Shown here in pieces: positions 1 to 64,000 of a DNA stretch of 64,000 bases. The stretch is from the NCBI RefSeq assembly GCF_003583365.1, contig NZ_QXED01000007.1, forward strand, positions 62,001 to 126,000. The letters are read 5' to 3'. The first letter of the stretch is position 1. The number at the start of each line of letters is the position of its first letter. Source of the stretch: Fibrisoma montanum. GTDB lineage: Bacteria > Bacteroidota > Bacteroidia > Cytophagales > Spirosomataceae. The notes beneath the pieces are model-generated. The model searched no databases. It had not been told where the DNA came from and saw only the letters and a program-made list of their open reading frames with translations. The position numbers and the translations under genes were made by a program.

Positions 1-103
1 CCCTTCCTCTCTGCAACCGTGTATAAGTTTGAATTGATTTGAGGCTAGGATCGCGACTGATTTTTAATACATCCCCTCTGCAACTGATGTACCGTTTTCA
101 TAA

Positions 104-136
104 GCCTTGTCAACCTTGTGCTGACGAGGCTTTTTT
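104..136 (+). terminator. Rho-independent terminator of an upstream gene outside the window
   Basis: A 9-bp stem (GCCTTGTCA at 104-112 with TGACGAGGC at 122-130, one G-U pair) is followed directly by six T. It precedes the regulator starting at 176, so it most likely ends a transcript entering from the left edge. Bases 1-103 show no gene I can support. Confidence 0.7.
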
Positions 137-175
137 GTTAGCTTTCATTTTCATTGACGAACGCTTGAACTAAAC

Positions 176-1675
176 GTGAACCTCCCCGCTGACCATATTC
201 GCCTGCTTTTTGGCCTCAAACTACGCCAGCTTCGACTCGATAAAGGCGTTTCCCTCAGCGAACTGGCCCAGCAGTCGGGCTTGTCCGTGTCGTACCTGAA
301 CGAGATCGAAAAAGGGCGCAAATACCCCAAAGCCGACAAGATTTCGGCTTTGGCCAATGCCATCGGGGTCGATTACGATACGCTGGTGTCGCTGAAGCTG
401 AACAAGAAACTTGAGCCCATTTCCGACCTGCTGCGCTCCAAGTTCCTGACCGAAATTCCGCTCGAACTCTTCGGCATCGACCCGTCGGATCTGCTCGAAC
501 TGCTCGCTGAAGCACCAGCCAAAGTCAGCGCCATGATCCGGACGTTCATGGATATTGCGCTGAGCTACAACATGAGCGTCGAGCGGCTGTATCTGGCCAT
601 GCTCCGGTCGTATCAGGAGATGCACGATAATTATTTCCCCGACATAGAAGCCGACGCCGACCGCTTCCTGACCGAGTTTACGACCCAGCAGCAACCCATC
701 ACCGAAGCCCTGCTGACCAACCTGCTTAAAACCCGCTACGACATCCGGCTGGCTTATTTCGATCCGCTCACGCAGCCTGAGCTGGGGCCGCTGCGGTCGG
801 TGTTTCGTCCCGATAGCAAGACCCTCTATCTCAACGCCGGATTGTCGGCGCAGCAACGGCTCTTCACGCTGGCGCGGGAAGCCGGCTTTCACTACCTCAC
901 TCTGAAAAGCCGGCCGCTGACCTACTCGTGGGTGGAAGCCGAATCGTTTGAGCAGATTCTGAACAACTACAAAGCCTCGTATTTTGCCGGTGCCATGCTG
1001 ATCCGGCGCGATGCGCTGGTGGCCCGGCTCAACGAGTTGTTTCAACAGGAGACGTGGAACAGCGACGCTTTTCTGCAGCTCGTTACCGACTTCGGCGCTA
1101 CCCCCGAGCAGTTTTTTTATCGACTCAGCAACGTACTGCCCAGCCACTTCGGCATTGATCAGCTGTTTTTCTACCGCTTCAACAACGTAGCCGGGCAGAG
1201 CCAGTTTGACCTGACGAAAGAAATGCACCTGTCGCGGCAGCAGGGGCCGCGGGGCATGGTCGATGAACATTTCTGTCGGCGGTGGGTCGCCCTGACCAGT
1301 CTGCAGGAGCTGACATCCCTCCAGAATCAGAAGCAGTTTGACGGTGCGCTGTGCCGGGCGCAACTCTCGCAGTACGCCGATTCGGGACAGACGTACCTGA
1401 TCATTTCGGTGGCGCATCCGTTCCAGCCGCAGAATCAACCGACCGTAGCCCGTCAGAACATGAGCGTGTCGATGTGCTTTGCCGTGAACGACACCTTGAA
1501 GCGCAAGCTCCGTTTCCTGCAAAACCCCGACGAGGCCATTCCGTTCCGGGTCGTCAACGAAGCCTGCGAACGCTGCGGCATTTTCGACTGCCGCGAACGC
1601 GTTGCCGCTCCCCGGGTGCTGCAAAAGAAACGGCAGTACCAGGCCATGAAAAAAGCCGTAGAAACGCTACGGTAG
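176..1675 (+). CDS. XRE-family regulator with degenerate M78/IrrE-like domain (ScfR-type)
   Basis: This is a cytoplasmic DNA-binding regulator of 499 aa. An XRE helix-turn-helix lies at about residues 9-65 (SLSELAQQSGLSVSYLNEIE). A long C-terminal region resembles the short-chain fatty acyl transcriptional regulator family, which pairs an IrrE/M78 metallopeptidase-like fold with a DUF2083-type tail. The usual HExxH zinc motif reads REAGFH near residues 234-239, so peptidase activity is doubtful. The tail keeps a cysteine-rich motif (CERCGIFDCRER, about 462-473). Family members control acyl-CoA metabolism genes such as the glyoxylate or methylcitrate cycles. An acyl-CoA dehydrogenase gene lies about 1 kb downstream on the other strand, which is suggestive only. 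The start follows a terminator and is ATG. Confidence 0.8.
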   Translation: MNLPADHIRLLFGLKLRQLRLDKGVSLSELAQQSGLSVSYLNEIEKGRKYPKADKISALANAIGVDYDTLVSLKLNKKLEPISDLLRSKFLTEIPLELFGIDPSDLLELLAEAPAKVSAMIRTFMDIALSYNMSVERLYLAMLRSYQEMHDNYFPDIEADADRFLTEFTTQQQPITEALLTNLLKTRYDIRLAYFDPLTQPELGPLRSVFRPDSKTLYLNAGLSAQQRLFTLAREAGFHYLTLKSRPLTYSWVEAESFEQILNNYKASYFAGAMLIRRDALVARLNELFQQETWNSDAFLQLVTDFGATPEQFFYRLSNVLPSHFGIDQLFFYRFNNVAGQSQFDLTKEMHLSRQQGPRGMVDEHFCRRWVALTSLQELTSLQNQKQFDGALCRAQLSQYADSGQTYLIISVAHPFQPQNQPTVARQNMSVSMCFAVNDTLKRKLRFLQNPDEAIPFRVVNEACERCGIFDCRERVAAPRVLQKKRQYQAMKKAVETLR

Positions 1676-1766
1676 TTTTTTAGTTTGTGGTTCACCGGTA
1701 GTGCTGGTCAGGCGTTAGATTCGCGCCAGCTTCCCATGTTTAACCCTCGACCTTTAAACTGCTCCA

Positions 1767-2753
1767 ATGAACCGCATCGACCGCCTGACCGCTATCCTGA
1801 TTCACCTGCAAACCAAACGGGTTGTCCGGGCGCAGGAACTGGCCGATCGCTTTGGCATCAGCCTGCGGACCGTCTACCGCGACGTCCGGGCGCTGGAAGA
1901 AGCGGGTGTGCCCATCGGTGCCGAAGCCGGCGTCGGGTACTTTCTGGAAGGCTATCACCTGCCGCCGGTCATGTTCACCAAAGCCGAAATCAGCGCGTTG
2001 CTGTTTGGCGCCAAGCTGATTCAGAAATGGACCGATCAGTCGGTGCGGGCGGAATTTGAGTCGGCGCTTTACAAAATCAAATCCGTTCTGAAGCGGGGAG
2101 ACCAGGAGCACATTGCCGATCTGGAGCCGCACCTCGACGTATCCGGCCCCTTGACGCCCCAGCCCTACGCCACGGAACTGCTGACCCAACTGCAACAGGC
2201 CGTGGTGGATCAGCACGTATTGCTGATTGATTATTTCTCCAATTACAACGACGTAGTTTCCCAGCGGCAGGTGGAACCCCTCGGCCTGTATCACTACGGC
2301 TCGGGCTGGCATTTGATCGCTTTCTGCCGGAGCCGCAACGATTACCGCGATTTCCGGGTGGATCGCATCCGGCAGCTAACCAGTACCGGCCAGCGATTTA
2401 CGCGGCTCGAACGGCTGTCGCTGCAGGAGTACCTCGACCGCATAGCCACCACCCAGCCGACCCCTCAGGAAGCGACAGTGGTGTTTCGGAAAAAAGCCGC
2501 CCGGTTCATTCAGGAACAACGCTACAACTTCGGCTTCTACGCCGAAGAAGACCTGGGCGATACCGTCCGGATGCACTTTCGGACCCCGTATTTGCAGGGG
2601 CTCTGCCGCTGGCTGATTTCGTACGGCCACTCCGTAACGGTCGAAAGCCCCGAAACGTTACAGACGATGATGCAGAAGCTGGCGGCCGAACTGCGCGACC
2701 ATTACCTGGGCGAACCGGCCTGGCAGCTAACCGACGACGGATCGGCTACTTAA
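1767..2753 (+). CDS. YafY-type HTH-WYL transcriptional regulator
   Basis: A 328-aa regulator with an N-terminal winged helix (HTH_11 type, about residues 5-60, including SLRTVYRDVRALEEAG), a WYL domain around residues 140-215 and a C-terminal WCX-like segment. The WYL signature appears as GSGWHLIAFCRSR (about 178-190), with H in place of Y, and is followed by the conserved RDFRVDRI. WYL domains bind ligands such as nucleic acids or nucleotides and modulate the attached DNA-binding domain. The ATG start lies about 90 bp after the previous stop. The stop codon overlaps the 3' end of the convergent acyl-CoA dehydrogenase by 8 bp. The target genes cannot be told from the sequence. Confidence 0.88.
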   Translation: MNRIDRLTAILIHLQTKRVVRAQELADRFGISLRTVYRDVRALEEAGVPIGAEAGVGYFLEGYHLPPVMFTKAEISALLFGAKLIQKWTDQSVRAEFESALYKIKSVLKRGDQEHIADLEPHLDVSGPLTPQPYATELLTQLQQAVVDQHVLLIDYFSNYNDVVSQRQVEPLGLYHYGSGWHLIAFCRSRNDYRDFRVDRIRQLTSTGQRFTRLERLSLQEYLDRIATTQPTPQEATVVFRKKAARFIQEQRYNFGFYAEEDLGDTVRMHFRTPYLQGLCRWLISYGHSVTVESPETLQTMMQKLAAELRDHYLGEPAWQLTDDGSAT

Positions 2754-3966
2754 ACGCCGGGATGCCGGTAATCTCCTGCCCCAGAATCAGCAGGTGGATA
2801 TCGTGCGTCCCTTCGTAGGTAACCACCGATTCGAGGTTCATCAGATGCCGCATAATGGGGTACTCGCCGATGATGCCCATGCCTCCGAGCACCTGACGGG
2901 CTTCGCGGGCGACCCGCAGCGCTACCTCTACGTTGTTGCGTTTGGCCATTGAAATCTGCGCTGAGGTAGCCTTGTCTTCATTTTTGAGCATCCCGAGTCG
3001 CCAGCACAGCAGCTGCGCAAGCGTAATATCGGTCAGCATTTCGGCCAGTTTTTTCTGCACCAGCTGGTACGAGGCAATCGGTTTGTCGAACTGAATCCGC
3101 TCCAGTGCGTAGCGACGTGCCGACTCGTAGCAGTCCATAGCCGCCCCCAGCGCTCCCCACGCGATACCGTACCGCGCCTGATCCAGACACGACAACGCGC
3201 TTTTCAGACCGAACGCTTCGGGCAGCAGGTTTTCTTTCGGCACCTTCACGTCCTGAAAAATCAGTTCGCCGGTCGTGCTGGCCCGCAGCGACCACTTTTG
3301 CTCAATCTCGGCGGTGCTGAAGCCTTCCATGCCCCGCTCCACAATCAGGCCCCGGATTTTTCCCTGTTCGTTTTTGGCCCACACGATAGCGATGTCGGCA
3401 ATGGGTGCGTGGGTGATCCAGAGCTTCGAGCCGTTGAGCAGAAAGTAATCGCTACGTTCGATAAAGCCCGTTTCCATGCCACCGGGATTAGAGCCGTGAT
3501 TCGCTTCGGTCAGGCCAAAGCAGCCAATCAGATCACCTTTGGCGAGCCGGGGCAACAACCGACGTTTCTGCTCCTCCGAACCATACCGGTAAATCGGGTA
3601 CATCACCAGCGAACTTTGTACCGACACGGTCGAACGCATCCCTGAATCGCCCCGCTCGATTTCCTGCATCATCAGGCCGTAGGAAATATAGTCCAGACCT
3701 CCGCCCCCGTACTCGACGGGCAAGGTTGGCCCAAAGGCCCCAATCTGCCCGAATTTGGGAACCAGCTGCGCCGGAAACTCCGCCCGCTGGGCATACTCCT
3801 CAATGATGGGCGATATCTCGCGTTTGACAAACGTGCGCATCGACGACCGAACCAGTTTGTGTTCGGCCGTGAGCAGGTCATCGAGTTGATAAAAATCCGG
3901 CGATTCAAACGAGTCGGAGCCGTTTCCCCGGCTTTTGGTGCGCTGTGGCTGGGTTGTAGCTTGCAT
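2746..3966 (-). CDS. Acyl-CoA dehydrogenase, glutaryl-CoA dehydrogenase-like
   Basis: A 406-aa FAD-dependent acyl-CoA dehydrogenase. The full family fold is present: N-terminal helical domain, central strand domain (CFGLTEANHGSNPGGMET), and C-terminal helical domain (GGMGIIGEYPIMRH). The end, with YEGTHDIH followed by ILGQEITGI, is typical of glutaryl-CoA dehydrogenases. The catalytic base would be Glu385 in YEGTHD. The reaction would be oxidation and decarboxylation of glutaryl-CoA to crotonyl-CoA in lysine/tryptophan breakdown, passing electrons to ETF. A related short-chain acyl-CoA substrate cannot be excluded. The gene appears monocistronic and is divergent from the DUF4142 gene. Confidence 0.88.
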   Translation of the reverse strand: MQATTQPQRTKSRGNGSDSFESPDFYQLDDLLTAEHKLVRSSMRTFVKREISPIIEEYAQRAEFPAQLVPKFGQIGAFGPTLPVEYGGGGLDYISYGLMMQEIERGDSGMRSTVSVQSSLVMYPIYRYGSEEQKRRLLPRLAKGDLIGCFGLTEANHGSNPGGMETGFIERSDYFLLNGSKLWITHAPIADIAIVWAKNEQGKIRGLIVERGMEGFSTAEIEQKWSLRASTTGELIFQDVKVPKENLLPEAFGLKSALSCLDQARYGIAWGALGAAMDCYESARRYALERIQFDKPIASYQLVQKKLAEMLTDITLAQLLCWRLGMLKNEDKATSAQISMAKRNNVEVALRVAREARQVLGGMGIIGEYPIMRHLMNLESVVTYEGTHDIHLLILGQEITGIPAFK

Positions 3967-4252
3967 ACAAAGTCAACACAAAAAAAAGGCGGCTTGTTGC
4001 CAGATCGGCGTTTTTCGCAGCCGACCCAAACCGTCGGCAATGGCTACAAAAGAACGGGCTGAAACAGCTCTACTTGATGATCGCCGTTTTGCGGCCAATT
4101 TCTTCATCAGGATTCATTCCGCCCATCGTTCGCCGACCGACCGGCATTAAAGCAGCAGTCTGTACGCCCTCTGCTTAACATTCTAAAACACTAAGTCTAT
4201 ATAGTGAGTTACGTATCTGCATTTTGCACATTCTGTTAAAAAAAACAACGCT

Positions 4253-4900
4253 ATGAAAACCAATGCAATTACACTCGGGGCTCTGCTCGCCCTAACCGTT
4301 ACCGGCGTTTCGTTCGCCCAGCAAAACAGTTCCATGCGGTCCGGCGGTACTACGTCCATCGGCAAGTACAGCCCATCTGAATTTGACAGCAAAAACAAGC
4401 AGGGAGCCCAGGCGGTTGCCGCCGTTAATGCCACCAACGCTCCGCTGTCGCAGGCCGATCAGGATCTGATGAAGCAGGTAGCTATGGGGGGGATGATGCA
4501 GCTTCAGGTCAGCCAGCTAGCGGTTGATAAAGCCAGCAGTGAAGACGTTCGGAAACTGGCTCAGGCTGAGGTAGAAGAACAAACGGGTCTGTCGGCCAAG
4601 CTGAAAGAGATTGCCTCGGCCAAAGGGGTTACGCTGCCTACCACGCCGGACGCTGAAACCCAGGCCATGCTGACGAAAATGCAGGGACTGTCGGGTGCGG
4701 AGTTCGACCGTCAGTACGTGCAGCAAAGCGGAGTAAACGGCCACGAAAAGCTCGACCGGGTGATGTCGAAAGTAGAATCAGATGCCAAAGATCAAAGCCT
4801 GAAAAACCTGGCCAAAGCGGCCCACCCCCTGGTGAAAACGCACCTCCAGGTGTCACGCGATGAACTTAACCAGTTGGCGGGCAGCGGCAGCTCACGCTAA
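4253..4900 (+). CDS. DUF4142 domain-containing exported protein
   Basis: A 215-aa protein with a clear Sec signal peptide (MKTNAITLGALLALTVTG, likely cut after SFA before QQ). An all-helical DUF4142 region at about residues 65-205 has typical spaced motifs (LAQAEVEEQTGLSAKLKEIA and KAAHPLVKTHLQVSRDELNQL). The family is ferritin-like in predicted fold, periplasmic or outer-membrane associated, and has no established biochemical role. A strong terminator follows the stop, and the next gene has its own start about 100 bp on, so this is probably a single-gene unit. Confidence 0.85.
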   Translation: MKTNAITLGALLALTVTGVSFAQQNSSMRSGGTTSIGKYSPSEFDSKNKQGAQAVAAVNATNAPLSQADQDLMKQVAMGGMMQLQVSQLAVDKASSEDVRKLAQAEVEEQTGLSAKLKEIASAKGVTLPTTPDAETQAMLTKMQGLSGAEFDRQYVQQSGVNGHEKLDRVMSKVESDAKDQSLKNLAKAAHPLVKTHLQVSRDELNQLAGSGSSR

Positions 4901-4939
4901 CTGTTGGCTAATCCGTAGTGCATCAATAGTGTTTAATCA

Positions 4940-4973
4940 GGCAAAAAGCCAGCTGATGGGCTGGCTTTTTGCC
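4940..4973 (+). terminator. Strong hairpin terminator after the DUF4142 gene
   Basis: A perfect 14-bp stem: GGCAAAAAGCCAGC at 4940-4953 pairs with GCTGGCTTTTTGCC at 4960-4973 around a 6-base loop. The A5/T5 inside the stem allows it to work in either direction. Confidence 0.8.
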
Positions 4974-5001
4974 TATCAACTGATCAAACGTTTCAGGTAC
5001 T

Positions 5002-5358
5002 ATGACTATGCGATTCATTCCAACGAAAGTACACGGTATTCTCGACTACGTCAGCGGAGGTCTGTTTCTGGCATCTCCCTGGCTGTTCGGCTTTGCGGAC
5101 AAACCCGCGGCCAAATGGGTTCCCCTGGCGGCCGGTGGCGCTGCGCTCGGCTCTTCGCTTTTCACGGATTATGAGCTTGGGGCGGTTCGGAAATTACCGA
5201 TGACCACGCACCTGTCTCTGGACGTAGCCGAGGGGGCGCTGTTAGTAGCCTCGCCCTGGCTATTCGGCTTTGCCAGGAAAACGTACCTGCCGCACGTATT
5301 GCTGGGAGCTTTCGCCCTGGGTGCCGGCCTGATGACCCAGAAAACGCCGAAGCACTGA
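5002..5358 (+). CDS. SPW-repeat membrane protein
   Basis: A 118-aa integral membrane protein made of two copies of a helix-pair unit, each carrying the motif SPWLFGF (about residues 25-31 and 83-89). This is the signature of the SPW repeat family. Four hydrophobic segments are visible and there is no separate signal peptide. Function is unknown; relatives are small inner-membrane proteins often seen near stress genes. The start may be residue 1 or the Met at residue 3. It converges with the LytTR operon and shares a long inverted repeat with it as a probable terminator. Confidence 0.75.
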   Translation: MTMRFIPTKVHGILDYVSGGLFLASPWLFGFADKPAAKWVPLAAGGAALGSSLFTDYELGAVRKLPMTTHLSLDVAEGALLVASPWLFGFARKTYLPHVLLGAFALGAGLMTQKTPKH

Positions 5359-5367
5359 TTTAGTTCG

Positions 5368-5436
5368 AGGGTCAACGTTCCAGGTTCACCGGTTGACGGC
5401 ATGAGCTGTTTGCTTTTGATCTGGAGCGTTGACCCT
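5368..5436. terminator. Long inverted repeat between convergent genes (bidirectional terminator)
   Basis: The sequence AGGGTCAACG (5368-5377) plus CCAG (5380-5383) pairs with CTGG (5421-5424) plus CGTTGACCCT (5427-5436), with small internal bulges. T-rich sequence follows on the plus strand. It sits between the stops of the SPW protein and the response regulator. Confidence 0.55.
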
Positions 5437-5441
5437 GATTT

Positions 5442-6212
5442 TTATTGATTTAGCCAGGCTTTGAACTCTTCGGCCCGTTCGCGGCTGACCATTACCTCAT
5501 CGGTCGGGTCGGGTGTCAGAACCAGTTTTAGTTTCCCGTTGAAATGCTTATGAATGGCCTGGATGCTGTTCATATTCAGGATAAACTGCCGGTTGGCCCT
5601 GAAAAAATGCGTTGGATCAAGCTGCTCAGCCAGTTCTTCGAGCGTTTCGGGCAGCGGAAACCACTTCCCATCGGGCCGCACCAGCCGGGTAATTTTATTC
5701 TCGGAGTAAAAGTAAGCCACCTCGCTGGCCAGAATGGGCAGAAAACTATCTTTATGACTCACCAGAAACCGTTGCCGGAACAACGACTGCGGCTGATTCA
5801 GAGTGCGGATCAATTGCTCGATACCGGGCAGAGGAACAGACAACGCCCCACGACTACTTCGTCCTTTCCTGAATTTCAGCAGCGCCTGCTCCAGTTCGTC
5901 GGCCACGATCGGCTTCAGCAAATAGTCGATGCTGTTGAGCTTAAACGCCTGGATGGCGTATTCATCGTAGGCCGTCGTGAAAATGATCGGACATGGCGGT
6001 TCAACCTGCCGGAATACCTCAAAGCTCAACCCGTCGGACAGGTGAATATCGCTGAAGATTACGTCCAGATCGGTCTTCCGGCGCAGCTGGTCGACGGCCT
6101 GACTGATACTGTCTACAATACCCGTTACCTCAATGGTATCGTCAACATCCTGCAACAGGCGGGTCAGTCGGCGGGCAGCCGGTATTTCGTCTTCAATGAT
6201 GAGCGCGTTCAT
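5442..6212 (-). CDS. LytTR-family response regulator
   Basis: A 256-aa two-component response regulator. The receiver domain (about 1-120) has the acidic pair E7/D8, phospho-acceptor D55 in VIFSDIHLSD, and the conserved K in YLLKPI. The C-terminal half (about 150-256) is a LytTR DNA-binding domain (FFRANRQFILNMNSIQAIHK). It would bind DNA after phosphorylation by the histidine kinase encoded immediately upstream, with which it overlaps by 4 bp (ATGA), a sign of translational coupling. The regulated genes are not evident; the membrane protein at the head of the operon is a candidate partner. Confidence 0.92.
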   Translation of the reverse strand: MNALIIEDEIPAARRLTRLLQDVDDTIEVTGIVDSISQAVDQLRRKTDLDVIFSDIHLSDGLSFEVFRQVEPPCPIIFTTAYDEYAIQAFKLNSIDYLLKPIVADELEQALLKFRKGRSSRGALSVPLPGIEQLIRTLNQPQSLFRQRFLVSHKDSFLPILASEVAYFYSENKITRLVRPDGKWFPLPETLEELAEQLDPTHFFRANRQFILNMNSIQAIHKHFNGKLKLVLTPDPTDEVMVSRERAEEFKAWLNQ

Positions 6213-7270
6213 GTTCCAATCAGCGGTAACCGTACTGTAAACGACTGACCATTCTCCACCACGTCGGGTTGTTTGTTAATGAGGAGTTCGTAACGATGTC
6301 GGATATTTTGCAGGCCAATGCCCGTACCGGCTTCGACATGCTGCCGCCGGTGCAAAGAATTCTGCACCACCAGTTCGCCGGCCTCATTACAGGTCAGCGT
6401 AATCTGGAGGGGATGCTGTTCATTCACAACGTTGTGTTTGACGGCATTTTCCAGGAGCAGTTGCAGCGTCATGGGCGGGATAAGCCGGTCGCGGTCGCAA
6501 TCCGGTACGTCGATGGTCACCTGCAGGCCTTCTTCAAACCGATTTTTCAGCAGAAACAGATACGCTTCAGCCAGTTTAAGCTCATCCCGCAGCGGCACCA
6601 GCGTTTTATCGCGGTTCTGCAATACGTAGCGATACACCAGCGACAGGTTTTCGATGAACGCCACCGCCCGGCGCGGGTTTTCTTCGACGATGTAGCTCAG
6701 GGTGTTCAGGTTATTGAACAGAAAATGCGGATCGAGCTGTCCTTTGAGTGCCTCGAACCGGGCTTCAACAGACTCCCGTTTCAGCCGTTCGGCTTCCAGC
6801 ATGGAGGTACGCCAACGCGTAAAGAAGTATTCACCCGTTTGGATGGCATTGATAAACAGCGCCATCAGGCTACCGAACGCAAAGGTCTGCCGGATACTCA
6901 GCCAGTCGCCCTCCGTATAGTGATAGTTAGGTTCTTCGATCAGGGTGATTACCCACACGATTCCGCCAATGACAACGACACTGTCAACAACCAGGGTGAG
7001 CAGTTGCAGCACAAATCGCAGCAGCGGCCGGTCTTCCCAGGGCAGGATGCGGTTAAGCTGATCGTTCCCCCACAAACTCAGTTCCGAGAGGATATACGCG
7101 CCGATCAGGCACGAAAAAATGTCGAAGCAATGCGCTTTCCAGGCGTTCGGCCCTACGTATGGCGGCACTTCGAAGGATCTGGGGTCGACGTAGTAAACGA
7201 TCAAATAGATGAGCAGGCCCATTATGGGCGTACCAACCCACCGAAACCACTTTCTGAATGGAGAAACCAC
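6209..7270 (-). CDS. LytS-type sensor histidine kinase
   Basis: A 353-aa inner-membrane kinase. The N-terminal half has about four hydrophobic helices (around residues 12-30, 48-66, 83-112 and 128-145). The cytoplasmic part contains the His_kinase motif LDPHFLFNNLNTL with phospho-acceptor His182 and an HATPase region with N-box LLLENAVKHN and a glycine-rich GTGIGLQNIRHRYE. No extracytoplasmic sensor domain of any size is present, so sensing probably occurs through the membrane segments, as in many Bacteroidota LytS/YehU-like kinases. It overlaps the response regulator start by 4 bp and lies 34 bp after the membrane-protein gene. Confidence 0.9.
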   Translation of the reverse strand: MVSPFRKWFRWVGTPIMGLLIYLIVYYVDPRSFEVPPYVGPNAWKAHCFDIFSCLIGAYILSELSLWGNDQLNRILPWEDRPLLRFVLQLLTLVVDSVVVIGGIVWVITLIEEPNYHYTEGDWLSIRQTFAFGSLMALFINAIQTGEYFFTRWRTSMLEAERLKRESVEARFEALKGQLDPHFLFNNLNTLSYIVEENPRRAVAFIENLSLVYRYVLQNRDKTLVPLRDELKLAEAYLFLLKNRFEEGLQVTIDVPDCDRDRLIPPMTLQLLLENAVKHNVVNEQHPLQITLTCNEAGELVVQNSLHRRQHVEAGTGIGLQNIRHRYELLINKQPDVVENGQSFTVRLPLIGT

Positions 7271-7304
7271 GGCGTCTGCGTCTGTTTAAGCAACTTAATC
7301 TATC

Positions 7305-7940
7305 CTACCAGATCGGCTGTTTTCGCACAAAACCGGTCAGCAGGCCAATTGCATAGCCCCAGAAAAGCCAGGCCGCAAACACTACGTTGGCATCCGGCGA
7401 CAGGTTTGGAAATACATCCTGGAAAAACAGCACCGTTCCGGCATCCAGCACCATACCAGGCAGGGCAAACAGCACGGCCGCCTTCACCTGCTCATTATCG
7501 TCTACGTTTTTGAACCGATATAACGAATACAACAGCAGCGGCAGCAGTACGGTCAGCCCGGCAAAGGCTGCAATGGTCAGCCACGTATCGCCCGGCACGA
7601 AGAGGTACTGCCCGGCCAATCGTACGAAGATAGTCGCCAACAACCAGATAACGAACCCGGCTCCCACAAAAAAAGAAGCTGATTGTGAGCCGGTAACCTT
7701 GATGAGCGCCATTACCTCTTTCATAAAATTGCGACCGAGCAGCAGCAATGAACTGGCGAACGTGACTTCGCCAAGCACCAGAAAGACCGCTATGGCACCG
7801 GCTTTAAAAACATCGGAAACGGGCAGCGAAATAAAGGGAACAAGTAGTGCCATTGGCCAGGTCATACACGATATAATCAACAGACCAATGCCAACTTTGC
7901 GGGCTGTCTGGGGCGAGAATTGATCTAACCAGTGATTCAT
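7305..7940 (-). CDS. Multi-pass membrane protein (transporter-suffix/DUF5367-like)
   Basis: A 211-aa protein with six to seven predicted membrane helices. The first about 75 residues resemble the 'transporter suffix' unit (KVGIGLLIISCMTWPMALLV, a charged turn, then LLLGRNFMKE). The second part (FVPGDTWLTIAAFAGL, then ALPGMVLDAG and FPNLSPDANVVFAAWLFWGY) resembles DUF5367 proteins. I assign these from memory of the families, so they are tentative. No catalytic residues stand out. It is the first gene of a three-gene operon with the kinase and response regulator, so it may be an accessory sensor or modulator of that system. Confidence 0.7.
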   Translation of the reverse strand: MNHWLDQFSPQTARKVGIGLLIISCMTWPMALLVPFISLPVSDVFKAGAIAVFLVLGEVTFASSLLLLGRNFMKEVMALIKVTGSQSASFFVGAGFVIWLLATIFVRLAGQYLFVPGDTWLTIAAFAGLTVLLPLLLYSLYRFKNVDDNEQVKAAVLFALPGMVLDAGTVLFFQDVFPNLSPDANVVFAAWLFWGYAIGLLTGFVRKQPIW

Positions 7941-8167
7941 ACGAGTACAGCGTTAACTGGTGAAACTGTGACCAAAAGTAGATAAGTCAATAGTGAAAGA
8001 CCCAGCGAAACTGCCTGAAGCTGCCGTAGAGCACCCTAAAACGCCATACGACCTAACTGAAACGACATCCTGCAGAGTTGTCGAACAGCTCCTCCGCTGC
8101 CGGGTTTGTTAGGCTGAGGTATACATTCAAACGTCCGTACGTAAAGCAGGCAGAATCACGCCATTAC

Positions 8168-8210
8168 GACCAGGAGCAGCCCTGTCTGGGCAACCGTACT
8201 GCTCCTGGTC
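8168..8210 (-). terminator. Hairpin just after the RND-TolC stop codon
   Basis: A perfect 12-bp inverted repeat (GACCAGGAGCAG at 8168-8179, CTGCTCCTGGTC at 8199-8210) begins about 4 bases after the pump stop codon on the minus strand. There is no T tract, so it may end transcription weakly or protect the 3' end. Nothing else was found in 7941-8167. Confidence 0.5.
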
Positions 8211-8213
8211 GGT

Positions 8214-11200
8214 TCATTCCATACCCACCGCCCGATCCAGGTCGAGTTGAGCGACCAGGTAGTCGTATACCGCCTGCAGTCGGTTGCTCTGTGCTTGCCG
8301 AAGCGCCAGTTCAGCATCGGTCAGGTCGCTGAACCGGGTCAGTCCCTGCCGATAGCGGCTTTGCGTAAGCTGGTAACTCCGCTCGGCCGCCCGAATTACG
8401 CCATCCTGCGTTTTAATCCGATCGCGGGCTTCGTCGGTTGCGTACAAAATGGAACGGACCTCGTTGGCAACCAGCTCTTTATTGTAACGCAGTTGTTCCT
8501 GTCCCTGCCAGTACGTGATTCGCGCCTGCTGAATCTTCAGCTCATTCGTCGGGTTGAAAAGCGGGATATTTAGTTGCAGCCCGGCGTACAAAACCAGCGG
8601 CCAGCGGCTGTTCTGAAACCGAAAATCGTTCAACTGGGCCAGCGTACTGACTTGGCCGAAAAGCGAGAGGGTCGGTAGTCGCCGGGTACGTTCAAGCTGC
8701 TCCTGCTGCTGACTTTGCTCCAGGCTGAGCGCCAGTTGCCGTAATTCAGGCCGCAGGTTCCAGGCCCGGCCAATCGTTACGTCTTCGCCCGCCACAGCAT
8801 TGGGTCGGTACACCAGCGAGTCGGTCAGCACCAGCTCGGTACCGGGCTTCAGTCCCAGCAACGTACTAAGCTGATTTTTGAGCAGCCGGATCGTCCGGTC
8901 AAGTTTCGACAGACTGGGGCGCTGGTTTTCCACCTCCACGAATGCCCGCAACGTATCGGCATCCATAGCCAGCTGAACCCGGTACAGGTTTCGGGCTTCG
9001 CGCAACGCTTCCTGCGCCCGCTCCAGACTCCAAAGGGCCAGTCGGCGCTGCTCCTCGGCCAGCAGTATGTTCAGGTAGTGCTTTTTCACCTCCGTCACTT
9101 GCCGGGCCGTCACCGCCCGCAGGCTTTCGCTGGCGGCCTTCCGGGCCGTAGCAGCCAGTTTACGGCCGATGCGCAGATCGGGCTGCAACAGCGGCATGGC
9201 CAGATTGACGGCCCCGGAATAGGCATGACGTAAGGCGGCCTGAACGGGCTGGAGCCGGTTTTCGTCGATGGCAAAACTACCCGTCACCGGATCGATGGAA
9301 AACGCCGGAAAGAAAAACACGGGTGGTTTGATGTTGTAGGTGTATTGCCCAGCGCCGTTAAGAGTCGGCCACCACGATCGGTTTACGTCTTCCAGCCGAA
9401 CATCTGCTTTTTCGATGTCCATCTTCGCGACCCGAACGTCACCGTTCTGCTCCCGCACCAGATCAGCCGCTTGCTGCAGGGATAGTGAGCGGGAGGCCGG
9501 GGGCGTAGGGCTGAGGGCGAGGGCGCCAGGGGTAGAGGGTTGAGCAGTCAGCGTACATGGGCTGAGCATTACCAAAACCATCGCAGCAGAAACGGCTTTG
9601 GCCCCTACCCCCCGGCCCCGTGTGCCCGGCCCCACGCCCTTAGCTCCGCGCCGGTTCACCCACGCCAGCAGTCGGGCGACGTCCATGTAGACCGTCGGCA
9701 CAAAAACGAGCGTCAGCAGCATCGAACTCGACATGCCTCCTACCAAGGCCCACGCCAGTCCGCTTTTCAGTTCGGCCCCGGGTCCGGTTGCCAGCGCGAT
9801 AGGCAGCATCCCGATGACCATGGCCAGCGTTGTCATCAGGATCGGGCGGAGCCGACTCTGGCCCGCTTCCAGAAGCGCATCGACGAGCGGTTGCCCCTGC
9901 TCCCGGTTCTGATTCGCCCGGTCAACCAGCAGAATTGCGTTTTTGGCCACCAGCCCGAGCATCATGATGAGTCCCAGAATGGTGAAGATGTTCAGCGAGT
10001 TCATGGTGAACGCCAGTGCGAACAACGCGCCCACAAGGGCCATCGGGATCGAGAACAGCACCACCAGGGGATACACCCAGGAATTGTACAGGGCCACCAT
10101 GATCAGGTACATGAACAGGATGGCGGCCCCAAACGCCAGTCCCAGTTTGCCGAACGAATCGTCCTGCAATTCAAGATCACCCCCGTAAAGCACCCGCACC
10201 GACGGGTCAATGCCGAGTTTCGCAACGGCCTGCTGAATATCGACGCCAATGTCGCCGACGGGTCGACCGACCGCCTGGGCCGTTACGGTCACGGCGTTGT
10301 TCCGGTCCTTCCGTTCGAGTACGGCCGGGTTAAACGCTTCGTGAATGTCGGCAACCTGCCGGAGTTCAATCAGTTGCCCACTGGTGTTCTGCAGCGACAA
10401 CCGGCCAAGTTGCTCGGTACGGCTTCGGAACGGTTCAGCGTATTGAATCCGCAGGGTCACCGACTGATCGCTGACCGCCCCGCTTCCATCGGCCCCGGAC
10501 TGAATCTTTAGGTCATCGAATCCGGCCAGCGCCGTTCGGATTGCCGAACCTACCGCTTCGGTGGTCAGGCCGTAGCGGGCCAGTTTCTCCCGGTCCACCT
10601 CGATCTGCACTTCGGGTTTCTGCGTTTGCCCGGAAAAGCGCACGTCGGCCGTGCCCGGTATGGCCCGCATGACGTCGGCAATCCGCGCAGCTTCGCTACG
10701 TACTTTTTCGCGATTGGCCCCGCTGATGATCAGCATGATGGGCGTTGACCCATCCGCGCCCAGAATCCCAATCGGGTAGGCTTTGAGTCGTACGCCGGGC
10801 AGTTGAGCCGCCCGCAGTTTCACGTCCTGTGTCAGCATGACCAGATCTTTACTCCGTTCGTCTTTGGGCGAAAACGTCACCGAAAACTCCACGCTGTTGC
10901 TCGCCGACGTAACCCCGAAGCTGTCGGGGTTGGAACCTACGTTGGTAAACACCCGCCGGACTTCGGGCATCTGGTACAGCGCCTGTTCAAACTGCCGGGC
11001 GAGCGCATCGGTTTGCGCCAGCTTTTGCCCCTCCGGAAACTGCAGCGTAATGCTAATCTCGCCTTTGTCGGTCGGGGGCGTAAATTCAGCCCCGATGAAA
11101 CCCGTAGACGGCAACAGCAGCGAAGCCACAAACAGGCCAACCGCCAGTAAGGCCGTTGTTTTGCGGTGCCCGAGCGCCCAGGCCAGTACATCCCGGTAGG

Positions 11201-12752
11201 CGGCCGTAAGCCGGTCGAACCCGCGCTCAAACCACAAGCCGAAACGCCCCATGAGCGTTTTACCCGTCAGTTGTTCAAGCTGCCCGAATCGCGACGCGAT
11301 CATGGGCGTCAGTGTAAACGACACCAGCAGACTGAACAGCGTTGAACTCACCACCACCAGCGAGAATTCCCGCATCAGGTCCCCAATCAGGCCGGGCGCA
11401 ACCGATAGCGGCACGAACACCACTACGTCGACCAGCGTAATGGCGATGGCCGCAAAGCCGATATCGTTTCGTCCTTCCAGGGCCGCGGTCCGTTTGTCTT
11501 TACCGCGCTCCAGTTGCTGGTAAATGCTTTCGAGGACCACAATCGAGTCGTCGACCAGTATGCCAATCACCAGCGACAAGGCCAGCAATGTCAGCAGGTT
11601 CAGCGTGAACCCGAGCAGGCTCATGACAATGAACGTCGACAGCAGCGAAGCCGGGATGGCCACCATGATGATCAGCGACGACCGGAGGCTGTGCAGGAAC
11701 ACGAACATAACCAGTGCCACCAGCAGCACCGCCAGCGCCAGATCGTGGTTAACGGCTTCGGCTGCAGCCAGGGTGAACTCCGACGCGTCCTGAGCGATGG
11801 CAAACGACAACCCCGCCAACTTGTACTCCGTCTCAAACTGGCCCAGCAGGTCCCGTATGGCCTGGCTCACCTCAACGTTGTTGGCCCCGGATTGCTTCGT
11901 CACGAGCAGCCCCACGGTCGCCTTGCGGTTGAAGCGGTTGATGTTCTCAACATCCTTACGGGCGGCCTGAATGGTCGCTACGTCCCCAAGCCGGATGTTT
12001 ACTCCTGAACTGTCGGTGAACACCACAATGTTGCGAAGCTGATCGATCGCGTCCGTCTTGCCAACCACTCGTACGGCATACGCAGCGTCTGTATCCTTGA
12101 TCGCTCCCGCCGGTACGTTCAGGTTCGAGGCCCGGATGGCGTTCACTACCTGCAGCACGGACACGTTCAGCGATTTGAGCCGGGCCGCGTCCAGGGCCAC
12201 GCGTACTTCGGTATCGGGCAACCCTACAAACGTAACCTGACCGACGCCGGGCGTCTGGGCAATGCGGGGTTTAAGCTGGGTTTTCAGCAGCGTACCAAAC
12301 GCCTGATCCGGCAGTTGGCTGGTAGCCGCAATCCGCAGCACGGGCAGATCCGACAGCGAGTATTTGGCCACAATGGGCGTTTTGCTGTCGGCGGGTAACG
12401 TAGCAACCATCTCGTTGACCCGTCGCTGCACTTCCTGCAATGCCCGGTCGTGGTCGGTCCCCTGCCGAAACTCAATCTGGATGAGCGATACGTTTTCCAG
12501 CGACTGGGCGGTAATCCGCTTGATCCGATCGGCGGTCGATACCACGTCTTCAACGGGTTTTGTCAGTCCGGTTTCCACCTCGGCCGGCGATGCGCCCGGA
12601 TAGAACGTAGTGACCGTAACAAAAGGCGTTGAAACATCGGGCAGCAGTTCGTAGCGAAGCTGGGTATAGGAAAAAGCTCCCAGAATTCCCAGTACTAAAA
12701 ACAGGACAATAACGAGAATGGGCCGGTTAATGGCGAGCTGAGTCAGTTTCAT
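8214..12752 (-). CDS. RND efflux pump fused to TolC-like outer-membrane channel domain
   Basis: A 1512-aa fusion. Residues 1 to about 1030 form a complete HAE1/AcrB-like RND permease: TM1 at the N terminus, two periplasmic porter regions, TM4 proton-relay aspartates in GILVDDSIVV (about 395-405), and a second TM block ending near VFVPTVYMDVARLL. A Gly/Arg-rich linker and a hydrophobic stretch (about 1050-1066, MVLVMLSPCTLTAQ) look like a former signal peptide. They lead into a TolC-type domain (about 1080-1512) with the duplicated helical hairpins of the family (for example LPLLQPDLRIGRKLAATARK). It uses the proton-motive force to expel drugs or other amphiphiles with the adaptor encoded 8 bp upstream. 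Substrate is unknown. Canonical pumps encode the channel separately. Confidence 0.9.
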   Translation of the reverse strand: MKLTQLAINRPILVIVLFLVLGILGAFSYTQLRYELLPDVSTPFVTVTTFYPGASPAEVETGLTKPVEDVVSTADRIKRITAQSLENVSLIQIEFRQGTDHDRALQEVQRRVNEMVATLPADSKTPIVAKYSLSDLPVLRIAATSQLPDQAFGTLLKTQLKPRIAQTPGVGQVTFVGLPDTEVRVALDAARLKSLNVSVLQVVNAIRASNLNVPAGAIKDTDAAYAVRVVGKTDAIDQLRNIVVFTDSSGVNIRLGDVATIQAARKDVENINRFNRKATVGLLVTKQSGANNVEVSQAIRDLLGQFETEYKLAGLSFAIAQDASEFTLAAAEAVNHDLALAVLLVALVMFVFLHSLRSSLIIMVAIPASLLSTFIVMSLLGFTLNLLTLLALSLVIGILVDDSIVVLESIYQQLERGKDKRTAALEGRNDIGFAAIAITLVDVVVFVPLSVAPGLIGDLMREFSLVVVSSTLFSLLVSFTLTPMIASRFGQLEQLTGKTLMGRFGLWFERGFDRLTAAYRDVLAWALGHRKTTALLAVGLFVASLLLPSTGFIGAEFTPPTDKGEISITLQFPEGQKLAQTDALARQFEQALYQMPEVRRVFTNVGSNPDSFGVTSASNSVEFSVTFSPKDERSKDLVMLTQDVKLRAAQLPGVRLKAYPIGILGADGSTPIMLIISGANREKVRSEAARIADVMRAIPGTADVRFSGQTQKPEVQIEVDREKLARYGLTTEAVGSAIRTALAGFDDLKIQSGADGSGAVSDQSVTLRIQYAEPFRSRTEQLGRLSLQNTSGQLIELRQVADIHEAFNPAVLERKDRNNAVTVTAQAVGRPVGDIGVDIQQAVAKLGIDPSVRVLYGGDLELQDDSFGKLGLAFGAAILFMYLIMVALYNSWVYPLVVLFSIPMALVGALFALAFTMNSLNIFTILGLIMMLGLVAKNAILLVDRANQNREQGQPLVDALLEAGQSRLRPILMTTLAMVIGMLPIALATGPGAELKSGLAWALVGGMSSSMLLTLVFVPTVYMDVARLLAWVNRRGAKGVGPGTRGRGVGAKAVSAAMVLVMLSPCTLTAQPSTPGALALSPTPPASRSLSLQQAADLVREQNGDVRVAKMDIEKADVRLEDVNRSWWPTLNGAGQYTYNIKPPVFFFPAFSIDPVTGSFAIDENRLQPVQAALRHAYSGAVNLAMPLLQPDLRIGRKLAATARKAASESLRAVTARQVTEVKKHYLNILLAEEQRRLALWSLERAQEALREARNLYRVQLAMDADTLRAFVEVENQRPSLSKLDRTIRLLKNQLSTLLGLKPGTELVLTDSLVYRPNAVAGEDVTIGRAWNLRPELRQLALSLEQSQQQEQLERTRRLPTLSLFGQVSTLAQLNDFRFQNSRWPLVLYAGLQLNIPLFNPTNELKIQQARITYWQGQEQLRYNKELVANEVRSILYATDEARDRIKTQDGVIRAAERSYQLTQSRYRQGLTRFSDLTDAELALRQAQSNRLQAVYDYLVAQLDLDRAVGME

Positions 12753-12760
12753 AGCGATCT

Positions 12761-13864
12761 TTATTGGGTTACGGTTTTGTTCCGACGTACCGCCGATTGC
12801 CTGAAAGCCTCCGGCGCAACCTGCACCAGCTGCCCGTTGCGTAACTCACCCGTTCCGCTGACCACTACGCTATCGCCCGGTTGCAATCCTCCACGAACGA
12901 GGACGTATTCACCAGCGTTTCGCTCTGTTTCCACCGGCCGGTGCGCTACCCGCCCGTTGCGAAACAGGTACACGGCCGGCTGGGCCTGCTGCGTAATCAG
13001 GGCGGTACGTGGAATGGTCAGCGCCGTGGTGGGCTGCGCAGCGGTTAACGTAACGTGGGCCGTCATACCCACCCGCAACGGATGACGCTTCGCTTCGTTG
13101 GTCACCCGGATTTCAACCGGGAACCGGCCTACCTCCCCTCCTTTCAGCCGGATCTGATGCACCGTCCCGGTGAACGACTGACCGGGATACGCTTCGAACC
13201 TTACCGGTACGCGCCGACCCGGCCAGAACTGCGTCAGCTCGGCTTCCGGCACGGCTACGACCAGCTTTACCGCCGATACGTCGGTGATGGTCATCAACGG
13301 CGTACCGGGGCTGATGAACATGCCGGGCTCTACGTTTTTCTCGGTAACGGTGCCGCCAATGGGCGCTTTGACGACGGCATCACGCAGTTGTTTTTTAAGC
13401 GTCAGCACCTGACTTTCCGCGTTCTTGCCTTGCAGACGGGCATTTTCCAGATCGGCCGCCGGTACGTTATTTTCGCGGTAGAGGGTTTCGTACCGAATCA
13501 GATCCGTCTGCGCCTTTCGCAGGGCCGCTTCGGCTGCCCGCAGTGAAATTTCGGTTAATTCGGCATCGACCCGCGCGATGGGCTGATGCGGCCGAACCAG
13601 ACCGTTAAGCCGCACGTAGAGATCATGGATAACCCCCTGGGTAGTGGCGGTCATCTGCACCTCGCGCCAGGCTTCGGTCTTGCCGATAAACTCGACAGGC
13701 TCGGCGAACGTTCGTTGCTGCACCCGGGCAACGGCCACCGTAGTCGCGAGTGGCCGACGGGTAAGTTCGAGTTGAGCTTCCTGCTTTCGGCGGTTGCTCA
13801 TCAGCAGCGCAGTAGCGCTACCGACCACCAGGAGCCCGATTAAAACAGCGATCCACTTTTTCAT
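12761..13864 (-). CDS. RND efflux periplasmic adaptor (HlyD/MFP family)
   Basis: A membrane-fusion protein of 367 aa from the ATG at 13864. The frame is open upstream to a possible start at 13894, but MKKWIAVLIGLLVVG begins with a typical basic-hydrophobic membrane anchor, so I prefer the shorter form. The lipoyl halves flank a short helical hairpin (RAAEAALRKAQTDLIRYETL, then NVPAADLENARLQGKNAESQ), with APIGGTV and EPGMFISPGTPLMTI marking the lipoyl/beta-barrel junction. It would bridge the RND pump and the TolC domain, both carried by the next gene. First gene of a two-gene operon. Confidence 0.9.
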   Translation of the reverse strand: MKKWIAVLIGLLVVGSATALLMSNRRKQEAQLELTRRPLATTVAVARVQQRTFAEPVEFIGKTEAWREVQMTATTQGVIHDLYVRLNGLVRPHQPIARVDAELTEISLRAAEAALRKAQTDLIRYETLYRENNVPAADLENARLQGKNAESQVLTLKKQLRDAVVKAPIGGTVTEKNVEPGMFISPGTPLMTITDVSAVKLVVAVPEAELTQFWPGRRVPVRFEAYPGQSFTGTVHQIRLKGGEVGRFPVEIRVTNEAKRHPLRVGMTAHVTLTAAQPTTALTIPRTALITQQAQPAVYLFRNGRVAHRPVETERNAGEYVLVRGGLQPGDSVVVSGTGELRNGQLVQVAPEAFRQSAVRRNKTVTQ

Positions 13865-14203
13865 CTGGTCGTTTTCTGGTTTGACTGACACCACAAACCT
13901 ATTGCACGACCGGACGAGCGCCGGAAGAAATCGGACCCAGCCGACTCAGTCCGCTACCGAAGCGTAGGGGAACCCCACCGAAGCGTTCCTAAGTTTTAGC
14001 CAGGCGCTTCCTGAGGGCATTGAACACCGAGTTCCGGCCCTTTCGGTAGGTAAGCGGGAAAGACCGGAACGCAATTATCGAGCGACTTCCCACTGTTTTT
14101 AGTACATTCGCGCACCAAAACCCTGGTACAACAAACCACCGTCCAGCGCATTGTTGCCTGGGCGACGGCGGCCGGAGCCGTCCGACTCATCAACCATCTT
14201 CTT
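13865..14203. other. Intergenic region between divergent efflux and maeB genes
   Basis: About 340 bp without a supported gene. It must contain the promoters for the leftward efflux operon and the rightward malic enzyme. No convincing operator palindrome or riboswitch-like structure was seen, and the small overlapping frames look like shadows. Confidence 0.5.
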
Positions 14204-16471
14204 ATGCAGCAAAAAATCCGACGCGAAGACGCCCTCGAATACCACGCAAAAGGCCGTCCGGGCAAACTGGAGGTTATTCCATCCAAAGAATACAGCACGC
14301 AGCGCGACCTGACGCTGGCTTATTCGCCCGGCGTAGCCGAACCCTGTCTGGCCATCGAAGCCAATCCCGAAGACGTGTACAAATACACGACCAAAGGCAA
14401 CCTGGTGGCCGTTATCAGCAACGGTACCGCCGTCCTGGGCCTGGGCGACATTGGCCCCGAAGCCGGCAAGCCGGTGATGGAAGGCAAGGGCCTGCTCTTC
14501 AAAATTTACGCCGACATTGACGTATTTGATATTGAACTCAACACCAAGGACGTCGATGAATTTGTCCGGACGGTGAAGATTCTGGAGCCGACGTTCGGGG
14601 GGGTGAACCTGGAGGACATCAAAGCCCCGGAGTGCTTCGAGATTGAGGAGCGGCTCAAGCGCGAGCTCAACATCCCGATCATGCACGACGACCAGCATGG
14701 TACGGCTATCATCAGTGCGGCCGCCCTGCTGAATGCCCTCGAACTGGTCAGCAAACAGATCGGTGACGTTAAAATCGTGGTGAACGGCGCGGGCGCGTCG
14801 GCGATTTCCTGCACCAAGCTCTACGTAGCGCTCGGGGCTAAACTCGAAAACGTGGTCATGTGCGACAGCAAGGGCGTTATTCGTACTGACCGCGCCGACC
14901 TCGATGATCGGAAGCGGCAGTTTGCGACCACCCGCGACCTGAAAACACTCGAAGAAGCCTTTGTCGGGGCCGACGTGTTCATCGGCTTGTCGAAAGGCAA
15001 CGTAGTGAGTCAGGACATGGTCCGTTCGATGGCCGACCACCCCATTGTGTTCGCCATGGCCAATCCAACCCCCGAAATCAGCTACGAAGACGCCACGGCC
15101 GCCCGACCGGATATCATCATGGCAACCGGCCGCTCCGACTACCCTAATCAGGTGAACAACGTACTGGGTTTCCCCTACATTTTCCGGGGCGCGCTGGACG
15201 TTCGGGCCACCGAGATCAACGAAGAAATGAAGCTGGCGGCCGTTCACGCCCTCGCTGACCTGGCCAAGAAGCCCGTTCCTGACATCGTTCACCTGGCCTA
15301 CGGACAGGACAGCCTGATGTTCGGCCGCGACTACATCATTCCGAAACCGGTTGACCCGCGCCTGCTGGCAACCGTAGCGCCGGCTGTGGCTCAGGCCGCT
15401 ATGGATTCGGGCGTTGCCAAACACCCGATCACAGACTGGGATGCCTACGAACAGCAGCTCGCCCGGCGGCTGGGTCAGGACAATCAGATCACCCGCGTGA
15501 TCATCAACAAGGCCAAGACAAACCCGAAGCGGGTTGTGTTTGCCGATGCCGAAAACCTGAAGGTGCTGAAAGCGGCACAGCAGGTCCGCGACGAAGGCAT
15601 CGCGTTTCCAATACTGCTCGGGCAGACGAACACCATCCGGGAGATTATTACGCAGAATAACCTCGATATGGGCGACATTCCCATCATCGACCCGCGTTCG
15701 CCGGAGCAGGATGCGCTGATTCAGCGGTTTGCCGACCTGTATTTCGACAAGCGGAAGCGCAAGGGTGTCAACGCGACGGAAGCCCGCAAGCAGATGTATT
15801 TCCGGAATTACTTCGGGGCCATGATGGTCGAAACCGGGGAAGCTGATGCCCTTATTTCGGGGCTGACGCGCAGTTACCCGGATACGATCCGGCCGTCGCT
15901 TCAGATCATCGGCAAAGAGCCGGGCGTACAAAAGGTGGCCGGGATGTACATCCTGCTGACCAAACGGGGCCCGCTGTTCTTCTCCGATACGACGGTGAAC
16001 TTCAACCCAACCGCCGAAGAGATCGTTGAAATTACCGAACTGACGGCCCGGGCCGTTGAGCGGTTCAACATCAAACCGCGCATTGCGCTGGTCACGTATT
16101 CCAACTACGGCAGCGCCAAAGGCGAAGACGCGCAGAAGATGAACCGGGCCGTTGAAATCCTGGAAAAGAAGCACCCGGATATGATTGTCGACGGCGAAAT
16201 CCAGGCGCACCTGGCGTTCAACACGGAGCTGCTGCGGCAGAACCATCCGTTCAGCAAACTGGTTGAGGATGGCGCCAACACGCTCATCTTCCCGAACCTG
16301 TCGGCGTCGAACATTGCTTACAACCTGATGTCGGAAGCCGCCGGCTTCGACGCCATCGGTCCTATTCTGCTCGGTATCCGCAAACCGGTGCATGTACTGC
16401 AGTTAGGTTCTTCAGAGCGCGAGATCGTCAACATGGTCGCCATTGCGGTAGTTGAAGCGCAAAATAAATAA
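14204..16471 (+). CDS. maeB: NADP-dependent malic enzyme with phosphotransacetylase-like domain
   Basis: A 755-aa MaeB-type enzyme that oxidatively decarboxylates malate to pyruvate and produces NADPH in the cytoplasm. The malic domain spans about residues 1-415, with [11 protein letters not shown] (38-48), the metal-binding region HDDQHGTA and the nucleotide-binding GAGASA. The C-terminal part, from about residue 430 to the end, is a phosphotransacetylase-like domain ([15 protein letters not shown], then [12 protein letters not shown]), which in known MaeB proteins mediates acetyl-CoA regulation rather than catalysis. Length fits the family (about 755-760 aa). A pyrimidine/purine inverted repeat separates it from trpS. 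Confidence 0.95.
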
Positions 16472-16472
16472 T

Positions 16473-16570
16473 AAGGAGAAGGGGGAGAAAAGGGAGGAGA
16501 GGGAAAAAGGGGGTTATCAATTCCCTTTCCTCCCCCTCCTCCCTTTCTTCTCCCTTTTCTCCTCTTCCTC
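16473..16570. repeat. Polypurine/polypyrimidine imperfect inverted repeat between maeB and trpS
   Basis: About 40 nearly pure purine bases (16473-16513) are followed, after a short spacer, by about 50 pyrimidines (16520-16570). The blocks share complementary words such as GGAGAAAAGGGAG and CTCCCTTTTCTCC-like runs. The transcript could fold into a long imperfect hairpin ending just before the trpS ATG. It may act as a terminator or mRNA stabiliser, and the mirror-like base bias could also form triplex DNA. Confidence 0.55.
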
Positions 16571-16577
16571 TCATTGT

Positions 16578-17558
16578 ATGGCACGAATCTTAACCGGTAT
16601 TCAAAGCAGCGGGCGGCCTCATCTGGGCAATATTCTGGGCGCGATCAAACCCGCGATCGACTTATCCAAACAACCCGAAAACGAGTCGTTTCTTTTTATC
16701 GCCGACCTCCACTCACTGACTTCCCTGAAAGATGGACCAACGCGCCGGGAATACACCCGGGCCGTGGCCGCTACCTGGCTGGCGTTTGGCCTGGACACGC
16801 AGAAAAATACGTTCTGGCGGCAGTCGCGGGTGCCGGAGCATACCGAATTAGCGTGGCACCTCAACTGCTTTACGCCCGTTCCGATGCTTCAGAATGCCAC
16901 CTCCTACAAAGACAAGGTTGCCAAGCTGGGCGAACAGTCGGCCTCGGCGGGATTGTTCACGTATCCGGTTTTGCAGGCCGCCGACATTCTGCTCTACGAC
17001 GCCAACATTGTGCCTGTCGGGAAAGATCAGCGGCAGCACCTGGAAATGACCCGCGATATTGCCAGCTCGTTTAATCACCAGTACGGCGAAGAGGTGTTTG
17101 TGCTGCCCGAAGCCCGCATCGACGAGCGGCTGATGACCATTCCCGGCATCGACGGCCAGAAGATGAGCAAGTCGTACAACAACTACATCGACATTTTCCT
17201 GCCTGGCAATGAGCTCTATAAAGTGATCAAGAAGGTGGTGTCCGACTCAACGCCCCTCGAAGAACCAAAGAATCCGGATAAGGACATTACGTTCCAACTC
17301 TATTCACTGATCGCATCCGACGAGCAGGTGGCCGAGATGCGCCGGAACTACGAAACGGGCGGCTACGGCTACGGTCATGCCAAGAAAGCACTCTATGAGC
17401 TGATCGTCGACCGGTTTGCCACCGAGCGGGAGCGCTTCAACTACTACATGGACAACAACGAGGCCCTGGAAGCCGAACTTCGGGCGGGCGAAGAAAAAGC
17501 CCGTGCTATTGCCAGCCGGACCATCGCCCGGGTGCGGGAGAAGTTAGGCTTTAACTAA
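16578..17558 (+). CDS. trpS: Tryptophanyl-tRNA synthetase
   Basis: A class Ic aminoacyl-tRNA synthetase of 326 aa that charges tRNA-Trp. The frame extends upstream through the polypurine repeat, but homologous sequence starts at MARILTGIQSSG, so I use the ATG at 16578. The HIGH-type motif is PHLGN (residues 14-18) and the KMSKS loop is at about residues 195-199. The tryptophan-binding segment DILLYDANIVPVGKDQRQH is present, and the length matches the family (320-340 aa). The gene stands alone, about 110 bp after maeB. Confidence 0.95.
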   Translation: MARILTGIQSSGRPHLGNILGAIKPAIDLSKQPENESFLFIADLHSLTSLKDGPTRREYTRAVAATWLAFGLDTQKNTFWRQSRVPEHTELAWHLNCFTPVPMLQNATSYKDKVAKLGEQSASAGLFTYPVLQAADILLYDANIVPVGKDQRQHLEMTRDIASSFNHQYGEEVFVLPEARIDERLMTIPGIDGQKMSKSYNNYIDIFLPGNELYKVIKKVVSDSTPLEEPKNPDKDITFQLYSLIASDEQVAEMRRNYETGGYGYGHAKKALYELIVDRFATERERFNYYMDNNEALEAELRAGEEKARAIASRTIARVREKLGFN

Positions 17559-17629
17559 CCCGTCTGGCGACGCCGGGCTTTCTATGCGGGATACGTATCC
17601 CCTACCAGACCTGACCAACCCCTGACTTC

Positions 17630-18022
17630 ATGCAGCAGCGAATTGCCCACGTAACCCTGGTTGTTGACGATTACGACAAGGCCATCGACTTTTATACCAG
17701 GGTTCTGGGCTTCGAGCTACTGGAAGACACCCGCCTGAGCGACACCAAACGCTGGGTTATCGTAGCCCCGAAAGGAAACCCCGGCTGCAACCTGCTGCTG
17801 GCCCAGGCGGTAGGTGAGGAACAGACGAGCCGGATTGGTAACCAGACCGGCGGCCGGGTGGCGTTCTTTCTGCATACCGACGATTTCCAGCGGGACTTTC
17901 AGCGTCTTCGGGAGCATAACGTACGTATCGTTCGCGGCCCTGTTGAGGAACTATACGGAACGGTAGCCGTATTCAGTGACCTGTACGGCAATCTGTGGGA
18001 CCTGATTCAGCCAAAGCGGTAA
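17630..18022 (+). CDS. VOC-superfamily (glyoxalase-like) protein
   Basis: A 130-aa single-domain vicinal-oxygen-chelate protein with two beta-alpha-beta-beta-beta modules. It starts with RIAHVTLVVDDYDKAIDFYT and ends with AVFSDLYGNLWDLIQPK, the usual metal-ligand-bearing edges (His at the start, Glu or equivalent at the end; here the terminal motif is LWDL). Such proteins are metal-dependent lyases, dioxygenases or antibiotic-binding proteins, so the substrate cannot be assigned. The start ATG is 71 bp after trpS, and the PAP2 phosphatase gene follows within 21 bp. Confidence 0.82.
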   Translation: MQQRIAHVTLVVDDYDKAIDFYTRVLGFELLEDTRLSDTKRWVIVAPKGNPGCNLLLAQAVGEEQTSRIGNQTGGRVAFFLHTDDFQRDFQRLREHNVRIVRGPVEELYGTVAVFSDLYGNLWDLIQPKR

Positions 18023-18027
18023 GGTGT

Positions 18028-18035
18028 TACCTTTG
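18028..18035 (+). promoter_or_regulatory. -7 box of the PAP2 phosphatase promoter
   Basis: TACCTTTG matches the Bacteroidota -7 consensus TAnnTTTG and lies 8 bp before the ATG at 18044. That implies a very short or leaderless transcript. No clear -33 element is visible. Confidence 0.4.
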
Positions 18036-18043
18036 CGCTCATC

Positions 18044-18667
18044 ATGCGCGAAACCCTCAACCAACTCGATACTGACCTTTTTCTGTGGCTCAATGGCCAT
18101 TACGCACCCTGGCTCGACCCAATCATGGTCTGGGCCACGGAGCGTAACACCTGGTTTCCGTTCTACGCGCTGCTGATTGGCTGGTTGGTGTATCAATACC
18201 GCCGGCAAGCCATCGGACTGATTCTGACGCTGGTCGTAGCCGTCGTCATCAGCGACCAGACGGCGTCGGCCCTGCTCAAGCCCCTCACCCTGCGGCTCCG
18301 TCCCTGCCACGTACCGGACTTGCAGCCGCTGATCCATCCGCTGCTGGAATGCGGAGGGCAATACGGCTTTGCGTCGTCGCACGCGGCCAACACCTTCACG
18401 CTCGCGACCAGCGTATGGCTGCTGGTCGGCAAACAGCATCCGTGGGTAAAATGGACGTATCTGTGGGCGTTACTCGTTTCCTACAGCCGGATCTACGTCG
18501 GTGCGCACTACCCGCTCGATGTGCTGGCCGGGGCGGGTATCGGCGTACTGGCGGCTATAGTGTCGGTATCCGGTTTTCGGCTCGTGATGAAGACGTTACA
18601 CGCTCAATCGGCCGGAAAACGATCCGTCGGGGCCCGCAAACCACACACCGAAAACCGGAAACAGTGA
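18044..18667 (+). CDS. PAP2-family membrane phosphatase
   Basis: A 207-aa inner-membrane phosphatase with about five to six helices. The three PAP2 motifs are visible: K-x6-RP (KPLTLRLRP, about 80-88), SSHAAN as the PSGH equivalent (about 109-114, catalytic His), and SRIYVGAHYPLDV (about 148-160) with the nucleophilic His. It would dephosphorylate lipid pyrophosphates such as undecaprenyl pyrophosphate, or phosphatidic acid, on the periplasmic face. The C-terminal about 25 residues are basic and polar, and variable in the family. Confidence 0.88.
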   Translation: MRETLNQLDTDLFLWLNGHYAPWLDPIMVWATERNTWFPFYALLIGWLVYQYRRQAIGLILTLVVAVVISDQTASALLKPLTLRLRPCHVPDLQPLIHPLLECGGQYGFASSHAANTFTLATSVWLLVGKQHPWVKWTYLWALLVSYSRIYVGAHYPLDVLAGAGIGVLAAIVSVSGFRLVMKTLHAQSAGKRSVGARKPHTENRKQ

Positions 18668-18688
18668 ATCAAAAACCAGTTTTTTCCG

Positions 18689-18696
18689 TATCTTTG
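18689..18696 (+). promoter_or_regulatory. -7 box of the prs promoter
   Basis: TATCTTTG fits TAnnTTTG and lies 20 bp before the prs ATG, giving a short leader. A clear -33 element is not visible. Confidence 0.45.
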
Positions 18697-18716
18697 CGGG
18701 AAATTTACCCGCCACC

Positions 18717-19658
18717 ATGGCTTCGTTTAATCCGGTAAAGATTTTTTCAGGCACTCAGTCGACGTATTTAGCCGAGAAAATTGCGCATCATTATGGCAAG
18801 GACTTAGGCGGCTACACCTGCCGCCGATTCAGCGACGGTGAGATGTCGCCGAGTTTTGAGGAATCGGTTCGGGGATGCGACGTGTTTCTGATTCAATCGA
18901 CGCCCCCACCCGGCGACAACCTGATGGAGCTGCTGCTGATGGTGGATGCGGCTCGTCGGGCGTCGGCACACTACGTAACGGTCGTCATTCCGTATTTTGG
19001 GTACGCCCGGCAGGATCGGAAAGACAAGCCCCGGGTTGCCATTGCCGCCAAGCTCGTTGCCAACCTGCTGTCGGCATCGGGAGCGGACCGGTTGATGACC
19101 ATCGATCTGCACGCCGGTCAGATTCAGGGCTTTTTTGATTTCCCGGTCGACCATCTGGAAGGAACGTCGGTTTTTGTGCCGTACATCAAAAGCCTGCACC
19201 TCGACAATCTGGTAATTGCTTCACCGGACGTGGGTGGTGCGGCCCGGGCCCGGAATTTTGCCAAGCATTTCAACGCCGACATTGTGCTGTGCGACAAACA
19301 CCGCAAGCGGGCGAACGAAATTGCGTCTATGCAGGTTATCGGGGACGTTGAAGGCGCTAATGTTGTGCTGATCGACGACCTGATCGACACCGGCGGAACG
19401 ATGGCGAAGGCAGCCCAGATCATCATGGAAAAGGGAGCCAAGTCCGTGCGGGCGGTGTGTACGCACCCGGTCATGTCGGGCAAAGCGCACGAAAACATTG
19501 CCGGCTCCGTGCTGGAAGAACTGGTTGTGGCCGATACGTTGCCGATGCAGCAGCCGAACGCCAAAATCAGAGTGCTGTCGGTGGCCGAACTGTTTGCCAA
19601 AGCCATCGGCCGCATCAGAGATCACGAATCTATTAGTTCATTGTTTATTCGATATTAA
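18717..19658 (+). CDS. prs: Ribose-phosphate pyrophosphokinase
   Basis: A 313-aa PRPP synthetase that makes phosphoribosyl pyrophosphate from ribose 5-phosphate and ATP for purine, pyrimidine, NAD, histidine and tryptophan synthesis. Diagnostic parts are the ATP/metal region DLHAGQIQGFF (about 128-138) and the PRPP loop VVLIDDLIDTGGTM (about 216-229). Cytoplasmic and hexameric in the family. A -7-like TATCTTTG box lies 20 bp upstream, and a purine-rich inverted repeat separates it from the ribosomal protein L25 gene. The pair prs-L25 (ctc) is a common bacterial arrangement. Confidence 0.95.
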   Translation: MASFNPVKIFSGTQSTYLAEKIAHHYGKDLGGYTCRRFSDGEMSPSFEESVRGCDVFLIQSTPPPGDNLMELLLMVDAARRASAHYVTVVIPYFGYARQDRKDKPRVAIAAKLVANLLSASGADRLMTIDLHAGQIQGFFDFPVDHLEGTSVFVPYIKSLHLDNLVIASPDVGGAARARNFAKHFNADIVLCDKHRKRANEIASMQVIGDVEGANVVLIDDLIDTGGTMAKAAQIIMEKGAKSVRAVCTHPVMSGKAHENIAGSVLEELVVADTLPMQQPNAKIRVLSVAELFAKAIGRIRDHESISSLFIRY

Positions 19659-19740
19659 AGAGCGAAAGAATGAGAGAGTGAAAGAGCGCGGTCAAACCCA
19701 GCTTTACACTCTTTCGCTCATTCGCTCTTTCACTCTTTAA
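19655..19740. repeat. GAAAGAG-rich inverted repeat between prs and the L25 gene
   Basis: A 34-base left arm (19655-19688) and right arm (19707-19740) are reverse complements at about 27 of 34 positions. Each arm is built of short units such as GAAAGAGTG, GAAAGAGCG and their complements. The left arm overlaps the prs stop region and the right arm ends 12 bp before the L25 ATG. It would fold into a long hairpin in the mRNA, possibly acting as a terminator or processing site. Confidence 0.7.
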
Positions 19741-19752
19741 ATTTTAAAAACC

Positions 19753-20322
19753 ATGAAAAAACTCGAGATTGTAGGGTATAAAAGAGCGAATCTCGGCCGC
19801 ACGGAATCCCAGGCGATTCGGGCCGAGGGTAATGTGCCGTGCGTATTGTACGGTGGCCAGGAGCAGGTGCATTTTTTCGCACCGATGATTTTGTTCCGTG
19901 AGTTACTGTATACACCCGATGTGTACGAAGTCACGCTGAACATTGAAGGTGACGAGTACCGGGCCATTTTGCAGGAGACTCAATTCCACCCGGTAAGCGA
20001 CGTGCTGCTGCACGCTGACTTCCTGCAGGTGACGGACGACAAGCCGGTTAAGGTAGCGGTTCCGGTTCGTATCGTCGGTAACGCACCGGGTGTACAAAAA
20101 GGCGGTAAGCTGGTAACGCGTGTGCGGAAGCTGCGCGTGAAAGGTACTGTCGATAAAATCCCCGATTACATCGACGTGAACGTGTCCGATCTGGATCTGG
20201 GTAAATCAATTCGCGTAAGCCAGATTCCGGTAGAAGGTATCCAGATGCTGGAGCAAGGGTCTAACCCGGTTGCGTCCATCGAAATCCCGCGTTCACTCCG
20301 CGGCCAGGTTTCGGGCAAGTAA
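19753..20322 (+). CDS. rplY: 50S ribosomal protein L25 / general stress protein Ctc
   Basis: A 189-aa long-form L25 (CTC/TL5 type) that binds 5S rRNA in the large subunit. The N-terminal 5S-binding domain spans about 1-92 and includes GNVPCVLYGG and LHADFLQV. The C-terminal beta domain (about 95-185) contains VRIVGNAPGVQKGGKL and DVNVSDLDLGKSIRVSQI. Length is typical for the two-domain version. Translation starts at an ATG preceded by an A/T-rich stretch (TTTTAAAAACC), usual for this phylum, which rarely shows strong Shine-Dalgarno sites. A terminator follows. Confidence 0.95.
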   Translation: MKKLEIVGYKRANLGRTESQAIRAEGNVPCVLYGGQEQVHFFAPMILFRELLYTPDVYEVTLNIEGDEYRAILQETQFHPVSDVLLHADFLQVTDDKPVKVAVPVRIVGNAPGVQKGGKLVTRVRKLRVKGTVDKIPDYIDVNVSDLDLGKSIRVSQIPVEGIQMLEQGSNPVASIEIPRSLRGQVSGK

Positions 20323-20366
20323 GGTTATCCGTACCGGAATTATTTTCAGACTAATAGATACAAAGG

Positions 20367-20396
20367 GCCTTTCTGCAACCGCAGGAGGGCTTTTTT
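20367..20396 (+). terminator. Rho-independent terminator after rplY
   Basis: A 10-bp stem, GCCTTTCTGC at 20367-20376 with GCAGGAGGGC at 20381-20390 (two G-U pairs), with loop AACC and six T. Confidence 0.85.
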
Positions 20397-20434
20397 GTTT
20401 ACTGACTGAACCCTTTCAATCAACCCTGTATGCT

Positions 20435-20962
20435 ATGCAATTGACTGAAGCCATTGAACTCATCAGCCACGACCAGCTTGTTACGTCTCAGGCCTCAGTC
20501 TGGGCTGATCTGGGATGCGGCCATGGCCTGTTTACAAAGGCGCTGACCCGGTTTCTGCAACCGGGAAGCCACATCTACGCCGTGGATATTGATGAATCGA
20601 CTTTACCAGCCGCTTCGGAAACCGGTCCCGTAGCCATCCGTCCGCTTCGCCTTGATTTCGCGCAGGATGACTGGCCCTTTCCTCCGCTTGATGGCCTGCT
20701 GATGGCAAACTCGCTGCATTACGTCAGCGATAAACGCACGTTCTTACAGAAAGCCATTCGGCACCTTACAGCCTCGGGCCGTTTTCTGATTGTCGAGTAT
20801 GACACGGATCAGGGCAATCCGTGGGTGCCTTTTCCCGCCAGCTTCCGATCGCTGTCGCAGCTGTTTGAGGAAGCCGGCTTTGCGTCGATTCAAAAACTTC
20901 ACGAGCGACCTTCGCGCTACGGTAAGGCCAATCTCTACGCAGCGTTTATCAGCCGAGGCTAA
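20435..20962 (+). CDS. Class I SAM-dependent methyltransferase
   Basis: A 175-aa Rossmann-fold methyltransferase. The frame is open further upstream, but that part crosses the rplY terminator, so the ATG at 20435 (MQLTEAIELI) is preferred. Motif I is VWADLGCGHGLFT (about 22-34), followed by an acidic residue in IYAVDID (about 46-52), and DGLLMANSLHYVSD acts as motif IV. The substrate is unknown; similar short proteins methylate small molecules. It is monocistronic and bounded by two terminators. Confidence 0.85.
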   Translation: MQLTEAIELISHDQLVTSQASVWADLGCGHGLFTKALTRFLQPGSHIYAVDIDESTLPAASETGPVAIRPLRLDFAQDDWPFPPLDGLLMANSLHYVSDKRTFLQKAIRHLTASGRFLIVEYDTDQGNPWVPFPASFRSLSQLFEEAGFASIQKLHERPSRYGKANLYAAFISRG

Positions 20963-20980
20963 GCAGACAGCCATATATGA

Positions 20981-21011
20981 ACAGACCAGCTTCGTTCGGA
21001 AGCTGGTCTGT
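20981..21011. terminator. Perfect hairpin terminator between convergent genes
   Basis: ACAGACCAGCTTC (20981-20993) pairs perfectly with GAAGCTGGTCTGT (20999-21011) around a 5-base loop. It is placed between the methyltransferase and the pyrophosphatase stops. There is no T tract, but the stem is very strong. Confidence 0.65.
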
Positions 21012-21045
21012 GTACAGTCAGTATGCCGTATCCAATCAATCAGCC

Positions 21046-23313
21046 TTACCGCTGTTCGTCGTCCTGCTCAGGTTTATTGGGCGTGTCGACATCCTTGTTA
21101 TCTGCCCCCGTTGATTTTTCCAGATCAACGCCTTCCTGGCCACCAACGGCTTCAATGCCTTCGCGGTTGTTTCGGGTGCCGGGCTCAGCGGGAATGACGG
21201 CGATGTAGGGCGCAATGATCAGGGCCACGATCGACATCAGCTTGATGAGGATGTTCATCGAGGGGCCTGACGTATCCTTGAACGGGTCGCCGACGGTGTC
21301 GCCCGTTACGGATGCCTTGTGCGGCTCCGACTTTTTGTAGAACATTTCGCCGTTGATCAGTACGCCCTTTTCGAACGACTTCTTGGCGTTATCCCAGGCA
21401 CCACCGGCGTTGTTCTGGAAAATCCCCATCAACACGCCCGATACCGTTACGCCCGCCAGCAGGCCCCCGAGCACCTCAGGCCCGAAGATGAAACCCACAA
21501 TAACGGGTACGGTCAACGCAATGGCTCCCGGCAGCACCATCTCCCGGATGGAGGCCTGCGTGGAAATGGCCACGCATTTTTCATATTCAGGCTTGCCGGT
21601 TCCTTCCAGAATACCCGGAATTTCGCGGAACTGACGACGTACTTCCTCGACCATTTTCATAGCCGCCCGTCCCACGGCCGCAATGGCCAGCGATGAGAAA
21701 ATAAACGGAATCATGGCGCCTACGAATAACCCGGCCAGTACGTCGGCCTTGTAAATATCGATGGCCGAAATACCCGAGATACCCACAAAAGCCGCAAACA
21801 ACGCCAGGGCCGTCAGGGCAGCCGATGCGATGGCAAATCCCTTACCGGTTGCCGCGGTCGTGTTACCGACGGCATCGAGAATGTCGGTCCGGCCACGTAC
21901 CTCTTCGGGCAGGTAACTCATTTCGGCGATACCACCGGCGTTGTCGGCAATCGGTCCGAAGGCGTCGATGGCCAACTGCATGGCCGTTGTAGCCATCATC
22001 CCCGCGGCCGAGATGGCCACCCCATACAGACCGGCAAAATGGTAGGATGTGTAGATACCAGCCGCCAGCACCAGAATCGGCAGTACGGTCGATTCCATAC
22101 CGACTGATAAGCCCCCGATGATATTGGTAGCAGCACCCGTCGCCGACTGCCGGATAATCGACAGGACCGGCCGGCGTCCCATGGCGGTGTAATATTCGGT
22201 TATGGTCGACATCAGCGCACCGACAACCAACCCCGTAAAGATGGCGTAGAACACATCCATCCGGTCGAATTCAACGCCCCGGATTTCGAGGGTACCGGTG
22301 GGCAGCATGCTGGTTACCAGGAAGTAGGAGGCAACGATTGTCAGGATAATAGATCCCCAGTTCCCTCGGTTCAAAGCACTCTGTACGTTGCCGGTATCGT
22401 CTTTCACCCGCACAAAATACGTAGCGATGATCGAGAAGATCAGCCCCAGCCCCGCAATCACCAGCGGCAGAACAATGGGCGCATGACCAAACATGTTTTC
22501 GCTTTCGGGGATACGGATTTCGCGCCCCAGCACCATCGTAGCCAGGATGGTAGCCACGTATGAACCGAAGAGGTCGGCCCCCATACCGGCCACGTCCCCT
22601 ACGTTATCGCCTACGTTGTCGGCGATGGTAGCCGGGTTGCGCGGGTCATCTTCCGGGATACCGGCTTCGACTTTACCCACCAAGTCAGCCCCTACATCGG
22701 CCGCCTTGGTGTAAATGCCGCCCCCAACACGGGCAAACAGGGCAATGGATTCGGCACCGAGCGAGAAACCGGCCAGTACCTCCAGTGCTTTCTCCATCGG
22801 CAGACCATTCACGTCGCCGAAGGCACCGCCCGTACCCGTTACGTATGTTGTATAGAAGAGAATGAATAAGCTGCCCAATCCCAGTACGGCAAGCCCGGCT
22901 ACACCAATTCCCATAACCGAGCCCCCCGTAAAGGATACGTTCAGAGCCTGAGTCAGGCTAGTGCGGGCGGCCTGCGCCGTACGGACGTTGGCTTTGGTGG
23001 CGATGTTCATGCCAATGTAGCCGGCGAGGGCGGACGTAAAGGCCCCAATGGCAAAGGCCACGCCGATTACCCAGTCGGAGTTTTCGACCAGCGTACCCGA
23101 CCAGGCCAGCAAGGCGGCTACAACTACGCCAAAGATGATAAGAACTCGCCACTCGGCTTTTAGGAACGCAATGGCTCCGCTGGCAATGTATGAAGCAATT
23201 TCCTGCATCCGGGCGTCGCCGGCATCCTGCCTCGACACCCACTGATACTTGAAGAACATTACCACCAGGCCAATAATCCCCAGGACGGGTACAAGATAGA
23301 CACTATTATTCAT
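21046..23313 (-). CDS. hppA: Membrane-bound K+-dependent pyrophosphatase (Na+/H+ pump)
   Basis: A 755-aa integral membrane pyrophosphatase with about 16 helices, coupling PPi hydrolysis to Na+ and/or H+ export. The substrate-binding loop (about 215-245) carries [16 protein letters not shown] followed by [15 protein letters not shown]. The segment [10 protein letters not shown] (about 483-492) has Ala at the position that marks K+-dependent enzymes. The C terminus has a roughly 40-residue charged cytoplasmic tail that looks disordered. Ion specificity cannot be settled by eye; Bacteroidota homologues include Na+ and dual Na+/H+ pumps. It appears monocistronic. Confidence 0.95.
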
Positions 23314-23417
23314 GCGTACGATTAGTAGGTTTTAGAAATATGAATTGCGCCCAAAGATAGAATTTTGGTCTCCATAACCAAACGGGAATCCAAGCACAAG
23401 TTGACTTTTTTTAAGGT

Positions 23418-23561
23418 TTATTTACGTTCTTTTAGGAAACTGGGCGGTTGGGCCACGGCTGATGCGCCTTGTCCGCGCCGGTTCGTTCGTATCGTATACG
23501 TATCAACTAGTTTCGGCCCGGCTTTACTGAGTAGTTCCAACACCTGTTCTTCGGCATCCAT
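23418..23561 (-). CDS. Possible small ORF of 47 aa upstream of hppA
   Basis: An open frame from ATG (23561) to TAA (23418) encodes a charged 47-residue peptide starting MDAEEQVLELLSKAGPKL. It lies in the 308-bp gap between hppA and the PIG-L gene and runs in the hppA direction. Its first half looks like an amphipathic helix; the second half is not recognisable. It may be a real small protein, a remnant of a larger gene, or chance. The rest of the gap holds the two divergent promoters. Confidence 0.25.
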   Translation of the reverse strand: MDAEEQVLELLSKAGPKLVDTYTIRTNRRGQGASAVAQPPSFLKERK

Positions 23562-23584
23562 GTCCTAAAAAGCGCAGCAGCCGT

Positions 23585-23592
23585 TATCTTTG
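23585..23592 (+). promoter_or_regulatory. -7 box of the PIG-L gene promoter
   Basis: TATCTTTG matches TAnnTTTG and lies 30 bp before the proposed GTG start, which supports that start. Confidence 0.45.
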
Positions 23593-23621
23593 CCTGTACT
23601 GTTAACCCGACCATCAAAACT

Positions 23622-26153
23622 GTGTGCCCGATCCGCCGACTGTTTACTGCCCTTCCCGGCCTGCTTCTCTCCGTAACGCTATTCGCACAGGTGCCGTTTG
23701 GCCCGATCAAACCCACCCCCTCCGGTGAAATAGTGTCTAACCTGAAGAAATTGAACGTACTCGGTACGGCCCTCTACGTAGCCGCTCACCCCGACGACGA
23801 AAACACGCTGCTGCTGGCGTACCTGGCTAAAGACCGGCTGGTTCGCACCGGCTACCTGTCGCTGACGCGGGGCGACGGCGGTCAGAACCTGATCGGTCCG
23901 GAACAGGGCGAATACATCGGTATTATCCGGACGCAGGAACTGCTGGCGGCCCGGCGGGTCGACGGTCCGGATCAGTTCTTTAGCCGGGCCTATGATTTCG
24001 GCTTTTCCAAATCAACCGACGAAGCGGTCCGGATCTGGGGCCGCGACAAAGTGCTGTCCGACGTTGTCTGGGTTATCCGCAAATACCAGCCGGATGTAAT
24101 CATTACCCGGTTTCCGCCCGATCAGCGGGCCGGTCATGGCCACCACAGCGCATCCGGTTTTCTGGCCGAAGAAGCGTTTAAAATTGCGGGTGATCCGACC
24201 CGGTTTCCCGAGCAACTGGCGTATGTAAAGCCCTGGCAGCCCAAGCGGATCATGTGGAATGTGTTTATTCCCGGTGCCTTCCTGAGCAACAAGAAACCCG
24301 ACGAAGCCGGCAACCTGATTGGGATCGAAACGGGTCTGTATAATCCGTTGCTGGGCAAGTCGTACGGCGAAATCGCGGCCGAGAGCCGAAGCCAGCACAA
24401 GAGTCAGGGGTTTGGGGTTTCGGCCAACCGGGGCGCTCGCGTCGATTACCTGCTCCTGAAAGCCGGTGCCCCCGCCGAAAAAGACCCGTTCGATGGCGTT
24501 GATATTACCTGGAAGCGGGTACCCAACAGCCAGGCCGTGCAGGCGCAGGTTACTCAACTGCTTGCCGATTTCCAGCCCGATCAGCCGGCGGCTTCGGTAC
24601 CGGCGCTGGTGCGGCTGCATCAGGCCATCAGCCGATTGGATACCACGAATCTGTACGTCCGGACAAAACGGCAGGAGGTTGAAGCGCTCATTCAGCAGTG
24701 CCTGGGTCTGTGGTTTGAAACCAATCCCACTGATTATGCCGCTACGCCGGGCGAAACCATCCGGATTACGACCAACGTAGTAAGCCGGGCCGAGGCCCCG
24801 ATCCGGCTGCTGTCGGTACGGTATTCAACCGGCAAAGACACGACCCTAAACCTGGCCCTCAAACCCAACGACGTTACGCTGCTGCCTGCGACGGTCACTA
24901 TTCCGCAGACTCAGAAGATTTCGCAGCCGTACTGGCTGGAGAAGCCGATCGACAAAGGGCTGTTCCAGATAGACAATCAGCAGCTGATCGGTTTGCCCGA
25001 AAACCCGCCCAACTTCACCACCAGCTATACCTTCGAGATCGACGGGCAACGCTTTACGTTCAGCCGGCCGTGGATTTACAAATTTACCGATCCGGTCGAA
25101 GGCGAAATCTACCGGCCTTTTGTGGTACAACCTGATGTAATGGCGAACCTGACCGAACGGGTATATGTCTTTTCGGACAACACCCCCAAAACCGCCGAAG
25201 TGGTGCTGAAGGCTGGCCGGGCCAACGTATCCGGCACCCTGAAGCTGGACGTACCGGCGGGCTGGCGGGTTGTGCCGGCGCAGCAGTCGTTCTCGATCGC
25301 CAACAAAGGCGCTGAGCAACGGCTGTATTTTCAGATTTCCCCGACTGCAACCGCCGTAGAAACGCAAAATATTGCGTCGCTACGGGCCGTGATGACGACC
25401 AGCAACGGTACGTTCACGAACGGTATCCGCCTGGTGGCCTATCCGCACATTCCGACGCAAACGCTGTTTCCCCCCGCCGAAGCCCGACTGGTGAAGCTGG
25501 ACGTGAAGGTTACGGCCAAAAACGTGGGTTACATCGTCGGGGCGGGCGACGAAGTACCGGCTGCGCTGCAACAGATGGGATGCCGCGTTACGTTGCTCGG
25601 GCCAACCGAACTGAACGGCAACCTGTCGGTCTACGATGCCATTGTGGTTGGCGTCCGGGCCTACAACACCAACGAGTATCTGGTCAATTTTCAGCCCAAG
25701 CTCATGGAGTACGTCAGGAACGGCGGAACGATGGTTGTGCAGTACGTAACGGCGGGCGGAAGTGGGCTGCTTCAGAATGGATTGAAGGTGTCTCAGATGG
25801 GGCCGTATCCGTTCAGTGTCGGCCGCGAGCGGGTGACGGAGGAAGATGCCCGAATGAACTTCATCAGTCCCCAGCATCCGTTGCTGAACAGTCCCAACAA
25901 AATTACCGAAGCCGACTTTAAAGGCTGGATTCAGGAGCGCGGTATTTACTTCGCCCAGGACTGGGACAAGGCGTATGAGCCGATTTTTTCCGTCAACGAT
26001 ACTGGCGAAGCGGCCAAGCAGGGTAGCCTGATCTACGCCAAATACGGCAAAGGACACTATATCTACACGGGTCTGGTGTTCTTCCGCGAGCTGCCCGCCG
26101 GGGTGCCGGGTGCCTACCGCCTGTTTGCCAATCTGATTTCGGTCGGGAAGTAA
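23622..26153 (+). CDS. Secreted PIG-L family deacetylase with C-terminal extension
   Basis: An 843-aa exported protein. Translation probably starts at GTG (23622), giving a basic-hydrophobic signal peptide ending LFAQ. The PIG-L/LmbE zinc deacetylase domain (about 35-300) has the metal motif HPDDE (about 57-61) and a second His motif GHGHH (about 171-175). About 500 further residues form beta-rich modules (NPCBM-associated/Ig-like), followed by a terminal glutamine-amidotransferase-like fold (VVGVRAYNTNEYLV, then GGTMVVQYVTAGG). It would de-N-acetylate GlcNAc-containing glycans or glycoconjugates in the periplasm or outside; the precise substrate is unknown. Confidence 0.88.
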   Translation: MCPIRRLFTALPGLLLSVTLFAQVPFGPIKPTPSGEIVSNLKKLNVLGTALYVAAHPDDENTLLLAYLAKDRLVRTGYLSLTRGDGGQNLIGPEQGEYIGIIRTQELLAARRVDGPDQFFSRAYDFGFSKSTDEAVRIWGRDKVLSDVVWVIRKYQPDVIITRFPPDQRAGHGHHSASGFLAEEAFKIAGDPTRFPEQLAYVKPWQPKRIMWNVFIPGAFLSNKKPDEAGNLIGIETGLYNPLLGKSYGEIAAESRSQHKSQGFGVSANRGARVDYLLLKAGAPAEKDPFDGVDITWKRVPNSQAVQAQVTQLLADFQPDQPAASVPALVRLHQAISRLDTTNLYVRTKRQEVEALIQQCLGLWFETNPTDYAATPGETIRITTNVVSRAEAPIRLLSVRYSTGKDTTLNLALKPNDVTLLPATVTIPQTQKISQPYWLEKPIDKGLFQIDNQQLIGLPENPPNFTTSYTFEIDGQRFTFSRPWIYKFTDPVEGEIYRPFVVQPDVMANLTERVYVFSDNTPKTAEVVLKAGRANVSGTLKLDVPAGWRVVPAQQSFSIANKGAEQRLYFQISPTATAVETQNIASLRAVMTTSNGTFTNGIRLVAYPHIPTQTLFPPAEARLVKLDVKVTAKNVGYIVGAGDEVPAALQQMGCRVTLLGPTELNGNLSVYDAIVVGVRAYNTNEYLVNFQPKLMEYVRNGGTMVVQYVTAGGSGLLQNGLKVSQMGPYPFSVGRERVTEEDARMNFISPQHPLLNSPNKITEADFKGWIQERGIYFAQDWDKAYEPIFSVNDTGEAAKQGSLIYAKYGKGHYIYTGLVFFRELPAGVPGAYRLFANLISVGK

Positions 26154-26272
26154 ACGGGGCTGGCGCTGCCTCGCTCGGTCAGGCTCGTTAAAAAATCGGT
26201 TAACTTTTGAACCAGACCAGCAAGCTGTCGGTATAATTGCCATCGACAGCCTGCCTTTCGAATTACGCACTT

Positions 26273-27070
26273 GTGAGTTATCAACAGCCTGAACTCCGAA
26301 CCGTCCATGTGATCCGCTACGTAACGCCCCTGCGCGAAGGCGGCTCGCTCCCGGCGATTGCGGAAGCCGACGACGATTTTCTGTACGTACTCAAGTTTCG
26401 GGGGGCCGGGCAGGGTACTAAGGCGCTCATTGCCGAACTGATTGCCGGTGAACTGGCCCGGGCGCTGGGGTTTCGAATTCCCGAGATCGTGTTCGCCCAA
26501 CTCGACCCCGCCTTTGGCCGCTCGGAACCCGACGAAGAAATTCAGGACCTGCTGAAAGCCAGCGTAGGGCTGAATCTGGGGTTGCATTACCTCTCCGGTG
26601 CCATTACGTTCGACCCGATTGTGAACGCCGTCGATGCCAGGCTGGCGTCGCAGATTGTGTGGCTCGATTGCTTCGTGACGAACGTAGACCGCACGGCCCG
26701 CAACACGAACATGCTGATCTGGCACAAGGAACTCTGGCTCATCGACCACGGCGCGTCACTTTATTTCCACCACGCCGGTCTGCCGTGGGAGGAGCAGGCA
26801 AAGCGGCCATTTGGCCCCGTCAAGGACCACGTACTGCTCCCCCGGGCCTCCGAACTCGATGCCGTTGATGCCGAGTTTCGCTCGGTGCTGAACCCGGCCA
26901 TCATCCAGTCAATCGTATCGCTGGTTCCCGACGAATGGCTCACCAATGACCCATCCGTTGAGTCCGCTGATGAACAGCGCCAGATCTACAGTCAGTTTTT
27001 AGAAACCCGACTCGCCCACTCCGAAGTTTTTGTCAAGGAAGCGCAGCATGCCAGAAAAGCACTTGTTTGA
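26273..27070 (+). CDS. HipA-like kinase domain protein
   Basis: A protein of about 265 aa from the GTG at 26273 (VSYQQPELRTVHVIRY); a TTG at 26237 would add 12 residues. It matches the compact HipA-like kinase family: YVTPLREGGSLPAI (N-lobe glycine-rich strand), VLKFRGAGQGTKALIAEL (nucleotide-binding lysine), a catalytic loop equivalent NVDRTARNTNMLI and a metal-binding LIDHGAS. This family is shorter than true HipA toxins and lacks their N-subdomain. The 3' end overlaps the DUF3037 gene by 23 bp, so the two are translationally coupled. The substrate is unknown; a phosphotransferase role is inferred only from the motifs. Confidence 0.82.
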   Translation: MSYQQPELRTVHVIRYVTPLREGGSLPAIAEADDDFLYVLKFRGAGQGTKALIAELIAGELARALGFRIPEIVFAQLDPAFGRSEPDEEIQDLLKASVGLNLGLHYLSGAITFDPIVNAVDARLASQIVWLDCFVTNVDRTARNTNMLIWHKELWLIDHGASLYFHHAGLPWEEQAKRPFGPVKDHVLLPRASELDAVDAEFRSVLNPAIIQSIVSLVPDEWLTNDPSVESADEQRQIYSQFLETRLAHSEVFVKEAQHARKALV

Positions 27071-27431
27071 ATACGCCGTCATTCGGGTTGTTCCCCGCGT
27101 GGAGCGCGAAGAGTTTATGAACGTCGGCGTCATTGTTTACTGTCCGGGCCAGGGTTTTCTGCAGACGATGTACGAACTGCCCGAGGACCGGCTCCGGGCC
27201 TTCACCAGCGAACTGGACGTATCTGAACTGCGGGACCGGCTCCGGGCGTTCGAACGCATCTGCGCCGGCCGCTCCGAAGGCGGCCCGATCGGCCATTTGC
27301 CCCTTGCTGCCCGGTTCCGGTGGCTCACGGCCACCCGCAGTACCGTTGTGCAAACGTCGCCGGTGCATCCCGGTATGTGCACCGACGCCCGCGAAACCCT
27401 CGAACGCCTATTCAGTCAGTTGGTGCAGTGA
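27048..27431 (+). CDS. DUF3037 domain protein, partner of the HipA-like kinase
   Basis: A 127-aa protein starting MPEKHLFEYAVIRVVPRVER (ATG at 27048; the open frame extends 18 bases upstream inside the kinase gene). It has the DUF3037 signature REEFMNVGVIVYCP near the N terminus and a conserved mid-region AFERICAGRSEGGPIGHLP, which is rich in Gly/Pro. There is no signal peptide or membrane helix. It always appears next to the HipA-like kinase in the arrangements I know of, so it may be its regulator or substrate. Its last 20 bp overlap the 3' end of the convergent DUF4406 gene. Confidence 0.82.
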   Translation: MPEKHLFEYAVIRVVPRVEREEFMNVGVIVYCPGQGFLQTMYELPEDRLRAFTSELDVSELRDRLRAFERICAGRSEGGPIGHLPLAARFRWLTATRSTVVQTSPVHPGMCTDARETLERLFSQLVQ

Positions 27432-27786
27432 AGACCTGATCGGCTATTTCGCTCAGCGCCCAGAACTGTAGCTTATTTTTGCGTTCGGCCTCACGCATCA
27501 TTTCATCGGCACCCGCCGAGGATCCACCCACACGCAGAACGCCATCGCAATGGTCGATCAGCCGAACAGCAGCCGGGTGAAACAGCTCGTTGAAGATTGC
27601 GTCGCCAAGTTGCGTTGCGCCCGCCGTTTTGATCAACGGCAGCGCAATCCACTCGCCACAAACAGGCATATGCCCTTTTCGATAAACGGCCAGAGCCGCT
27701 TCTTCCATCTGGTGCATGTTTTGGGCAATCAGCGTGGGGTCGTCGTTAGTCCCCGATCGGTATGGCCCAGCAATCAGGATCAGCAT
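27412..27786 (-). CDS. DUF4406 / nucleoside 2-deoxyribosyltransferase-like protein
   Basis: A 124-aa protein starting MLILIAGPYRSGTNDDP. The reading frame is open into nudK, but the conserved sequence begins at this ATG. The N-terminal strand-loop (IAGPYRSGT) and later ALPLIKT, HCDGVLRVGGSSAGADEMM follow the nucleoside deoxyribosyltransferase/TIR-like Rossmann pattern. Such enzymes cleave N-glycosidic bonds in nucleosides or nucleotides, but I cannot confirm the catalytic Glu. It starts 1 bp after the nudK stop, so the two are a tight operon, hinting at nucleotide-sugar or nucleotide clearance. Confidence 0.75.
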   Translation of the reverse strand: MLILIAGPYRSGTNDDPTLIAQNMHQMEEAALAVYRKGHMPVCGEWIALPLIKTAGATQLGDAIFNELFHPAAVRLIDHCDGVLRVGGSSAGADEMMREAERKNKLQFWALSEIADQVFTAPTD

Positions 27787-27787
27787 G

Positions 27788-28384
27788 TCAGTTAAGCGAT
27801 GCGGTGAGTTGCCGGAGCCGCAGGTGCTGCAACAGCATAATCGTCTTACCATCCCGGATCTCCCCGCTTTCGATCATGGCCATTGCCTGCGCCGTGGGAA
27901 TTTCCATGACGTCGATTTCCTCTTCGTCGACACCGCCCCCACCCCGGCGCTCCGTATTGGCGGAGTACTCAGCGAGGTAGAAAAACAGCTTCTCCGTCAC
28001 GGAGCCGGGGCTCATGTACGCTTCCATTACTTTCTCGACCGACTGGATCCGGTAGCCGGTTTCTTCCTCCGTTTCGCGCCGAATGGCGTCGTCGGGCTGG
28101 TCGTTGTCGAGCAGGCCGGCACAGGCTTCGATCAGCATCCCCGTCGGGTTGCCGTTGACGTAGGTCGGTAACCGAAACTGCCGGGTCAGGATCACCGTAT
28201 TGGCCTCCGGGTTGTGCAGCAGAATCGTAGCACCGTTGCCGCGGTCGTAGGCTTCGCGGGATTGCGTTTCCCAGTGCCCGTCTTTTCGCTGGTAGCTGAA
28301 CGTGAATTTTTTCAGAACATACCAATTGTCCGAAAGCAGTTTCTCGTCAATGATTTGGACCCGGTTATTTTGCATACTGTTCAT
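27788..28384 (-). CDS. nudK: NUDIX hydrolase, NudK-like GDP-mannose pyrophosphatase
   Basis: A 198-aa NUDIX enzyme. The box GLLDNDQPDDAIRRETEEET is nearly the E. coli NudK version, followed by YMSPGSVTEKLFFYLAEY, a NudK-specific segment, so hydrolysis of GDP-mannose or related nucleotide sugars is likely. Catalytic glutamates lie in RETEEET. Two in-frame ATGs (residues 1 and 4) are possible. It is divergent from the DeoR-type regulator with about 45 bp between starts, so a shared control region is likely, and it is followed by the DUF4406 gene. Confidence 0.88.
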   Translation of the reverse strand: MNSMQNNRVQIIDEKLLSDNWYVLKKFTFSYQRKDGHWETQSREAYDRGNGATILLHNPEANTVILTRQFRLPTYVNGNPTGMLIEACAGLLDNDQPDDAIRRETEEETGYRIQSVEKVMEAYMSPGSVTEKLFFYLAEYSANTERRGGGGVDEEEIDVMEIPTAQAMAMIESGEIRDGKTIMLLQHLRLRQLTASLN

Positions 28385-28429
28385 TATTGTTTATTTTTGT
28401 TCATTGCTGTGCAAAAGTGATCGTTGTTT

Positions 28430-29182
28430 ATGAATTATCAAAATCGGAAGCGGCTTATTTTGCAAACGGTCGAGCAAAAGGGATCTGTCGACGTTCAGGA
28501 ACTGGCCCAACTGCTGCAAACCTCGGAGATGACCGTCCGGCGCGACCTGACGCAGTTATCGGCTGCGGGGCTGCTGTACCGCACACGCGGGGGTGCCATG
28601 AAGATCAGTTTGGCCACTGATGATTTCCGGTTTGCCAACAAAACGGCCGTTAACGCCGAACGAAAAGATTACATCTGTCAGTTGGCCGCCCGGGAGATTC
28701 AGGAAGGCGACGTGATTTTTATGGATTGCGGCAGTACGGTGTTTCGCTTGTGTCAGTTTATCCGCAACAAGCGCATCACCGTCGTGACCAATTCGCTGCC
28801 GGTAGTGGCCGAGCTTCTGTCGTCGGACGTATCGGTTAACCTGGCGGGGGGCGAAGTGGACAAGGAACGCCAGGCGATTCACGGGCTGATGGTCGAGCAA
28901 CACCTGGCCCGGTACCGGGCAAACAAAGCGTTCATCGGCGTGGATGGTGTTTCGCTCCAGAATGGCCTGAGCGCCCACAGCGAGAAAGAAGCCAGTACAG
29001 CCACGACCATGGCCGCCCATGCCGACAGTGTTTACCTCCTCTGCGACTCCTCAAAGCTCGAACGGGACAAGTACTTTCAATTTGCTCCGCTGAGTCTGTT
29101 TGATGTGCTGATCACCGACCAGGAAGCCAGCGCCGGGATTGTCGAGGCCTACCGACAGGCAGGGATTACGCTGATCAACTGA
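28430..29182 (+). CDS. DeoR/GlpR-family transcriptional regulator
   Basis: A 250-aa regulator. The N-terminal winged helix (about 1-57) includes VQELAQLLQTSEMTVRRDL, the DeoR signature. The C-terminal sugar-phosphate sensor domain of the DeoRC type includes FMDCGSTVFRL, VTNSLPVVAEL, FIGVDGVS and the final LLCDSSKLERDKY. Members are usually repressors released by a phosphorylated sugar. It may control the divergent nudK operon, 45 bp away. ATG at 28430 is chosen because the domain begins within a few residues. Confidence 0.9.
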   Translation: MNYQNRKRLILQTVEQKGSVDVQELAQLLQTSEMTVRRDLTQLSAAGLLYRTRGGAMKISLATDDFRFANKTAVNAERKDYICQLAAREIQEGDVIFMDCGSTVFRLCQFIRNKRITVVTNSLPVVAELLSSDVSVNLAGGEVDKERQAIHGLMVEQHLARYRANKAFIGVDGVSLQNGLSAHSEKEASTATTMAAHADSVYLLCDSSKLERDKYFQFAPLSLFDVLITDQEASAGIVEAYRQAGITLIN

Positions 29183-29330
29183 GTAAGAAACGGTTGGCTG
29201 ATCATCCGTTCACTCAAAGGTTTATTGTTTTCCCAGTAGTATAGTAGAGATTAGCATAACACCAGACGGTCTGCTGCTTTTGTCGCAACTGGCCGGCCTG
29301 TCTATTCCTAAACTCTTACTTTTCAACACA

Positions 29331-30284
29331 ATGGCAACTGACGCAATTGTTACGCTGGAACGCCTGCGGTGCATCAAAGAAAGTGATGGCAGCGGTCATT
29401 CCGAGCCCTTTATCTGGCCGGTACTGATCTGGATTGACACCAGCAACGGCAACGTGAATATGGCCGATCTGGTCCTGGACAATGCCCGCGTGGTGATTCG
29501 CAACAACATGCGGGCGGGCGAAACCGTCGACATTCCGGCATCGGTCCGGACTTTGCGGGTTCGCTTTGCCGACAACCCACAGCGCTTCATCCTCATTCTA
29601 TCGGTCGTTCTGTGGGAAAACGACGAAACGCCGGAAGCCGCTATGCGGGCCGGTTTCAAAGCCTTTTCGAGCGGTCTTAAGGAGGCCGTGATCGCCAACC
29701 TGCTGGAGCTGCGAGCCGCGCAGGGTAATCCCACGGCCGAAGCCGCCGTCCGGGCAAAGATTGAGAAGCAGGTGAAGGAGGCTGTCGAAGAGGCCATAAA
29801 AGGTGGGTTGACAACCAGCCAGAAGCTGCGGGTTAAGCTCGGCACACTGAATCTCGACGACGTAGTCGGCAGTGATACCGAGAGTCTCGGCTCGGTGGGC
29901 CAAACGACCTCCACCAGAGCGTTCACGCTGACGTTCAGCAACCAATCCGGCAGCGAGCAGTACGAAATAACGGGTAACCTGGCTGGCAAACCGGTTCCCG
30001 TCGATGCCTGTCAGGCGGAGGTCAACGCCGTAAACGGGGCGCTGGCTACCATCGAGAACATCCGGAATCAGATTCGTTCGCTTCAGGAAGAACTGCGGAA
30101 TGCCCCCGGCCCGCAAAAACCGGGTATCATCGCCATGATCCGCGAACAGCAGGCCGAGCTACCGGCCGCTACGGCCGTTCTCGAACAGGCCCGAAAGGCC
30201 CTGCAGGTTTGCCGGAGCCGCCAGGTTAATCAGCCGATTGTCGACGTACCCGGCGGTGGAGTGCTCCTTGACGTTGATGACTAA
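29331..30284 (+). CDS. Uncharacterised protein with beta-rich N domain and C-terminal coiled coil
   Basis: I do not recognise this 317-aa protein (ATG at 29331, MATDAIVTLERLRCIKESDG; the frame is open another 51 bp upstream). Residues 1 to about 105 are beta-strand rich (FIWPVLIWIDTSNGNV, then RFILILSVVLWEND), and a helical region follows (about 108-170, with KQVKEAVEEAIKGGL). A second beta segment (TRAFTLTFSNQSGSEQYEI) comes next, then a long coiled-coil-like helix pair (about 225-300). No signal peptide or membrane helix is present. It follows the DeoR gene after 148 bp and is convergent with the SDR gene, with which it abuts exactly at the stops. Confidence 0.75.
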   Translation: MATDAIVTLERLRCIKESDGSGHSEPFIWPVLIWIDTSNGNVNMADLVLDNARVVIRNNMRAGETVDIPASVRTLRVRFADNPQRFILILSVVLWENDETPEAAMRAGFKAFSSGLKEAVIANLLELRAAQGNPTAEAAVRAKIEKQVKEAVEEAIKGGLTTSQKLRVKLGTLNLDDVVGSDTESLGSVGQTTSTRAFTLTFSNQSGSEQYEITGNLAGKPVPVDACQAEVNAVNGALATIENIRNQIRSLQEELRNAPGPQKPGIIAMIREQQAELPAATAVLEQARKALQVCRSRQVNQPIVDVPGGGVLLDVDD

Positions 30285-31025
30285 CTACCAGGCAAGTTCT
30301 GCTTTGTTGCGGAAGAACTTACCCGTGGGGCCGTCGTTGTCGAGCAGTGCTGCCCAGACGATACCGGCGGCCCCATCCGCTACGGGCTGAGCGCCCATAG
30401 CTTCTCCCCCTTCGAAGGTAGCCGTAAAGCCGGGACACACGGCATTGATCAGCACATTGCTTTCTTTTTCTTCCAGCGCCAGTTTCGACGTCAGGGCGTT
30501 CAGCGCGGCTTTCGAAACGGCGTAGCTTGTTCCCATCTGGTTGTTGGTTGCCAGCCCAAACATCGGGTCGCCGTGCGAACCGGCCCCGCTGGAAACGTTC
30601 ACAATCCGGCCGGCGGGACTTTGCCGAAGCAGGGGCAGCAGCGCCTGAATGAGCCGCCACGATCCGAACAGAGTGGTTTCCAGCACCACATGGGCCTGGT
30701 CCAGATCGGCGGTTGCCGCCTGTTCGCCGTAGGCCGACGTACCGGCGGCATTATTAATGAGGATGTCGAGCCGACCAACGTCCTCCTGAATGCGATCAGT
30801 AAGCTGGCGAACGCTGTCGGGTTCGGCTACGTCGAGGCCATACGGCCGCACATCCAGTCCTTCGTCCCGTAACGTTCCGGCCAGCGATTCAGCGGCTTCC
30901 GCCCGGCGGGCGGTCAGCAGCGTCGTAATACCCTGACTGGCCAGTTGGCGGCATACCTCAAAGCCAATTCCTGCGGCCCGGCCTACGCCTGTTACCAGGG
31001 CGACCCGATTGTTTAGTGCTTCCAT
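30285..31025 (-). CDS. Short-chain dehydrogenase/reductase
   Basis: A 246-aa classical SDR. The cofactor motif is TGVGRAAGIGFEV (TGxxxGxG variant, about 13-25), with NNAAG (about 92-96) and the catalytic triad Ser in VSSGAG, Tyr in YAVSK (about 168-172) and the paired Lys. The Arg in TARRAE after the second strand suggests NADP preference. The substrate is unknown; similar plant-type carbonyl reductase-like SDRs act on ketones or aldehydes. It is divergent from the hydantoinase gene across about 120 bp. Confidence 0.9.
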   Translation of the reverse strand: MEALNNRVALVTGVGRAAGIGFEVCRQLASQGITTLLTARRAEAAESLAGTLRDEGLDVRPYGLDVAEPDSVRQLTDRIQEDVGRLDILINNAAGTSAYGEQAATADLDQAHVVLETTLFGSWRLIQALLPLLRQSPAGRIVNVSSGAGSHGDPMFGLATNNQMGTSYAVSKAALNALTSKLALEEKESNVLINAVCPGFTATFEGGEAMGAQPVADGAAGIVWAALLDNDGPTGKFFRNKAELAW

Positions 31026-31145
31026 TTATTTTTGGTAATGTGTTTGGGGAAATCTCACTCAATGCTATCATCGGCTATTAAGTTTACGTACTTTGGCCGT
31101 TTTTAGCAATAAAATACTCTGACAATTACCGACTGACTCCACCGT

Positions 31146-34100
31146 ATGTGGCAAATCTGGATTGATACCGGCGGCACCTTTACCGACGGCCTTGCGCTCG
31201 ACCCATCCGGCCTTTTACATCGCATCAAAGTACTCAGCAGCAGCCGACTGCGGGGGCGTTTGGTTGTACGGCCGTCAGCCAGCGGTCAGACGTTCCGTCA
31301 GACCGAATCTGAGGACCCCGCCAACCCTCATGCATTCATTCCCGAGCCCAGCGGTCTGACGGAACGTCTGACCGAGCTGGACACTCCTCGCAACCTCTCA
31401 ACCCCTCAGCCCTCAAGCAGCGGTCAGACGTTCCGTCAGACCGAATCTGAGGACTCCGCCAACCCTCATGCATCCGTGCCCGAGCCCAGCGATCTGACGG
31501 AACGTCTGACCCAAGCGCCAGTCCATTCGTTCAGGCTCGAAGCGCCCTGGCTTACAGCGCCTGTCTTCGACGGGTATCGGCTGCGCGTGGTTGAAACAAA
31601 CGAAGAATTCACGATTCATTCACTGACGGCCGACGGTTCGCTTCAGCTTGCCGATTCGGCCAATGGGGAAATTCGCCTGCCCGCCGGAACAACCGATCTC
31701 CCGCTGACCGTCGAGCTGTTCACCGGCGAAGAAGCCCCCGTGCTGGCGGCCCGCCTGCTGACTCAGACACCCCTGAGCCAGCCGTTTCCGCCCCTGGAGA
31801 TGCGGCTGGGCACCACCCGGGGTACCAACGCCCTGCTCGAACGGAAAGGCGGACGTGTTGCCCTGGTGGTGACGAAAGGCTTCAGGGACTTACTGAAAAT
31901 TGGTACCCAGCAACGCCCGAATCTATTTCAACTGGCCATACCCCCCGCCGAAGTCCTCTACGAAACCGTACTGGAAGTAGACGAACGCCTGACCGCCGAC
32001 GGACAAATCCTGACGGCCCTGTCGGATGATACCATCGCACAGCTTATCGAGCAGCTACAGCAGCAGCGACCCGATGCCGTGGCAATCTCCCTGCTGAACG
32101 CGTACCGAAATCCAACGCACGAACGCCAGCTCCGCGACGCCCTGGCAACTGCGGGATTTGATGCGATTACCCTGTCGACGGACGTATCAACGGCCCCGCA
32201 GTACGTCACCCGCACCCAGACAACCGTAGTCGATGCCTATCTGACACCGGTGTTAAAAACGTACCTGACCAATATTCAGAAACAACTGGCCAGCCACTCG
32301 CCAGTCCGTGACCATCCGGTCGGGGCCTATCCAGTCCGGGACCATCCAGTCCGGGTCATGACTAGTGCGGGGGGGTTAGTAAAAGCGGAGTTGTTTCGGC
32401 CCAAAGATAGTTTGCTGAGCGGTCCGGCCGGGGGGGTAATCGGTTCGGCGGCCATTGCCCAGCAACTGGGATTCGATAAAGTACTGACCTTCGACATGGG
32501 CGGTACCAGCACCGATGCTGCCCGCTACGATAGCCAGATGGATTACCGATTCACAACCCGCATCAGCCAGTTTGACCTGCAGCTCCCCTCGCTGGCTATC
32601 GAGACGGTGGCCGCCGGAGGTGGTTCGGTCTGCTGGTTCGACGGGCAGTTGCGGGTTGGTCCGCACAGCGCGGGGGCGAATCCGGGTCCGGCCTGCTACG
32701 GTGCGGGCATTCCCGGCCAGTCGTTGCTGCTGACCATTACCGACGTGAACCTGCTGCAGGGGAAACTGCATCCGGCTCAGTTCGGGATTCCGGTGTTTCC
32801 GGAAAAAGCCGAAGCCGCCCTGCAGCAGATCATTGACCAGATTGGCGATACCGACCGCCTGACGATCCTGCGGGGCTTTGAACGGATCGCCGATGAAGCC
32901 ATGGCCGGGGCTATTCGGAAGATTTCGGTGCAACGCGGCTTCGACCCGACAGACTACGCTCTGCTGGTGTTTGGCGGAGCGGGCGGTCTGCATGGCTGCT
33001 CCGTTGCACGGCTCCTTGGTATTGAGCGGCTGATTCTGCCGTTCGACGGAGGATTGCTCAGTGCCTATGGCATGGGACAGGCCCGTATCGAGCGCCTGGC
33101 ATCGCAATCGGTGTTGCAGCCGCTGGCGGAGGTAGAACCAACCTGGCCGGACCTGGCGCTGACGCTGGCTGCGCAGGCGAAAGACGAACTGGCGGCCGAT
33201 GTGGGCCCCGATGTGCCAATCGACGTAGTGTCGGTAGTGCTGTACATGCGCCTGCAGGGCCAGGAAACTGCGCTTCCGGTTCCCGTAACGGGCAGTTTGA
33301 AGGGTTCGTTATCGGAACCGTTTCGTGCCCATTACCAACACCTCTACGGTCACTACCCCGAAGGCCGCCCCATCGAAGTGGAAAGCATTCGGGTTATGGT
33401 CAGCACCGCTCCGCAGCAGACCGTCGTGAACCAGCCGCCTGGCAGCCATCGGCAGGTTGTCCCTGCTTTTCTGGCCGGTCACTACCCCGCCTACGACTGG
33501 ACGACCCTGCACGAGGGCGATACGTTTCGGGGGCCGGCACTGCTGCTCAACCGAACGTCTTCGGCCTTCATCGAGCCGGGCTGGCGAGTAATCGTTCAGG
33601 CCGACAAAAACGTCCTTGTTGAGTACATCGCCGATATCGAGGCCCCAGACGAGCCGGCACTCAGCGACCTGGCTCAGACCGAATTGTTTGCCCGGCGGTT
33701 CATGGCCATTGCCGAAGAAATGGGCGCTCAGCTCCAACGCACCGCCTTTTCGACCAACGTTAAAGAACGGCTCGATTTCTCCTGCGCGGTGCTGGATCAC
33801 CACGCCCAACTCGTTGCTAACGCCCCGCACATTCCTGTTCATCTGGGTAGTCTGGGCGTTTGCGCCCGGCTGGTGCTTGAACAACGACCAATCGGTCCCG
33901 GCGACGTCGTGATTACCAACCACCCCAAATACGGTGGCTCGCACCTGCCCGACGTAACGATGCTGAGCGGTGCCTTCACGGACGAGGGCGACCTGATTGG
34001 CTACGTCATCAACCGGGCGCACCACGCCGAAATTGGGGGTAAAGTTCCCGGTTCCATGCCGCCCGATGCAACCAATCTGGCCGAAGAGGGCGTTGTGCTG

Positions 34101-35309
34101 GAACCGCAGTACGTCGTAAGAAACGGCGTTTTTCGCTGGGATGGCCCCGATGGTCTGGCCACACGGTTTACGGACGCCCCCTACCCGACCCGCGCCCTGG
34201 CCGAAAATCGGGCCGACATCGAAGCGGCTCTGGCATCGCTCCGAACGGGCGAACAGGCCCTCCGCGCGCTCGTCGGGCAACACGGTTTGCCCACCGTTCA
34301 GCAATACATGCAGCGGCTCAAACAATCGGCAGCGACGGTGATCCGGCAGCGTCTGACCGCCGGTCCGACGCGGTTTAGCGCACAATCGTCTGTCAGTAAA
34401 CTACCTCCCAATCCGACAGCGCCAGCTCGTCAAACCTTCGGTCAGACGATTGGGCAGGCCACAGAATCCCTCGACGATGGTCATACCATTGCTGTCCATA
34501 TTACGACTGATCGTCAGACCCTTACGTTCGACTTCACGGGTACCTCGCCGGTTCACCCCAACAACCTGAACGCAAACGTATCGATTCTGCACAGTGCCAT
34601 TCTGTACGTACTACGGGTCTGGATCGAATCCGATGCGGCCGATGCACCAATGGCTTCGGGGAGTATTCCGCTCAACGAAGGCCTGATGGAACCCGTCCGG
34701 CTCATCCTGCCCGCATCCTCGTTTCTCAATCCGGTCTTTTCCGACGACGGCAGCGCCTGTCCGGCCGTAGTGGGCGGCAACACGGAGGTCAGCCAGCGCC
34801 TGGTCGATACCCTTCTGAAAGCCCTGGGGCTAGCCGCCTGTAGCCAGGGTACGATGAATAATTTCCTGTTTGGCACCGACGCCTTCGGGTATTACGAAAC
34901 CATCGGTGGGGGCGCGGGCGCAACGGTCGGCGCCAACGGACGCTCGGCGGTGCATCAGCACATGACCAATACCAAACTCACCGACCCCGAAGAACTCGAA
35001 CGGCGCTACCCGGTCCGGCTGCATCAGTTCAGCATCCGCGAGGGGTCTGGGGGTAGCGGCCGGTGGCGGGGTGGGGATGGTATAATCCGGGAGATCGAGT
35101 TCCTGAAGCCGGTGCAGGCAACGCTCCTCAGTCAGCACCGGGTCGTGGCTCCCTACGGCCTCAACGGTGGCGAGTCGGGAAAGCCGGGCCGACAGACCTT
35201 GCTTTATCCGGACGGCACCGCCGACGAACTGCCCGGCATTTTTACGCGGGCAATGCAATCCGGCGACCGAATCCGGATCGAAACACCGGGGGGCGGTGGG
35301 GTTGGCTAG
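31146..35309 (+). CDS. Fused hydantoinase A/B (5-oxoprolinase-like) with repeat-derived insertions
   Basis: A 1387-aa ATP-dependent hydrolase of the hydantoinase/oxoprolinase family. Residues 1 to about 835 are the HyuA part (IDTGGTFTDG at the N terminus, TRGTNALLERKGGR, GPAGGVIGS, DMGGTSTDAAR). About 850 to 1387 is the HyuB part (RTAFSTNVKERLDFSCA, NHPKYGGSHLPDV, then a terminal GGGGVG). It would open 5-oxoproline or hydantoin rings using ATP. Oddly, residues about 47-122 are encoded by two copies of a 90-bp inverted-repeat element, with peptide SGQTFRQTESED appearing twice, and there are smaller insert-like stretches near 385-403 (PVRDHPV twice) and 1090-1110. The frame stays open throughout. 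Whether the insertions lower activity is unknown. Confidence 0.85.
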   Translation: MWQIWIDTGGTFTDGLALDPSGLLHRIKVLSSSRLRGRLVVRPSASGQTFRQTESEDPANPHAFIPEPSGLTERLTELDTPRNLSTPQPSSSGQTFRQTESEDSANPHASVPEPSDLTERLTQAPVHSFRLEAPWLTAPVFDGYRLRVVETNEEFTIHSLTADGSLQLADSANGEIRLPAGTTDLPLTVELFTGEEAPVLAARLLTQTPLSQPFPPLEMRLGTTRGTNALLERKGGRVALVVTKGFRDLLKIGTQQRPNLFQLAIPPAEVLYETVLEVDERLTADGQILTALSDDTIAQLIEQLQQQRPDAVAISLLNAYRNPTHERQLRDALATAGFDAITLSTDVSTAPQYVTRTQTTVVDAYLTPVLKTYLTNIQKQLASHSPVRDHPVGAYPVRDHPVRVMTSAGGLVKAELFRPKDSLLSGPAGGVIGSAAIAQQLGFDKVLTFDMGGTSTDAARYDSQMDYRFTTRISQFDLQLPSLAIETVAAGGGSVCWFDGQLRVGPHSAGANPGPACYGAGIPGQSLLLTITDVNLLQGKLHPAQFGIPVFPEKAEAALQQIIDQIGDTDRLTILRGFERIADEAMAGAIRKISVQRGFDPTDYALLVFGGAGGLHGCSVARLLGIERLILPFDGGLLSAYGMGQARIERLASQSVLQPLAEVEPTWPDLALTLAAQAKDELAADVGPDVPIDVVSVVLYMRLQGQETALPVPVTGSLKGSLSEPFRAHYQHLYGHYPEGRPIEVESIRVMVSTAPQQTVVNQPPGSHRQVVPAFLAGHYPAYDWTTLHEGDTFRGPALLLNRTSSAFIEPGWRVIVQADKNVLVEYIADIEAPDEPALSDLAQTELFARRFMAIAEEMGAQLQRTAFSTNVKERLDFSCAVLDHHAQLVANAPHIPVHLGSLGVCARLVLEQRPIGPGDVVITNHPKYGGSHLPDVTMLSGAFTDEGDLIGYVINRAHHAEIGGKVPGSMPPDATNLAEEGVVLEPQYVVRNGVFRWDGPDGLATRFTDAPYPTRALAENRADIEAALASLRTGEQALRALVGQHGLPTVQQYMQRLKQSAATVIRQRLTAGPTRFSAQSSVSKLPPNPTAPARQTFGQTIGQATESLDDGHTIAVHITTDRQTLTFDFTGTSPVHPNNLNANVSILHSAILYVLRVWIESDAADAPMASGSIPLNEGLMEPVRLILPASSFLNPVFSDDGSACPAVVGGNTEVSQRLVDTLLKALGLAACSQGTMNNFLFGTDAFGYYETIGGGAGATVGANGRSAVHQHMTNTKLTDPEELERRYPVRLHQFSIREGSGGSGRWRGGDGIIREIEFLKPVQATLLSQHRVVAPYGLNGGESGKPGRQTLLYPDGTADELPGIFTRAMQSGDRIRIETPGGGGVG
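31284..31373. repeat. 90-bp element with perfect 21-bp terminal inverted repeats, copy 1
   Basis: The left end (31284-31304) starts GGTCAGACGTTCCGTCAG. The right end (31353-31373) is its exact 21-base reverse complement. The 48-base interior (31305-31352) is nearly the same in copy 2. It lies in frame inside the hydantoinase gene and resembles a small MITE. Confidence 0.8.
31422..31511. repeat. 90-bp inverted-repeat element, copy 2
   Basis: This is the same element as at 31284, exactly 138 bp further on. The left end (31422-31442) is identical to copy 1. The right end (31491-31511) differs by one base (GATCTG for GGTCTG). The 48 bp between the two copies encode a Pro/Ser/Thr-rich linker. Confidence 0.8.
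32301..32347 (+). repeat. Short tandem repeat inside the hydantoinase gene
   Basis: CCAGTCCGTGACCATCC (32301-32317) recurs as CCAGTCCGGGACCATCC (32331-32347), 30 bp apart. A partial third copy follows. It encodes PVRDHPV twice in a stretch that looks inserted between conserved HyuA motifs. Confidence 0.6.
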
Positions 35310-35336
35310 TTCCCCGTTTCGTTGTATGTTAGGCCC

Positions 35337-36275
35337 ATGATTGATCAAGTGAAGGCCGCATTCATTGGGGCGGCAATCGGCGACGCGCTGGGCGTACCGG
35401 TTGAGTTTATGTCAAGAGCGGCCCTGAGCCGAAATCCGGTTACCGATTACAGAGGGTACGGCGTCTGGCACCAGCCACCGGGCACCTTTTCGGATGATAG
35501 TTCGCTGCTTTTCTGTACGGCCGAAAGTCTCTGTACCGGTTATGACGTAGCAGACATTGCCAACCGGTTTGTCCGCTGGTATCAGCAAGGGTACTGGGGC
35601 GCCCACGACGAAGTGTTTGATATTGGTGGCGCCACCCGAACAGCACTTACCCGGGTCATTAACGGAACCAGTCCGACCCTATCAGGTGGCCTTCTGGAAC
35701 AAGATAATGGGAATGGTTCACTCATGCGGATTCTCCCCGTCGCGTTTTACCTCTGTAACGAGCCGTCGATGCAGACCCGATTTGATACGGTCAGGGCTCT
35801 TTCGGCCATTACGCATGGCCACTTTCGCTCGGTAATGGCTTGTTTCGTTTACGTCGAACTGGCCATTCAACTGCTGACCGACCCGGACATTCCGGCCGCT
35901 TATGCCCGCATGCAGACCCGCGTCAACGACTTCATTGCCGAAAACGCCTTCTCACCGACCGAAATCCGGTTGTTTGACCGCATCCTGCAAGCCGACCTGT
36001 CTCATCTCGACGAGCCGGCTATTCGCAGTTCCGGCTACGTAATGGATACGCTGGAAAGCAGCCTATGGTGCCTGCTAACCACCCGATCGTTTGAAGAAGC
36101 CGTACTGAAAGCCGTAAACCTGGGCGACGATACCGACACGACCGGAACGGTCACTGGCGGATTGGCCGGACTGGCCTATGGCTACGAGGCCATTCCCACC
36201 CACTGGGTCTACAGCCTGGCCAAACAGGAAGCGATTGAGAAACTGGCCGAGCGCTTTGCCGGGCGGTATGCGTAG
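35337..36275 (+). CDS. ADP-ribosylglycohydrolase family protein
   Basis: A 312-aa DraG/ARH-type hydrolase (ATG at 35337, MIDQVKAAFIGAAIGDALGV). Family motifs are present: the N-terminal IGAAIGDALGVPVEF, FSDDSSLL (usually TDDT) as the first metal site, EQDNGNGSLMRILP, and the C-terminal GDDTDTTGTVTGGLAG that completes the binuclear Mg2+ centre. It would remove ADP-ribose from proteins or small molecules in the cytoplasm. The start is 27 bp after the hydantoinase stop, so co-transcription is likely, although no functional link is known. The IS1595-type element begins 9 bp after its stop. Confidence 0.88.
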   Translation: MIDQVKAAFIGAAIGDALGVPVEFMSRAALSRNPVTDYRGYGVWHQPPGTFSDDSSLLFCTAESLCTGYDVADIANRFVRWYQQGYWGAHDEVFDIGGATRTALTRVINGTSPTLSGGLLEQDNGNGSLMRILPVAFYLCNEPSMQTRFDTVRALSAITHGHFRSVMACFVYVELAIQLLTDPDIPAAYARMQTRVNDFIAENAFSPTEIRLFDRILQADLSHLDEPAIRSSGYVMDTLESSLWCLLTTRSFEEAVLKAVNLGDDTDTTGTVTGGLAGLAYGYEAIPTHWVYSLAKQEAIEKLAERFAGRYA

Positions 36276-36284
36276 GTTATTTAT

Positions 36285-36317
36285 GGTAGCGATATATTTG
36301 ATTGGACAAAAAGGGTA
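36285..36317 (+). repeat. Left terminal inverted repeat of the IS1595-type element
   Basis: It begins GGTAGCGATATATTTG and continues ATTGGACAAAAAGGG. It pairs with the right end at 38720-38752. It starts 9 bp after the ADP-ribosylglycohydrolase stop, so that gene was not interrupted. Confidence 0.8.
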
Positions 36318-36390
36318 CGAAAATTTTGATATACCTGTTTGGATAAATCAATTATCCTCTGTATCTTAGTGCTGTCAATATCAAAGTTTT

Positions 36391-37334
36391 ATGTGTCAGT
36401 CAACTCTTTCCCATCCCGAAAATCTGAACGACCTGCAAGCGCGGTTTTCAGACGAAAACGTGTGTAAAGAGTATCTGGCACAATTACGCTGGAAAGGTAA
36501 GCCAGTTTGCCCCTATTGTGGTAACAATGGCAAGACTTATAAAATTGTAACTGGCTATAAGTGCTCTAATCCTGAGTGTTATAAGAAATTCAGCGTCTTA
36601 AAGGGCACTATCTTTGAGGAAAGCAAAATCCCACTTCGCGTGTGGTTTGTGGCTATCTATATCGTTACGGCTCATAAAAAAGGCTATGCTTCGCACCAGT
36701 TAGCCCGTGATTTGGACGTAACCCAAAAAACGGCGTGGTTCATGCTTCAACGAATCCGTTACTTTATGGCGGAAAAGACCTTAGAGGCCCCATTAAAGGG
36801 TATTGTTGAAGTAGATGAAACGTATATCGGCGGGGCCGAAAAAAACAAACACGCCAACAAGAAAACGGCGGGTACGCAAGGAAGAAGCACTAAAACAAAG
36901 GCTCCTGATTTTGGTATGATAGAACGGGGCGGTCGGGTTGTTGCCGTGACCGTTACCAGCACAACGGCCAAGATTTTATTGCCGATTATTAAAGAGCACG
37001 TTAGTATTGTTGCATCCATTATGACCGATGAGTTCCGGGCGTATATGAATCTTCACCATCAATATCAACACGGTATTGTTCGGCACGGTGAGGGCCAATA
37101 TAAAAGCGGTGAAGCTCAGCTCACACCAACACATTAGAAGGTTACTGGTCTTTGCTAAAACGTTCGATTTTTGGTATTTATCACAGTGTTAGCGTCAAGC
37201 ATTTAGACCGTTACGTGGGAGAGAGTTCTTATCGTTACAATACCCGCAAAATAAAAGATGGCGCTCGTTTTGAGCACTCATTAAATCGCGTTAGTGGTCG
37301 GCTAACTTATCGAAACTTAATTGCTCAGGATTAG
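36391..37334 (+). pseudogene. IS1595-family transposase, frameshifted by a 5-bp tandem duplication
   Basis: Frame 1 (36391-37137) encodes 248 aa: a zinc-ribbon (CPYCGNN and CSNPECYKKFSV, about 41-70), a helix-turn-helix (ASHQLARDLDVTQKTAWFML) and the first two catalytic aspartates in VEVDETYIGG and IMTDEFRAYM. It ends abruptly after SGEAQLTPTH. The missing C terminus (EGYWSLLKRSIFGIYHS and beyond, to 37334) continues in another frame. AGCTC is present twice in tandem (37113-37117 and 37118-37122). Removing one copy restores GEAHTNTLEGYW and a 312-aa transposase. The third catalytic Glu and its Lys partner lie after the break, so the protein is inactive as read. Confidence 0.88.
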
Positions 37335-37394
37335 CAAAAGTTGACAATCAGTATATTTGGCGCTTTCTTTGCTCGTATTTCTTGTCAAAACGTG

Positions 37395-37580
37395 ATGGGT
37401 AAATCAAAGAAGGCGTCCAAACATAAGAACACTACCGTTGTTATCGTTGAGAAAGACGTTAGTGTTTCATTTGAGGAATTTGAGCAAGTAATGACTACAC
37501 TCATTCAAGGCTCACCTGTTACGAATGAGCAGCTGAAGAAAAAAAACGGGGCCGTTAAAGGTCGGCCCCAGAACCCATAG
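37395..37580 (+). CDS. Small accessory ORF of the IS1595-type element (61 aa)
   Basis: A 61-aa basic-to-neutral protein starting MGKSKKASKHKNTTVVIVEK (ATG at 37395; the open frame reaches back to 37341). It has a Lys-rich N terminus, one strand-like segment, an acidic helix (SFEEFEQVMTTLIQG) and a basic end. I do not recognise a family. It follows the transposase by about 60 bp and shares its AT-rich composition, so it is probably part of the element. Its 3' end overlaps a hairpin that could end leftward transcription. Confidence 0.5.
   Translation: MGKSKKASKHKNTTVVIVEKDVSVSFEEFEQVMTTLIQGSPVTNEQLKKKNGAVKGRPQNP
37548..37569 (-). terminator. Hairpin with T tract for leftward transcripts
   Basis: GGGGCCG (37548-37554) pairs with CGGCCCC (37563-37569). 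On the minus strand the stem is followed by a run of T (AAAAAA on the plus strand just before 37548). It would terminate the passenger-gene transcript about 320 bases after its stop codon. Confidence 0.6.
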
Positions 37581-37888
37581 GCGATTTATCGCCACTGTTT
37601 GCAAGGCTTAGGCCTGCATTTGCGCCGACTGGGGGGAATTGTGCGAATTACTCGCTCCCTGTGTCGGTAAGTTGTCCGTCGTTCTGTACATCGGATACGG
37701 ACTATCCGGGATGGCACTCGATTCTGGCTGTTCATGGCGCTATAGAATCTTGTGTACTGCGCTGGTTTTACTGAAGGGTTTGCCAGCCCCCTATTGAGCT
37801 TTGTTAGTGCCGCCGAAGGATCAGTTCGGCGGCACACAGGCTCAATCTCTTATACCACTAACCAGATGGTTTGAATGTATGCTCGTTT
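37581..37888. other. Non-coding stretch within the mobile element, with a stable hairpin
   Basis: About 308 bp without a credible ORF on either strand. It contains a perfect 11-bp stem, GTGCCGCCGAA (37807-37817) with TTCGGCGGCAC (37825-37835), loop of 7. It lies between the small ORF and the passenger gene, and would be part of the latter's 3' region if that transcript runs to the hairpin at 37548. No function is assigned. Confidence 0.5.
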
Positions 37889-38587
37889 CTAGCCTTCGTT
37901 CGGTATTTCCAACAAGTAGCCCTCAGCTTGTGTTTTTTCTTCCAATTTTGCCCTGTAAATACGCTCCTTTTCGGGAGTTTCAAAAAAAGCGGGTAGGCCA
38001 TTAAAAAACGTTTTGGCGTACCCTGACTTAGTTTTTCTGAAAGCAGGGATGCCTAAAATCTTAGTCCCGCGAAGGTTGTTTAATTGGCTAGTGATCGACT
38101 CCCTGTAGTTGTTTTTAGCACTCTGCGTCATTCCTATCTGGTCGGCAATCTCAGAATATCGCATCCAATTGTCTGCTTCTTCGATTGCTTTGAGAACAAG
38201 TTCTGACCAAGAGATATCATCGGGTTTAACCCATTCCCCTGTGGCGAGTCCCGCTGGTTTTTTTGTTCTATTTACCGGCGTTTCATCGCCACTTTCAGAA
38301 AAGTCGAATTTCAGTTGCCCAGAACTTCCAAGTATCAGGTCGATATGCTCCGCTAAACTCTCAACTAACTCTGAATCTTCGTTGTTCTCAATCTCAAGCT
38401 GTTTGATCTGTCTGTCAATTTCCTGCTTCTGGTGCTCTAATTCTAATTGTCTGACTATACGTGCATCAATCCGTTTCTTAATCACCGAAAATATCTCTCG
38501 GAAACGCCCCTGAAATCTGCTCGGATGTTTTTCAATTGCGAGAAGAGAGCTGAAATCTTTATTTTCCATGACCACATAATTTGACAC
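37889..38587 (-). CDS. Passenger gene: coiled-coil plus winged-helix-like protein of unknown function
   Basis: A 232-aa protein (GTG at 38587; ATG at 38569, MENKDFSSLLAIEKHPSRF, is equally plausible and gives 226 aa). The N-terminal part is a charged coiled coil (about 45-80, RQLELEHQKQEIDRQIKQLE), then a Pro/Lys-rich linker. A C-terminal region (about 130-175, ELVLKAIEEADNWMRYSEIA, then QSAKNNYRESITSQLNNLR) looks like a winged helix for DNA binding. No family is recognised. It runs against the transposase and lies within the same inverted repeats, so it travels with the element. A nested hairpin sits immediately upstream of its start. Confidence 0.65.
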   Translation of the reverse strand: MSNYVVMENKDFSSLLAIEKHPSRFQGRFREIFSVIKKRIDARIVRQLELEHQKQEIDRQIKQLEIENNEDSELVESLAEHIDLILGSSGQLKFDFSESGDETPVNRTKKPAGLATGEWVKPDDISWSELVLKAIEEADNWMRYSEIADQIGMTQSAKNNYRESITSQLNNLRGTKILGIPAFRKTKSGYAKTFFNGLPAFFETPEKERIYRAKLEEKTQAEGYLLEIPNEG

Positions 38588-38648
38588 GCCGTAAAAATAG
38601 AAAACCCCGCTGCAATTTCAAAGCGGCGGGGGTGTATTTTTACGGCGT
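38586..38648. terminator. Nested inverted repeats upstream of the passenger gene
   Basis: The outer arms ACGCCGTAAAAAT (38586-38598) and ATTTTTACGGCGT (38636-38648) are perfect 13-bp complements. Inside is a second stem, CCCCGCTGC (38605-38613) with GCGGCGGGG (38623-38631). T-rich sequence follows the inner stem in both directions, so it can work as a bidirectional terminator. It could block read-through transcription into the passenger gene from outside the element. Confidence 0.65.
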
Positions 38649-38719
38649 TTTTATTTAAAACGGCTCAATAACAATTCAATTCCAGCATATTCATATTTTA
38701 TAGTGGGAAAGGTATGTTA

Positions 38720-38752
38720 TATACTTTTTATCCAATCAAATATATCGTTACC
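38720..38752 (-). repeat. Right terminal inverted repeat of the IS1595-type element
   Basis: Read on the minus strand it begins GGTAACGATATATTTG and continues ATTGGATAAAAAG, matching the left end at 36285-36317 except at four positions. A separate palindrome (CTTGACAA-C-TTGTCAAG, 38762-38778) lies 9 bp beyond, in flanking DNA. Confidence 0.8.
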
Positions 38753-38791
38753 TGTAGTTTTCTTGACAACTTGTCAAGTTACAGAAACCAG

Positions 38792-39292
38792 TCAACTCTC
38801 CCAGGCTCCGAGCAGCCGCCGGACGACAATGATTTCGCCGACGTGGTAAGCCGTATGGTCGGCGATGAGCAGGGCTTCGCGGAGGAGGGTTTGCCCGTCG
38901 CCGTGCGGAAAGGGTTCGTGTAGATCCTGTTGCGGGTCCTGGAGTAAGCCGATGAACGCATCCCGGTCCTGACGGATTCGGGTGAGGGTTTCGTTCCAGG
39001 CAGCATCGTCGGCCGGGGCTACTTCCCCGGGCCAGTACCCCTCCGGCCAGGGCGGTGACTGGTAATCAGGATCGCGGGAAAATTCCAGGATGTCGTGCTG
39101 GGTAATGCGGATATGGTCGACCAGTTGCCAGATGCTGTACGGCAGCTTGTCGGGCTTGACACCCCGCAGCGCCGGCGGCAGATCCCGCAGCGCATCATCC
39201 AGCGACTGATGGGCCTCGGAGCGGGTCAGGAGTTTAACCAGTTGATTGCGGAGGGCAGTTTCCCCGGCAGATTGTTGCGTAGGTTGAGCCAT
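38792..39292 (-). CDS. DinB-family protein
   Basis: A 166-aa four-helix-bundle protein of the DinB/YfiT-like superfamily. The metal-ligand histidines fit the usual pattern: one in the second helix (IWQLVDHIRITQHDIL, about 53-68) and two in the last (IADHTAYHVGEI, about 143-154). Members bind a divalent metal and are thiol-dependent transferases or of unknown function; the substrate cannot be predicted. It is the first gene to the right of the mobile element, with the right IS end 40 bp past its stop. Confidence 0.85.
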   Translation of the reverse strand: MAQPTQQSAGETALRNQLVKLLTRSEAHQSLDDALRDLPPALRGVKPDKLPYSIWQLVDHIRITQHDILEFSRDPDYQSPPWPEGYWPGEVAPADDAAWNETLTRIRQDRDAFIGLLQDPQQDLHEPFPHGDGQTLLREALLIADHTAYHVGEIIVVRRLLGAWES

Positions 39293-39421
39293 GAATGTCG
39301 GAGTATGGTTTCAGATACTGACTCCCTACGCCCCCCTTTTGTTTGCTGATGCAGCCTCTTTCGTTAACCAGGGAGGTCGCGCCCGTCGATGACTGGTATC
39401 CCAACTACGTTGCCCTACAGA

Positions 39422-40288
39422 TTACCGCTGATACACCCGAACGTAATCCACTTCGAATCGGCTCGGGAACGTAGTAAGCGCGGGGTCTCCGCCGTTGTCG
39501 CCACCGATGGCCAGGTTCAACAGCAGGTAGTGGGGCTGATGAAACGGATTGACGTTCGTACCGTCGCCGTTGATGGTTTCAGTCAGCTCCACCCGATTCA
39601 GCAGTTGATCGTCCACGTACAGGCTGATTGCTGTCTGGTCCCAGTCCATGCGCCAGACGTGAAATTTCTTCGACCAGTTGGGATCATCAAATGACTCAAT
39701 GGCTCTGGTTGCCGTTCGCCATTTGGCCGTATACCGTTTATCCGTCCCCCAGGCTACGTTGGCCAGCAGCATCTTGCGGTAGTATTCCATGATGTCGATC
39801 TCACCGTTGGCCGGCCACTCGCCCGCTACGCCCAGCGTCCAGAATGCGGGCCAGAGCCCCGGCCGGGTGTCGATACGTCCCCGCATTTCGAAACGGCCGT
39901 ATTGCCAGCTATGCAGACCGGCCGTTTTCAGGCTGGAAGACGTGTATTCGATGGTTGGCCGACTGGTTTTCCAGTTTGTACTGCCTGCCTGGTAGTTAGG
40001 ATTCGGGCGGCTCTCCCGGCGACCTTCAATCACCAGCATTCCGCTCCGGCACCGGGCATTGTCGGGCTGGTACCACTGGCGTTCATGATTTCGGACAAAG
40101 CCCTTTTCGAACGTCCAGTTCGTAGGGTCCGGCGGACCATCCACGGTAAATTCGTCGGCCCAAACCAATTTCCAGACCGTATCCGACGGCGCAACCTGGT
40201 TGCGCGCTGTCATCGAAGTGCGGTTCAGGGCGGGACTCAGGCCGTAGCTAACAGCGGACAGCAACAAAAGCAGGAGTAATCGATTCAT
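39422..40288 (-). CDS. Secreted glycoside hydrolase family 16
   Basis: A 288-aa beta-glucanase-like enzyme. A signal peptide (MNRLLLLLLLSAVSYGLS) is followed by a GH16 beta-jelly-roll. The catalytic motif is GEIDIMEY (about 160-167), with the nucleophile Glu, central Asp and acid/base Glu of the ExDxxE form. Later WHVWRMDWDQTAISLYVDD is also typical. The likely substrates are beta-1,3 or mixed-linkage beta-glucans (laminarinase/lichenase type); agar or carrageenan cannot be excluded by eye. Divergent from the polysaccharide deacetylase gene, 76 bp away, with which it could share regulation. Confidence 0.9.
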   Translation of the reverse strand: MNRLLLLLLLSAVSYGLSPALNRTSMTARNQVAPSDTVWKLVWADEFTVDGPPDPTNWTFEKGFVRNHERQWYQPDNARCRSGMLVIEGRRESRPNPNYQAGSTNWKTSRPTIEYTSSSLKTAGLHSWQYGRFEMRGRIDTRPGLWPAFWTLGVAGEWPANGEIDIMEYYRKMLLANVAWGTDKRYTAKWRTATRAIESFDDPNWSKKFHVWRMDWDQTAISLYVDDQLLNRVELTETINGDGTNVNPFHQPHYLLLNLAIGGDNGGDPALTTFPSRFEVDYVRVYQR

Positions 40289-40364
40289 GATCAGAATTCG
40301 TTTGCTCCATTAAAAGAACCGAACTACGTTTACCTATCTAATTCGGCCACTGTTTTACGCACCC

Positions 40365-41300
40365 ATGCCTCGATTTGCGTTTTTACTGGTAATGTACTGT
40401 CTCGCACGGCCCGTTTCCGCTCAGAAACAAATCTGCATTACCATCGATGATTTACCGACCGTATCCCGGGTCTATCAAACAGCCGGCGGTCGGGATACCC
40501 TGACCCAGCATCTGCTCAGCCACCTTACGCTCCACCGCGTTCCGGCCGTCGGGTTTGTGATCGGCAATCGGCTCCTGACCGAATCCCGCGTCGACTCCAG
40601 CCAGATCAGGCTCCTGAACCGCTGGCTGGATGCGGGTATGGAACTGGGCAACCACACCTTCGCTCATAAAGACTACAACGATGTTTCGACCACTATCTAT
40701 CAGCAGGATGTCCTGGGTGGCGAAACGCTGCTGAAGCCACTGCTGCAAAAGCGGGTGCAGTCGCTACGCTATTTCCGGCATCCGTTCCTGCATCGGGGCA
40801 ATACGCCGGGCAAGTGCGATTCGCTGAGCCGCTTCCTGATCAGCCGGGGGTATGAGGAAGCGGCTGTTTCGGTCGACAATGGCGATTACCTGTTTTCGGC
40901 GGCCTACGATCGGGCCTTGCTGCAACACAACCCGACCCTGGCCGCATCGGTTGGGCGTCAATACGTTGACTATATGATGGCTTGCATTCACTACTATGAA
41001 GCCCAGGCCGACTCCCTGTTTAGGCGACCCATTCCGCACATTCTGCTGACGCATGCCAACACCATCAACTCCGTATATCTGGGCGAATTACTGACCCGTT
41101 TGGCCGCCGAAGGCTTCGCTTTCATCTCGCTGAAACAGGCTCAGCAAGACCCCGCCTACCGTTCAACAGACACCTTCGTTGGTAAGGCTGGTATTTCGTG
41201 GCTACACCGCTGGGCGCTGACTCAGGGCAAAAAAGGCAGCTTCTTCAAAGGAGAGCCCGAAGTGCCCGAAGTGGTTCAAGCGTTGGCATCCGGCCGGTGA
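40365..41300 (+). CDS. Secreted polysaccharide deacetylase
   Basis: A 311-aa exported NodB-homology (CE4-type) protein. A signal peptide (MPRFAFLLVMYCLARPVSA) precedes QKQICITIDDLPTVSR, with the catalytic-base and metal Asp of motif 1, and GNHTFAHKDYND, the HxxxH metal motif 2 (about 97-101). Later YFRHPFLHRG supplies motif 3 (R-x-P) and ILLTHAN near the C terminus supplies the last His. It would remove N- or O-acetyl groups from a polysaccharide in the periplasm. Pairing with GH16 suggests glycan turnover. Confidence 0.88.
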   Translation: MPRFAFLLVMYCLARPVSAQKQICITIDDLPTVSRVYQTAGGRDTLTQHLLSHLTLHRVPAVGFVIGNRLLTESRVDSSQIRLLNRWLDAGMELGNHTFAHKDYNDVSTTIYQQDVLGGETLLKPLLQKRVQSLRYFRHPFLHRGNTPGKCDSLSRFLISRGYEEAAVSVDNGDYLFSAAYDRALLQHNPTLAASVGRQYVDYMMACIHYYEAQADSLFRRPIPHILLTHANTINSVYLGELLTRLAAEGFAFISLKQAQQDPAYRSTDTFVGKAGISWLHRWALTQGKKGSFFKGEPEVPEVVQALASGR

Positions 41301-41447
41301 CGGAACGGGCCCGTACGACAACGCCGGCCCAGTCCTGGTCCGATTAAAAAAATGGGCATTCAACTTTTTACCGCATCGACGATCATCCGGCCATTAACAA
41401 TTTTTGGTCAATTGAGTTATTGAAGAAAGCATTATCTCACTCAAGTT

Positions 41448-41969
41448 ATGACCACTGATTTGAACAAACCCGAAACGCAGGACAAGGCCGTTAAAAACAT
41501 CCAGCCGAACATTGGCCTCGACAAGGACGTACTGAAAAAGGACAACGAACTGCTCAATGCCTACCTGTCGGATCTGCACGTATTGTACATCAAAACCCGC
41601 AAATACCACTGGAACGTGGCGGGACCCAGCTTTAAGGAATACCACGAGTTTTTCGAAGAGCAATACAAGGCGCTCGAAGAAATGATCGACGAAGTAGCCG
41701 AGCGCATCCGGACGCTGGGTGGCAAGCCCTTCTCGACCATGGCCGACTTTATCGGAGGAACGAGCCTGGAAGAAGATCAAAGTGGCGAGGTGAAAACCCG
41801 CGACATGTTCGAGCGGCTGCTGACCGATCATGAGCAGATTGTTCGCGAACTGCGGGGCGATGTCGAAACCTGTGAGGAACTAAACGATGCCGGCACCGCC
41901 GACTTCCTGACGGGCCTGATGGAAGCCCACGAAAAAATGGCCTGGATGCTGCGCAAATACCTGTCGTAG
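41448..41969 (+). CDS. dps: Dps-family ferritin-like protein
   Basis: A 173-aa ferritin-fold protein. The intersubunit ferroxidase site is visible: YHWNVAGPSFKEYHEFFEEQ (His and two acidic residues, about 45-64) and DEVAERIRTLGG. Dps dodecamers store iron, detoxify peroxide and, in some species, coat DNA. The N-terminal about 28 residues are polar with several Lys (MTTDLNKPETQDKAVKN), which may contact DNA. A strong terminator follows 28 bp after the stop. It is monocistronic; no OxyR-like site was recognised upstream. Confidence 0.92.
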   Translation: MTTDLNKPETQDKAVKNIQPNIGLDKDVLKKDNELLNAYLSDLHVLYIKTRKYHWNVAGPSFKEYHEFFEEQYKALEEMIDEVAERIRTLGGKPFSTMADFIGGTSLEEDQSGEVKTRDMFERLLTDHEQIVRELRGDVETCEELNDAGTADFLTGLMEAHEKMAWMLRKYLS

Positions 41970-41997
41970 TCCATCCTGTCACCGAATCAACACCCAC

Positions 41998-42033
41998 AAA
42001 ACGCGGTCGAGCTAATTGGTTCGACCGCGTTTT
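41998..42033 (+). terminator. Terminator of dps
   Basis: AAAACGCGGTCGA (41998-42010) pairs perfectly with TCGACCGCGTTTT (42021-42033) around a 10-base loop, followed by TGTTTG. The A/T ends allow use in both directions. Confidence 0.8.
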
Positions 42034-42109
42034 GTTTGTTTTTGCCCCGATTGTCGGCTAACATTACAACCCGGCCCCGGTCGTTATAGGCTTTTTCGAG
42101 AGCATCCCG

Positions 42110-42355
42110 GGTCTGACGGTACGTCTGGCCTGATTTGAAACCGTTGCAACTGTAGTTTTTGGTCAGACCTTTTTTGAAACCGTTGATTTGTCATCCCGGG
42201 TCTGACGGTACGTCTGGCCTTTTGCTGATCGGTATATTGGTCAGAATATCGGTCAGACGTAGCGTCAGACCTTGTTAGAGCTGTCATTCCAGGTCTGACG
42301 CTACGTCTGACCGACTTTCGTTGACTATAATACTGGTCTGACGGTACGTCTGACC
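42110..42355. repeat. Cluster of five 21-bp GTCTGAC-type repeats
   Basis: Full copies lie at 42110-42130, 42199-42219, 42251-42271 (inverted), 42292-42312 and 42335-42355, with a half copy GGTCAGACC at 42161-42169. Each holds GTCTGAC (last unit GTCTGGC in two copies) twice, 12 bp apart, around a variable centre. Copies at 42251 and 42292 are perfect 21-bp inverted repeats with a 20-base loop. Short flanks such as TCATCCCG also recur. The last copy ends 20 bp before the epimerase gene start. Confidence 0.8.
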
Positions 42356-42375
42356 CTCGTAAACCTTTTACCGCT

Positions 42376-43314
42376 ATGAACTTCTCCCGACGCCGGTTCC
42401 TGGGCGTAACCACCAGCCTGACAGGGGCGGCCATCCTCAGCGATACGCCGGTCGCAACGGCCAATCCTCTCCTGGCTTCCATGCCGATTTCCTGTAATTC
42501 ATACACCTGGCTCACCTTTTACGAGCGGCAGGGCAAAAAATGGATGGCCGACCCGGACGCGTCGATGGCGGAGTTTGCCAGGGCGGGGCTGACGGCCTAC
42601 GAACCGGGCCTTTCTAGTATCGACGAAGTACGTACGCTGGCTCCGCTCCTGAAAAAGTACGGGGTATCCATGCCGTCTATCTATGTCAACAGCAGCCTCC
42701 ACCGGACCGACGAAGCCCGCAAGTCTATTGATGCCGCCCTGGCCATTGCCGAAACCGCCAAAGCACTCGGTACGCGAATTGTCGTGACCAACCCCAACCC
42801 TATCAAGTGGGGCACCGATGAAGACAAAACCGACGCCGACCTGATCGAACAGGCCAAAAACCTCGACCGGCTGGGTGCCGAACTTCGCAAACGGGGTATG
42901 ACCCTCGCCTACCATACCCACGCGCCTGAACACCGGCAGGCCGCCCGCGAGTTTCACCACATGCTGCTGGCATCCGATCCCAAAAACGTATCGCTCTGCC
43001 TGGATGCCCACTGGGTGTACCGCGGATCGGGCAATTCGCAGGTTGCGTTGTTTGATGTCGTGAAACTCTACGGCAAGCGCATCGCTGAAGTTCACATCCG
43101 GCAGTCGCAGAACGGCATCTGGACCGAAACCTTCGGCGACGGCGACATCGACTACCGCCGGCTGACCAGTGAACTCAAGGCGCAGGGCGTTCGGCCGCTG
43201 CTGGTGCTGGAGCAGTGTCTGGAAAAAGAATCACCCAATACGATGGGACCAGTCGAAGCCAGCAAACAGGATCTGGCATCGGCCAGGGACGTATTTGCGG
43301 GGTTAGTGGGCTGA
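42376..43314 (+). CDS. Tat-exported TIM-barrel sugar phosphate isomerase/epimerase
   Basis: A 312-aa protein of the xylose-isomerase-like TIM-barrel family. A twin-arginine signal (SRRRFLGVTT, residues 4-13, then a hydrophobic stretch to about 33) shows export in a folded state, as found for many such Bacteroidota proteins. Barrel motifs include VSLCLDAHWVYRGSG, KRIAEVHIRQSQNG and FGDGDIDYRRL, with the metal-ligand Glu/Asp/His spread over these strands. Substrate unknown; candidates are keto-sugar or inositol derivatives. The upstream 400 bp are filled with 21-bp repeats. Confidence 0.85.
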   Translation: MNFSRRRFLGVTTSLTGAAILSDTPVATANPLLASMPISCNSYTWLTFYERQGKKWMADPDASMAEFARAGLTAYEPGLSSIDEVRTLAPLLKKYGVSMPSIYVNSSLHRTDEARKSIDAALAIAETAKALGTRIVVTNPNPIKWGTDEDKTDADLIEQAKNLDRLGAELRKRGMTLAYHTHAPEHRQAAREFHHMLLASDPKNVSLCLDAHWVYRGSGNSQVALFDVVKLYGKRIAEVHIRQSQNGIWTETFGDGDIDYRRLTSELKAQGVRPLLVLEQCLEKESPNTMGPVEASKQDLASARDVFAGLVG

Positions 43315-43417
43315 TTGCGAAGTGTCATGCAGTCCGTTCAAAGACGTTGCAAGGCAGGAACGCCGGCAATTACAACGATTGAGAAGCCGACAGGGTCCTG
43401 TAGTAAACGGCAATGGT

Positions 43418-43849
43418 ATGCAAACGTATCGCAAGCTGACCTTTCTGCTTTTATTGAGTTTCCTGAGTTGTGAATTTCCCGAAACAGCGCTTCCTAAAAC
43501 GCTTGACCTGGGAGCATTTCAGGTTTCTACGCCAGAAGGCTGGTGGGCCAAAAACGGCGTAGGGTACGACTCGCAGGTAGGCGAACTGACCGACAGGGCC
43601 ACTACGTTATCCTTTGATTACGGTTGGTATTCGTACCGCTTCGATAAGGAAACGACCGCTACGCACGAGCGTACGCAGACTACCATCGATGGCCGCCCCG
43701 CCCTGCTTGTGCGCCCGTTGCAGAAAGGCCGGGGCATCATCGGCGTGTTCATTCAAAAAGACACGCTGAATCGGCTGACCATTGTGGGTCACAATGTAAA
43801 GGATGAAACCACCATTCTGAACATACTTCGGTCGGTTCGCTTCAGATAA
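43418..43849 (+). CDS. Small putative lipoprotein, uncharacterised
   Basis: A 143-aa exported protein starting MQTYRKLTFLLLLSFLSCEF (ATG at 43418; the frame is open to 43322). The hydrophobic stretch ends at Cys18 in FLSC, a weak lipobox. The mature part is a compact alpha/beta domain (FQVSTPEGWWAKNG, TIDGRPALLVRPLQKGRG, LNRLTIVGHNV) that resembles small PsbP- or DUF-type lipoproteins with an aromatic-rich start. I cannot name a family with confidence. It lies about 100 bp after the epimerase gene. Confidence 0.6.
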   Translation: MQTYRKLTFLLLLSFLSCEFPETALPKTLDLGAFQVSTPEGWWAKNGVGYDSQVGELTDRATTLSFDYGWYSYRFDKETTATHERTQTTIDGRPALLVRPLQKGRGIIGVFIQKDTLNRLTIVGHNVKDETTILNILRSVRFR

Positions 43850-43885
43850 CCGCCGAAAGAACCCCCTTTCCCGGCCATAACACGC

Positions 43886-44431
43886 ATGAAACTTCACCTG
43901 TTCGGGGCTTCCGGGTCCGGCGTCACAACGCTGGGAACGGCATTGGCCGACGTGTTAGGTTACCCGTATTTCGACAGCGATACGTATTACTGGGAGCCTA
44001 CCAATCCGCCTTTCACCGTTCGGCGCCGGCCGTCTGAACGAGATCAGCTCATCCGCGATCATCTGGCCGGCCACGAAGACTGGATACTGGGCGGTTCGGT
44101 GATCAATTGGGGCGATCACTGGCTGCATGCATTTGATCTGGCGGTGTTTCTGTGGGTACCCCCTGCCATTCGTCTCGAACGATTAAAACAGCGGGAATGG
44201 AGCCGATCCGGTGACGTTATTTTTACTGACTCTGTACGGAACAACCAATACAACGAGTTCATCAGCTGGGCATCCGGCTACGATGATGATACCGCCCGGG
44301 GCCGAACCCTCACAGCGCACCAAACATGGATGCAAACGCTTTCCTGTCCCTGTATTGACATTCGGGGCGATACGTCCGTTGAGCAGCGGGCGAACAGAAT
44401 ACTACTGGAAATCAACCGATTAACTTCATAA
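43886..44431 (+). CDS. P-loop AAA-type ATPase/kinase-like protein
   Basis: A 181-aa nucleotide-binding protein. Walker A is GASGSGVTTLG (about 7-17, with T in place of the usual Lys-Ser pattern: G-S-G-V-T-T), followed by a FDSDTYYWEP segment that resembles the nucleotide-monophosphate-binding region of adenylate/shikimate-kinase-like proteins. The Walker B-like strand is LAVFLWVPP (about 87-95), and RLERLKQREWSR supplies the Arg finger. The missing Lys of the usual GxxGxGK[ST] is notable; activity may be altered. Substrate unknown. Confidence 0.7.
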   Translation: MKLHLFGASGSGVTTLGTALADVLGYPYFDSDTYYWEPTNPPFTVRRRPSERDQLIRDHLAGHEDWILGGSVINWGDHWLHAFDLAVFLWVPPAIRLERLKQREWSRSGDVIFTDSVRNNQYNEFISWASGYDDDTARGRTLTAHQTWMQTLSCPCIDIRGDTSVEQRANRILLEINRLTS

Positions 44432-44531
44432 CAAGGCCTACTCTCACTGCTGAATTGATTTGCGCAAAAAAGCTATTTAAACTATAGATTATAAGATATG
44501 TTTATACAGAAATTTAACTTCCAACAACGTT

Positions 44532-45752
44532 ATGAAAACTATACTCAAATGGTCGCTGGGCGCTGCGGCCGGCCTGGGCCTTGTCGTGGCCTGTACTGAT
44601 GCCGAAAACATCTTTAGGGAAATGATCCCGGAAACGAACGATCAGCCGACTACCGCTCAGGTACAAGGCTACGTGTTTCGGCCGGCTCTCGTCGATGCTA
44701 CGGACGCCAACATCCGGCAACTGAAAGTACCGGCGGGTTTCACCGTCACCAAATACGCCGATGGCTTAGGCAAACCCCGGATGCTGGCCGTCAGTCCGGC
44801 GGGCCATGTGTACGTCTCAGATCGGGAAGCCGGTACCGTTACGTTGCTGCGCGACTCGAACAACGATGGGCTCCCCGACAGCAAAACAACCGTGGCGACC
44901 CTGAAGCAGGCCCACGGCCTGGCCGTTCACGCCGGGAAGCTCTATATCGTTACCGTGAAGGAGGTGTACGCAGCCCCCATGAACCCCGACGGTACGCTCG
45001 GGCAGCCGCAGCAACTGATCAGCGACCTGCCCGACGGGGGGCAGCATCCCAACCGCACCATCGCCTTTGGCCCGGACGGTATGATGTACTTAACCGTGGG
45101 CAGTACCTGCAACGCCTGCGCCGAGCCAAATCCTGAGCATGCGACCATCCTGTGGGCAAATCCGGATGGATCGGGGCGGAAAATCTTCGCCAAAGGTCTG
45201 CGGAATACCATCGGATTCGGCTGGCACCCAACCACCAAAGAATTGTTCGGCCTGGACCACGGCATTGACTGGCTGGGCGACGAAGAACAGAAGGAAGAAG
45301 TGAATAAACTGGTGCAGGGAGCCGACTACGGCTGGCCCTACATTTACGGGGAAGGTAAATATAACCCCGCCGACCGGCCCAAAGGGGATACCACGTACCA
45401 GCAGTATCTCCAGAAAACAACCCTGCCCCTGCTTACGTACCAGGCTCACAGCGCCCCGCTGGGCATGGTTTTCTATAGCGGCACGACGTTCCCGGCCGAA
45501 TACCGGAACGACGCCTTCGTAACCATGCGCGGCTCGTGGAACCGGAGCGTTCCATCGGGCTACAAGGTTGTGCGGCTGCACTTTGAAAATGGCCAGCCCA
45601 CCCGCTTCGACGACTTCGTAACGGGTTTTCTGATCGACAACAATCGATCGCAGTTTGGCCGCCCGGTCGGCATCACTGTTCACACCGACGGGTCGCTGCT
45701 GTTCACGGATGACAACAACGGTGTGATCTACCGCGTAGCGTACAAGGGCTAG
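44532..45752 (+). CDS. PQQ-dependent sugar (sorbosone-type) dehydrogenase, lipoprotein
   Basis: A 406-aa beta-propeller protein. The signal peptide ends at a good lipobox, LVVAC (Cys21), so it should be an outer-membrane or periplasmic lipoprotein. Motifs of the glucose/sorbosone dehydrogenase family include GKPRMLAVSPAGHVYVSD, KQAHGLAVHAGKLYI, FGPDGMMYLTVGS and GLRNTIGFGWHPTTKELF. PQQ-dependent oxidation of a sugar or aldehyde is the likely role, but many such proteins are only predicted enzymes. No PQQ biosynthesis genes are in this window. A terminator follows. Confidence 0.85.
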   Translation: MKTILKWSLGAAAGLGLVVACTDAENIFREMIPETNDQPTTAQVQGYVFRPALVDATDANIRQLKVPAGFTVTKYADGLGKPRMLAVSPAGHVYVSDREAGTVTLLRDSNNDGLPDSKTTVATLKQAHGLAVHAGKLYIVTVKEVYAAPMNPDGTLGQPQQLISDLPDGGQHPNRTIAFGPDGMMYLTVGSTCNACAEPNPEHATILWANPDGSGRKIFAKGLRNTIGFGWHPTTKELFGLDHGIDWLGDEEQKEEVNKLVQGADYGWPYIYGEGKYNPADRPKGDTTYQQYLQKTTLPLLTYQAHSAPLGMVFYSGTTFPAEYRNDAFVTMRGSWNRSVPSGYKVVRLHFENGQPTRFDDFVTGFLIDNNRSQFGRPVGITVHTDGSLLFTDDNNGVIYRVAYKG

Positions 45753-45791
45753 TCCCTCGTCGTATTTTCCCCGCTTTCCGTATATTGCCAG

Positions 45792-45818
45792 GGTCTGCCA
45801 GTGGGGCAGACCTTTTTT
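45792..45818 (+). terminator. Terminator between the dehydrogenase and the Crp/Fnr gene
   Basis: GGTCTGCC (45792-45799) pairs with GGCAGACC (45805-45812) around AGTGG, followed by six T. Confidence 0.85.
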
Positions 45819-45856
45819 GTTACGCATAACCCAACGTATCAACCCGCAGCCAGATC

Positions 45857-46426
45857 ATGCAGGCGTCTCTGGAACAATACATCCGCGACCGGATCGGGGC
45901 CGACGACGCACAGCTGGGCGAGGTGATGAGCCACTTCAGCCCGCTTAAAACCCGCCGAAATCAGCTTTTGGTGCGCGAAGGCGATATCTGCCGTTACTGC
46001 TATTTTGTCGTGAAGGGCTGCGTACAGGTATTCGTTTATGACCGTAACGGCGACGAAAGTACCCGCGACATTGTCGTAGAAAACAACTGGGTTTCCGAGT
46101 TATTCAGCTTTGGCAACCAGGTATCCGCCCGGGAAAACATCCGCGTTGTTGAGCCTGGTCAGCTGATGGCCATTGGGTATGACAGTTTCCAGAAGATGGT
46201 CCAGACCGTCCCGCCCTTCGAACAGATTTACCGGCAGATTGTCGAGCAATCGTACGTCAACTCGGTGTTCCGGCTCAATACGTTCGTGTCGATGGACGCC
46301 CTCGAACGCATGCAGTGGCTCAGCGAATACCAGCCCAAACTCCTCGCCCGGCTGTCGAGCAGGCTGGTGGCTTCCTACCTCGGCATCTCTCCTGAAACCT
46401 ACAGCCGACTCAAAGCCCGGCTCTGA
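45857..46426 (+). CDS. Crp/Fnr-family transcriptional regulator
   Basis: A 189-aa regulator with a cyclic-nucleotide-binding-like domain (about 25-115, LLVREGDICRYCYFVVKGCV) and a shortened C-terminal helix-turn-helix (SYLGISPETYSRLKARL), as common in Bacteroidota. Cysteines in ICRYCYFVVKGC are few and not Fnr-like, so an iron-sulfur cluster is not expected. A perfect palindrome TTGACAATTGTCAA begins 5 bp after its stop, the classical Crp/Fnr operator form, upstream of the NTF2-YciI genes that it probably regulates. Confidence 0.9.
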   Translation: MQASLEQYIRDRIGADDAQLGEVMSHFSPLKTRRNQLLVREGDICRYCYFVVKGCVQVFVYDRNGDESTRDIVVENNWVSELFSFGNQVSARENIRVVEPGQLMAIGYDSFQKMVQTVPPFEQIYRQIVEQSYVNSVFRLNTFVSMDALERMQWLSEYQPKLLARLSSRLVASYLGISPETYSRLKARL

Positions 46427-46430
46427 AAAC

Positions 46431-46444
46431 CTTGACAATTGTCA
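46431..46444. promoter_or_regulatory. Crp/Fnr-type operator palindrome
   Basis: The sequence TTGACAATTGTCAA is a perfect 14-bp palindrome of the TTGAC-N4-GTCAA form. It lies 5 bp after the Crp/Fnr gene and 67 bp before the NTF2-like gene, so it is well placed to be the operator of the downstream transcription unit. A -7-like CACCTTTG (about 46469-46476) follows. Confidence 0.6.
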
Positions 46445-46510
46445 ATGGTCAGCAGCCGGTAATCGGCCACCTTTGCATAGGTAATTCACTCTAAATCAAC
46501 AGATATACCT

Positions 46511-46870
46511 ATGCAAAATCTCCGCGAGCAGGTAGCCGCCCTCAACGACCTGGTGGCCCAGTATCGATACCCGGAAGCCTTCGACCGGTTCTACGACGAA
46601 TCGGTGCTCAATTACGAAAATGAACTGCCCCCGTTGGTTGGCCTGGCGGCCGAACGCGAAGCCATGACCAATTTTCTGACGGCCGTGGCCGATCAGCCCC
46701 ATACGGCCGAACTGAAAAACGTACTGGTAGCCGACGATGTATCGGTCAGCGAGTGGCTGTATGACTTTACCCACAAAGACTGGGGGAAACGCCGGTACAC
46801 ACAGATTACCGTGCAGCGCTGGAAAGGTGGCCGGGTAATTCACCAACGTCACCACTACGCTACAAACTAA
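46511..46870 (+). CDS. NTF2/SnoaL-like fold protein
   Basis: A 119-aa cone-shaped alpha+beta protein. The N-terminal helix pair (QVAALNDLVAQYRYPEAFDRFYD) and later curved strands (KNVLVADDVSVSEWLYDFT, then RYTQITVQRWKGGRVIHQRHHY) follow the SnoaL/NTF2 pattern, which covers small-ligand-binding proteins, isomerases and hydrolases. No catalytic residue can be assigned. It opens a probable NTF2-YciI-membrane protein operon (8-bp and 29-bp gaps). Confidence 0.8.
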   Translation: MQNLREQVAALNDLVAQYRYPEAFDRFYDESVLNYENELPPLVGLAAEREAMTNFLTAVADQPHTAELKNVLVADDVSVSEWLYDFTHKDWGKRRYTQITVQRWKGGRVIHQRHHYATN

Positions 46871-46878
46871 GACCCGCC

Positions 46879-47226
46879 ATGACCGAATACATGCTTCTGT
46901 TCCGCAACCTCAGTGGCGATGGCCAGTACATCACCACGCCCCAGGACATGCAGGATGATATGCCCCGCTGGCAGCAATGGATGAGCCACATCGCCCAACA
47001 GGGAAAACTGGTGTCGTCGAAACCGATCGACTACGCCGGGGTGCTGATCAGCAACCACGGAACCGCCGACGGCCCGCATCGGCAGGCTGGCGAGGTAGTG
47101 GCCGGCTACCTCATCTGCAAAGCCGACAACCTGGACGAAGCCATCCGCTTTGGACAGACCTGCCCGATTCTGAAGTACCCGCACGGCAGCGTCGAAATCC
47201 GCTCGATCCTGCCGTTCGAACTGTAA
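46879..47226 (+). CDS. YciI/YCII-related protein
   Basis: A 115-aa ferredoxin-like-fold protein of the YCII family: MTEYMLLFRNLSGDG start, a central IDYAGVLISNHGTADGPH, AGYLICKADNLDEAIRFGQT and PILKYPHGSVEIRSI end. Members are small dimeric proteins with a His/Asp pair in the active groove; activity is rarely known. It lies 8 bp after the NTF2-like gene and is probably translated from the same message, downstream of the Crp/Fnr-type operator. Confidence 0.85.
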   Translation: MTEYMLLFRNLSGDGQYITTPQDMQDDMPRWQQWMSHIAQQGKLVSSKPIDYAGVLISNHGTADGPHRQAGEVVAGYLICKADNLDEAIRFGQTCPILKYPHGSVEIRSILPFEL

Positions 47227-47255
47227 TGGTATTCAACCAATTTATGTAAACCCAA

Positions 47256-47660
47256 ATGAACAAGATCATTAGCCTGGGGCGGTGGCTGTTTCTGCTGTCG
47301 TTGACCCTCTACGTCTTTCTGCACTTTGCACTGGCCGATTTCGGCGTAAAGGAATTTGTACCGACTTACCTGCCATTTCCGTACGTCTGGAATTACTTCA
47401 CGGGCGTCTGCATTCTGGCTTTTATCATCAGCGGGCTGGTTGGCCGCCTTGATAAACTGGCGGCACTGCTCTTTGCGCTGTATCTGGTACTGGTTATTCT
47501 GCTGGTTCACGTACCCGATGCGGGCTCCAGCCAACAGGATTTTCAGAATATTTTCCGTGGACTCAACATGCTGGGGGCTACGTTGATGTATGCCGGTGCC
47601 TTCGCCCGCGACCAATGGCTGCCCTTTGCCGTCCCTGCTAAGTCAGTTATTCCCCACTGA
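47256..47660 (+). CDS. Small multi-pass membrane protein (DoxX-like)
   Basis: A 134-aa protein with four hydrophobic helices (around 9-28, 47-66, 68-88 and 103-120), arranged like the DoxX family, for example YVWNYFTGVCILAFIISG, then LAALLFALYLVLVILLVHV. No catalytic motif is visible. It is the last gene of the probable Crp/Fnr-controlled unit, 29 bp after the YCII gene. DoxX-like proteins can accompany oxidative-stress genes, but function here is unknown. Confidence 0.72.
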   Translation: MNKIISLGRWLFLLSLTLYVFLHFALADFGVKEFVPTYLPFPYVWNYFTGVCILAFIISGLVGRLDKLAALLFALYLVLVILLVHVPDAGSSQQDFQNIFRGLNMLGATLMYAGAFARDQWLPFAVPAKSVIPH

Positions 47661-47688
47661 CGATCCGGCGGCCTCTGCCAACAAAAAG

Positions 47689-47714
47689 CCCCGACACCAT
47701 TGGGTGTCGGGGCA
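47689..47714 (-). terminator. Terminator of the YceI gene
   Basis: GCCCCGACACC (47689-47699) pairs with GGTGTCGGGGC (47704-47714). On the minus strand it is followed by five T, so it ends leftward transcription from yceI; it can also stop the convergent operon. Confidence 0.8.
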
Positions 47715-47738
47715 TCATAGGTGGGATACGGAAATGCC

Positions 47739-48380
47739 TTATTTCGCCTTTGACGCCGTGGCAGCGCCATCTTTGGTGGCTACCGCGTTGATCTCAACCG
47801 TAAAGTCGTCGTAGATCGCCTTGTCGCCGATGTTTTCAAAGAAAGACTTCGAGCCATACCGGATGTCGTACTTCGTGCGGTCGAGCGTAGCTTTACCAGT
47901 CACGGTCACCGTGTTGCCGTTTGCCTTTACCGTAGCGGGGAAGGTTACAGCGTTAGTGATGCCCTTGATGGTCATATCGCCCGTCACGGTGTACTCACCA
48001 GCGGCTTTGCCCGGCGTTACTTTCGTGATTTTGAAGGTAGACGTTGGGAACTTGGCCGTGTTGAAGAAATCTTCCGACTTCATGTGACCAATGAACTTGG
48101 CGTTGTAGCCGGCGTCGGTCAGATCGGTAGAAACGATGCTGTTCATGTCCATCGTGAACGAACCACCAACCAGCTTGTTGCCGTCGAGCGTCAGCGAGCC
48201 ATCCTGAATTTTCACCGTACCGAAGTGCTCACCCGTTACTTTCTTACCGTTCCACTTCAGCACACTCTTCTGCGTATCGAGTTTGTAGGCGGCTTCTTTT
48301 TTACCGGGGGCAACAAAAGCCGATGCACCTGCCAGCAGGACAACTGCCGCCAGACTTGCTAAAAATTGACGTGTTTTCAT
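47739..48380 (-). CDS. YceI-family periplasmic lipid-binding protein
   Basis: A 213-aa exported lipocalin-like protein. A signal peptide (MKTRQFLASLAAVVLLAG, A-rich, likely cut after SAFVAPG or before) precedes a YceI domain: YKLDTQKSVLKWNGKKVTGE start, GGSFTMDMNSIVSTDL and FKITKVTPGKAAGEYTVTGD. YceI binds isoprenoid or fatty amides and is induced by base or stress. The MarR regulator gene immediately upstream on the same strand, with an operator-like palindrome, suggests co-regulation, an arrangement I have seen often in this phylum. Confidence 0.92.
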   Translation of the reverse strand: MKTRQFLASLAAVVLLAGASAFVAPGKKEAAYKLDTQKSVLKWNGKKVTGEHFGTVKIQDGSLTLDGNKLVGGSFTMDMNSIVSTDLTDAGYNAKFIGHMKSEDFFNTAKFPTSTFKITKVTPGKAAGEYTVTGDMTIKGITNAVTFPATVKANGNTVTVTGKATLDRTKYDIRYGSKSFFENIGDKAIYDDFTVEINAVATKDGAATASKAK

Positions 48381-48429
48381 AGGATTACTTGTGTTTAAAA
48401 AGGAGTTGTATTCGTTTCAAAAATTGCAA

Positions 48430-48882
48430 TTATCGTCTTAGCCGATCGAGCAACTGACTGAGTTGCGTGGCTTCTTCGTCGGAGAGTTTGCTGTTCAGAT
48501 CGACCTCGTAATCGGCCTGCACGACATCCAGCTTTTTCAGCAGGTCGAGCCCTTTGCTGGTAATGACTACGTCGACCGCCCGGCGGTCGCTCGGACACTC
48601 GGTACGCTGCACCAGTTTTTTCAGCACCAGTTTGTCCACCAGCCGCGACGCATTCGACATTTTGTCGAGCATACGTTCGGTGATATCGCTTACCTTAACC
48701 GGGTTCGGGTACTGTCCGCGCAGGATACGCAGCACGTTATACTGCTGCAACGTCAGACTGTAAGGCTTCAGTAAGTGCATCTGCGCGTTCGCAACCCAGT
48801 TACTCGTAAACATCAGGTTAACGAGCAGCCGATGATACGGATTACGGAACGTTGCCTGTTTGATATCTGTTTCGATAGACAT
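48430..48882 (-). CDS. MarR-family transcriptional regulator
   Basis: A 150-aa winged-helix regulator. The ATG at 48882 (MSIETDIKQATFRN) is chosen over the longer open frame, which runs back through the promoter. The HTH is at about 55-75 (VKVSDITERMLDKMSNASRL), followed by the wing VQRTECPSDRRAVDVVIT, which contains the conserved DxR motif. MarR proteins bind small phenolic or lipid ligands and usually repress. An 11-of-12 palindrome lies 12 bp upstream of the start, probably its own operator. The yceI gene follows 49 bp downstream. Confidence 0.92.
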   Translation of the reverse strand: MSIETDIKQATFRNPYHRLLVNLMFTSNWVANAQMHLLKPYSLTLQQYNVLRILRGQYPNPVKVSDITERMLDKMSNASRLVDKLVLKKLVQRTECPSDRRAVDVVITSKGLDLLKKLDVVQADYEVDLNSKLSDEEATQLSQLLDRLRR

Positions 48883-48893
48883 GCCGCAAATAT

Positions 48894-48920
48894 ATGTTAT
48901 TACATTTGATGTAACAACAT
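48894..48920. promoter_or_regulatory. Palindromic operator upstream of the MarR gene
   Basis: ATGTTATTACAT (48894-48905) and ATGTAACAACAT (48909-48920) are inverted copies with 11 of 12 matches, separated by TTG. The spacing and size fit a MarR dimer site. It lies 12-38 bp before the marR ATG (minus strand), consistent with autoregulation. Confidence 0.65.
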
Positions 48921-48937
48921 TATATACAGAAAAAGTT

Positions 48938-50968
48938 TCAGCGGAATGGAATAATTTGTGGAGCAGCGATATCGAAGTCGCGAAAACGGAGGGCAGGAAT
49001 GCCTTCAAACGCGTACCTGAACTCCTGCCGGTTGTTCGGAATATTCGGGAAATACGACAACCGGATCTGAAAGCTGTTGAACGTCAGATTCTCGTTCCGC
49101 AGCCGGAAACCAATTCCATAGCCCTGGTATAATGGCCCCCGAAACATCGGTTGATCCTTGAATGAGATCAGGCCCAGGTTGGCAAAGGTGATGAACGCCA
49201 CCCGGAACCCGAGAAAATTCAGCCTCGAAAAGATGATGTTCTCGTAATTCATCAGGATGCGTTTGCTGCCCCGCAGAAAATCACTGTTCACGCCGATCCC
49301 ATCAATGTACGTCCCGGTCGACGTGCCTCCGCTGAGCGATATGAACTCGTCGGAAAACCGGTTAATGCCTTTGGTAAAGCGGGCGTTTACGAAGTGGCGC
49401 ATGTTGCCCATCGGACTCATGTGCAGGGGGCTGAAATAATTTGACTCCAGCGCCAGAATGCCCTGTTCGAGCCCGGTGGTGCGGCTATAGCCCCCGATGC
49501 TCGTCAGGGCGTAGATGTAGCCGACCTTTTTGATGTAGCGTCCATACGAAAAATTCAGGCCGGTATACATCCGTTCGCCCAGTTCGGCATTGTCTACGCC
49601 CCCTACAATCGATACCAGCCCCCCGACGGGTACGTCTTCGGTGCGGCCAAATCCATAAATCAAGACGTCGCGAACGTATTTACGAAGCGAAAACCCGACG
49701 CTGACGAGCGTGGTCCGGCTGTCCTGGTAGAGTTGATTGGTATCGGCCGTTACGGTTGGACGCTGATCATAATTATAGTTTGTTTTGCGCAGGGCCACAA
49801 TCAGCCGGGCCCGTCCTTTCTCTTCGGTATTCCGGCGGCTGTAGAACATCCGGAACGAGCGGCCAATCCAGATATCGCTGTACGTATACGACAGCGGCAC
49901 GAGCTGGATGCTATCGTTGCGATCGAACACGCGGTTATTGATGCGGTAGTGACTCAGTTCGAGCGAACCGGCGTATTTGGTATCGGGGGTCAGAAAGGGC
50001 CTGAACAGCCGGGCCGATGCCTGCTTGCGGTCGCGGAGGTAGATAAAATCGGCCTGGGCCGTCAGGAAGGTCTTCCCGATGAACGGCACGGTATAGCGCC
50101 CCTGGTATTCCAGTTTCTGCCGCGGATCCCGACCGTTATACGCTACCTGGCTGAACAGCTGATGCCCCAGCCCCCGGAAATTTCGCTGCTCGAAGCCAAC
50201 GCTGAACCGGTCCAGCCCCCCCACGCTGCCGTTGGGTTGCAGCGACCAGACATCCTGCGTAATGACGTACACATCGACAAACTGCCGGCTTCCCTCGCGG
50301 GGCACCACCAGAATCCGGGCGTCGTGGAAGATCGCCGTGTTCCGCAGCAGCCGTTCGTTGTCGCGCAGCACGGTCGGGTCGACGGTGTCGCCTTCCCTGA
50401 ACAGCAGGTACGACCGGCGGATAACTCCCTCGCGGGTATTTCTATGCAGGCCGTTACCGATCCGTTCGACCCAGTTGTTCGTTTTACGCAACGTATCGTA
50501 GACCGATTGGCCGAACACGTTCAGCCGCCGAAAATAGATATCGCCGATGATGCGCCCTTCGAACGGCAGAAACGGATTGACTTCAATCTGGTTTACCTCG
50601 CCCGTTTGGATGCGGCTGTTGTACACGTCGCGGAACAGCGCATCGTAGAGCTGGCGGGTCAGCCGGTGCTTGTACATGCGCTGTTTCAGACGGGAATAAA
50701 AAATGCTGTCGCGCTGCATCAACACGCTGTCGGCCACGGCCGTCGACAGCGGAGTAGCGAGCGAATCGGTAGCCCCTTTCTGCTGATCGGCTTTCGCGGC
50801 CGTTGTATCCTGCTGCGCGCGGGCACCCGCACCGACCCCACACACCACGAGCAGCCACACCGGAAACCAGCGCAGAGAACGAACGAAGCGGAGTAGTGTT
50901 AACGGGATCACGGACAATTCGACAGCTTGAAAAGCAAATGGTTTAGTTACAACTGTTTCAGCATCCAA
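48938..50968 (-). CDS. BamA/TamA-type outer-membrane protein
   Basis: A protein of up to 676 aa; I expect translation at the GTG near 50911 (IPLTLLRFVRSLRWFP, a good signal peptide) rather than at the TTG in the track frame start, giving about 657 aa. The N-terminal part resembles POTRA domains (EGRIIGDIYFRRLNVFGQSV, then EGDTVDPTVLRDNERLLR), and the rest is a beta-barrel with D15-like features (SVGFEQRNFRGLGHQLFS, YGIGFRLRNENLTFNSF). It is not the main BamA (shorter). Such proteins help assemble or export outer-membrane material. The GNAT gene ends just at its start. Confidence 0.75.
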   Translation of the reverse strand: MDAETVVTKPFAFQAVELSVIPLTLLRFVRSLRWFPVWLLVVCGVGAGARAQQDTTAAKADQQKGATDSLATPLSTAVADSVLMQRDSIFYSRLKQRMYKHRLTRQLYDALFRDVYNSRIQTGEVNQIEVNPFLPFEGRIIGDIYFRRLNVFGQSVYDTLRKTNNWVERIGNGLHRNTREGVIRRSYLLFREGDTVDPTVLRDNERLLRNTAIFHDARILVVPREGSRQFVDVYVITQDVWSLQPNGSVGGLDRFSVGFEQRNFRGLGHQLFSQVAYNGRDPRQKLEYQGRYTVPFIGKTFLTAQADFIYLRDRKQASARLFRPFLTPDTKYAGSLELSHYRINNRVFDRNDSIQLVPLSYTYSDIWIGRSFRMFYSRRNTEEKGRARLIVALRKTNYNYDQRPTVTADTNQLYQDSRTTLVSVGFSLRKYVRDVLIYGFGRTEDVPVGGLVSIVGGVDNAELGERMYTGLNFSYGRYIKKVGYIYALTSIGGYSRTTGLEQGILALESNYFSPLHMSPMGNMRHFVNARFTKGINRFSDEFISLSGGTSTGTYIDGIGVNSDFLRGSKRILMNYENIIFSRLNFLGFRVAFITFANLGLISFKDQPMFRGPLYQGYGIGFRLRNENLTFNSFQIRLSYFPNIPNNRQEFRYAFEGIPALRFRDFDIAAPQIIPFR

Positions 50969-51471
50969 TAGTCCCGCTGGCGCTCGGAGCCAAACTGGAA
51001 ATAGTGGAAGCCAAACCGCTCAAACCCTATTTTTTTATAAAACGCCAGGGCGCGCTCATTGTGCTCCCAGACACCGAGCCAGACGGCCCCGCAGGCCTGC
51101 GACCGGGCTAGATTCAGACAGTGCTGCATAAGCGCCTGCCCCCGTCCCTGCCCGACATGCGCCCGGAGCAGATAAATGCGCTGGATTTCGAGCGGGCTGC
51201 CCTGCCGGTGCGGCCGCGGCATCTGCCGCGGGGGCGTGTGGCGACGCAGCTTGGCGTAACCAATCAGTTCGCTGCCCGATTCGGCCAGCAAAAAGGTGGC
51301 CTTCGGGTCCCGCAGTTCCTGTTCGATGATGGGTAACGTAATGGCCTGGGCAATGTATTCCTCCACCAGCTCAGCCGGATTGTACGGAGGTCCGAAAGCT
51401 TCGCGCATGGTTTGAACCGCCAGATCGGTAAGTCGGGACGCATCGGTCGGTTCAGCCAGTCGTATGTTCAT
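50947..51471 (-). CDS. GNAT-family N-acetyltransferase
   Basis: A 174-aa acetyltransferase with the full GNAT fold. The acetyl-CoA pyrophosphate loop is LLRAHVGQGRGQALMQH (about 98-114, R/Q-x-x-G-x-G/A), and earlier strands include ATFLLAESGSELIGYAKLR and later WLGVWEHNERALAFYKKIGF, the typical GNAT core. It would acetylate an amine of an unknown small molecule or protein. Its 3' end overlaps the beginning of the BamA-like frame by 22 bp if that frame's first codon is used; with the GTG start there is a 35-bp gap. Confidence 0.88.
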   Translation of the reverse strand: MNIRLAEPTDASRLTDLAVQTMREAFGPPYNPAELVEEYIAQAITLPIIEQELRDPKATFLLAESGSELIGYAKLRRHTPPRQMPRPHRQGSPLEIQRIYLLRAHVGQGRGQALMQHCLNLARSQACGAVWLGVWEHNERALAFYKKIGFERFGFHYFQFGSERQRDYWMLKQL

Positions 51472-51521
51472 GGGTAGTAGTCAGTAACTCACTAATATAA
51501 CTTAAAAACCGGCGTGAACGC

Positions 51522-51529
51522 TATTTTTG
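51522..51529 (+). promoter_or_regulatory. -7 box of the maf promoter
   Basis: TATTTTTG fits TAnnTTTG and lies 19 bp before the ATG at 51549. Confidence 0.4.
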
Positions 51530-51548
51530 CGTTTCGCTTTCATACACT

Positions 51549-52124
51549 ATGTTTTCATTACGTTACCCGCTGGTACTGGCGTCGGGGTCGCCCCGGCGCA
51601 AACAACTGCTCACGGACGCCGGCTTTTCGTTTACCGTCGAAACCAGACCTACCGACGAGTTCTTTCCCGCCGACATGCCTGTAGGCGATGTAGCTGAGTA
51701 CCTGGCCCGCCAGAAAGCCGACCAGTTTCGGGCGGACCTGGGTGACCGACTGGTTCTTTGCGCCGATACGGTGGTGATTCTGGATAACGAGATTCTGAAC
51801 AAACCCACCGACGCAACCGACGCGCACCGCATGCTGCGGAGCCTGTCGGGGCGGTCGCACCGCGTCCGGACGGGTGTTTGTCTGCTGGCGCCGGACACAG
51901 CTATATCCTTTACGGACGAAACGACCGTCTGGTTTGCTGACCTGACCGACGCCGAAATTGACTACTACATCCGCGAGTGCCATCCGTTCGATAAAGCCGG
52001 TTCATACGGGGCGCAGGACTTTGTGGGGCTGGTCGGTATTTCGCGGCTCGACGGGTCATTTTATACCGTTATGGGTCTGCCTACGCACCGGGTGTATCAG
52101 GCGCTGAAACCGTACGCCGTCTAG
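51549..52124 (+). CDS. maf: Maf-family nucleoside triphosphate pyrophosphatase
   Basis: A 191-aa house-cleaning enzyme that hydrolyses non-canonical or dTTP/UTP-type nucleotides to monophosphates. The signature LASGSPRRKQLL (residues 10-21) forms the phosphate-binding loop, and CADTVVILDNEILNKP (about 71-86) supplies the metal and base-contact residues. YIRECHPFDKAGSYGAQD is also typical. Length matches the family. It is preceded by a -7-like box and followed by the starch locus after 94 bp. Confidence 0.94.
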   Translation: MFSLRYPLVLASGSPRRKQLLTDAGFSFTVETRPTDEFFPADMPVGDVAEYLARQKADQFRADLGDRLVLCADTVVILDNEILNKPTDATDAHRMLRSLSGRSHRVRTGVCLLAPDTAISFTDETTVWFADLTDAEIDYYIRECHPFDKAGSYGAQDFVGLVGISRLDGSFYTVMGLPTHRVYQALKPYAV

Positions 52125-52218
52125 CCGAAGGCTTCGATAGTCTTCCTCGCCAACGGTCGAAATCGGGGAAAGTATATTACAAAAAAGCGTACATTTAGCA
52201 CTATTTTCACAACAAGCT

Positions 52219-55044
52219 ATGCGCTTTTTATACCTTCTCACCTTCTTTTGCCTGATCTCGACCCTGCCGGTTGTTGGTCAGGCTGTTACAACTCAGCCCG
52301 CGTTCCCGACCGCCGACGCGGAAGTAACCTTGATTTTTGATGTCTCCCAGGCCAAAGACGGCCGCGCCAGGGGACTCCTGGGGAAAACCGACGATGTATA
52401 TCTCTGGTCGGGGGCCGGACGGACCGAAACCGGCAACGCGTTTGAGTTCCAGCCGGCCGGGCAGACGGACTTCGCCAAGCCGTTTGCGCCCGGCAAAATG
52501 ACATCGCTCGGCAACAACAAATGGCAGATCAAGCTCGTCCCCCGAACGTATTTCGGGGTGCCGTCCGGGACACCCATCCGCCAGCTGGGCGTACTGTTAA
52601 AAAGTGGCGACGGCCAGGCGCAGACGGAGGATCTGTTCGTCAGGATTTACGATGGTCGGCTCAGCATCTCGCGGCTTGAACCTACCGGCAAAGACTTTTT
52701 CGTTGCCGCCAACACGGCGCTGCCCGTTCGGTTTACGGCCTCCCAGCGGGCGTCCCTGTCTGTTTTGCTGGATGGACAGCCTATTGCTTCGGCCGAGGAC
52801 CGGGATACCCTCCGCACCACCATCAACACCGGTACACAGACGGGCGTAAAACGTACTGTCATCAGCCGCGCTCAAACCCTGACCGCCCCTACCGGCCAGA
52901 CGGCCGCCGATACGTTCTACTTCACGGTCCGTCCGGAGCCGCCCGTCGTCGCACTCCCGAATGGCCTGCGGGATGGCATCAACTACAGCGCCGACAACCG
53001 CGCTACGCTGGTCCTGTACGCACCTAGAAAGAATTTTGTTTATCTCCTCGGTGAGTTCAACAACTGGACGACTTCACGCCAGTACCTGATGAACCGAACC
53101 CCCGACGGCAACCGCTACTGGCTGGAACTGACGAACCTGACGCCCGGCCAGGAGGTGGCGTATCAATACCTGGTCGACGGCACCATCGGCATCGCAGACC
53201 CGTATGCCGACAAGATTCTGGATCGTAACAACGACAGGTTCATTCCGGCCACTACGTACCCCAGCCTGAAACCCTTCCCCGAGCGGGCCGTGGGCAACAC
53301 CGTGTCAGTGCTGCAACCCGCCCAAACGCCCTTCGCCTTCCAGACCACAACCTTTCAGCGGCCCGACCCGAAAAATCTGGTGGTGTATGAACTACTGGTG
53401 CGTGATTTTGTGCAGAACCGGAACTACCAGACGCTCACCGACAGCCTGCCGTACCTGAAACGTCTGGGCATTAATACCATCGAACTGATGCCGATTATGG
53501 AGTTTTCGGGCAACGACTCCTGGGGGTATAACCCTATTTTCTATTTCGCTCCCGACAAGGCCTACGGCACGAAGAATGACCTGAAGCGTTTCATCGATGC
53601 GGCTCATAAACAGGGCATCGCCGTTGTGCTCGACATGGTACTGAACCAGGCCGACTACGAATTTCCGTACGTAAAGATGTACTGGGACGGCACCCAGCCC
53701 TCGGCCGACAATCCGTATTTCAACCAGCAAGCGACGCACCCATTCAGCGTGTTTTTCGACTTCAACCACGAAAGTGCCGACACCAGAGCGCTGGTCGACC
53801 GGGTGTGCCGCTACTGGCTGCAGGAATACAGATTCGACGGGTTTCGCTTCGACCTCTCCAAAGGCTTCACGCAGAAGAATACCGGGGGCGACGTAGGAGC
53901 CTGGAGCGCCTACGATGCGAGCCGGGTTGCCATCTGGAAACGGATTTACGACCAGATCCGCTCCTACGACCCCACGGCCTATATCATTCTCGAACACTTT
54001 GCCGACAACCAGGAAGAAAAAGAACTGGCCGACTACGGGATGCTCTTCTGGGGCAATCACAACGGGCAGTACCGCACGGCCGCCCGGGGCGTTACGGCCG
54101 GCAGCGACTTTTCGGGCATTTCGTACAAAGCCCGGAACTGGCAGCAACCGAACCTGATCGGCTACATGGAAAGCCACGACGAAGAACGGCTCCTGTTCGA
54201 TGTGCGGCAGAACGGCCGTACGCAGGGATCGTACAACACAAAAAATCTGCCGACCGCCCTCGACCGGGCCAAGCTGGCCGCGGCCTTTTTCCTGCCGGTA
54301 CCGGGGCCGAAACTCATATGGCAGTTTGGCGAACTGGGCTACGACGTATCCATCGACGAGAACGGTCGGACCGGGGCGAAACCCGTGCGCTGGGAGTACC
54401 TGCGCGAGCCGGACCGGCTAAAATTATTCGACGTTTATAGCGAACTGATCAAACTTAAACTGACCCAGCCGGTGTTTTCAACCGACGACTTTTCGGTTTC
54501 ATTCGACGGGGCGGTGAAGCGCCTGACCCTGCGGAGTTCGGGCGGAACGGCGTACATCATTGGTAATTTTGACGTTGTGCCACAAACGGTGGAAGCGGGG
54601 CTGCTGGGGTCAGGAACGTGGTACGATCATTTTTCGGGACAGGAGGTAAGAAGTACGGGGCAGAACGCTCAACTGATTCTGCAGCCGGGCGAGTTTCACG
54701 TGTTCAACACGACCAGAACCGCAGCCGCCAAACCGAACCTGGTTCCGTATACACTCAATTTTCTGACCATTACCGGCGTTGAAGCAGAACCGGCCGATGC
54801 CCTGACGGTTGGTCCTAATCCGGTTCAGGCCGAGGTGGTGGTTAGTCTGACCAACGGGTATCGCGGGGCTGTTGACCTGACGCTGACCGATGCCGGCGGC
54901 CGTTTGCTCCGTTCGTGGCAGACGAACAAGGCGGGGCAGCAGTGGCAGCAAACAATCAACGTCGCTACGTTGCCGACGGGTCTGTATCTGCTGCGCATCC
55001 AGCAGGGCGACCGGCCGATTGTCAGGAAATTACTAAAATTATAG
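52219..55044 (+). CDS. Secreted alpha-amylase-family GH13 with type IX sorting domain
   Basis: A 941-aa extracellular amylase. A signal peptide (FLYLLTFFCLISTLPVV) precedes about 240 residues of beta modules and a CBM48-like segment (FVYLLGEFNNWTTSRQYL, about 270-290). The GH13 (alpha/beta)8 barrel (about 385-800) has DMVLNQADY, the nucleophile Asp in GFRFDLSKG (about 543), the acid Glu in IILEHFADN (about 591) and the Asp in MESHDEER (about 653). The C-terminal about 75 residues (VGPNPVQAEVVV to IVRKLLKL) form a T9SS sorting domain. It would cut starch or glycogen-like glucans on or outside the cell and supply oligosaccharides to the downstream Sus proteins. Confidence 0.92.
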   Translation: MRFLYLLTFFCLISTLPVVGQAVTTQPAFPTADAEVTLIFDVSQAKDGRARGLLGKTDDVYLWSGAGRTETGNAFEFQPAGQTDFAKPFAPGKMTSLGNNKWQIKLVPRTYFGVPSGTPIRQLGVLLKSGDGQAQTEDLFVRIYDGRLSISRLEPTGKDFFVAANTALPVRFTASQRASLSVLLDGQPIASAEDRDTLRTTINTGTQTGVKRTVISRAQTLTAPTGQTAADTFYFTVRPEPPVVALPNGLRDGINYSADNRATLVLYAPRKNFVYLLGEFNNWTTSRQYLMNRTPDGNRYWLELTNLTPGQEVAYQYLVDGTIGIADPYADKILDRNNDRFIPATTYPSLKPFPERAVGNTVSVLQPAQTPFAFQTTTFQRPDPKNLVVYELLVRDFVQNRNYQTLTDSLPYLKRLGINTIELMPIMEFSGNDSWGYNPIFYFAPDKAYGTKNDLKRFIDAAHKQGIAVVLDMVLNQADYEFPYVKMYWDGTQPSADNPYFNQQATHPFSVFFDFNHESADTRALVDRVCRYWLQEYRFDGFRFDLSKGFTQKNTGGDVGAWSAYDASRVAIWKRIYDQIRSYDPTAYIILEHFADNQEEKELADYGMLFWGNHNGQYRTAARGVTAGSDFSGISYKARNWQQPNLIGYMESHDEERLLFDVRQNGRTQGSYNTKNLPTALDRAKLAAAFFLPVPGPKLIWQFGELGYDVSIDENGRTGAKPVRWEYLREPDRLKLFDVYSELIKLKLTQPVFSTDDFSVSFDGAVKRLTLRSSGGTAYIIGNFDVVPQTVEAGLLGSGTWYDHFSGQEVRSTGQNAQLILQPGEFHVFNTTRTAAAKPNLVPYTLNFLTITGVEAEPADALTVGPNPVQAEVVVSLTNGYRGAVDLTLTDAGGRLLRSWQTNKAGQQWQQTINVATLPTGLYLLRIQQGDRPIVRKLLKL

Positions 55045-55103
55045 TGCCGCTTCTGGTGTGAGGTCCGCCGGATTTACCTGAAGCGCACCAACGTTATTGC
55101 GGA

Positions 55104-57038
55104 ATGAAGATTTTTTGGACTATAGTTTTTTTATGGAGTTTTCTGGTCCTGACGTGCCAGGCGCAGATTCGGGTGGAGGTTACGAACTACCCGAATCTGT
55201 CGTCGGCCGGCAAGGGGCTCTACATTGCCGGTGAATTCAATAACTGGGACCCTGGCGACCCGGATTTTAAGCTTCAGAAACAGGCCAATGGGCTGTACGC
55301 CATCAGCCTGCCCGATTCGCTCACTCACTTCGAATACAAGTTCACGCAGGGAAGCTGGGCGCTGGCCGAAGGCGACAGCGATGGGGGCAAAACACCGAAC
55401 CGGGTGTACGACCGGGCCAGGCTCAGCAAAACGCCGGGTACGAATCCAAAGTTGATCCGAACCACTATTGCCGGCTGGGAACAGCGACCGTATTATCGGT
55501 TTGTGGTGACCGAACTACCGGCCAATACGCCCCACGATGCGCAGTTATTCATCACCGGCGATTTTACCAACTGGAACCCCGGCAATCCCGCCTATCGATT
55601 GCAGAAGCAGCCCGACGGCACCTATACCGTTACGGTCTATTCCGACGCCGACCGGCTGGAGTATAAATTTACGCGGGGCAACTGGGAGTCGGTCGAAGGG
55701 CGCGAAGTGGGCAAGGCCCGTCCAAACCGGATCGTGTACCGCAGGGACATCCTCAACGACCAGCCGGTTGACGTGCACATCATCAGCTGGGAGGACCTGA
55801 CGGGTACGTTCAATTTCTACTCGATCTACGACCTGCTGATGCTGTTCTCCTGCTTCCAGGGGCTGCTGCTGCTGATCGCCATCCCGACCATTCATAACTA
55901 CAACTGGCAGGCCAATCGCCGGCTGGTGCTGCTGCTGGGCATCACGTCGGTACTGATGGGCATCCGGGTTATCAGCGGTTTCCGCGACGTAGCCCAGGCT
56001 TATACCAAGCTGCTGCTGGTACCCGACTTCATCTGGTTTATCTACGCCCCCCTGTTTTACTTCTACATTCGTAAACTGCTGTTCAATCAGGATCGTATGG
56101 CGCGGGGCTGGCAATACCATTACCTACCGGCCGCGATCCAACTGCTGGCGTATCTGCCGTATTTCCTGATGGAGAGCAAAGTGTTTCAACTCAAAGTGGT
56201 AAACCGGGCGTGGGACCTCCAGGCACTGTTTATAGGTTTCGGGTTCCTGGCGCTGCTGTTCAACATTCGCTACTGGATTATGTGCCGGAAGCTGATCCGG
56301 GCGTATAAAGACCAGTACCAGACCAGCTATTCCTATGAGCAGAACCTGCAATACCTCAGCAGCGTCCTGACGATCCAGGCCATTTGTCTGACCCTGTGGG
56401 CGTTTATGTACGTCATCGTGGGCTTCAGCCGGATCGTTGACTTCGACGTACTGTCCATTGCTGAACGGAACGTGGATGCGATCTGGCTGGTGTTTTCGAC
56501 GATTACGTATTTCCTGGGCTACTACGCCATCCACCAGCCGGAAGTCTTCAAGCTGCCGGAACCGCTGCCGGTCGGACTGTTTGAGCAGCCAGAGCCGTTA
56601 CCGGTCGTTCCGGCGCCGGTTCAACCGGTGGCGGAACGTATCGACAAGCCGGGTCCCGCCCCACTGGCTCCCCCCGAGCCCGTTCCCGACGAGGACATTC
56701 AGCCGCTGAAGGAACAGGTCGAAGCGTATATGAAGCGCCACAAACCCTACACGAACCCGAACCTGACGATTCATGAACTGGCAACGAAGCTGAAGCTACA
56801 GCCACACGTTCTGTCGCGGGTGATCAACGACGGCTTCGAAAAAAACTTCTTCGACTTCATCAACTACTACCGGGTGGAGGAACTGAAGAAGCGGATGGAC
56901 GACCCGCGCTTCCGCAACTATACGCTGCTGAGTCTGGCCTTCGAGGTTGGGTTCAACTCCAAAACGGCCTTCAACCGGGCGTTCAAAAAGATTACGCAGC
57001 AAACCCCCAGCGACTACTTCAACTACGTACGCGAGTAG
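55104..57038 (+). CDS. Membrane AraC-type regulator with two starch-binding-like modules and 7TM region
   Basis: A 644-aa one-component regulator. After a signal-like N terminus (FWTIVFLWSFLVLTCQA), two tandem carbohydrate-binding E-set modules follow (GLYIAGEFNNWDPGDPDF, about 38-55, and LFITGDFTNWNPGNPAYR, about 150-167), each with the aromatic FNNW/FTNW signature of CBM48/CBM20. Seven hydrophobic helices span about 235-480. A Pro-rich linker leads to a C-terminal AraC HTH (about 540-644, MKRHKPYTNPNLTIHELATK, then FINYYRVEEL and SLAFEVGFNSKTAFNRAFKK). The modules would face the periplasm and the HTH the cytoplasm. It lies between an amylase and susC, so it is the likely starch-sensing activator. 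Analogous in role, not in sequence, to SusR. Confidence 0.88.
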   Translation: MKIFWTIVFLWSFLVLTCQAQIRVEVTNYPNLSSAGKGLYIAGEFNNWDPGDPDFKLQKQANGLYAISLPDSLTHFEYKFTQGSWALAEGDSDGGKTPNRVYDRARLSKTPGTNPKLIRTTIAGWEQRPYYRFVVTELPANTPHDAQLFITGDFTNWNPGNPAYRLQKQPDGTYTVTVYSDADRLEYKFTRGNWESVEGREVGKARPNRIVYRRDILNDQPVDVHIISWEDLTGTFNFYSIYDLLMLFSCFQGLLLLIAIPTIHNYNWQANRRLVLLLGITSVLMGIRVISGFRDVAQAYTKLLLVPDFIWFIYAPLFYFYIRKLLFNQDRMARGWQYHYLPAAIQLLAYLPYFLMESKVFQLKVVNRAWDLQALFIGFGFLALLFNIRYWIMCRKLIRAYKDQYQTSYSYEQNLQYLSSVLTIQAICLTLWAFMYVIVGFSRIVDFDVLSIAERNVDAIWLVFSTITYFLGYYAIHQPEVFKLPEPLPVGLFEQPEPLPVVPAPVQPVAERIDKPGPAPLAPPEPVPDEDIQPLKEQVEAYMKRHKPYTNPNLTIHELATKLKLQPHVLSRVINDGFEKNFFDFINYYRVEELKKRMDDPRFRNYTLLSLAFEVGFNSKTAFNRAFKKITQQTPSDYFNYVRE

Positions 57039-57091
57039 AACTTCCGGTTAGTCAGGCAATGGGGTAATTCTTGTAGGGTCATTCCTGTGAT

Positions 57092-57128
57092 TATACCCCA
57101 AACAACCTCTGAAGGGGTTTGGGGTATA
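57092..57128. promoter_or_regulatory. Inverted repeat after the regulator gene
   Basis: TATACCCCAAAC (57092-57103) and GTTTGGGGTATA (57117-57128) form a perfect 12-bp stem. It lies 54 bp after the regulator stop and may be a terminator (no T tract on either strand) or an operator. It is the first of two strong inverted repeats in the 422-bp gap before susC. Confidence 0.5.
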
Positions 57129-57233
57129 AAATACAAAACGCCACTTGAGGTAGTATAATAACCGGGACATCGAATACCCTAAGCCAGCCCTACCAGACGC
57201 GTACAAAATCATTATTTTTTTAGCTTTTTCGAC

Positions 57234-57272
57234 GAGTTGTAGTACCATTTTCACAAAATGGCACTACAACTC
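57234..57272. promoter_or_regulatory. 18-bp inverted repeat upstream of susC
   Basis: The left arm (57234-57251, starting GAGTTGTAGTACC) and right arm (57255-57272, starting AAAATGGCACTACAAC) match at 17 of 18 positions around a 3-base spacer CAC. It lies about 190 bp before the susC ATG. It is a candidate operator for the starch regulator, or an RNA hairpin. A TTAACAA pair, 10 bp apart (57306-57312, 57316-57322), follows. Confidence 0.55.
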
Positions 57273-57379
57273 ATCGCTTTATCCTCCTGATAATCAGCGA
57301 CTATTTTAACAAATCTTAACAATTGAAGACCTCATTGGCTCCGGAGGCAAAGTGGGACGACCAGCACTATGCAACCTGG

Positions 57380-57387
57380 TACTTTTG
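57380..57387 (+). promoter_or_regulatory. Possible -7 box of the susC promoter
   Basis: TACTTTTG matches TAnnTTTG and lies 73 bp before the susC ATG. No clear -33 element is present, so activation by a regulator would be needed. Confidence 0.35.
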
Positions 57388-57460
57388 TCAGAAATAGTTG
57401 ACTGACACACCGGTCGGATTCAACTGAACTTACTGATAAAATCAATTTTCTAACCAACTC

Positions 57461-60400
57461 ATGGAGAAACTATCCCAAGAAGCAGCCCAACCGGGTAAAG
57501 TGAATCTTCAGTTCACCCGGCAGGCCGTTGCTTTTGTGTTCGCGCTGTTCCTGAGCCTGACAGCCTGGGCGCAGGACGTTACCATTTCGGGCGTCGTGAA
57601 GGAAACCGACGGTACGCCCCTTCCCGGTGTAACGGTTCAGGTGAAGGGCACCACTCGGGGGACTCAGTCAAACGTAGATGGTACGTATCGCATCACCAAC
57701 GTACCCCCTACCGCTACCCTGGTGTTCAGCTTTATCGGTAAAACCCCGCAGGAGATAGCGGTGGGTAACCGCACCACCCTCGACGTTACGCTGCTCGACG
57801 ATTCAAAGTCGCTGCAGGAAGTAGTGATCGTTGGGTATGGGTCGCAGCGCCGGCAGGACGTAACCGGATCGATTGCGTCGATCTCGACCGAAGATTTTCA
57901 GAAGGGAAACATCGTCAACCCTGAGCAGCTGATCCAGGGTAAACTCGCCGGTGTTCAGATTACGCCCCCCAACGGTCAGCCGGGTGGCGGCAGCCAGATC
58001 CGAATCCGTGGTGGCTCGTCGCTGAACGCCAGCAACGATCCGCTCTACGTGATCGACGGCGTACCGGTTGACAATAACGGCATTTCCGGGGCGTCGAACC
58101 CGCTCAGCTTCATCAACCCGCAGGATATTGAAACCTTTACGGTGCTGAAAGATGCATCCGCAGCCGCTATCTACGGTGCCCGGGCCGCCAACGGCGTTAT
58201 CCTGATCACGACCAAGAAAGGCCGGCAGGGCGACCAGCTGCACGTAAACCTGAGCGCCCTGGGTTCGGTTTCGACCAACTCGAAGCTGGTGCCGGTACTG
58301 ACGGGCGACCAGTACCGCGACGTTGTTACCAACCAGATTGGGGCTACGCCGGAGCAGAAAGCGCTGCTCGGTACGGCCAATACCAACTGGCAGGAGCAGA
58401 TTTACCGCACCGCCACCAGCCCGGATATCAACCTGAGCGTTACAGGTTCGACCAAGAACGTACCGTTTCGCGTATCGGCCGGTTTTCTGGATCAGAACGG
58501 GGTGCTGAAAACGTCGAACTTCAAGCGGTATTCCGGTGCCATTGGCCTGACGCCTACGTTCTTCAAAAATCACCTGAAGGTTGATATCAACCTGAAAGGA
58601 TCAATCATCGACAACCGCTTTGCCGATCAGGGCGCTATCGGAGCCGCCATTGCCTTCGACCCGACCCAGCCGGTCTACAGCAACCGCGAAGCGTACGGTG
58701 GCTATTTCGAATGGCTGGATGCCGCAACGGGGCGACCGAACACCCAGGCTACCCGCAACCCGCTGGGTCTGCTGGAGCAGCGCTTCGACGAAAGCACCGT
58801 AAAGCGGAGCTTTGGTAACGCCGTATTCGATTACAAATTCCACTTCCTGCCCGAGTTGCGGGCTAACCTGAACCTCGGCTACGACGTATCATCGAGCGAC
58901 GGGACCATCTTCGTTCCGGCTACGGCGGCATCGCAGTACTACCGGGGCGGGTCGATTGAAGCCAGCGGAGTCAATAACATCTACTCGCAGAAGCGGAACA
59001 ACAAAACCCTGGAGTTCTACCTGAACTACGCGAAAGAGCTGAAGAGCATCGCCAGCCGCGTTGACCTGACGGCCGGGTATTCGTACCAGGATTTCATTCG
59101 TGAGCAGCCCAGCTATCCGGATCGCTTCGCCAACGGCAACGAATACGCCCCGGCGGGCATTCCGTTCAAGACGCAGTACACCCTGCTGGCGTTCTTCGGC
59201 CGGGCCAACTATACGTTCAAAGACCGCTACGTGCTGACGGCCACCATCCGTCGCGATGCGACGTCGCGCTTTAGCCCCGATAACCGCTGGGGTACGTTCC
59301 CGTCGCTGGCGTTTGCCTGGAACGTGAAGGAAGAGTCGTTCCTGAAAGACGTAAAGGCGCTGTCGGCCCTGAAATTCCGGGCGGGATACGGCGTAACGGG
59401 TCAGCAGGATCTGCCGTCTACCCTGAGCGACTACCCGTATCTGGCCCGCTACACCATCAGCGACCCGACGGCGCAGTACCAGTTTGGCGATGCCTTTTAC
59501 CGCACGCTGCGGGCTGAGGGCTACGATGCCAACATCAAATGGGAAGAAACATCGGCCATCAACGCCGGTATCGACTACGCCTTCCTGAACGGCCGCCTGT
59601 CGGGTAGCATCGACGTGTACCAGAAAAAGACCAAAGACCTGTTGAGCGTGATTCCGGTGCCGGCCGGCTCAAACCTGACCAACCAGATCCTGACGAACGT
59701 CGGTAACCTGGAAAACAAGGGTATCGAGTTTGCGATCAACGGTACGCCGATTCAGCGCGAAGGCCTGAACCTGGACCTGGGCTTCAACGTAACTTACAAC
59801 GAGAACAAGATCACGAACCTGACGAAAGTACCGACGCCGAACGATCCGGGCATTCCGGTGGGTGGCATTGGCGGGGCGGTGGGTAACACCATCCAGATTC
59901 AGACGGTCGGTTTCCCCACCAACTCGTACTACGTGCTGAAGCAGGTGTATGACCAGACCGGCAAACCGGTTGAGGGCCTCTATCAGGACATCAACGGCGA
60001 CGGTAAGGTTACCCTCGACGATCGCTACCGGTACCAGTCGGCCAACCCGAAGGTGTTCCTGGGCTTCACAACGCAGCTGACCTACCGCAACCTGACGGCC
60101 GGCTTCGTGCTGCGCAGCAACCTGGGCAACTACGTGTACAACAACGTCAAGTCGTCGCTGGGTACGTACCAGAGCCTGACGAACTCGCTGAACTTCCTGG
60201 CCAACGGGTCGCCGAACCTGCTGGAAACCGGCTTCACCCGTCCGCAGTACTTCTCGGACTATTACCTGGAAAACGGCTCGTTTCTGCGCATGGACAACTT
60301 TAACTTGGGCTACAACTTCGGGAATCTGTTCAGCGTAGCGGGTAACAAGACCAACCTGCGGGTGTCGGCCACGGCCCAGAACGTATTCACGATCACGAAG

Positions 60401-60496
60401 TACACGGGTCTGGACCCGGAGATTGCCGGTGGCGTTGATAACAACTTCTATCCGCGGCCCCGCATTTTTTCACTCGGTGTAAACGTAGGTTTCTAA
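57461..60496 (+). CDS. susC: SusC/RagA-type TonB-dependent outer-membrane transporter
   Basis: A 1011-aa TonB-linked transporter. A long N-terminal signal (QAVAFVFALFLSLTAWAQ, about 24-41) is followed by a carboxypeptidase-regulatory-like domain (TISGVVKETDGTPLPGVTVQ, about 42-130) and the plug (LQEVVIVGYGSQRRQDVTG, about 120-140, then GQPGGGSQIRIRGGSSLNA). A 22-strand barrel fills the rest, ending in LGVNVGF with a terminal Phe. It imports malto-oligosaccharides delivered by SusD using TonB energy; specificity follows from the neighbouring amylases. It has its own promoter region of about 420 bp with strong inverted repeats. Confidence 0.94.
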   Translation: MEKLSQEAAQPGKVNLQFTRQAVAFVFALFLSLTAWAQDVTISGVVKETDGTPLPGVTVQVKGTTRGTQSNVDGTYRITNVPPTATLVFSFIGKTPQEIAVGNRTTLDVTLLDDSKSLQEVVIVGYGSQRRQDVTGSIASISTEDFQKGNIVNPEQLIQGKLAGVQITPPNGQPGGGSQIRIRGGSSLNASNDPLYVIDGVPVDNNGISGASNPLSFINPQDIETFTVLKDASAAAIYGARAANGVILITTKKGRQGDQLHVNLSALGSVSTNSKLVPVLTGDQYRDVVTNQIGATPEQKALLGTANTNWQEQIYRTATSPDINLSVTGSTKNVPFRVSAGFLDQNGVLKTSNFKRYSGAIGLTPTFFKNHLKVDINLKGSIIDNRFADQGAIGAAIAFDPTQPVYSNREAYGGYFEWLDAATGRPNTQATRNPLGLLEQRFDESTVKRSFGNAVFDYKFHFLPELRANLNLGYDVSSSDGTIFVPATAASQYYRGGSIEASGVNNIYSQKRNNKTLEFYLNYAKELKSIASRVDLTAGYSYQDFIREQPSYPDRFANGNEYAPAGIPFKTQYTLLAFFGRANYTFKDRYVLTATIRRDATSRFSPDNRWGTFPSLAFAWNVKEESFLKDVKALSALKFRAGYGVTGQQDLPSTLSDYPYLARYTISDPTAQYQFGDAFYRTLRAEGYDANIKWEETSAINAGIDYAFLNGRLSGSIDVYQKKTKDLLSVIPVPAGSNLTNQILTNVGNLENKGIEFAINGTPIQREGLNLDLGFNVTYNENKITNLTKVPTPNDPGIPVGGIGGAVGNTIQIQTVGFPTNSYYVLKQVYDQTGKPVEGLYQDINGDGKVTLDDRYRYQSANPKVFLGFTTQLTYRNLTAGFVLRSNLGNYVYNNVKSSLGTYQSLTNSLNFLANGSPNLLETGFTRPQYFSDYYLENGSFLRMDNFNLGYNFGNLFSVAGNKTNLRVSATAQNVFTITKYTGLDPEIAGGVDNNFYPRPRIFSLGVNVGF

Positions 60497-60574
60497 GCTC
60501 AGCCACATAGCGTCGGATTTGCGTTGCCGGAGGTTCCGGAGACGCGGATCGACCCTCAAACGAATTGTAAACGA

Positions 60575-62152
60575 ATGAACGCCATAAAACAAATCGCTAA
60601 AATCGGATCGCTGGCGCTGGCCCTTACCGTAACGGCCTGCGTCAATGACTTGGATCGTCAGCCGGAATTCGACGTAACGTCGGCCTCGGTTTACCAGGAC
60701 CCGGCTAATTACAAACAGGTACTGGCCAAACTCTACGCCGTGCTGGCCGTGAGCGGACAGGCTGGTCCGGCCGGTAAGCCCGACATCGGCGGCATCGACG
60801 AAGGGTTCTCCAACTACCTCCGCCAGTACTGGATGGCTCAGGAGCTGACCACCGACGAAGCCGTGATCGGCTGGAACGACGGGTCGGTGAAGGACTACCA
60901 CAACATGACCTGGACCTCCGGCAACGAATTCGTGACGGCCATGTACAACCGGATTTTTTACCTCATTTCCCTGAGCAACGAGTTCATCCGGGAAACGACG
61001 GATGCGAAACTGGCTGAGCGGGGTATCACGGGTCAGGCCGCTACCGATGCGAAAACGTTCCGTGCCGAAGCCCGTTTCCTGCGAGCGCTGGCTTATTACC
61101 ACGCCCTGGACATGTTCGGCAACGTACCGTTCGTGACCGAAGCCGATGCCGTCGGTTCGTTCCTGCCGAAGCAGACCACCCGTCCGGAGCTGTTCAGCTA
61201 CATTGAGAGTGAACTGAAAGCCATTGAAACGGAACTGGCCAATCCCCGCGCGGCCGAATATGGCCGGGCCGATAAGGCAGCCGCCTGGACGCTGCTGGCC
61301 CGGTTGTACCTGAACGCGCAGGTCTACACCGGTACCGCCCGCTGGAACGACGTCGTTACGTACACCAACAAGGTGATTCAATCGAACGCCTACACGCTGG
61401 ACTCGGAGTACAGCAAGCTGTTTCTGGCCGATAACCAGAACTCGAAAGAGATCATCATGCCGGTTACGTTCGACGGAGCCCGCACCAAAACCTACGGCGG
61501 TATGACGTTCCTGATCCACGCAGCCGTGGGGGGCGACAAGATGCAGCCGGGAGATTTCGGCATCAACAGCGGCTGGGCCGGCCTGCGGGCTACCAAAGGG
61601 CTGGTGAACCAGTTTGCCGACCCAACGGGCAAGTCCGACACCCGGGCGATGTTCTTCACCAACGGCCAGAACCTGGAGATCAACGACATCTCGACGTTCA
61701 CCGACGGCTACGCCATCACCAAGTACAAGAACATTACGTCAACGGGTAAAATTGGCGTCGACGAAACGTTCCCCGATACGGATTTCCCGCTCTTCCGCCT
61801 GGCGGATGTGTACCTGATGTACGCCGAAGCCGTCGTACGCGGTGGTTCGGGCGGTGATCTGCCGACGGCCCTGAAATACGTCAACGACCTGCGTCAGCGG
61901 GCCAAAGCCGCGCCCGTTACGTCCATCAACGCCGACTTTATCCTGGCCGAACGCGCCCGCGAACTGTATTGGGAAGGCCACCGCCGAACCGACCTCATTC
62001 GCTACGGCCGGTTCACGACGGCTACGTACCTGTGGCCCTGGAAAGGGGGCGTGAAGGAAGGCCGCGCGGTTGAGAATTTCCGCAACCTGTTCCCGATTCC
62101 AGCTTCAGACCGGATCGCGAACCCGACACTTACGCAGAACGAAGGGTATTAA
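60575..62152 (+). CDS. susD: SusD/RagB-type glycan-binding lipoprotein
   Basis: A 525-aa surface lipoprotein. ATG at 60575 (MNAIKQIAKIGSLALALTVT) is used, although the frame is open 51 bp upstream; the signal ends at lipobox VTAC (Cys22). The TPR-rich SusD fold is evident (NDLDRQPEFDVTSASVYQD, FRAEARFLRALAYYHALDMF and the C-terminal LAERARELYWEGHRRTDLI RYGRF region). It binds starch or malto-oligosaccharides and forms a lid on SusC. It starts 78 bp after susC and is surely co-transcribed. A long hairpin follows before susE. Confidence 0.94.
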   Translation: MNAIKQIAKIGSLALALTVTACVNDLDRQPEFDVTSASVYQDPANYKQVLAKLYAVLAVSGQAGPAGKPDIGGIDEGFSNYLRQYWMAQELTTDEAVIGWNDGSVKDYHNMTWTSGNEFVTAMYNRIFYLISLSNEFIRETTDAKLAERGITGQAATDAKTFRAEARFLRALAYYHALDMFGNVPFVTEADAVGSFLPKQTTRPELFSYIESELKAIETELANPRAAEYGRADKAAAWTLLARLYLNAQVYTGTARWNDVVTYTNKVIQSNAYTLDSEYSKLFLADNQNSKEIIMPVTFDGARTKTYGGMTFLIHAAVGGDKMQPGDFGINSGWAGLRATKGLVNQFADPTGKSDTRAMFFTNGQNLEINDISTFTDGYAITKYKNITSTGKIGVDETFPDTDFPLFRLADVYLMYAEAVVRGGSGGDLPTALKYVNDLRQRAKAAPVTSINADFILAERARELYWEGHRRTDLIRYGRFTTATYLWPWKGGVKEGRAVENFRNLFPIPASDRIANPTLTQNEGY

Positions 62153-62159
62153 TCTGGTT

Positions 62160-62205
62160 CTGCCTACCCGCTCAGGCATCAGCCATGCCCTGAGCGGGTA
62201 GGCAG
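62160..62205. repeat. Strong hairpin between susD and susE
   Basis: A 20-base left arm (62160-62179, starting CTGCCTACCCGCTC) pairs with 62185-62205 (ending GAGCGGGTAGGCAG) with a single extra C as a bulge and a 5-base loop. There is no T tract after it. It could tune the ratio of susCD to downstream message by blocking exonucleases or by partial termination. Confidence 0.65.
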
Positions 62206-62240
62206 CAAACCGCTCAAAAAGCACACGACATAAACGCCTT

Positions 62241-63296
62241 ATGACATCATTTTTTCAGAAATCCGTGCTCGTAGGCCTGGCTCTGGTGACCCTGAGTGCC
62301 TGCGAAAAAGACGAGGATCGCCTGGTTCTACAGCCGGAAGGTAACATCGCCCTGACGGCCAGCGCCACGACCGTTACGCTCACCAGCGAAAACGCCACCA
62401 AAGAAGCCCTGTCTTTCGCCTGGCCGGCGGCTTCGTTCGGTTTCCCGAATGCGGCTGTGAGCTATACGCTCCAGTTCGACAAGAAAGGCAATGACTTCAA
62501 AACGCCGGTGAACGTATCGGTAGGCAATGCCCTGAAATACGCGCCGACGGTAGCCGACCTGAACGCAACGCTCATCAAACTGGGACTGACGCCGGGAACG
62601 GCCAGCGCCGTAGACGTCCGGGTAAAATCCGATCTGGGCACCTTCACCGACCGGCCGGCCGGCAGTCCGCTGCCGTCTGTTTTTTCCAACGTTACGTCGG
62701 TGACCGGTACGCCCTACCGGGTGGTAATTGAGTACCCATCGCTGTGGGTACCGGGCGATTACCAGGGCTGGGCACCGGATAAAGCGCCTAAAATCGCTTC
62801 TGTAAAAAGTGACGGCGTATACGAGGGGTACGTCAATTTCCAGAAAGCATCACCGTTCAAGTTCACACCCGCCCCCAACTGGGATAACGACTACGGCGAT
62901 GCCGGTGCCGGTAAGCTCAAAGCCAAAGGGTCTGACCTGAAAGTCAACGAAGCGGGCTATTACCTGCTCAAAGCGGACCTGAACGCACTGACCTGGAGTG
63001 CGACCAAAACCAACTGGGGCATCATCGGCGCGGCAACGCCCAAGGGCTGGGACGCCAGTACGCCCCTGACCTACGACGCAGCCACCGGTACGTGGCAGGC
63101 TACGCTCGACCTGAAAGCCGACGAGTTCAAGTTCCGCGCCAACGACGCCTGGACCATTAACTACGGCGACACGGATGGCGATGGTGTGCTCGAGCTGGAC
63201 GGCCAAAACATGAAAGTTGCAGCGGCTGGTAAATACCTGATCACGCTTGATCTGAGCCAGGCCGGCACCTATACCTATACTCTCAAAAAGCAGTAA
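62241..63296 (+). CDS. SusE-like outer-membrane starch-binding lipoprotein
   Basis: A 351-aa lipoprotein (lipobox LSAC, Cys20). Residues about 22-130 are a SusE-type Ig-like domain (LTSENATKEALSFAWPAASF, then VSYTLQFDKKGNDFKTPV). Two further modules follow (about 165-250 and 255-350), each with a starch-binding E-set/CBM feel: LWVPGDYQGWAPDKAPKI and WGIIGAATPKGWDASTPL, and repeated FKFTPAPNWDNDYGD/FKFRANDAWTINYGD strands. SusE/SusF proteins anchor starch at the surface. It is downstream of susD with 88 bp containing a hairpin, and a terminator-like hairpin follows before the amylase gene. Confidence 0.9.
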   Translation: MTSFFQKSVLVGLALVTLSACEKDEDRLVLQPEGNIALTASATTVTLTSENATKEALSFAWPAASFGFPNAAVSYTLQFDKKGNDFKTPVNVSVGNALKYAPTVADLNATLIKLGLTPGTASAVDVRVKSDLGTFTDRPAGSPLPSVFSNVTSVTGTPYRVVIEYPSLWVPGDYQGWAPDKAPKIASVKSDGVYEGYVNFQKASPFKFTPAPNWDNDYGDAGAGKLKAKGSDLKVNEAGYYLLKADLNALTWSATKTNWGIIGAATPKGWDASTPLTYDAATGTWQATLDLKADEFKFRANDAWTINYGDTDGDGVLELDGQNMKVAAAGKYLITLDLSQAGTYTYTLKKQ

Positions 63297-63309
63297 TTAT
63301 CTTTACCAG

Positions 63310-63353
63310 ACATCGGCATAGCAAAAGGCATCCGGCTTTCGCTATGCCGATGT
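63310..63353 (+). terminator. Hairpin between susE and the amylase gene
   Basis: ACATCGGCATAGC (63310-63322) pairs with GCTATGCCGATGT (63341-63353), with further pairing of AAAG and CTTT inside. T-rich sequence (TTTATGTTTTT) follows. It ends 17 bp before the next start codon, so it may be a terminator with a separate start downstream or a partial attenuator. Confidence 0.6.
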
Positions 63354-63369
63354 TTTATGTTTTTCTCCT

Positions 63370-64000
63370 ATGATTTGTACCCGAATTTTGCTGTTGTGGT
63401 GCCTGCTGGCGGCAGGGGCTTCAGCCCAGGTGAACAAACAGTCGGCGGCCGGTACCGGGCGTACGGGCGTTCACTACGAAATCTTTGTGCGTTCATTCGC
63501 CGACTCCAACGGCGACGGCATCGGTGATCTCAACGGCGTTACGTCCAGACTCGATTACCTGAACGATCTGGGCGTATCGGCCATCTGGCTGATGCCCATC
63601 AACCCCTCGCCGACGTACCACAAGTACGACGTTACCGACTACTACGGCATCGACAAGGAATACGGTACGATGGCCGACTTTAAGCGGCTGCTGGCCGAAG
63701 CCCACAAGCGGAACATCAAGGTCATCATCGATTTTGTCATTAACCACAGCAGCAACCAGCACCCGTGGTTCACGGAGGCAGCCTCCAGCCCAACGGCAGC
63801 TCACCGCAACTGGTACGTCTGGATGACCCAGCGCCAGATTGATTCCCTGAACCTGGCCACCCGCGAAGCCACCGCCGACTCCGGTGAGCGCAGTCCGTGG
63901 CACGTAGCCAACCCCAGCGACCCGGCCAGGTATTACGGTATGTTCTGGCGCGGGATGCCCGACCTCAACTACGACGAGCCGGCCCTTCGTCGGGAGATTT
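63370..64000 (+). CDS. SusG-like alpha-amylase GH13, 5' part only (window edge)
   Basis: The frame is open from the ATG at 63370 to the window end; about 210 residues are visible. A signal peptide (MICTRILLLWCLLAAGASAQ) is followed by a GH13 start: VHYEIFVRSFADSNGDGIGD, the second conserved region IWLMPINPSPTYHKYDVTDY, and VIIDFVINHSS (conserved region I with its DxxxNH). The Asp and Glu catalytic residues lie beyond the edge. The signal lacks a good lipobox, so it may be periplasmic or secreted rather than a surface lipoprotein. It completes the susCDE-amylase unit. Confidence 0.92.
   Translation, partial: MICTRILLLWCLLAAGASAQVNKQSAAGTGRTGVHYEIFVRSFADSNGDGIGDLNGVTSRLDYLNDLGVSAIWLMPINPSPTYHKYDVTDYYGIDKEYGTMADFKRLLAEAHKRNIKVIIDFVINHSSNQHPWFTEAASSPTAAHRNWYVWMTQRQIDSLNLATREATADSGERSPWHVANPSDPARYYGMFWRGMPDLNYDEPALRREI

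Follow-up and report, generated by a model that had tools for sequence, protein, structure and literature searches.

The question raised by this locus is how inverted repeats came to lie inside the gene of a hydantoinase-type enzyme in Fibrisoma montanum, and whether they are a mobile element in their own right. The window analysed is a stretch of 64,000 nucleotides (contig NZ_QXED01000007.1, positions 62,001 to 126,000). Relatives of the HyuA-HyuB hydantoinase were found in 79 loci. The NCBIfam matches of the gene were caprolactamase and acetophenone carboxylase subunits, each under the curated cut-off, and its PDB matches were N-methylhydantoinase and 5-oxoprolinase. An earlier note on this DNA had described two 90-bp elements 138 bp apart, with 21-bp arms (one mismatch in the second copy), in frame, and more of the same 21-bp unit elsewhere in the window. 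As shown in Table 1, all of this was found in the sequence: the four 21-bp units are in frame, as two inverted pairs 138 bp apart, and a second cluster lies further downstream. In total, the window contained 9 unit matches at <=3 mismatches, compared with a mean of 0.00 in 100 shuffles.

Table 1 Features of the hydantoinase gene and of the second unit cluster, in window positions
Feature	Position	Strand	Basis
Host gene, fused HyuA-HyuB hydantoinase/oxoprolinase-type enzyme, 1387 aa	31146..35309	+	ORF
Palindromic unit 1, phase 0, reads GQTFRQT	31284..31304	+	Pattern search and ORF frame
Palindromic unit 2, inverted, reads GLTERLT	31353..31373	-	Pattern search and ORF frame
Palindromic unit 3, reads GQTFRQT	31422..31442	+	Pattern search and ORF frame
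Palindromic unit 4, inverted, one mismatch, reads DLTERLT	31491..31511	-	Pattern search and ORF frame
Probable tandem duplication of the inverted pair	31271..31511	+	103-bp copies (31271-31373 and 31409-31511) 138 bp apart, 92% alike; single pair in F. limi
Low-confidence stretch, residues 43-122	31272..31511	+	AlphaFold2 pLDDT < 50
Second cluster of the 21-bp family, intergenic, 5 units	42110..42355	.	Flank-matched cluster in F. limi has 2 units

When the 231-bp hydantoinase stretch was searched against the F. montanum genome (7.79 Mb in 39 contigs, label G000), its only full-length match was to itself. The other matches covered at most ~38 bp, and nearly all of them included the 21-bp unit. 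The 48-bp interior alone gave just two short matches, with E values of 1.56 and 2.92. Because the arm repeats genome-wide and the interior does not, the terminal inverted repeats of the hydantoinase are read as members of a REP-like family of units, which form pairs in many places, the 90-bp element being one such pair. The unit is laid out as an imperfect palindrome of GGTC, an A.A mismatch, GACG, a 3-base loop, CGTC, A and GACC, and its 23-mer gave a DNA fold of -7.3 kcal/mol with a z score of -3.88. Among 173 units at <=2 mismatches, the A.A mismatch was kept in 151. In 8 of the 173, some of them orthologous or neighbours, the closing pair had changed from G-C to C-G; this form, 2 mismatches from the consensus, made up 5 of the 35 in-gene units described below (L148, L149, L178, L182 and L195). 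We favour the reading, at a probability of about 0.85, that these 21-bp imperfect palindromes make up a REP-like (BIME-like) family which expanded in the genus Fibrisoma.

At <=2 mismatches, 92 unit matches (41 forward, 51 reverse) were found in F. montanum and 88 in F. limi (label G001), counts in which nearly symmetric copies may appear on both strands, while a reversed-pattern control at the same threshold gave 0 in either genome. The stretches that were read, namely the window plus 34 loci for F. montanum and 37 loci for F. limi, held 85 of the 92 and all 88 matches. The units are arranged as single copies, inverted pairs and small clusters, mostly between genes: of 175 copies at <=3 mismatches, 125 lay outside called ORFs, 46 inside and 4 across an end, the gene calls being a codon-usage heuristic and not an annotation. 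Neighbouring units less than 150 bp apart were in opposite orientation in 73 of 93 pairs (40 +-, 33 -+), and the spacers of opposite-orientation pairs up to 150 bp apart ranged from 10 to 90 bp with no evident common sequence. An imperfect palindrome of 20-40 bp in many copies, mostly intergenic and frequently in inverted dimers, is what is called a REP in the broad sense.

The hydantoinase insert was compared with orthologues in 37 of the 79 fetched loci, those which could be aligned, and 36 of the 37 were without it, showing that the stretch is not a conserved domain of other genera. At this site F. limi carries a single pair, whose 33-bp spacer is unlike that of F. montanum. Because of this single pair, the second 90-bp copy of F. 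montanum is best explained as a tandem duplication inside the gene, and the idea of two separate 90-bp insertions was not borne out; loss of a pair in F. limi may be the explanation instead. One orthologue, L062, was 66% identical over its best segment, as high as Spirosoma, and its record label, Flavobacterium sp. SUN052, may be wrong.

Three further genes gave comparable results. For the alpha-glucosidase, 24 loci were fetched and 12 of them aligned. Both Fibrisoma species have an insert, of one pair in F. limi and three units in F. montanum, and it is missing from 10 of 10 aligned orthologues of other genera; in one of these orthologues, L320, flanking sequence was absent along with the insert. 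In AlaRS the unit is present in F. montanum only, while F. limi (row L293 of the alignment) and 26 other aligned orthologues are without it. Over residues 1-555 the two Fibrisoma proteins share 91% identity, and their DNA alignment shows a 36-nt gap; the loop that holds the insert varies in length among orthologues, and that of L289 is nearly as long. The methylmalonyl-CoA mutase subunit had no insert in 10 of 10 aligned orthologues outside the genus. The GlpD protein of F. montanum has 45 residues more than that of F. limi. The unit in the F. limi glpD occupies a position at which G005 has a native segment, LAEKLT, of equal length; the unit thus appears to be a replacement, which argues against simple insertion there. 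Inspected by eye, neither the hydantoinase site nor the AlaRS site showed a target-site duplication.

The structure of the hydantoinase insert was predicted with an AlphaFold2 model of residues 1-705, built from a 32-sequence alignment (mean pLDDT 77.5). The low-pLDDT stretch that contains the units sits between strands 35-40 and 127-132, which are both at ~84-90. The insert thus reads as a predicted disordered loop, low pLDDT being no proof of disorder. Elsewhere in this gene, in the HyuB part (window 34428-34460), a QT-rich stretch, ARQTFGQTIGQATESLDD, contained two overlapping unit matches at 5 mismatches. It is longer than in 13 other-genus orthologues readable there, which carry a native GQTF-type motif, and it is either a worn second insertion or a native look-alike.

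After filtering, 35 units were in frame in 13 genes, counted over the two Fibrisoma genomes together. Not counted are the units in doubtful N-terminal extensions (L150, L168, L187, L196, L205, L206), the weak copies of L139 and L199, and one match of L147 at 3 mismatches. In a Pfam scan 9 of 10 host proteins had a match, L166 being the one without. The matches were alpha-amylase, FAD oxidoreductase (GlpD type), ThiF, AlaRS, GGACT, methylmalonyl-CoA mutase, SpoU methylase, MutS and S15 peptidase; L178 had no NCBIfam match, and L195 had weak epimerase-type NCBIfam matches only. Beside the units of L157, L166, L185, L175 and L178, runs such as TRSDATRSDA and SDRVTPDRD were observed, which look like amplified half-units, that is, tandem expansion of part of the palindrome.

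The in-gene units were in phase 0 in 14 cases, in phase 1 in 21 and in phase 2 in none. The reverse unit has a TGA in phase 2; no phase of the forward unit contains a stop. The translated units are hydrophilic, reading GQTFRQT or GLTERLT in phase 0 and xSDVPSDx or xSDGTSDx in phase 1. For in-gene neighbours of opposite orientation, the spacer was divisible by 3 in 13 of 13 pairs, compared with 19 of 60 other pairs (p 4e-6 when counted by pair, the pairs coming from only six genes); the three same-orientation in-gene neighbours had spacers of 33, 46 and 25, 1 of 3 being divisible by 3. The base at the loop centre also varied with phase: it was T in 14 of 14 phase-0 units, 3 of 21 phase-1 units and 5 of 138 others, although these units are not independent of one another. 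Counted by gene, all four phase-0 genes (hydantoinase, alpha-glucosidase, glpD and MutS-like) have the T, and the F. montanum glpD combines a phase-0 unit with T and two phase-1 units with G. In phase 0 this base decides between Phe and Tyr or Cys in the forward unit and between Glu and Val or Ala in the reverse unit; in phase 1 it is silent. We read the T as selection on the protein, and shared descent of the phase-0 copies may explain it as well.

The age of the unit sites was examined by matching cluster flanks between the two species, within the fetched F. limi stretches. For 31 of 37 F. montanum clusters there was a flank-matched F. limi cluster, 25 of them matched on both sides, and most cluster positions are therefore not recent. 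The clusters without a match (6 of 37 in F. montanum, 13 of 43 in F. limi) may reflect either gain or loss. Ten matching cluster pairs laid side by side differed strongly in spacers, copy number and order. The units themselves were much more alike. At the matching positions L167 and L201, the two single units differ only at the loop centre, with one flank diverged. In six insert-bearing orthologous gene pairs, fourfold sites were alike at 1060 of 1687 positions (63%) outside the units and at 42 of 48 inside them (p 3.5e-4 vs the rest), 5 of the 6 differences within units coming from one pair, L166/L185. Within 150 bp of the clusters, 118 units had 0 mismatches, 34 had 1, 22 had 2, 4 had 3 and 7 had 4, with three variable positions masked; 5 and 6 mismatches were found 10 and 17 times, against a scaled background of 5.4 and 14.5. 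A family older than the species split and then decaying should give many worn copies, and the little decay of the units speaks against a dead REP-like family. That the units are near-identical at sites common to both species while the spacers turn over is the point least explained.

These data suggest an alternative that we consider possible though unlikely, in which the units are putative sites of a sequence-specific DNA-binding protein and are kept by selection on the DNA. The candidate protein would act in chromosome organisation, as a nuclease or as a regulator, and the in-frame copies would be working sites translated incidentally. Such a role is compatible with a REP-like origin of the units, and it would fit the small number of worn copies despite the shared clusters, the likeness of the fourfold sites, the near-identity of L167 and L201 and the retention of the A.A mismatch. 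On the other hand, matching clusters differ in spacing, orientation and copy number, which is unusual for operators, and only a small share of the clusters falls between divergent genes (2 of 37 in F. montanum and 2 of 43 in F. limi, ORF-overlapping clusters counted in). In addition, the clusters were found through good copies with <=2 mismatches, and sites with every copy worn would escape. The units are either selected as DNA or kept alike by gene conversion or renewed insertion, which would equally keep the copies alike. A related reading, which we offer tentatively and think rather improbable, is that a palindromic DNA site system selected as DNA colonised coding genes, with one stretch serving two codes. 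The fixed positions would then reflect the DNA function, and the loop-centre base, phase and pair spacing would be fitted to the protein; in phase 1 the two strands of the palindrome encode almost identical peptides (SDVPSD/SDGTSD).

The suggestion of the earlier note, two insertions of a MITE-like element of 90 bp bounded by 21-bp terminal inverted repeats, is very improbable. It accounts for two near-identical inverted-repeat blocks at 138-bp spacing, but nothing else in the genome matches the interior well, opposite-pair spacers elsewhere vary and share no evident sequence, and F. limi has its single pair at the same site round a different spacer. The repeats thus do not enclose a shared interior, and as stated the 90-bp unit is ruled out. 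The division of the stretch into two such elements is also arbitrary, because arms 2 and 3 form an inverted pair as perfect as the first one (in which the perfect repeat is 23 bp), with the same 46-bp gap. What stands is a small repeated element that lies in coding sequence, keeps the frame and is absent from other-genus orthologues; further copies in the genome were found, though of the unit and not of the 90-bp block. Finally, a conserved functional domain, or an ordinary low-complexity linker repetitive by chance, is hardly conceivable: the insert is disordered in the model and the site is variable in orthologues, as such a linker might be, but dozens of copies of the same 21-bp unit lie outside genes, none being expected by shuffling, which rules it out.

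Under the REP-like reading, the hydantoinase pair would have entered before the split of F. montanum and F. limi and would then have been duplicated in tandem in F. montanum. The units may have arrived as single-strand hairpins in a RAYT-type process, perhaps driven by a transposase that has since disappeared, and unit sites would later have changed by local duplication, deletion and spacer turnover. Frame-breaking insertions would presumably have been removed by selection, and the in-gene inserts may be tolerated because their sites are flexible loops.

To look for a mobiliser, the PF01797 profile was used, which gave 1 hit in F. montanum and 2 in F. limi. No unit at <=3 mismatches was present in the 2.3-3.3 kb stretches round 29 PF01797 matches from six genomes, 4 of the 29 matches being below the family cut-off. 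The arrangement typical of a RAYT-mobilised REP (REPtron), the same REP flanking a Y1/RAYT gene, was thus not seen. Instead, the only PF01797 gene of F. montanum (L031, C11:299317-300106) is flanked on both sides by a different inverted REP, GGCCAAGC-N4-GCTTGGCC, which at <=1 mismatch occurs in 13 places in F. montanum and 16 in F. limi. Copies of this REP were also observed near a F. limi PF01797 gene, at C6:747931, 748620 and 748663. GTAG or CGTC tags within 2 nt of the hairpin foot were not a feature of the 173 units, where GTAG occurred 1 time forward and 2 reverse, GTGG 2 and 0, and CGTC 3 and 2. According to Di Nocera et al. 2013 (PMC3733652), no mobiliser is known for CGTC REPs either.

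The family was compared with known systems as described in parts of the cited papers. The closest behaviour is that of the Rickettsia palindromic elements (RPEs), which are palindromic, intergenic as well as in frame in unrelated conserved genes, translated and thought to be tolerated; likewise, the Fibrisoma units are in frame in unrelated genes, and their absence from orthologues was established for four of the 13. RPEs are given as ~105-150 bp in portions of two reviews (PMC2229807, PMC10969869). Because the consulted text of PMC3733652 equates the RPE-4 and RPE-6 families with short CGTC REPs, size alone does not divide the Fibrisoma unit from RPEs; it is set apart from RPE-4 and RPE-6, as described there, by having no CGTC tag and by its Bacteroidota host. 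The GTAG/CGTC REPs in the same excerpts resemble the Fibrisoma units in being 20-40 bp hairpins, mostly intergenic and often inverted dimers with variable spacers, some copies lying inside housekeeping and repair genes, and the Fibrisoma units differ from them in the tag, having neither at the hairpin foot. REPs of RAYT (TnpA_REP) REPtrons share a hairpin with an interrupted stem. Subclasses 2.4 and 2.6 occur in Bacteroidetes, and REP insertion into subclass 2.4 transposase genes without frame loss has been described (all from sections of PMC6006769). In contrast to REPtrons, no adjoining RAYT was found for the Fibrisoma family, and the lone F. montanum PF01797 gene has another REP. PARCELs, in the part of PMC2996958 consulted, are also palindromic protein-coding repeats, but they are amphipathic tandem repeats of 25 residues each, and most of the ORFs that contain them have no assigned function, whereas the Fibrisoma units are small insertions into housekeeping enzymes. 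Palindromic inserts that keep the frame are documented, in the material covered, for Rickettsia, Wolbachia and an archaeon and, in the form of intragenic REPs, for several other bacteria. The Fibrisoma family shows this known in-frame behaviour, but without the known tags or a linked transposase found. No paper about the 21-bp Fibrisoma family was found in a literature search of open-licence papers by titles and abstract starts.

A free-living Bacteroidota genus with two genomes, and with filled and empty sites in housekeeping enzymes, offers a direct test bed. Two questions could be addressed there: by what route hairpins this short spread when no transposase is linked to them, and whether the unit sites are needed by the cell or only tolerated. 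The inserts also bear on how enzymes gain disordered loops.

Outside the genus the unit is rare. In the same taxonomic family, 13 of 200 genomes had a unit match of any number, and besides both Fibrisoma more than one was found only in G033 (19), G132 (7), G093 (4) and G117 (3), the last three being one genus. Single 2-mismatch matches in four loci of other genomes (L207, L215, L216, L217) were in phase 0 in seemingly ordinary genes, and because of these, matches at 2 mismatches may be native coding sequence. The copies of G033 are a variant, GGTCCGACGTWCCGTCTGACC, with C.T replacing A.A at the same stem position. The 19 matches of this sister family (loci L357-L375) are mostly single and outside called ORFs; a called ORF contains a unit in 3 of the 19 stretches, in two cases in phase 2, and in all three the unit either lies in a low-scoring ORF or is at or close to an N-terminus that is doubtful. 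Because its in-ORF cases are in phase 2 or doubtful, the variant is without the in-frame pattern of Fibrisoma. No stretch with the exact unit pattern was found in viral contigs. In the taxonomic order, matches at <=1 mismatch occurred in 3 of 390 genomes, the third being G353, with a single copy in a long ORF. G353 belongs to another family of the order, and its genome is 62% complete. Its sole match at <=1 mismatch, L376:2671, is a perfect unit in phase 1 of an open frame of 1591 codons and reads NFKNRSDGTSDPSDK; transfer, contamination or a small independent family are the alternatives for its presence there.
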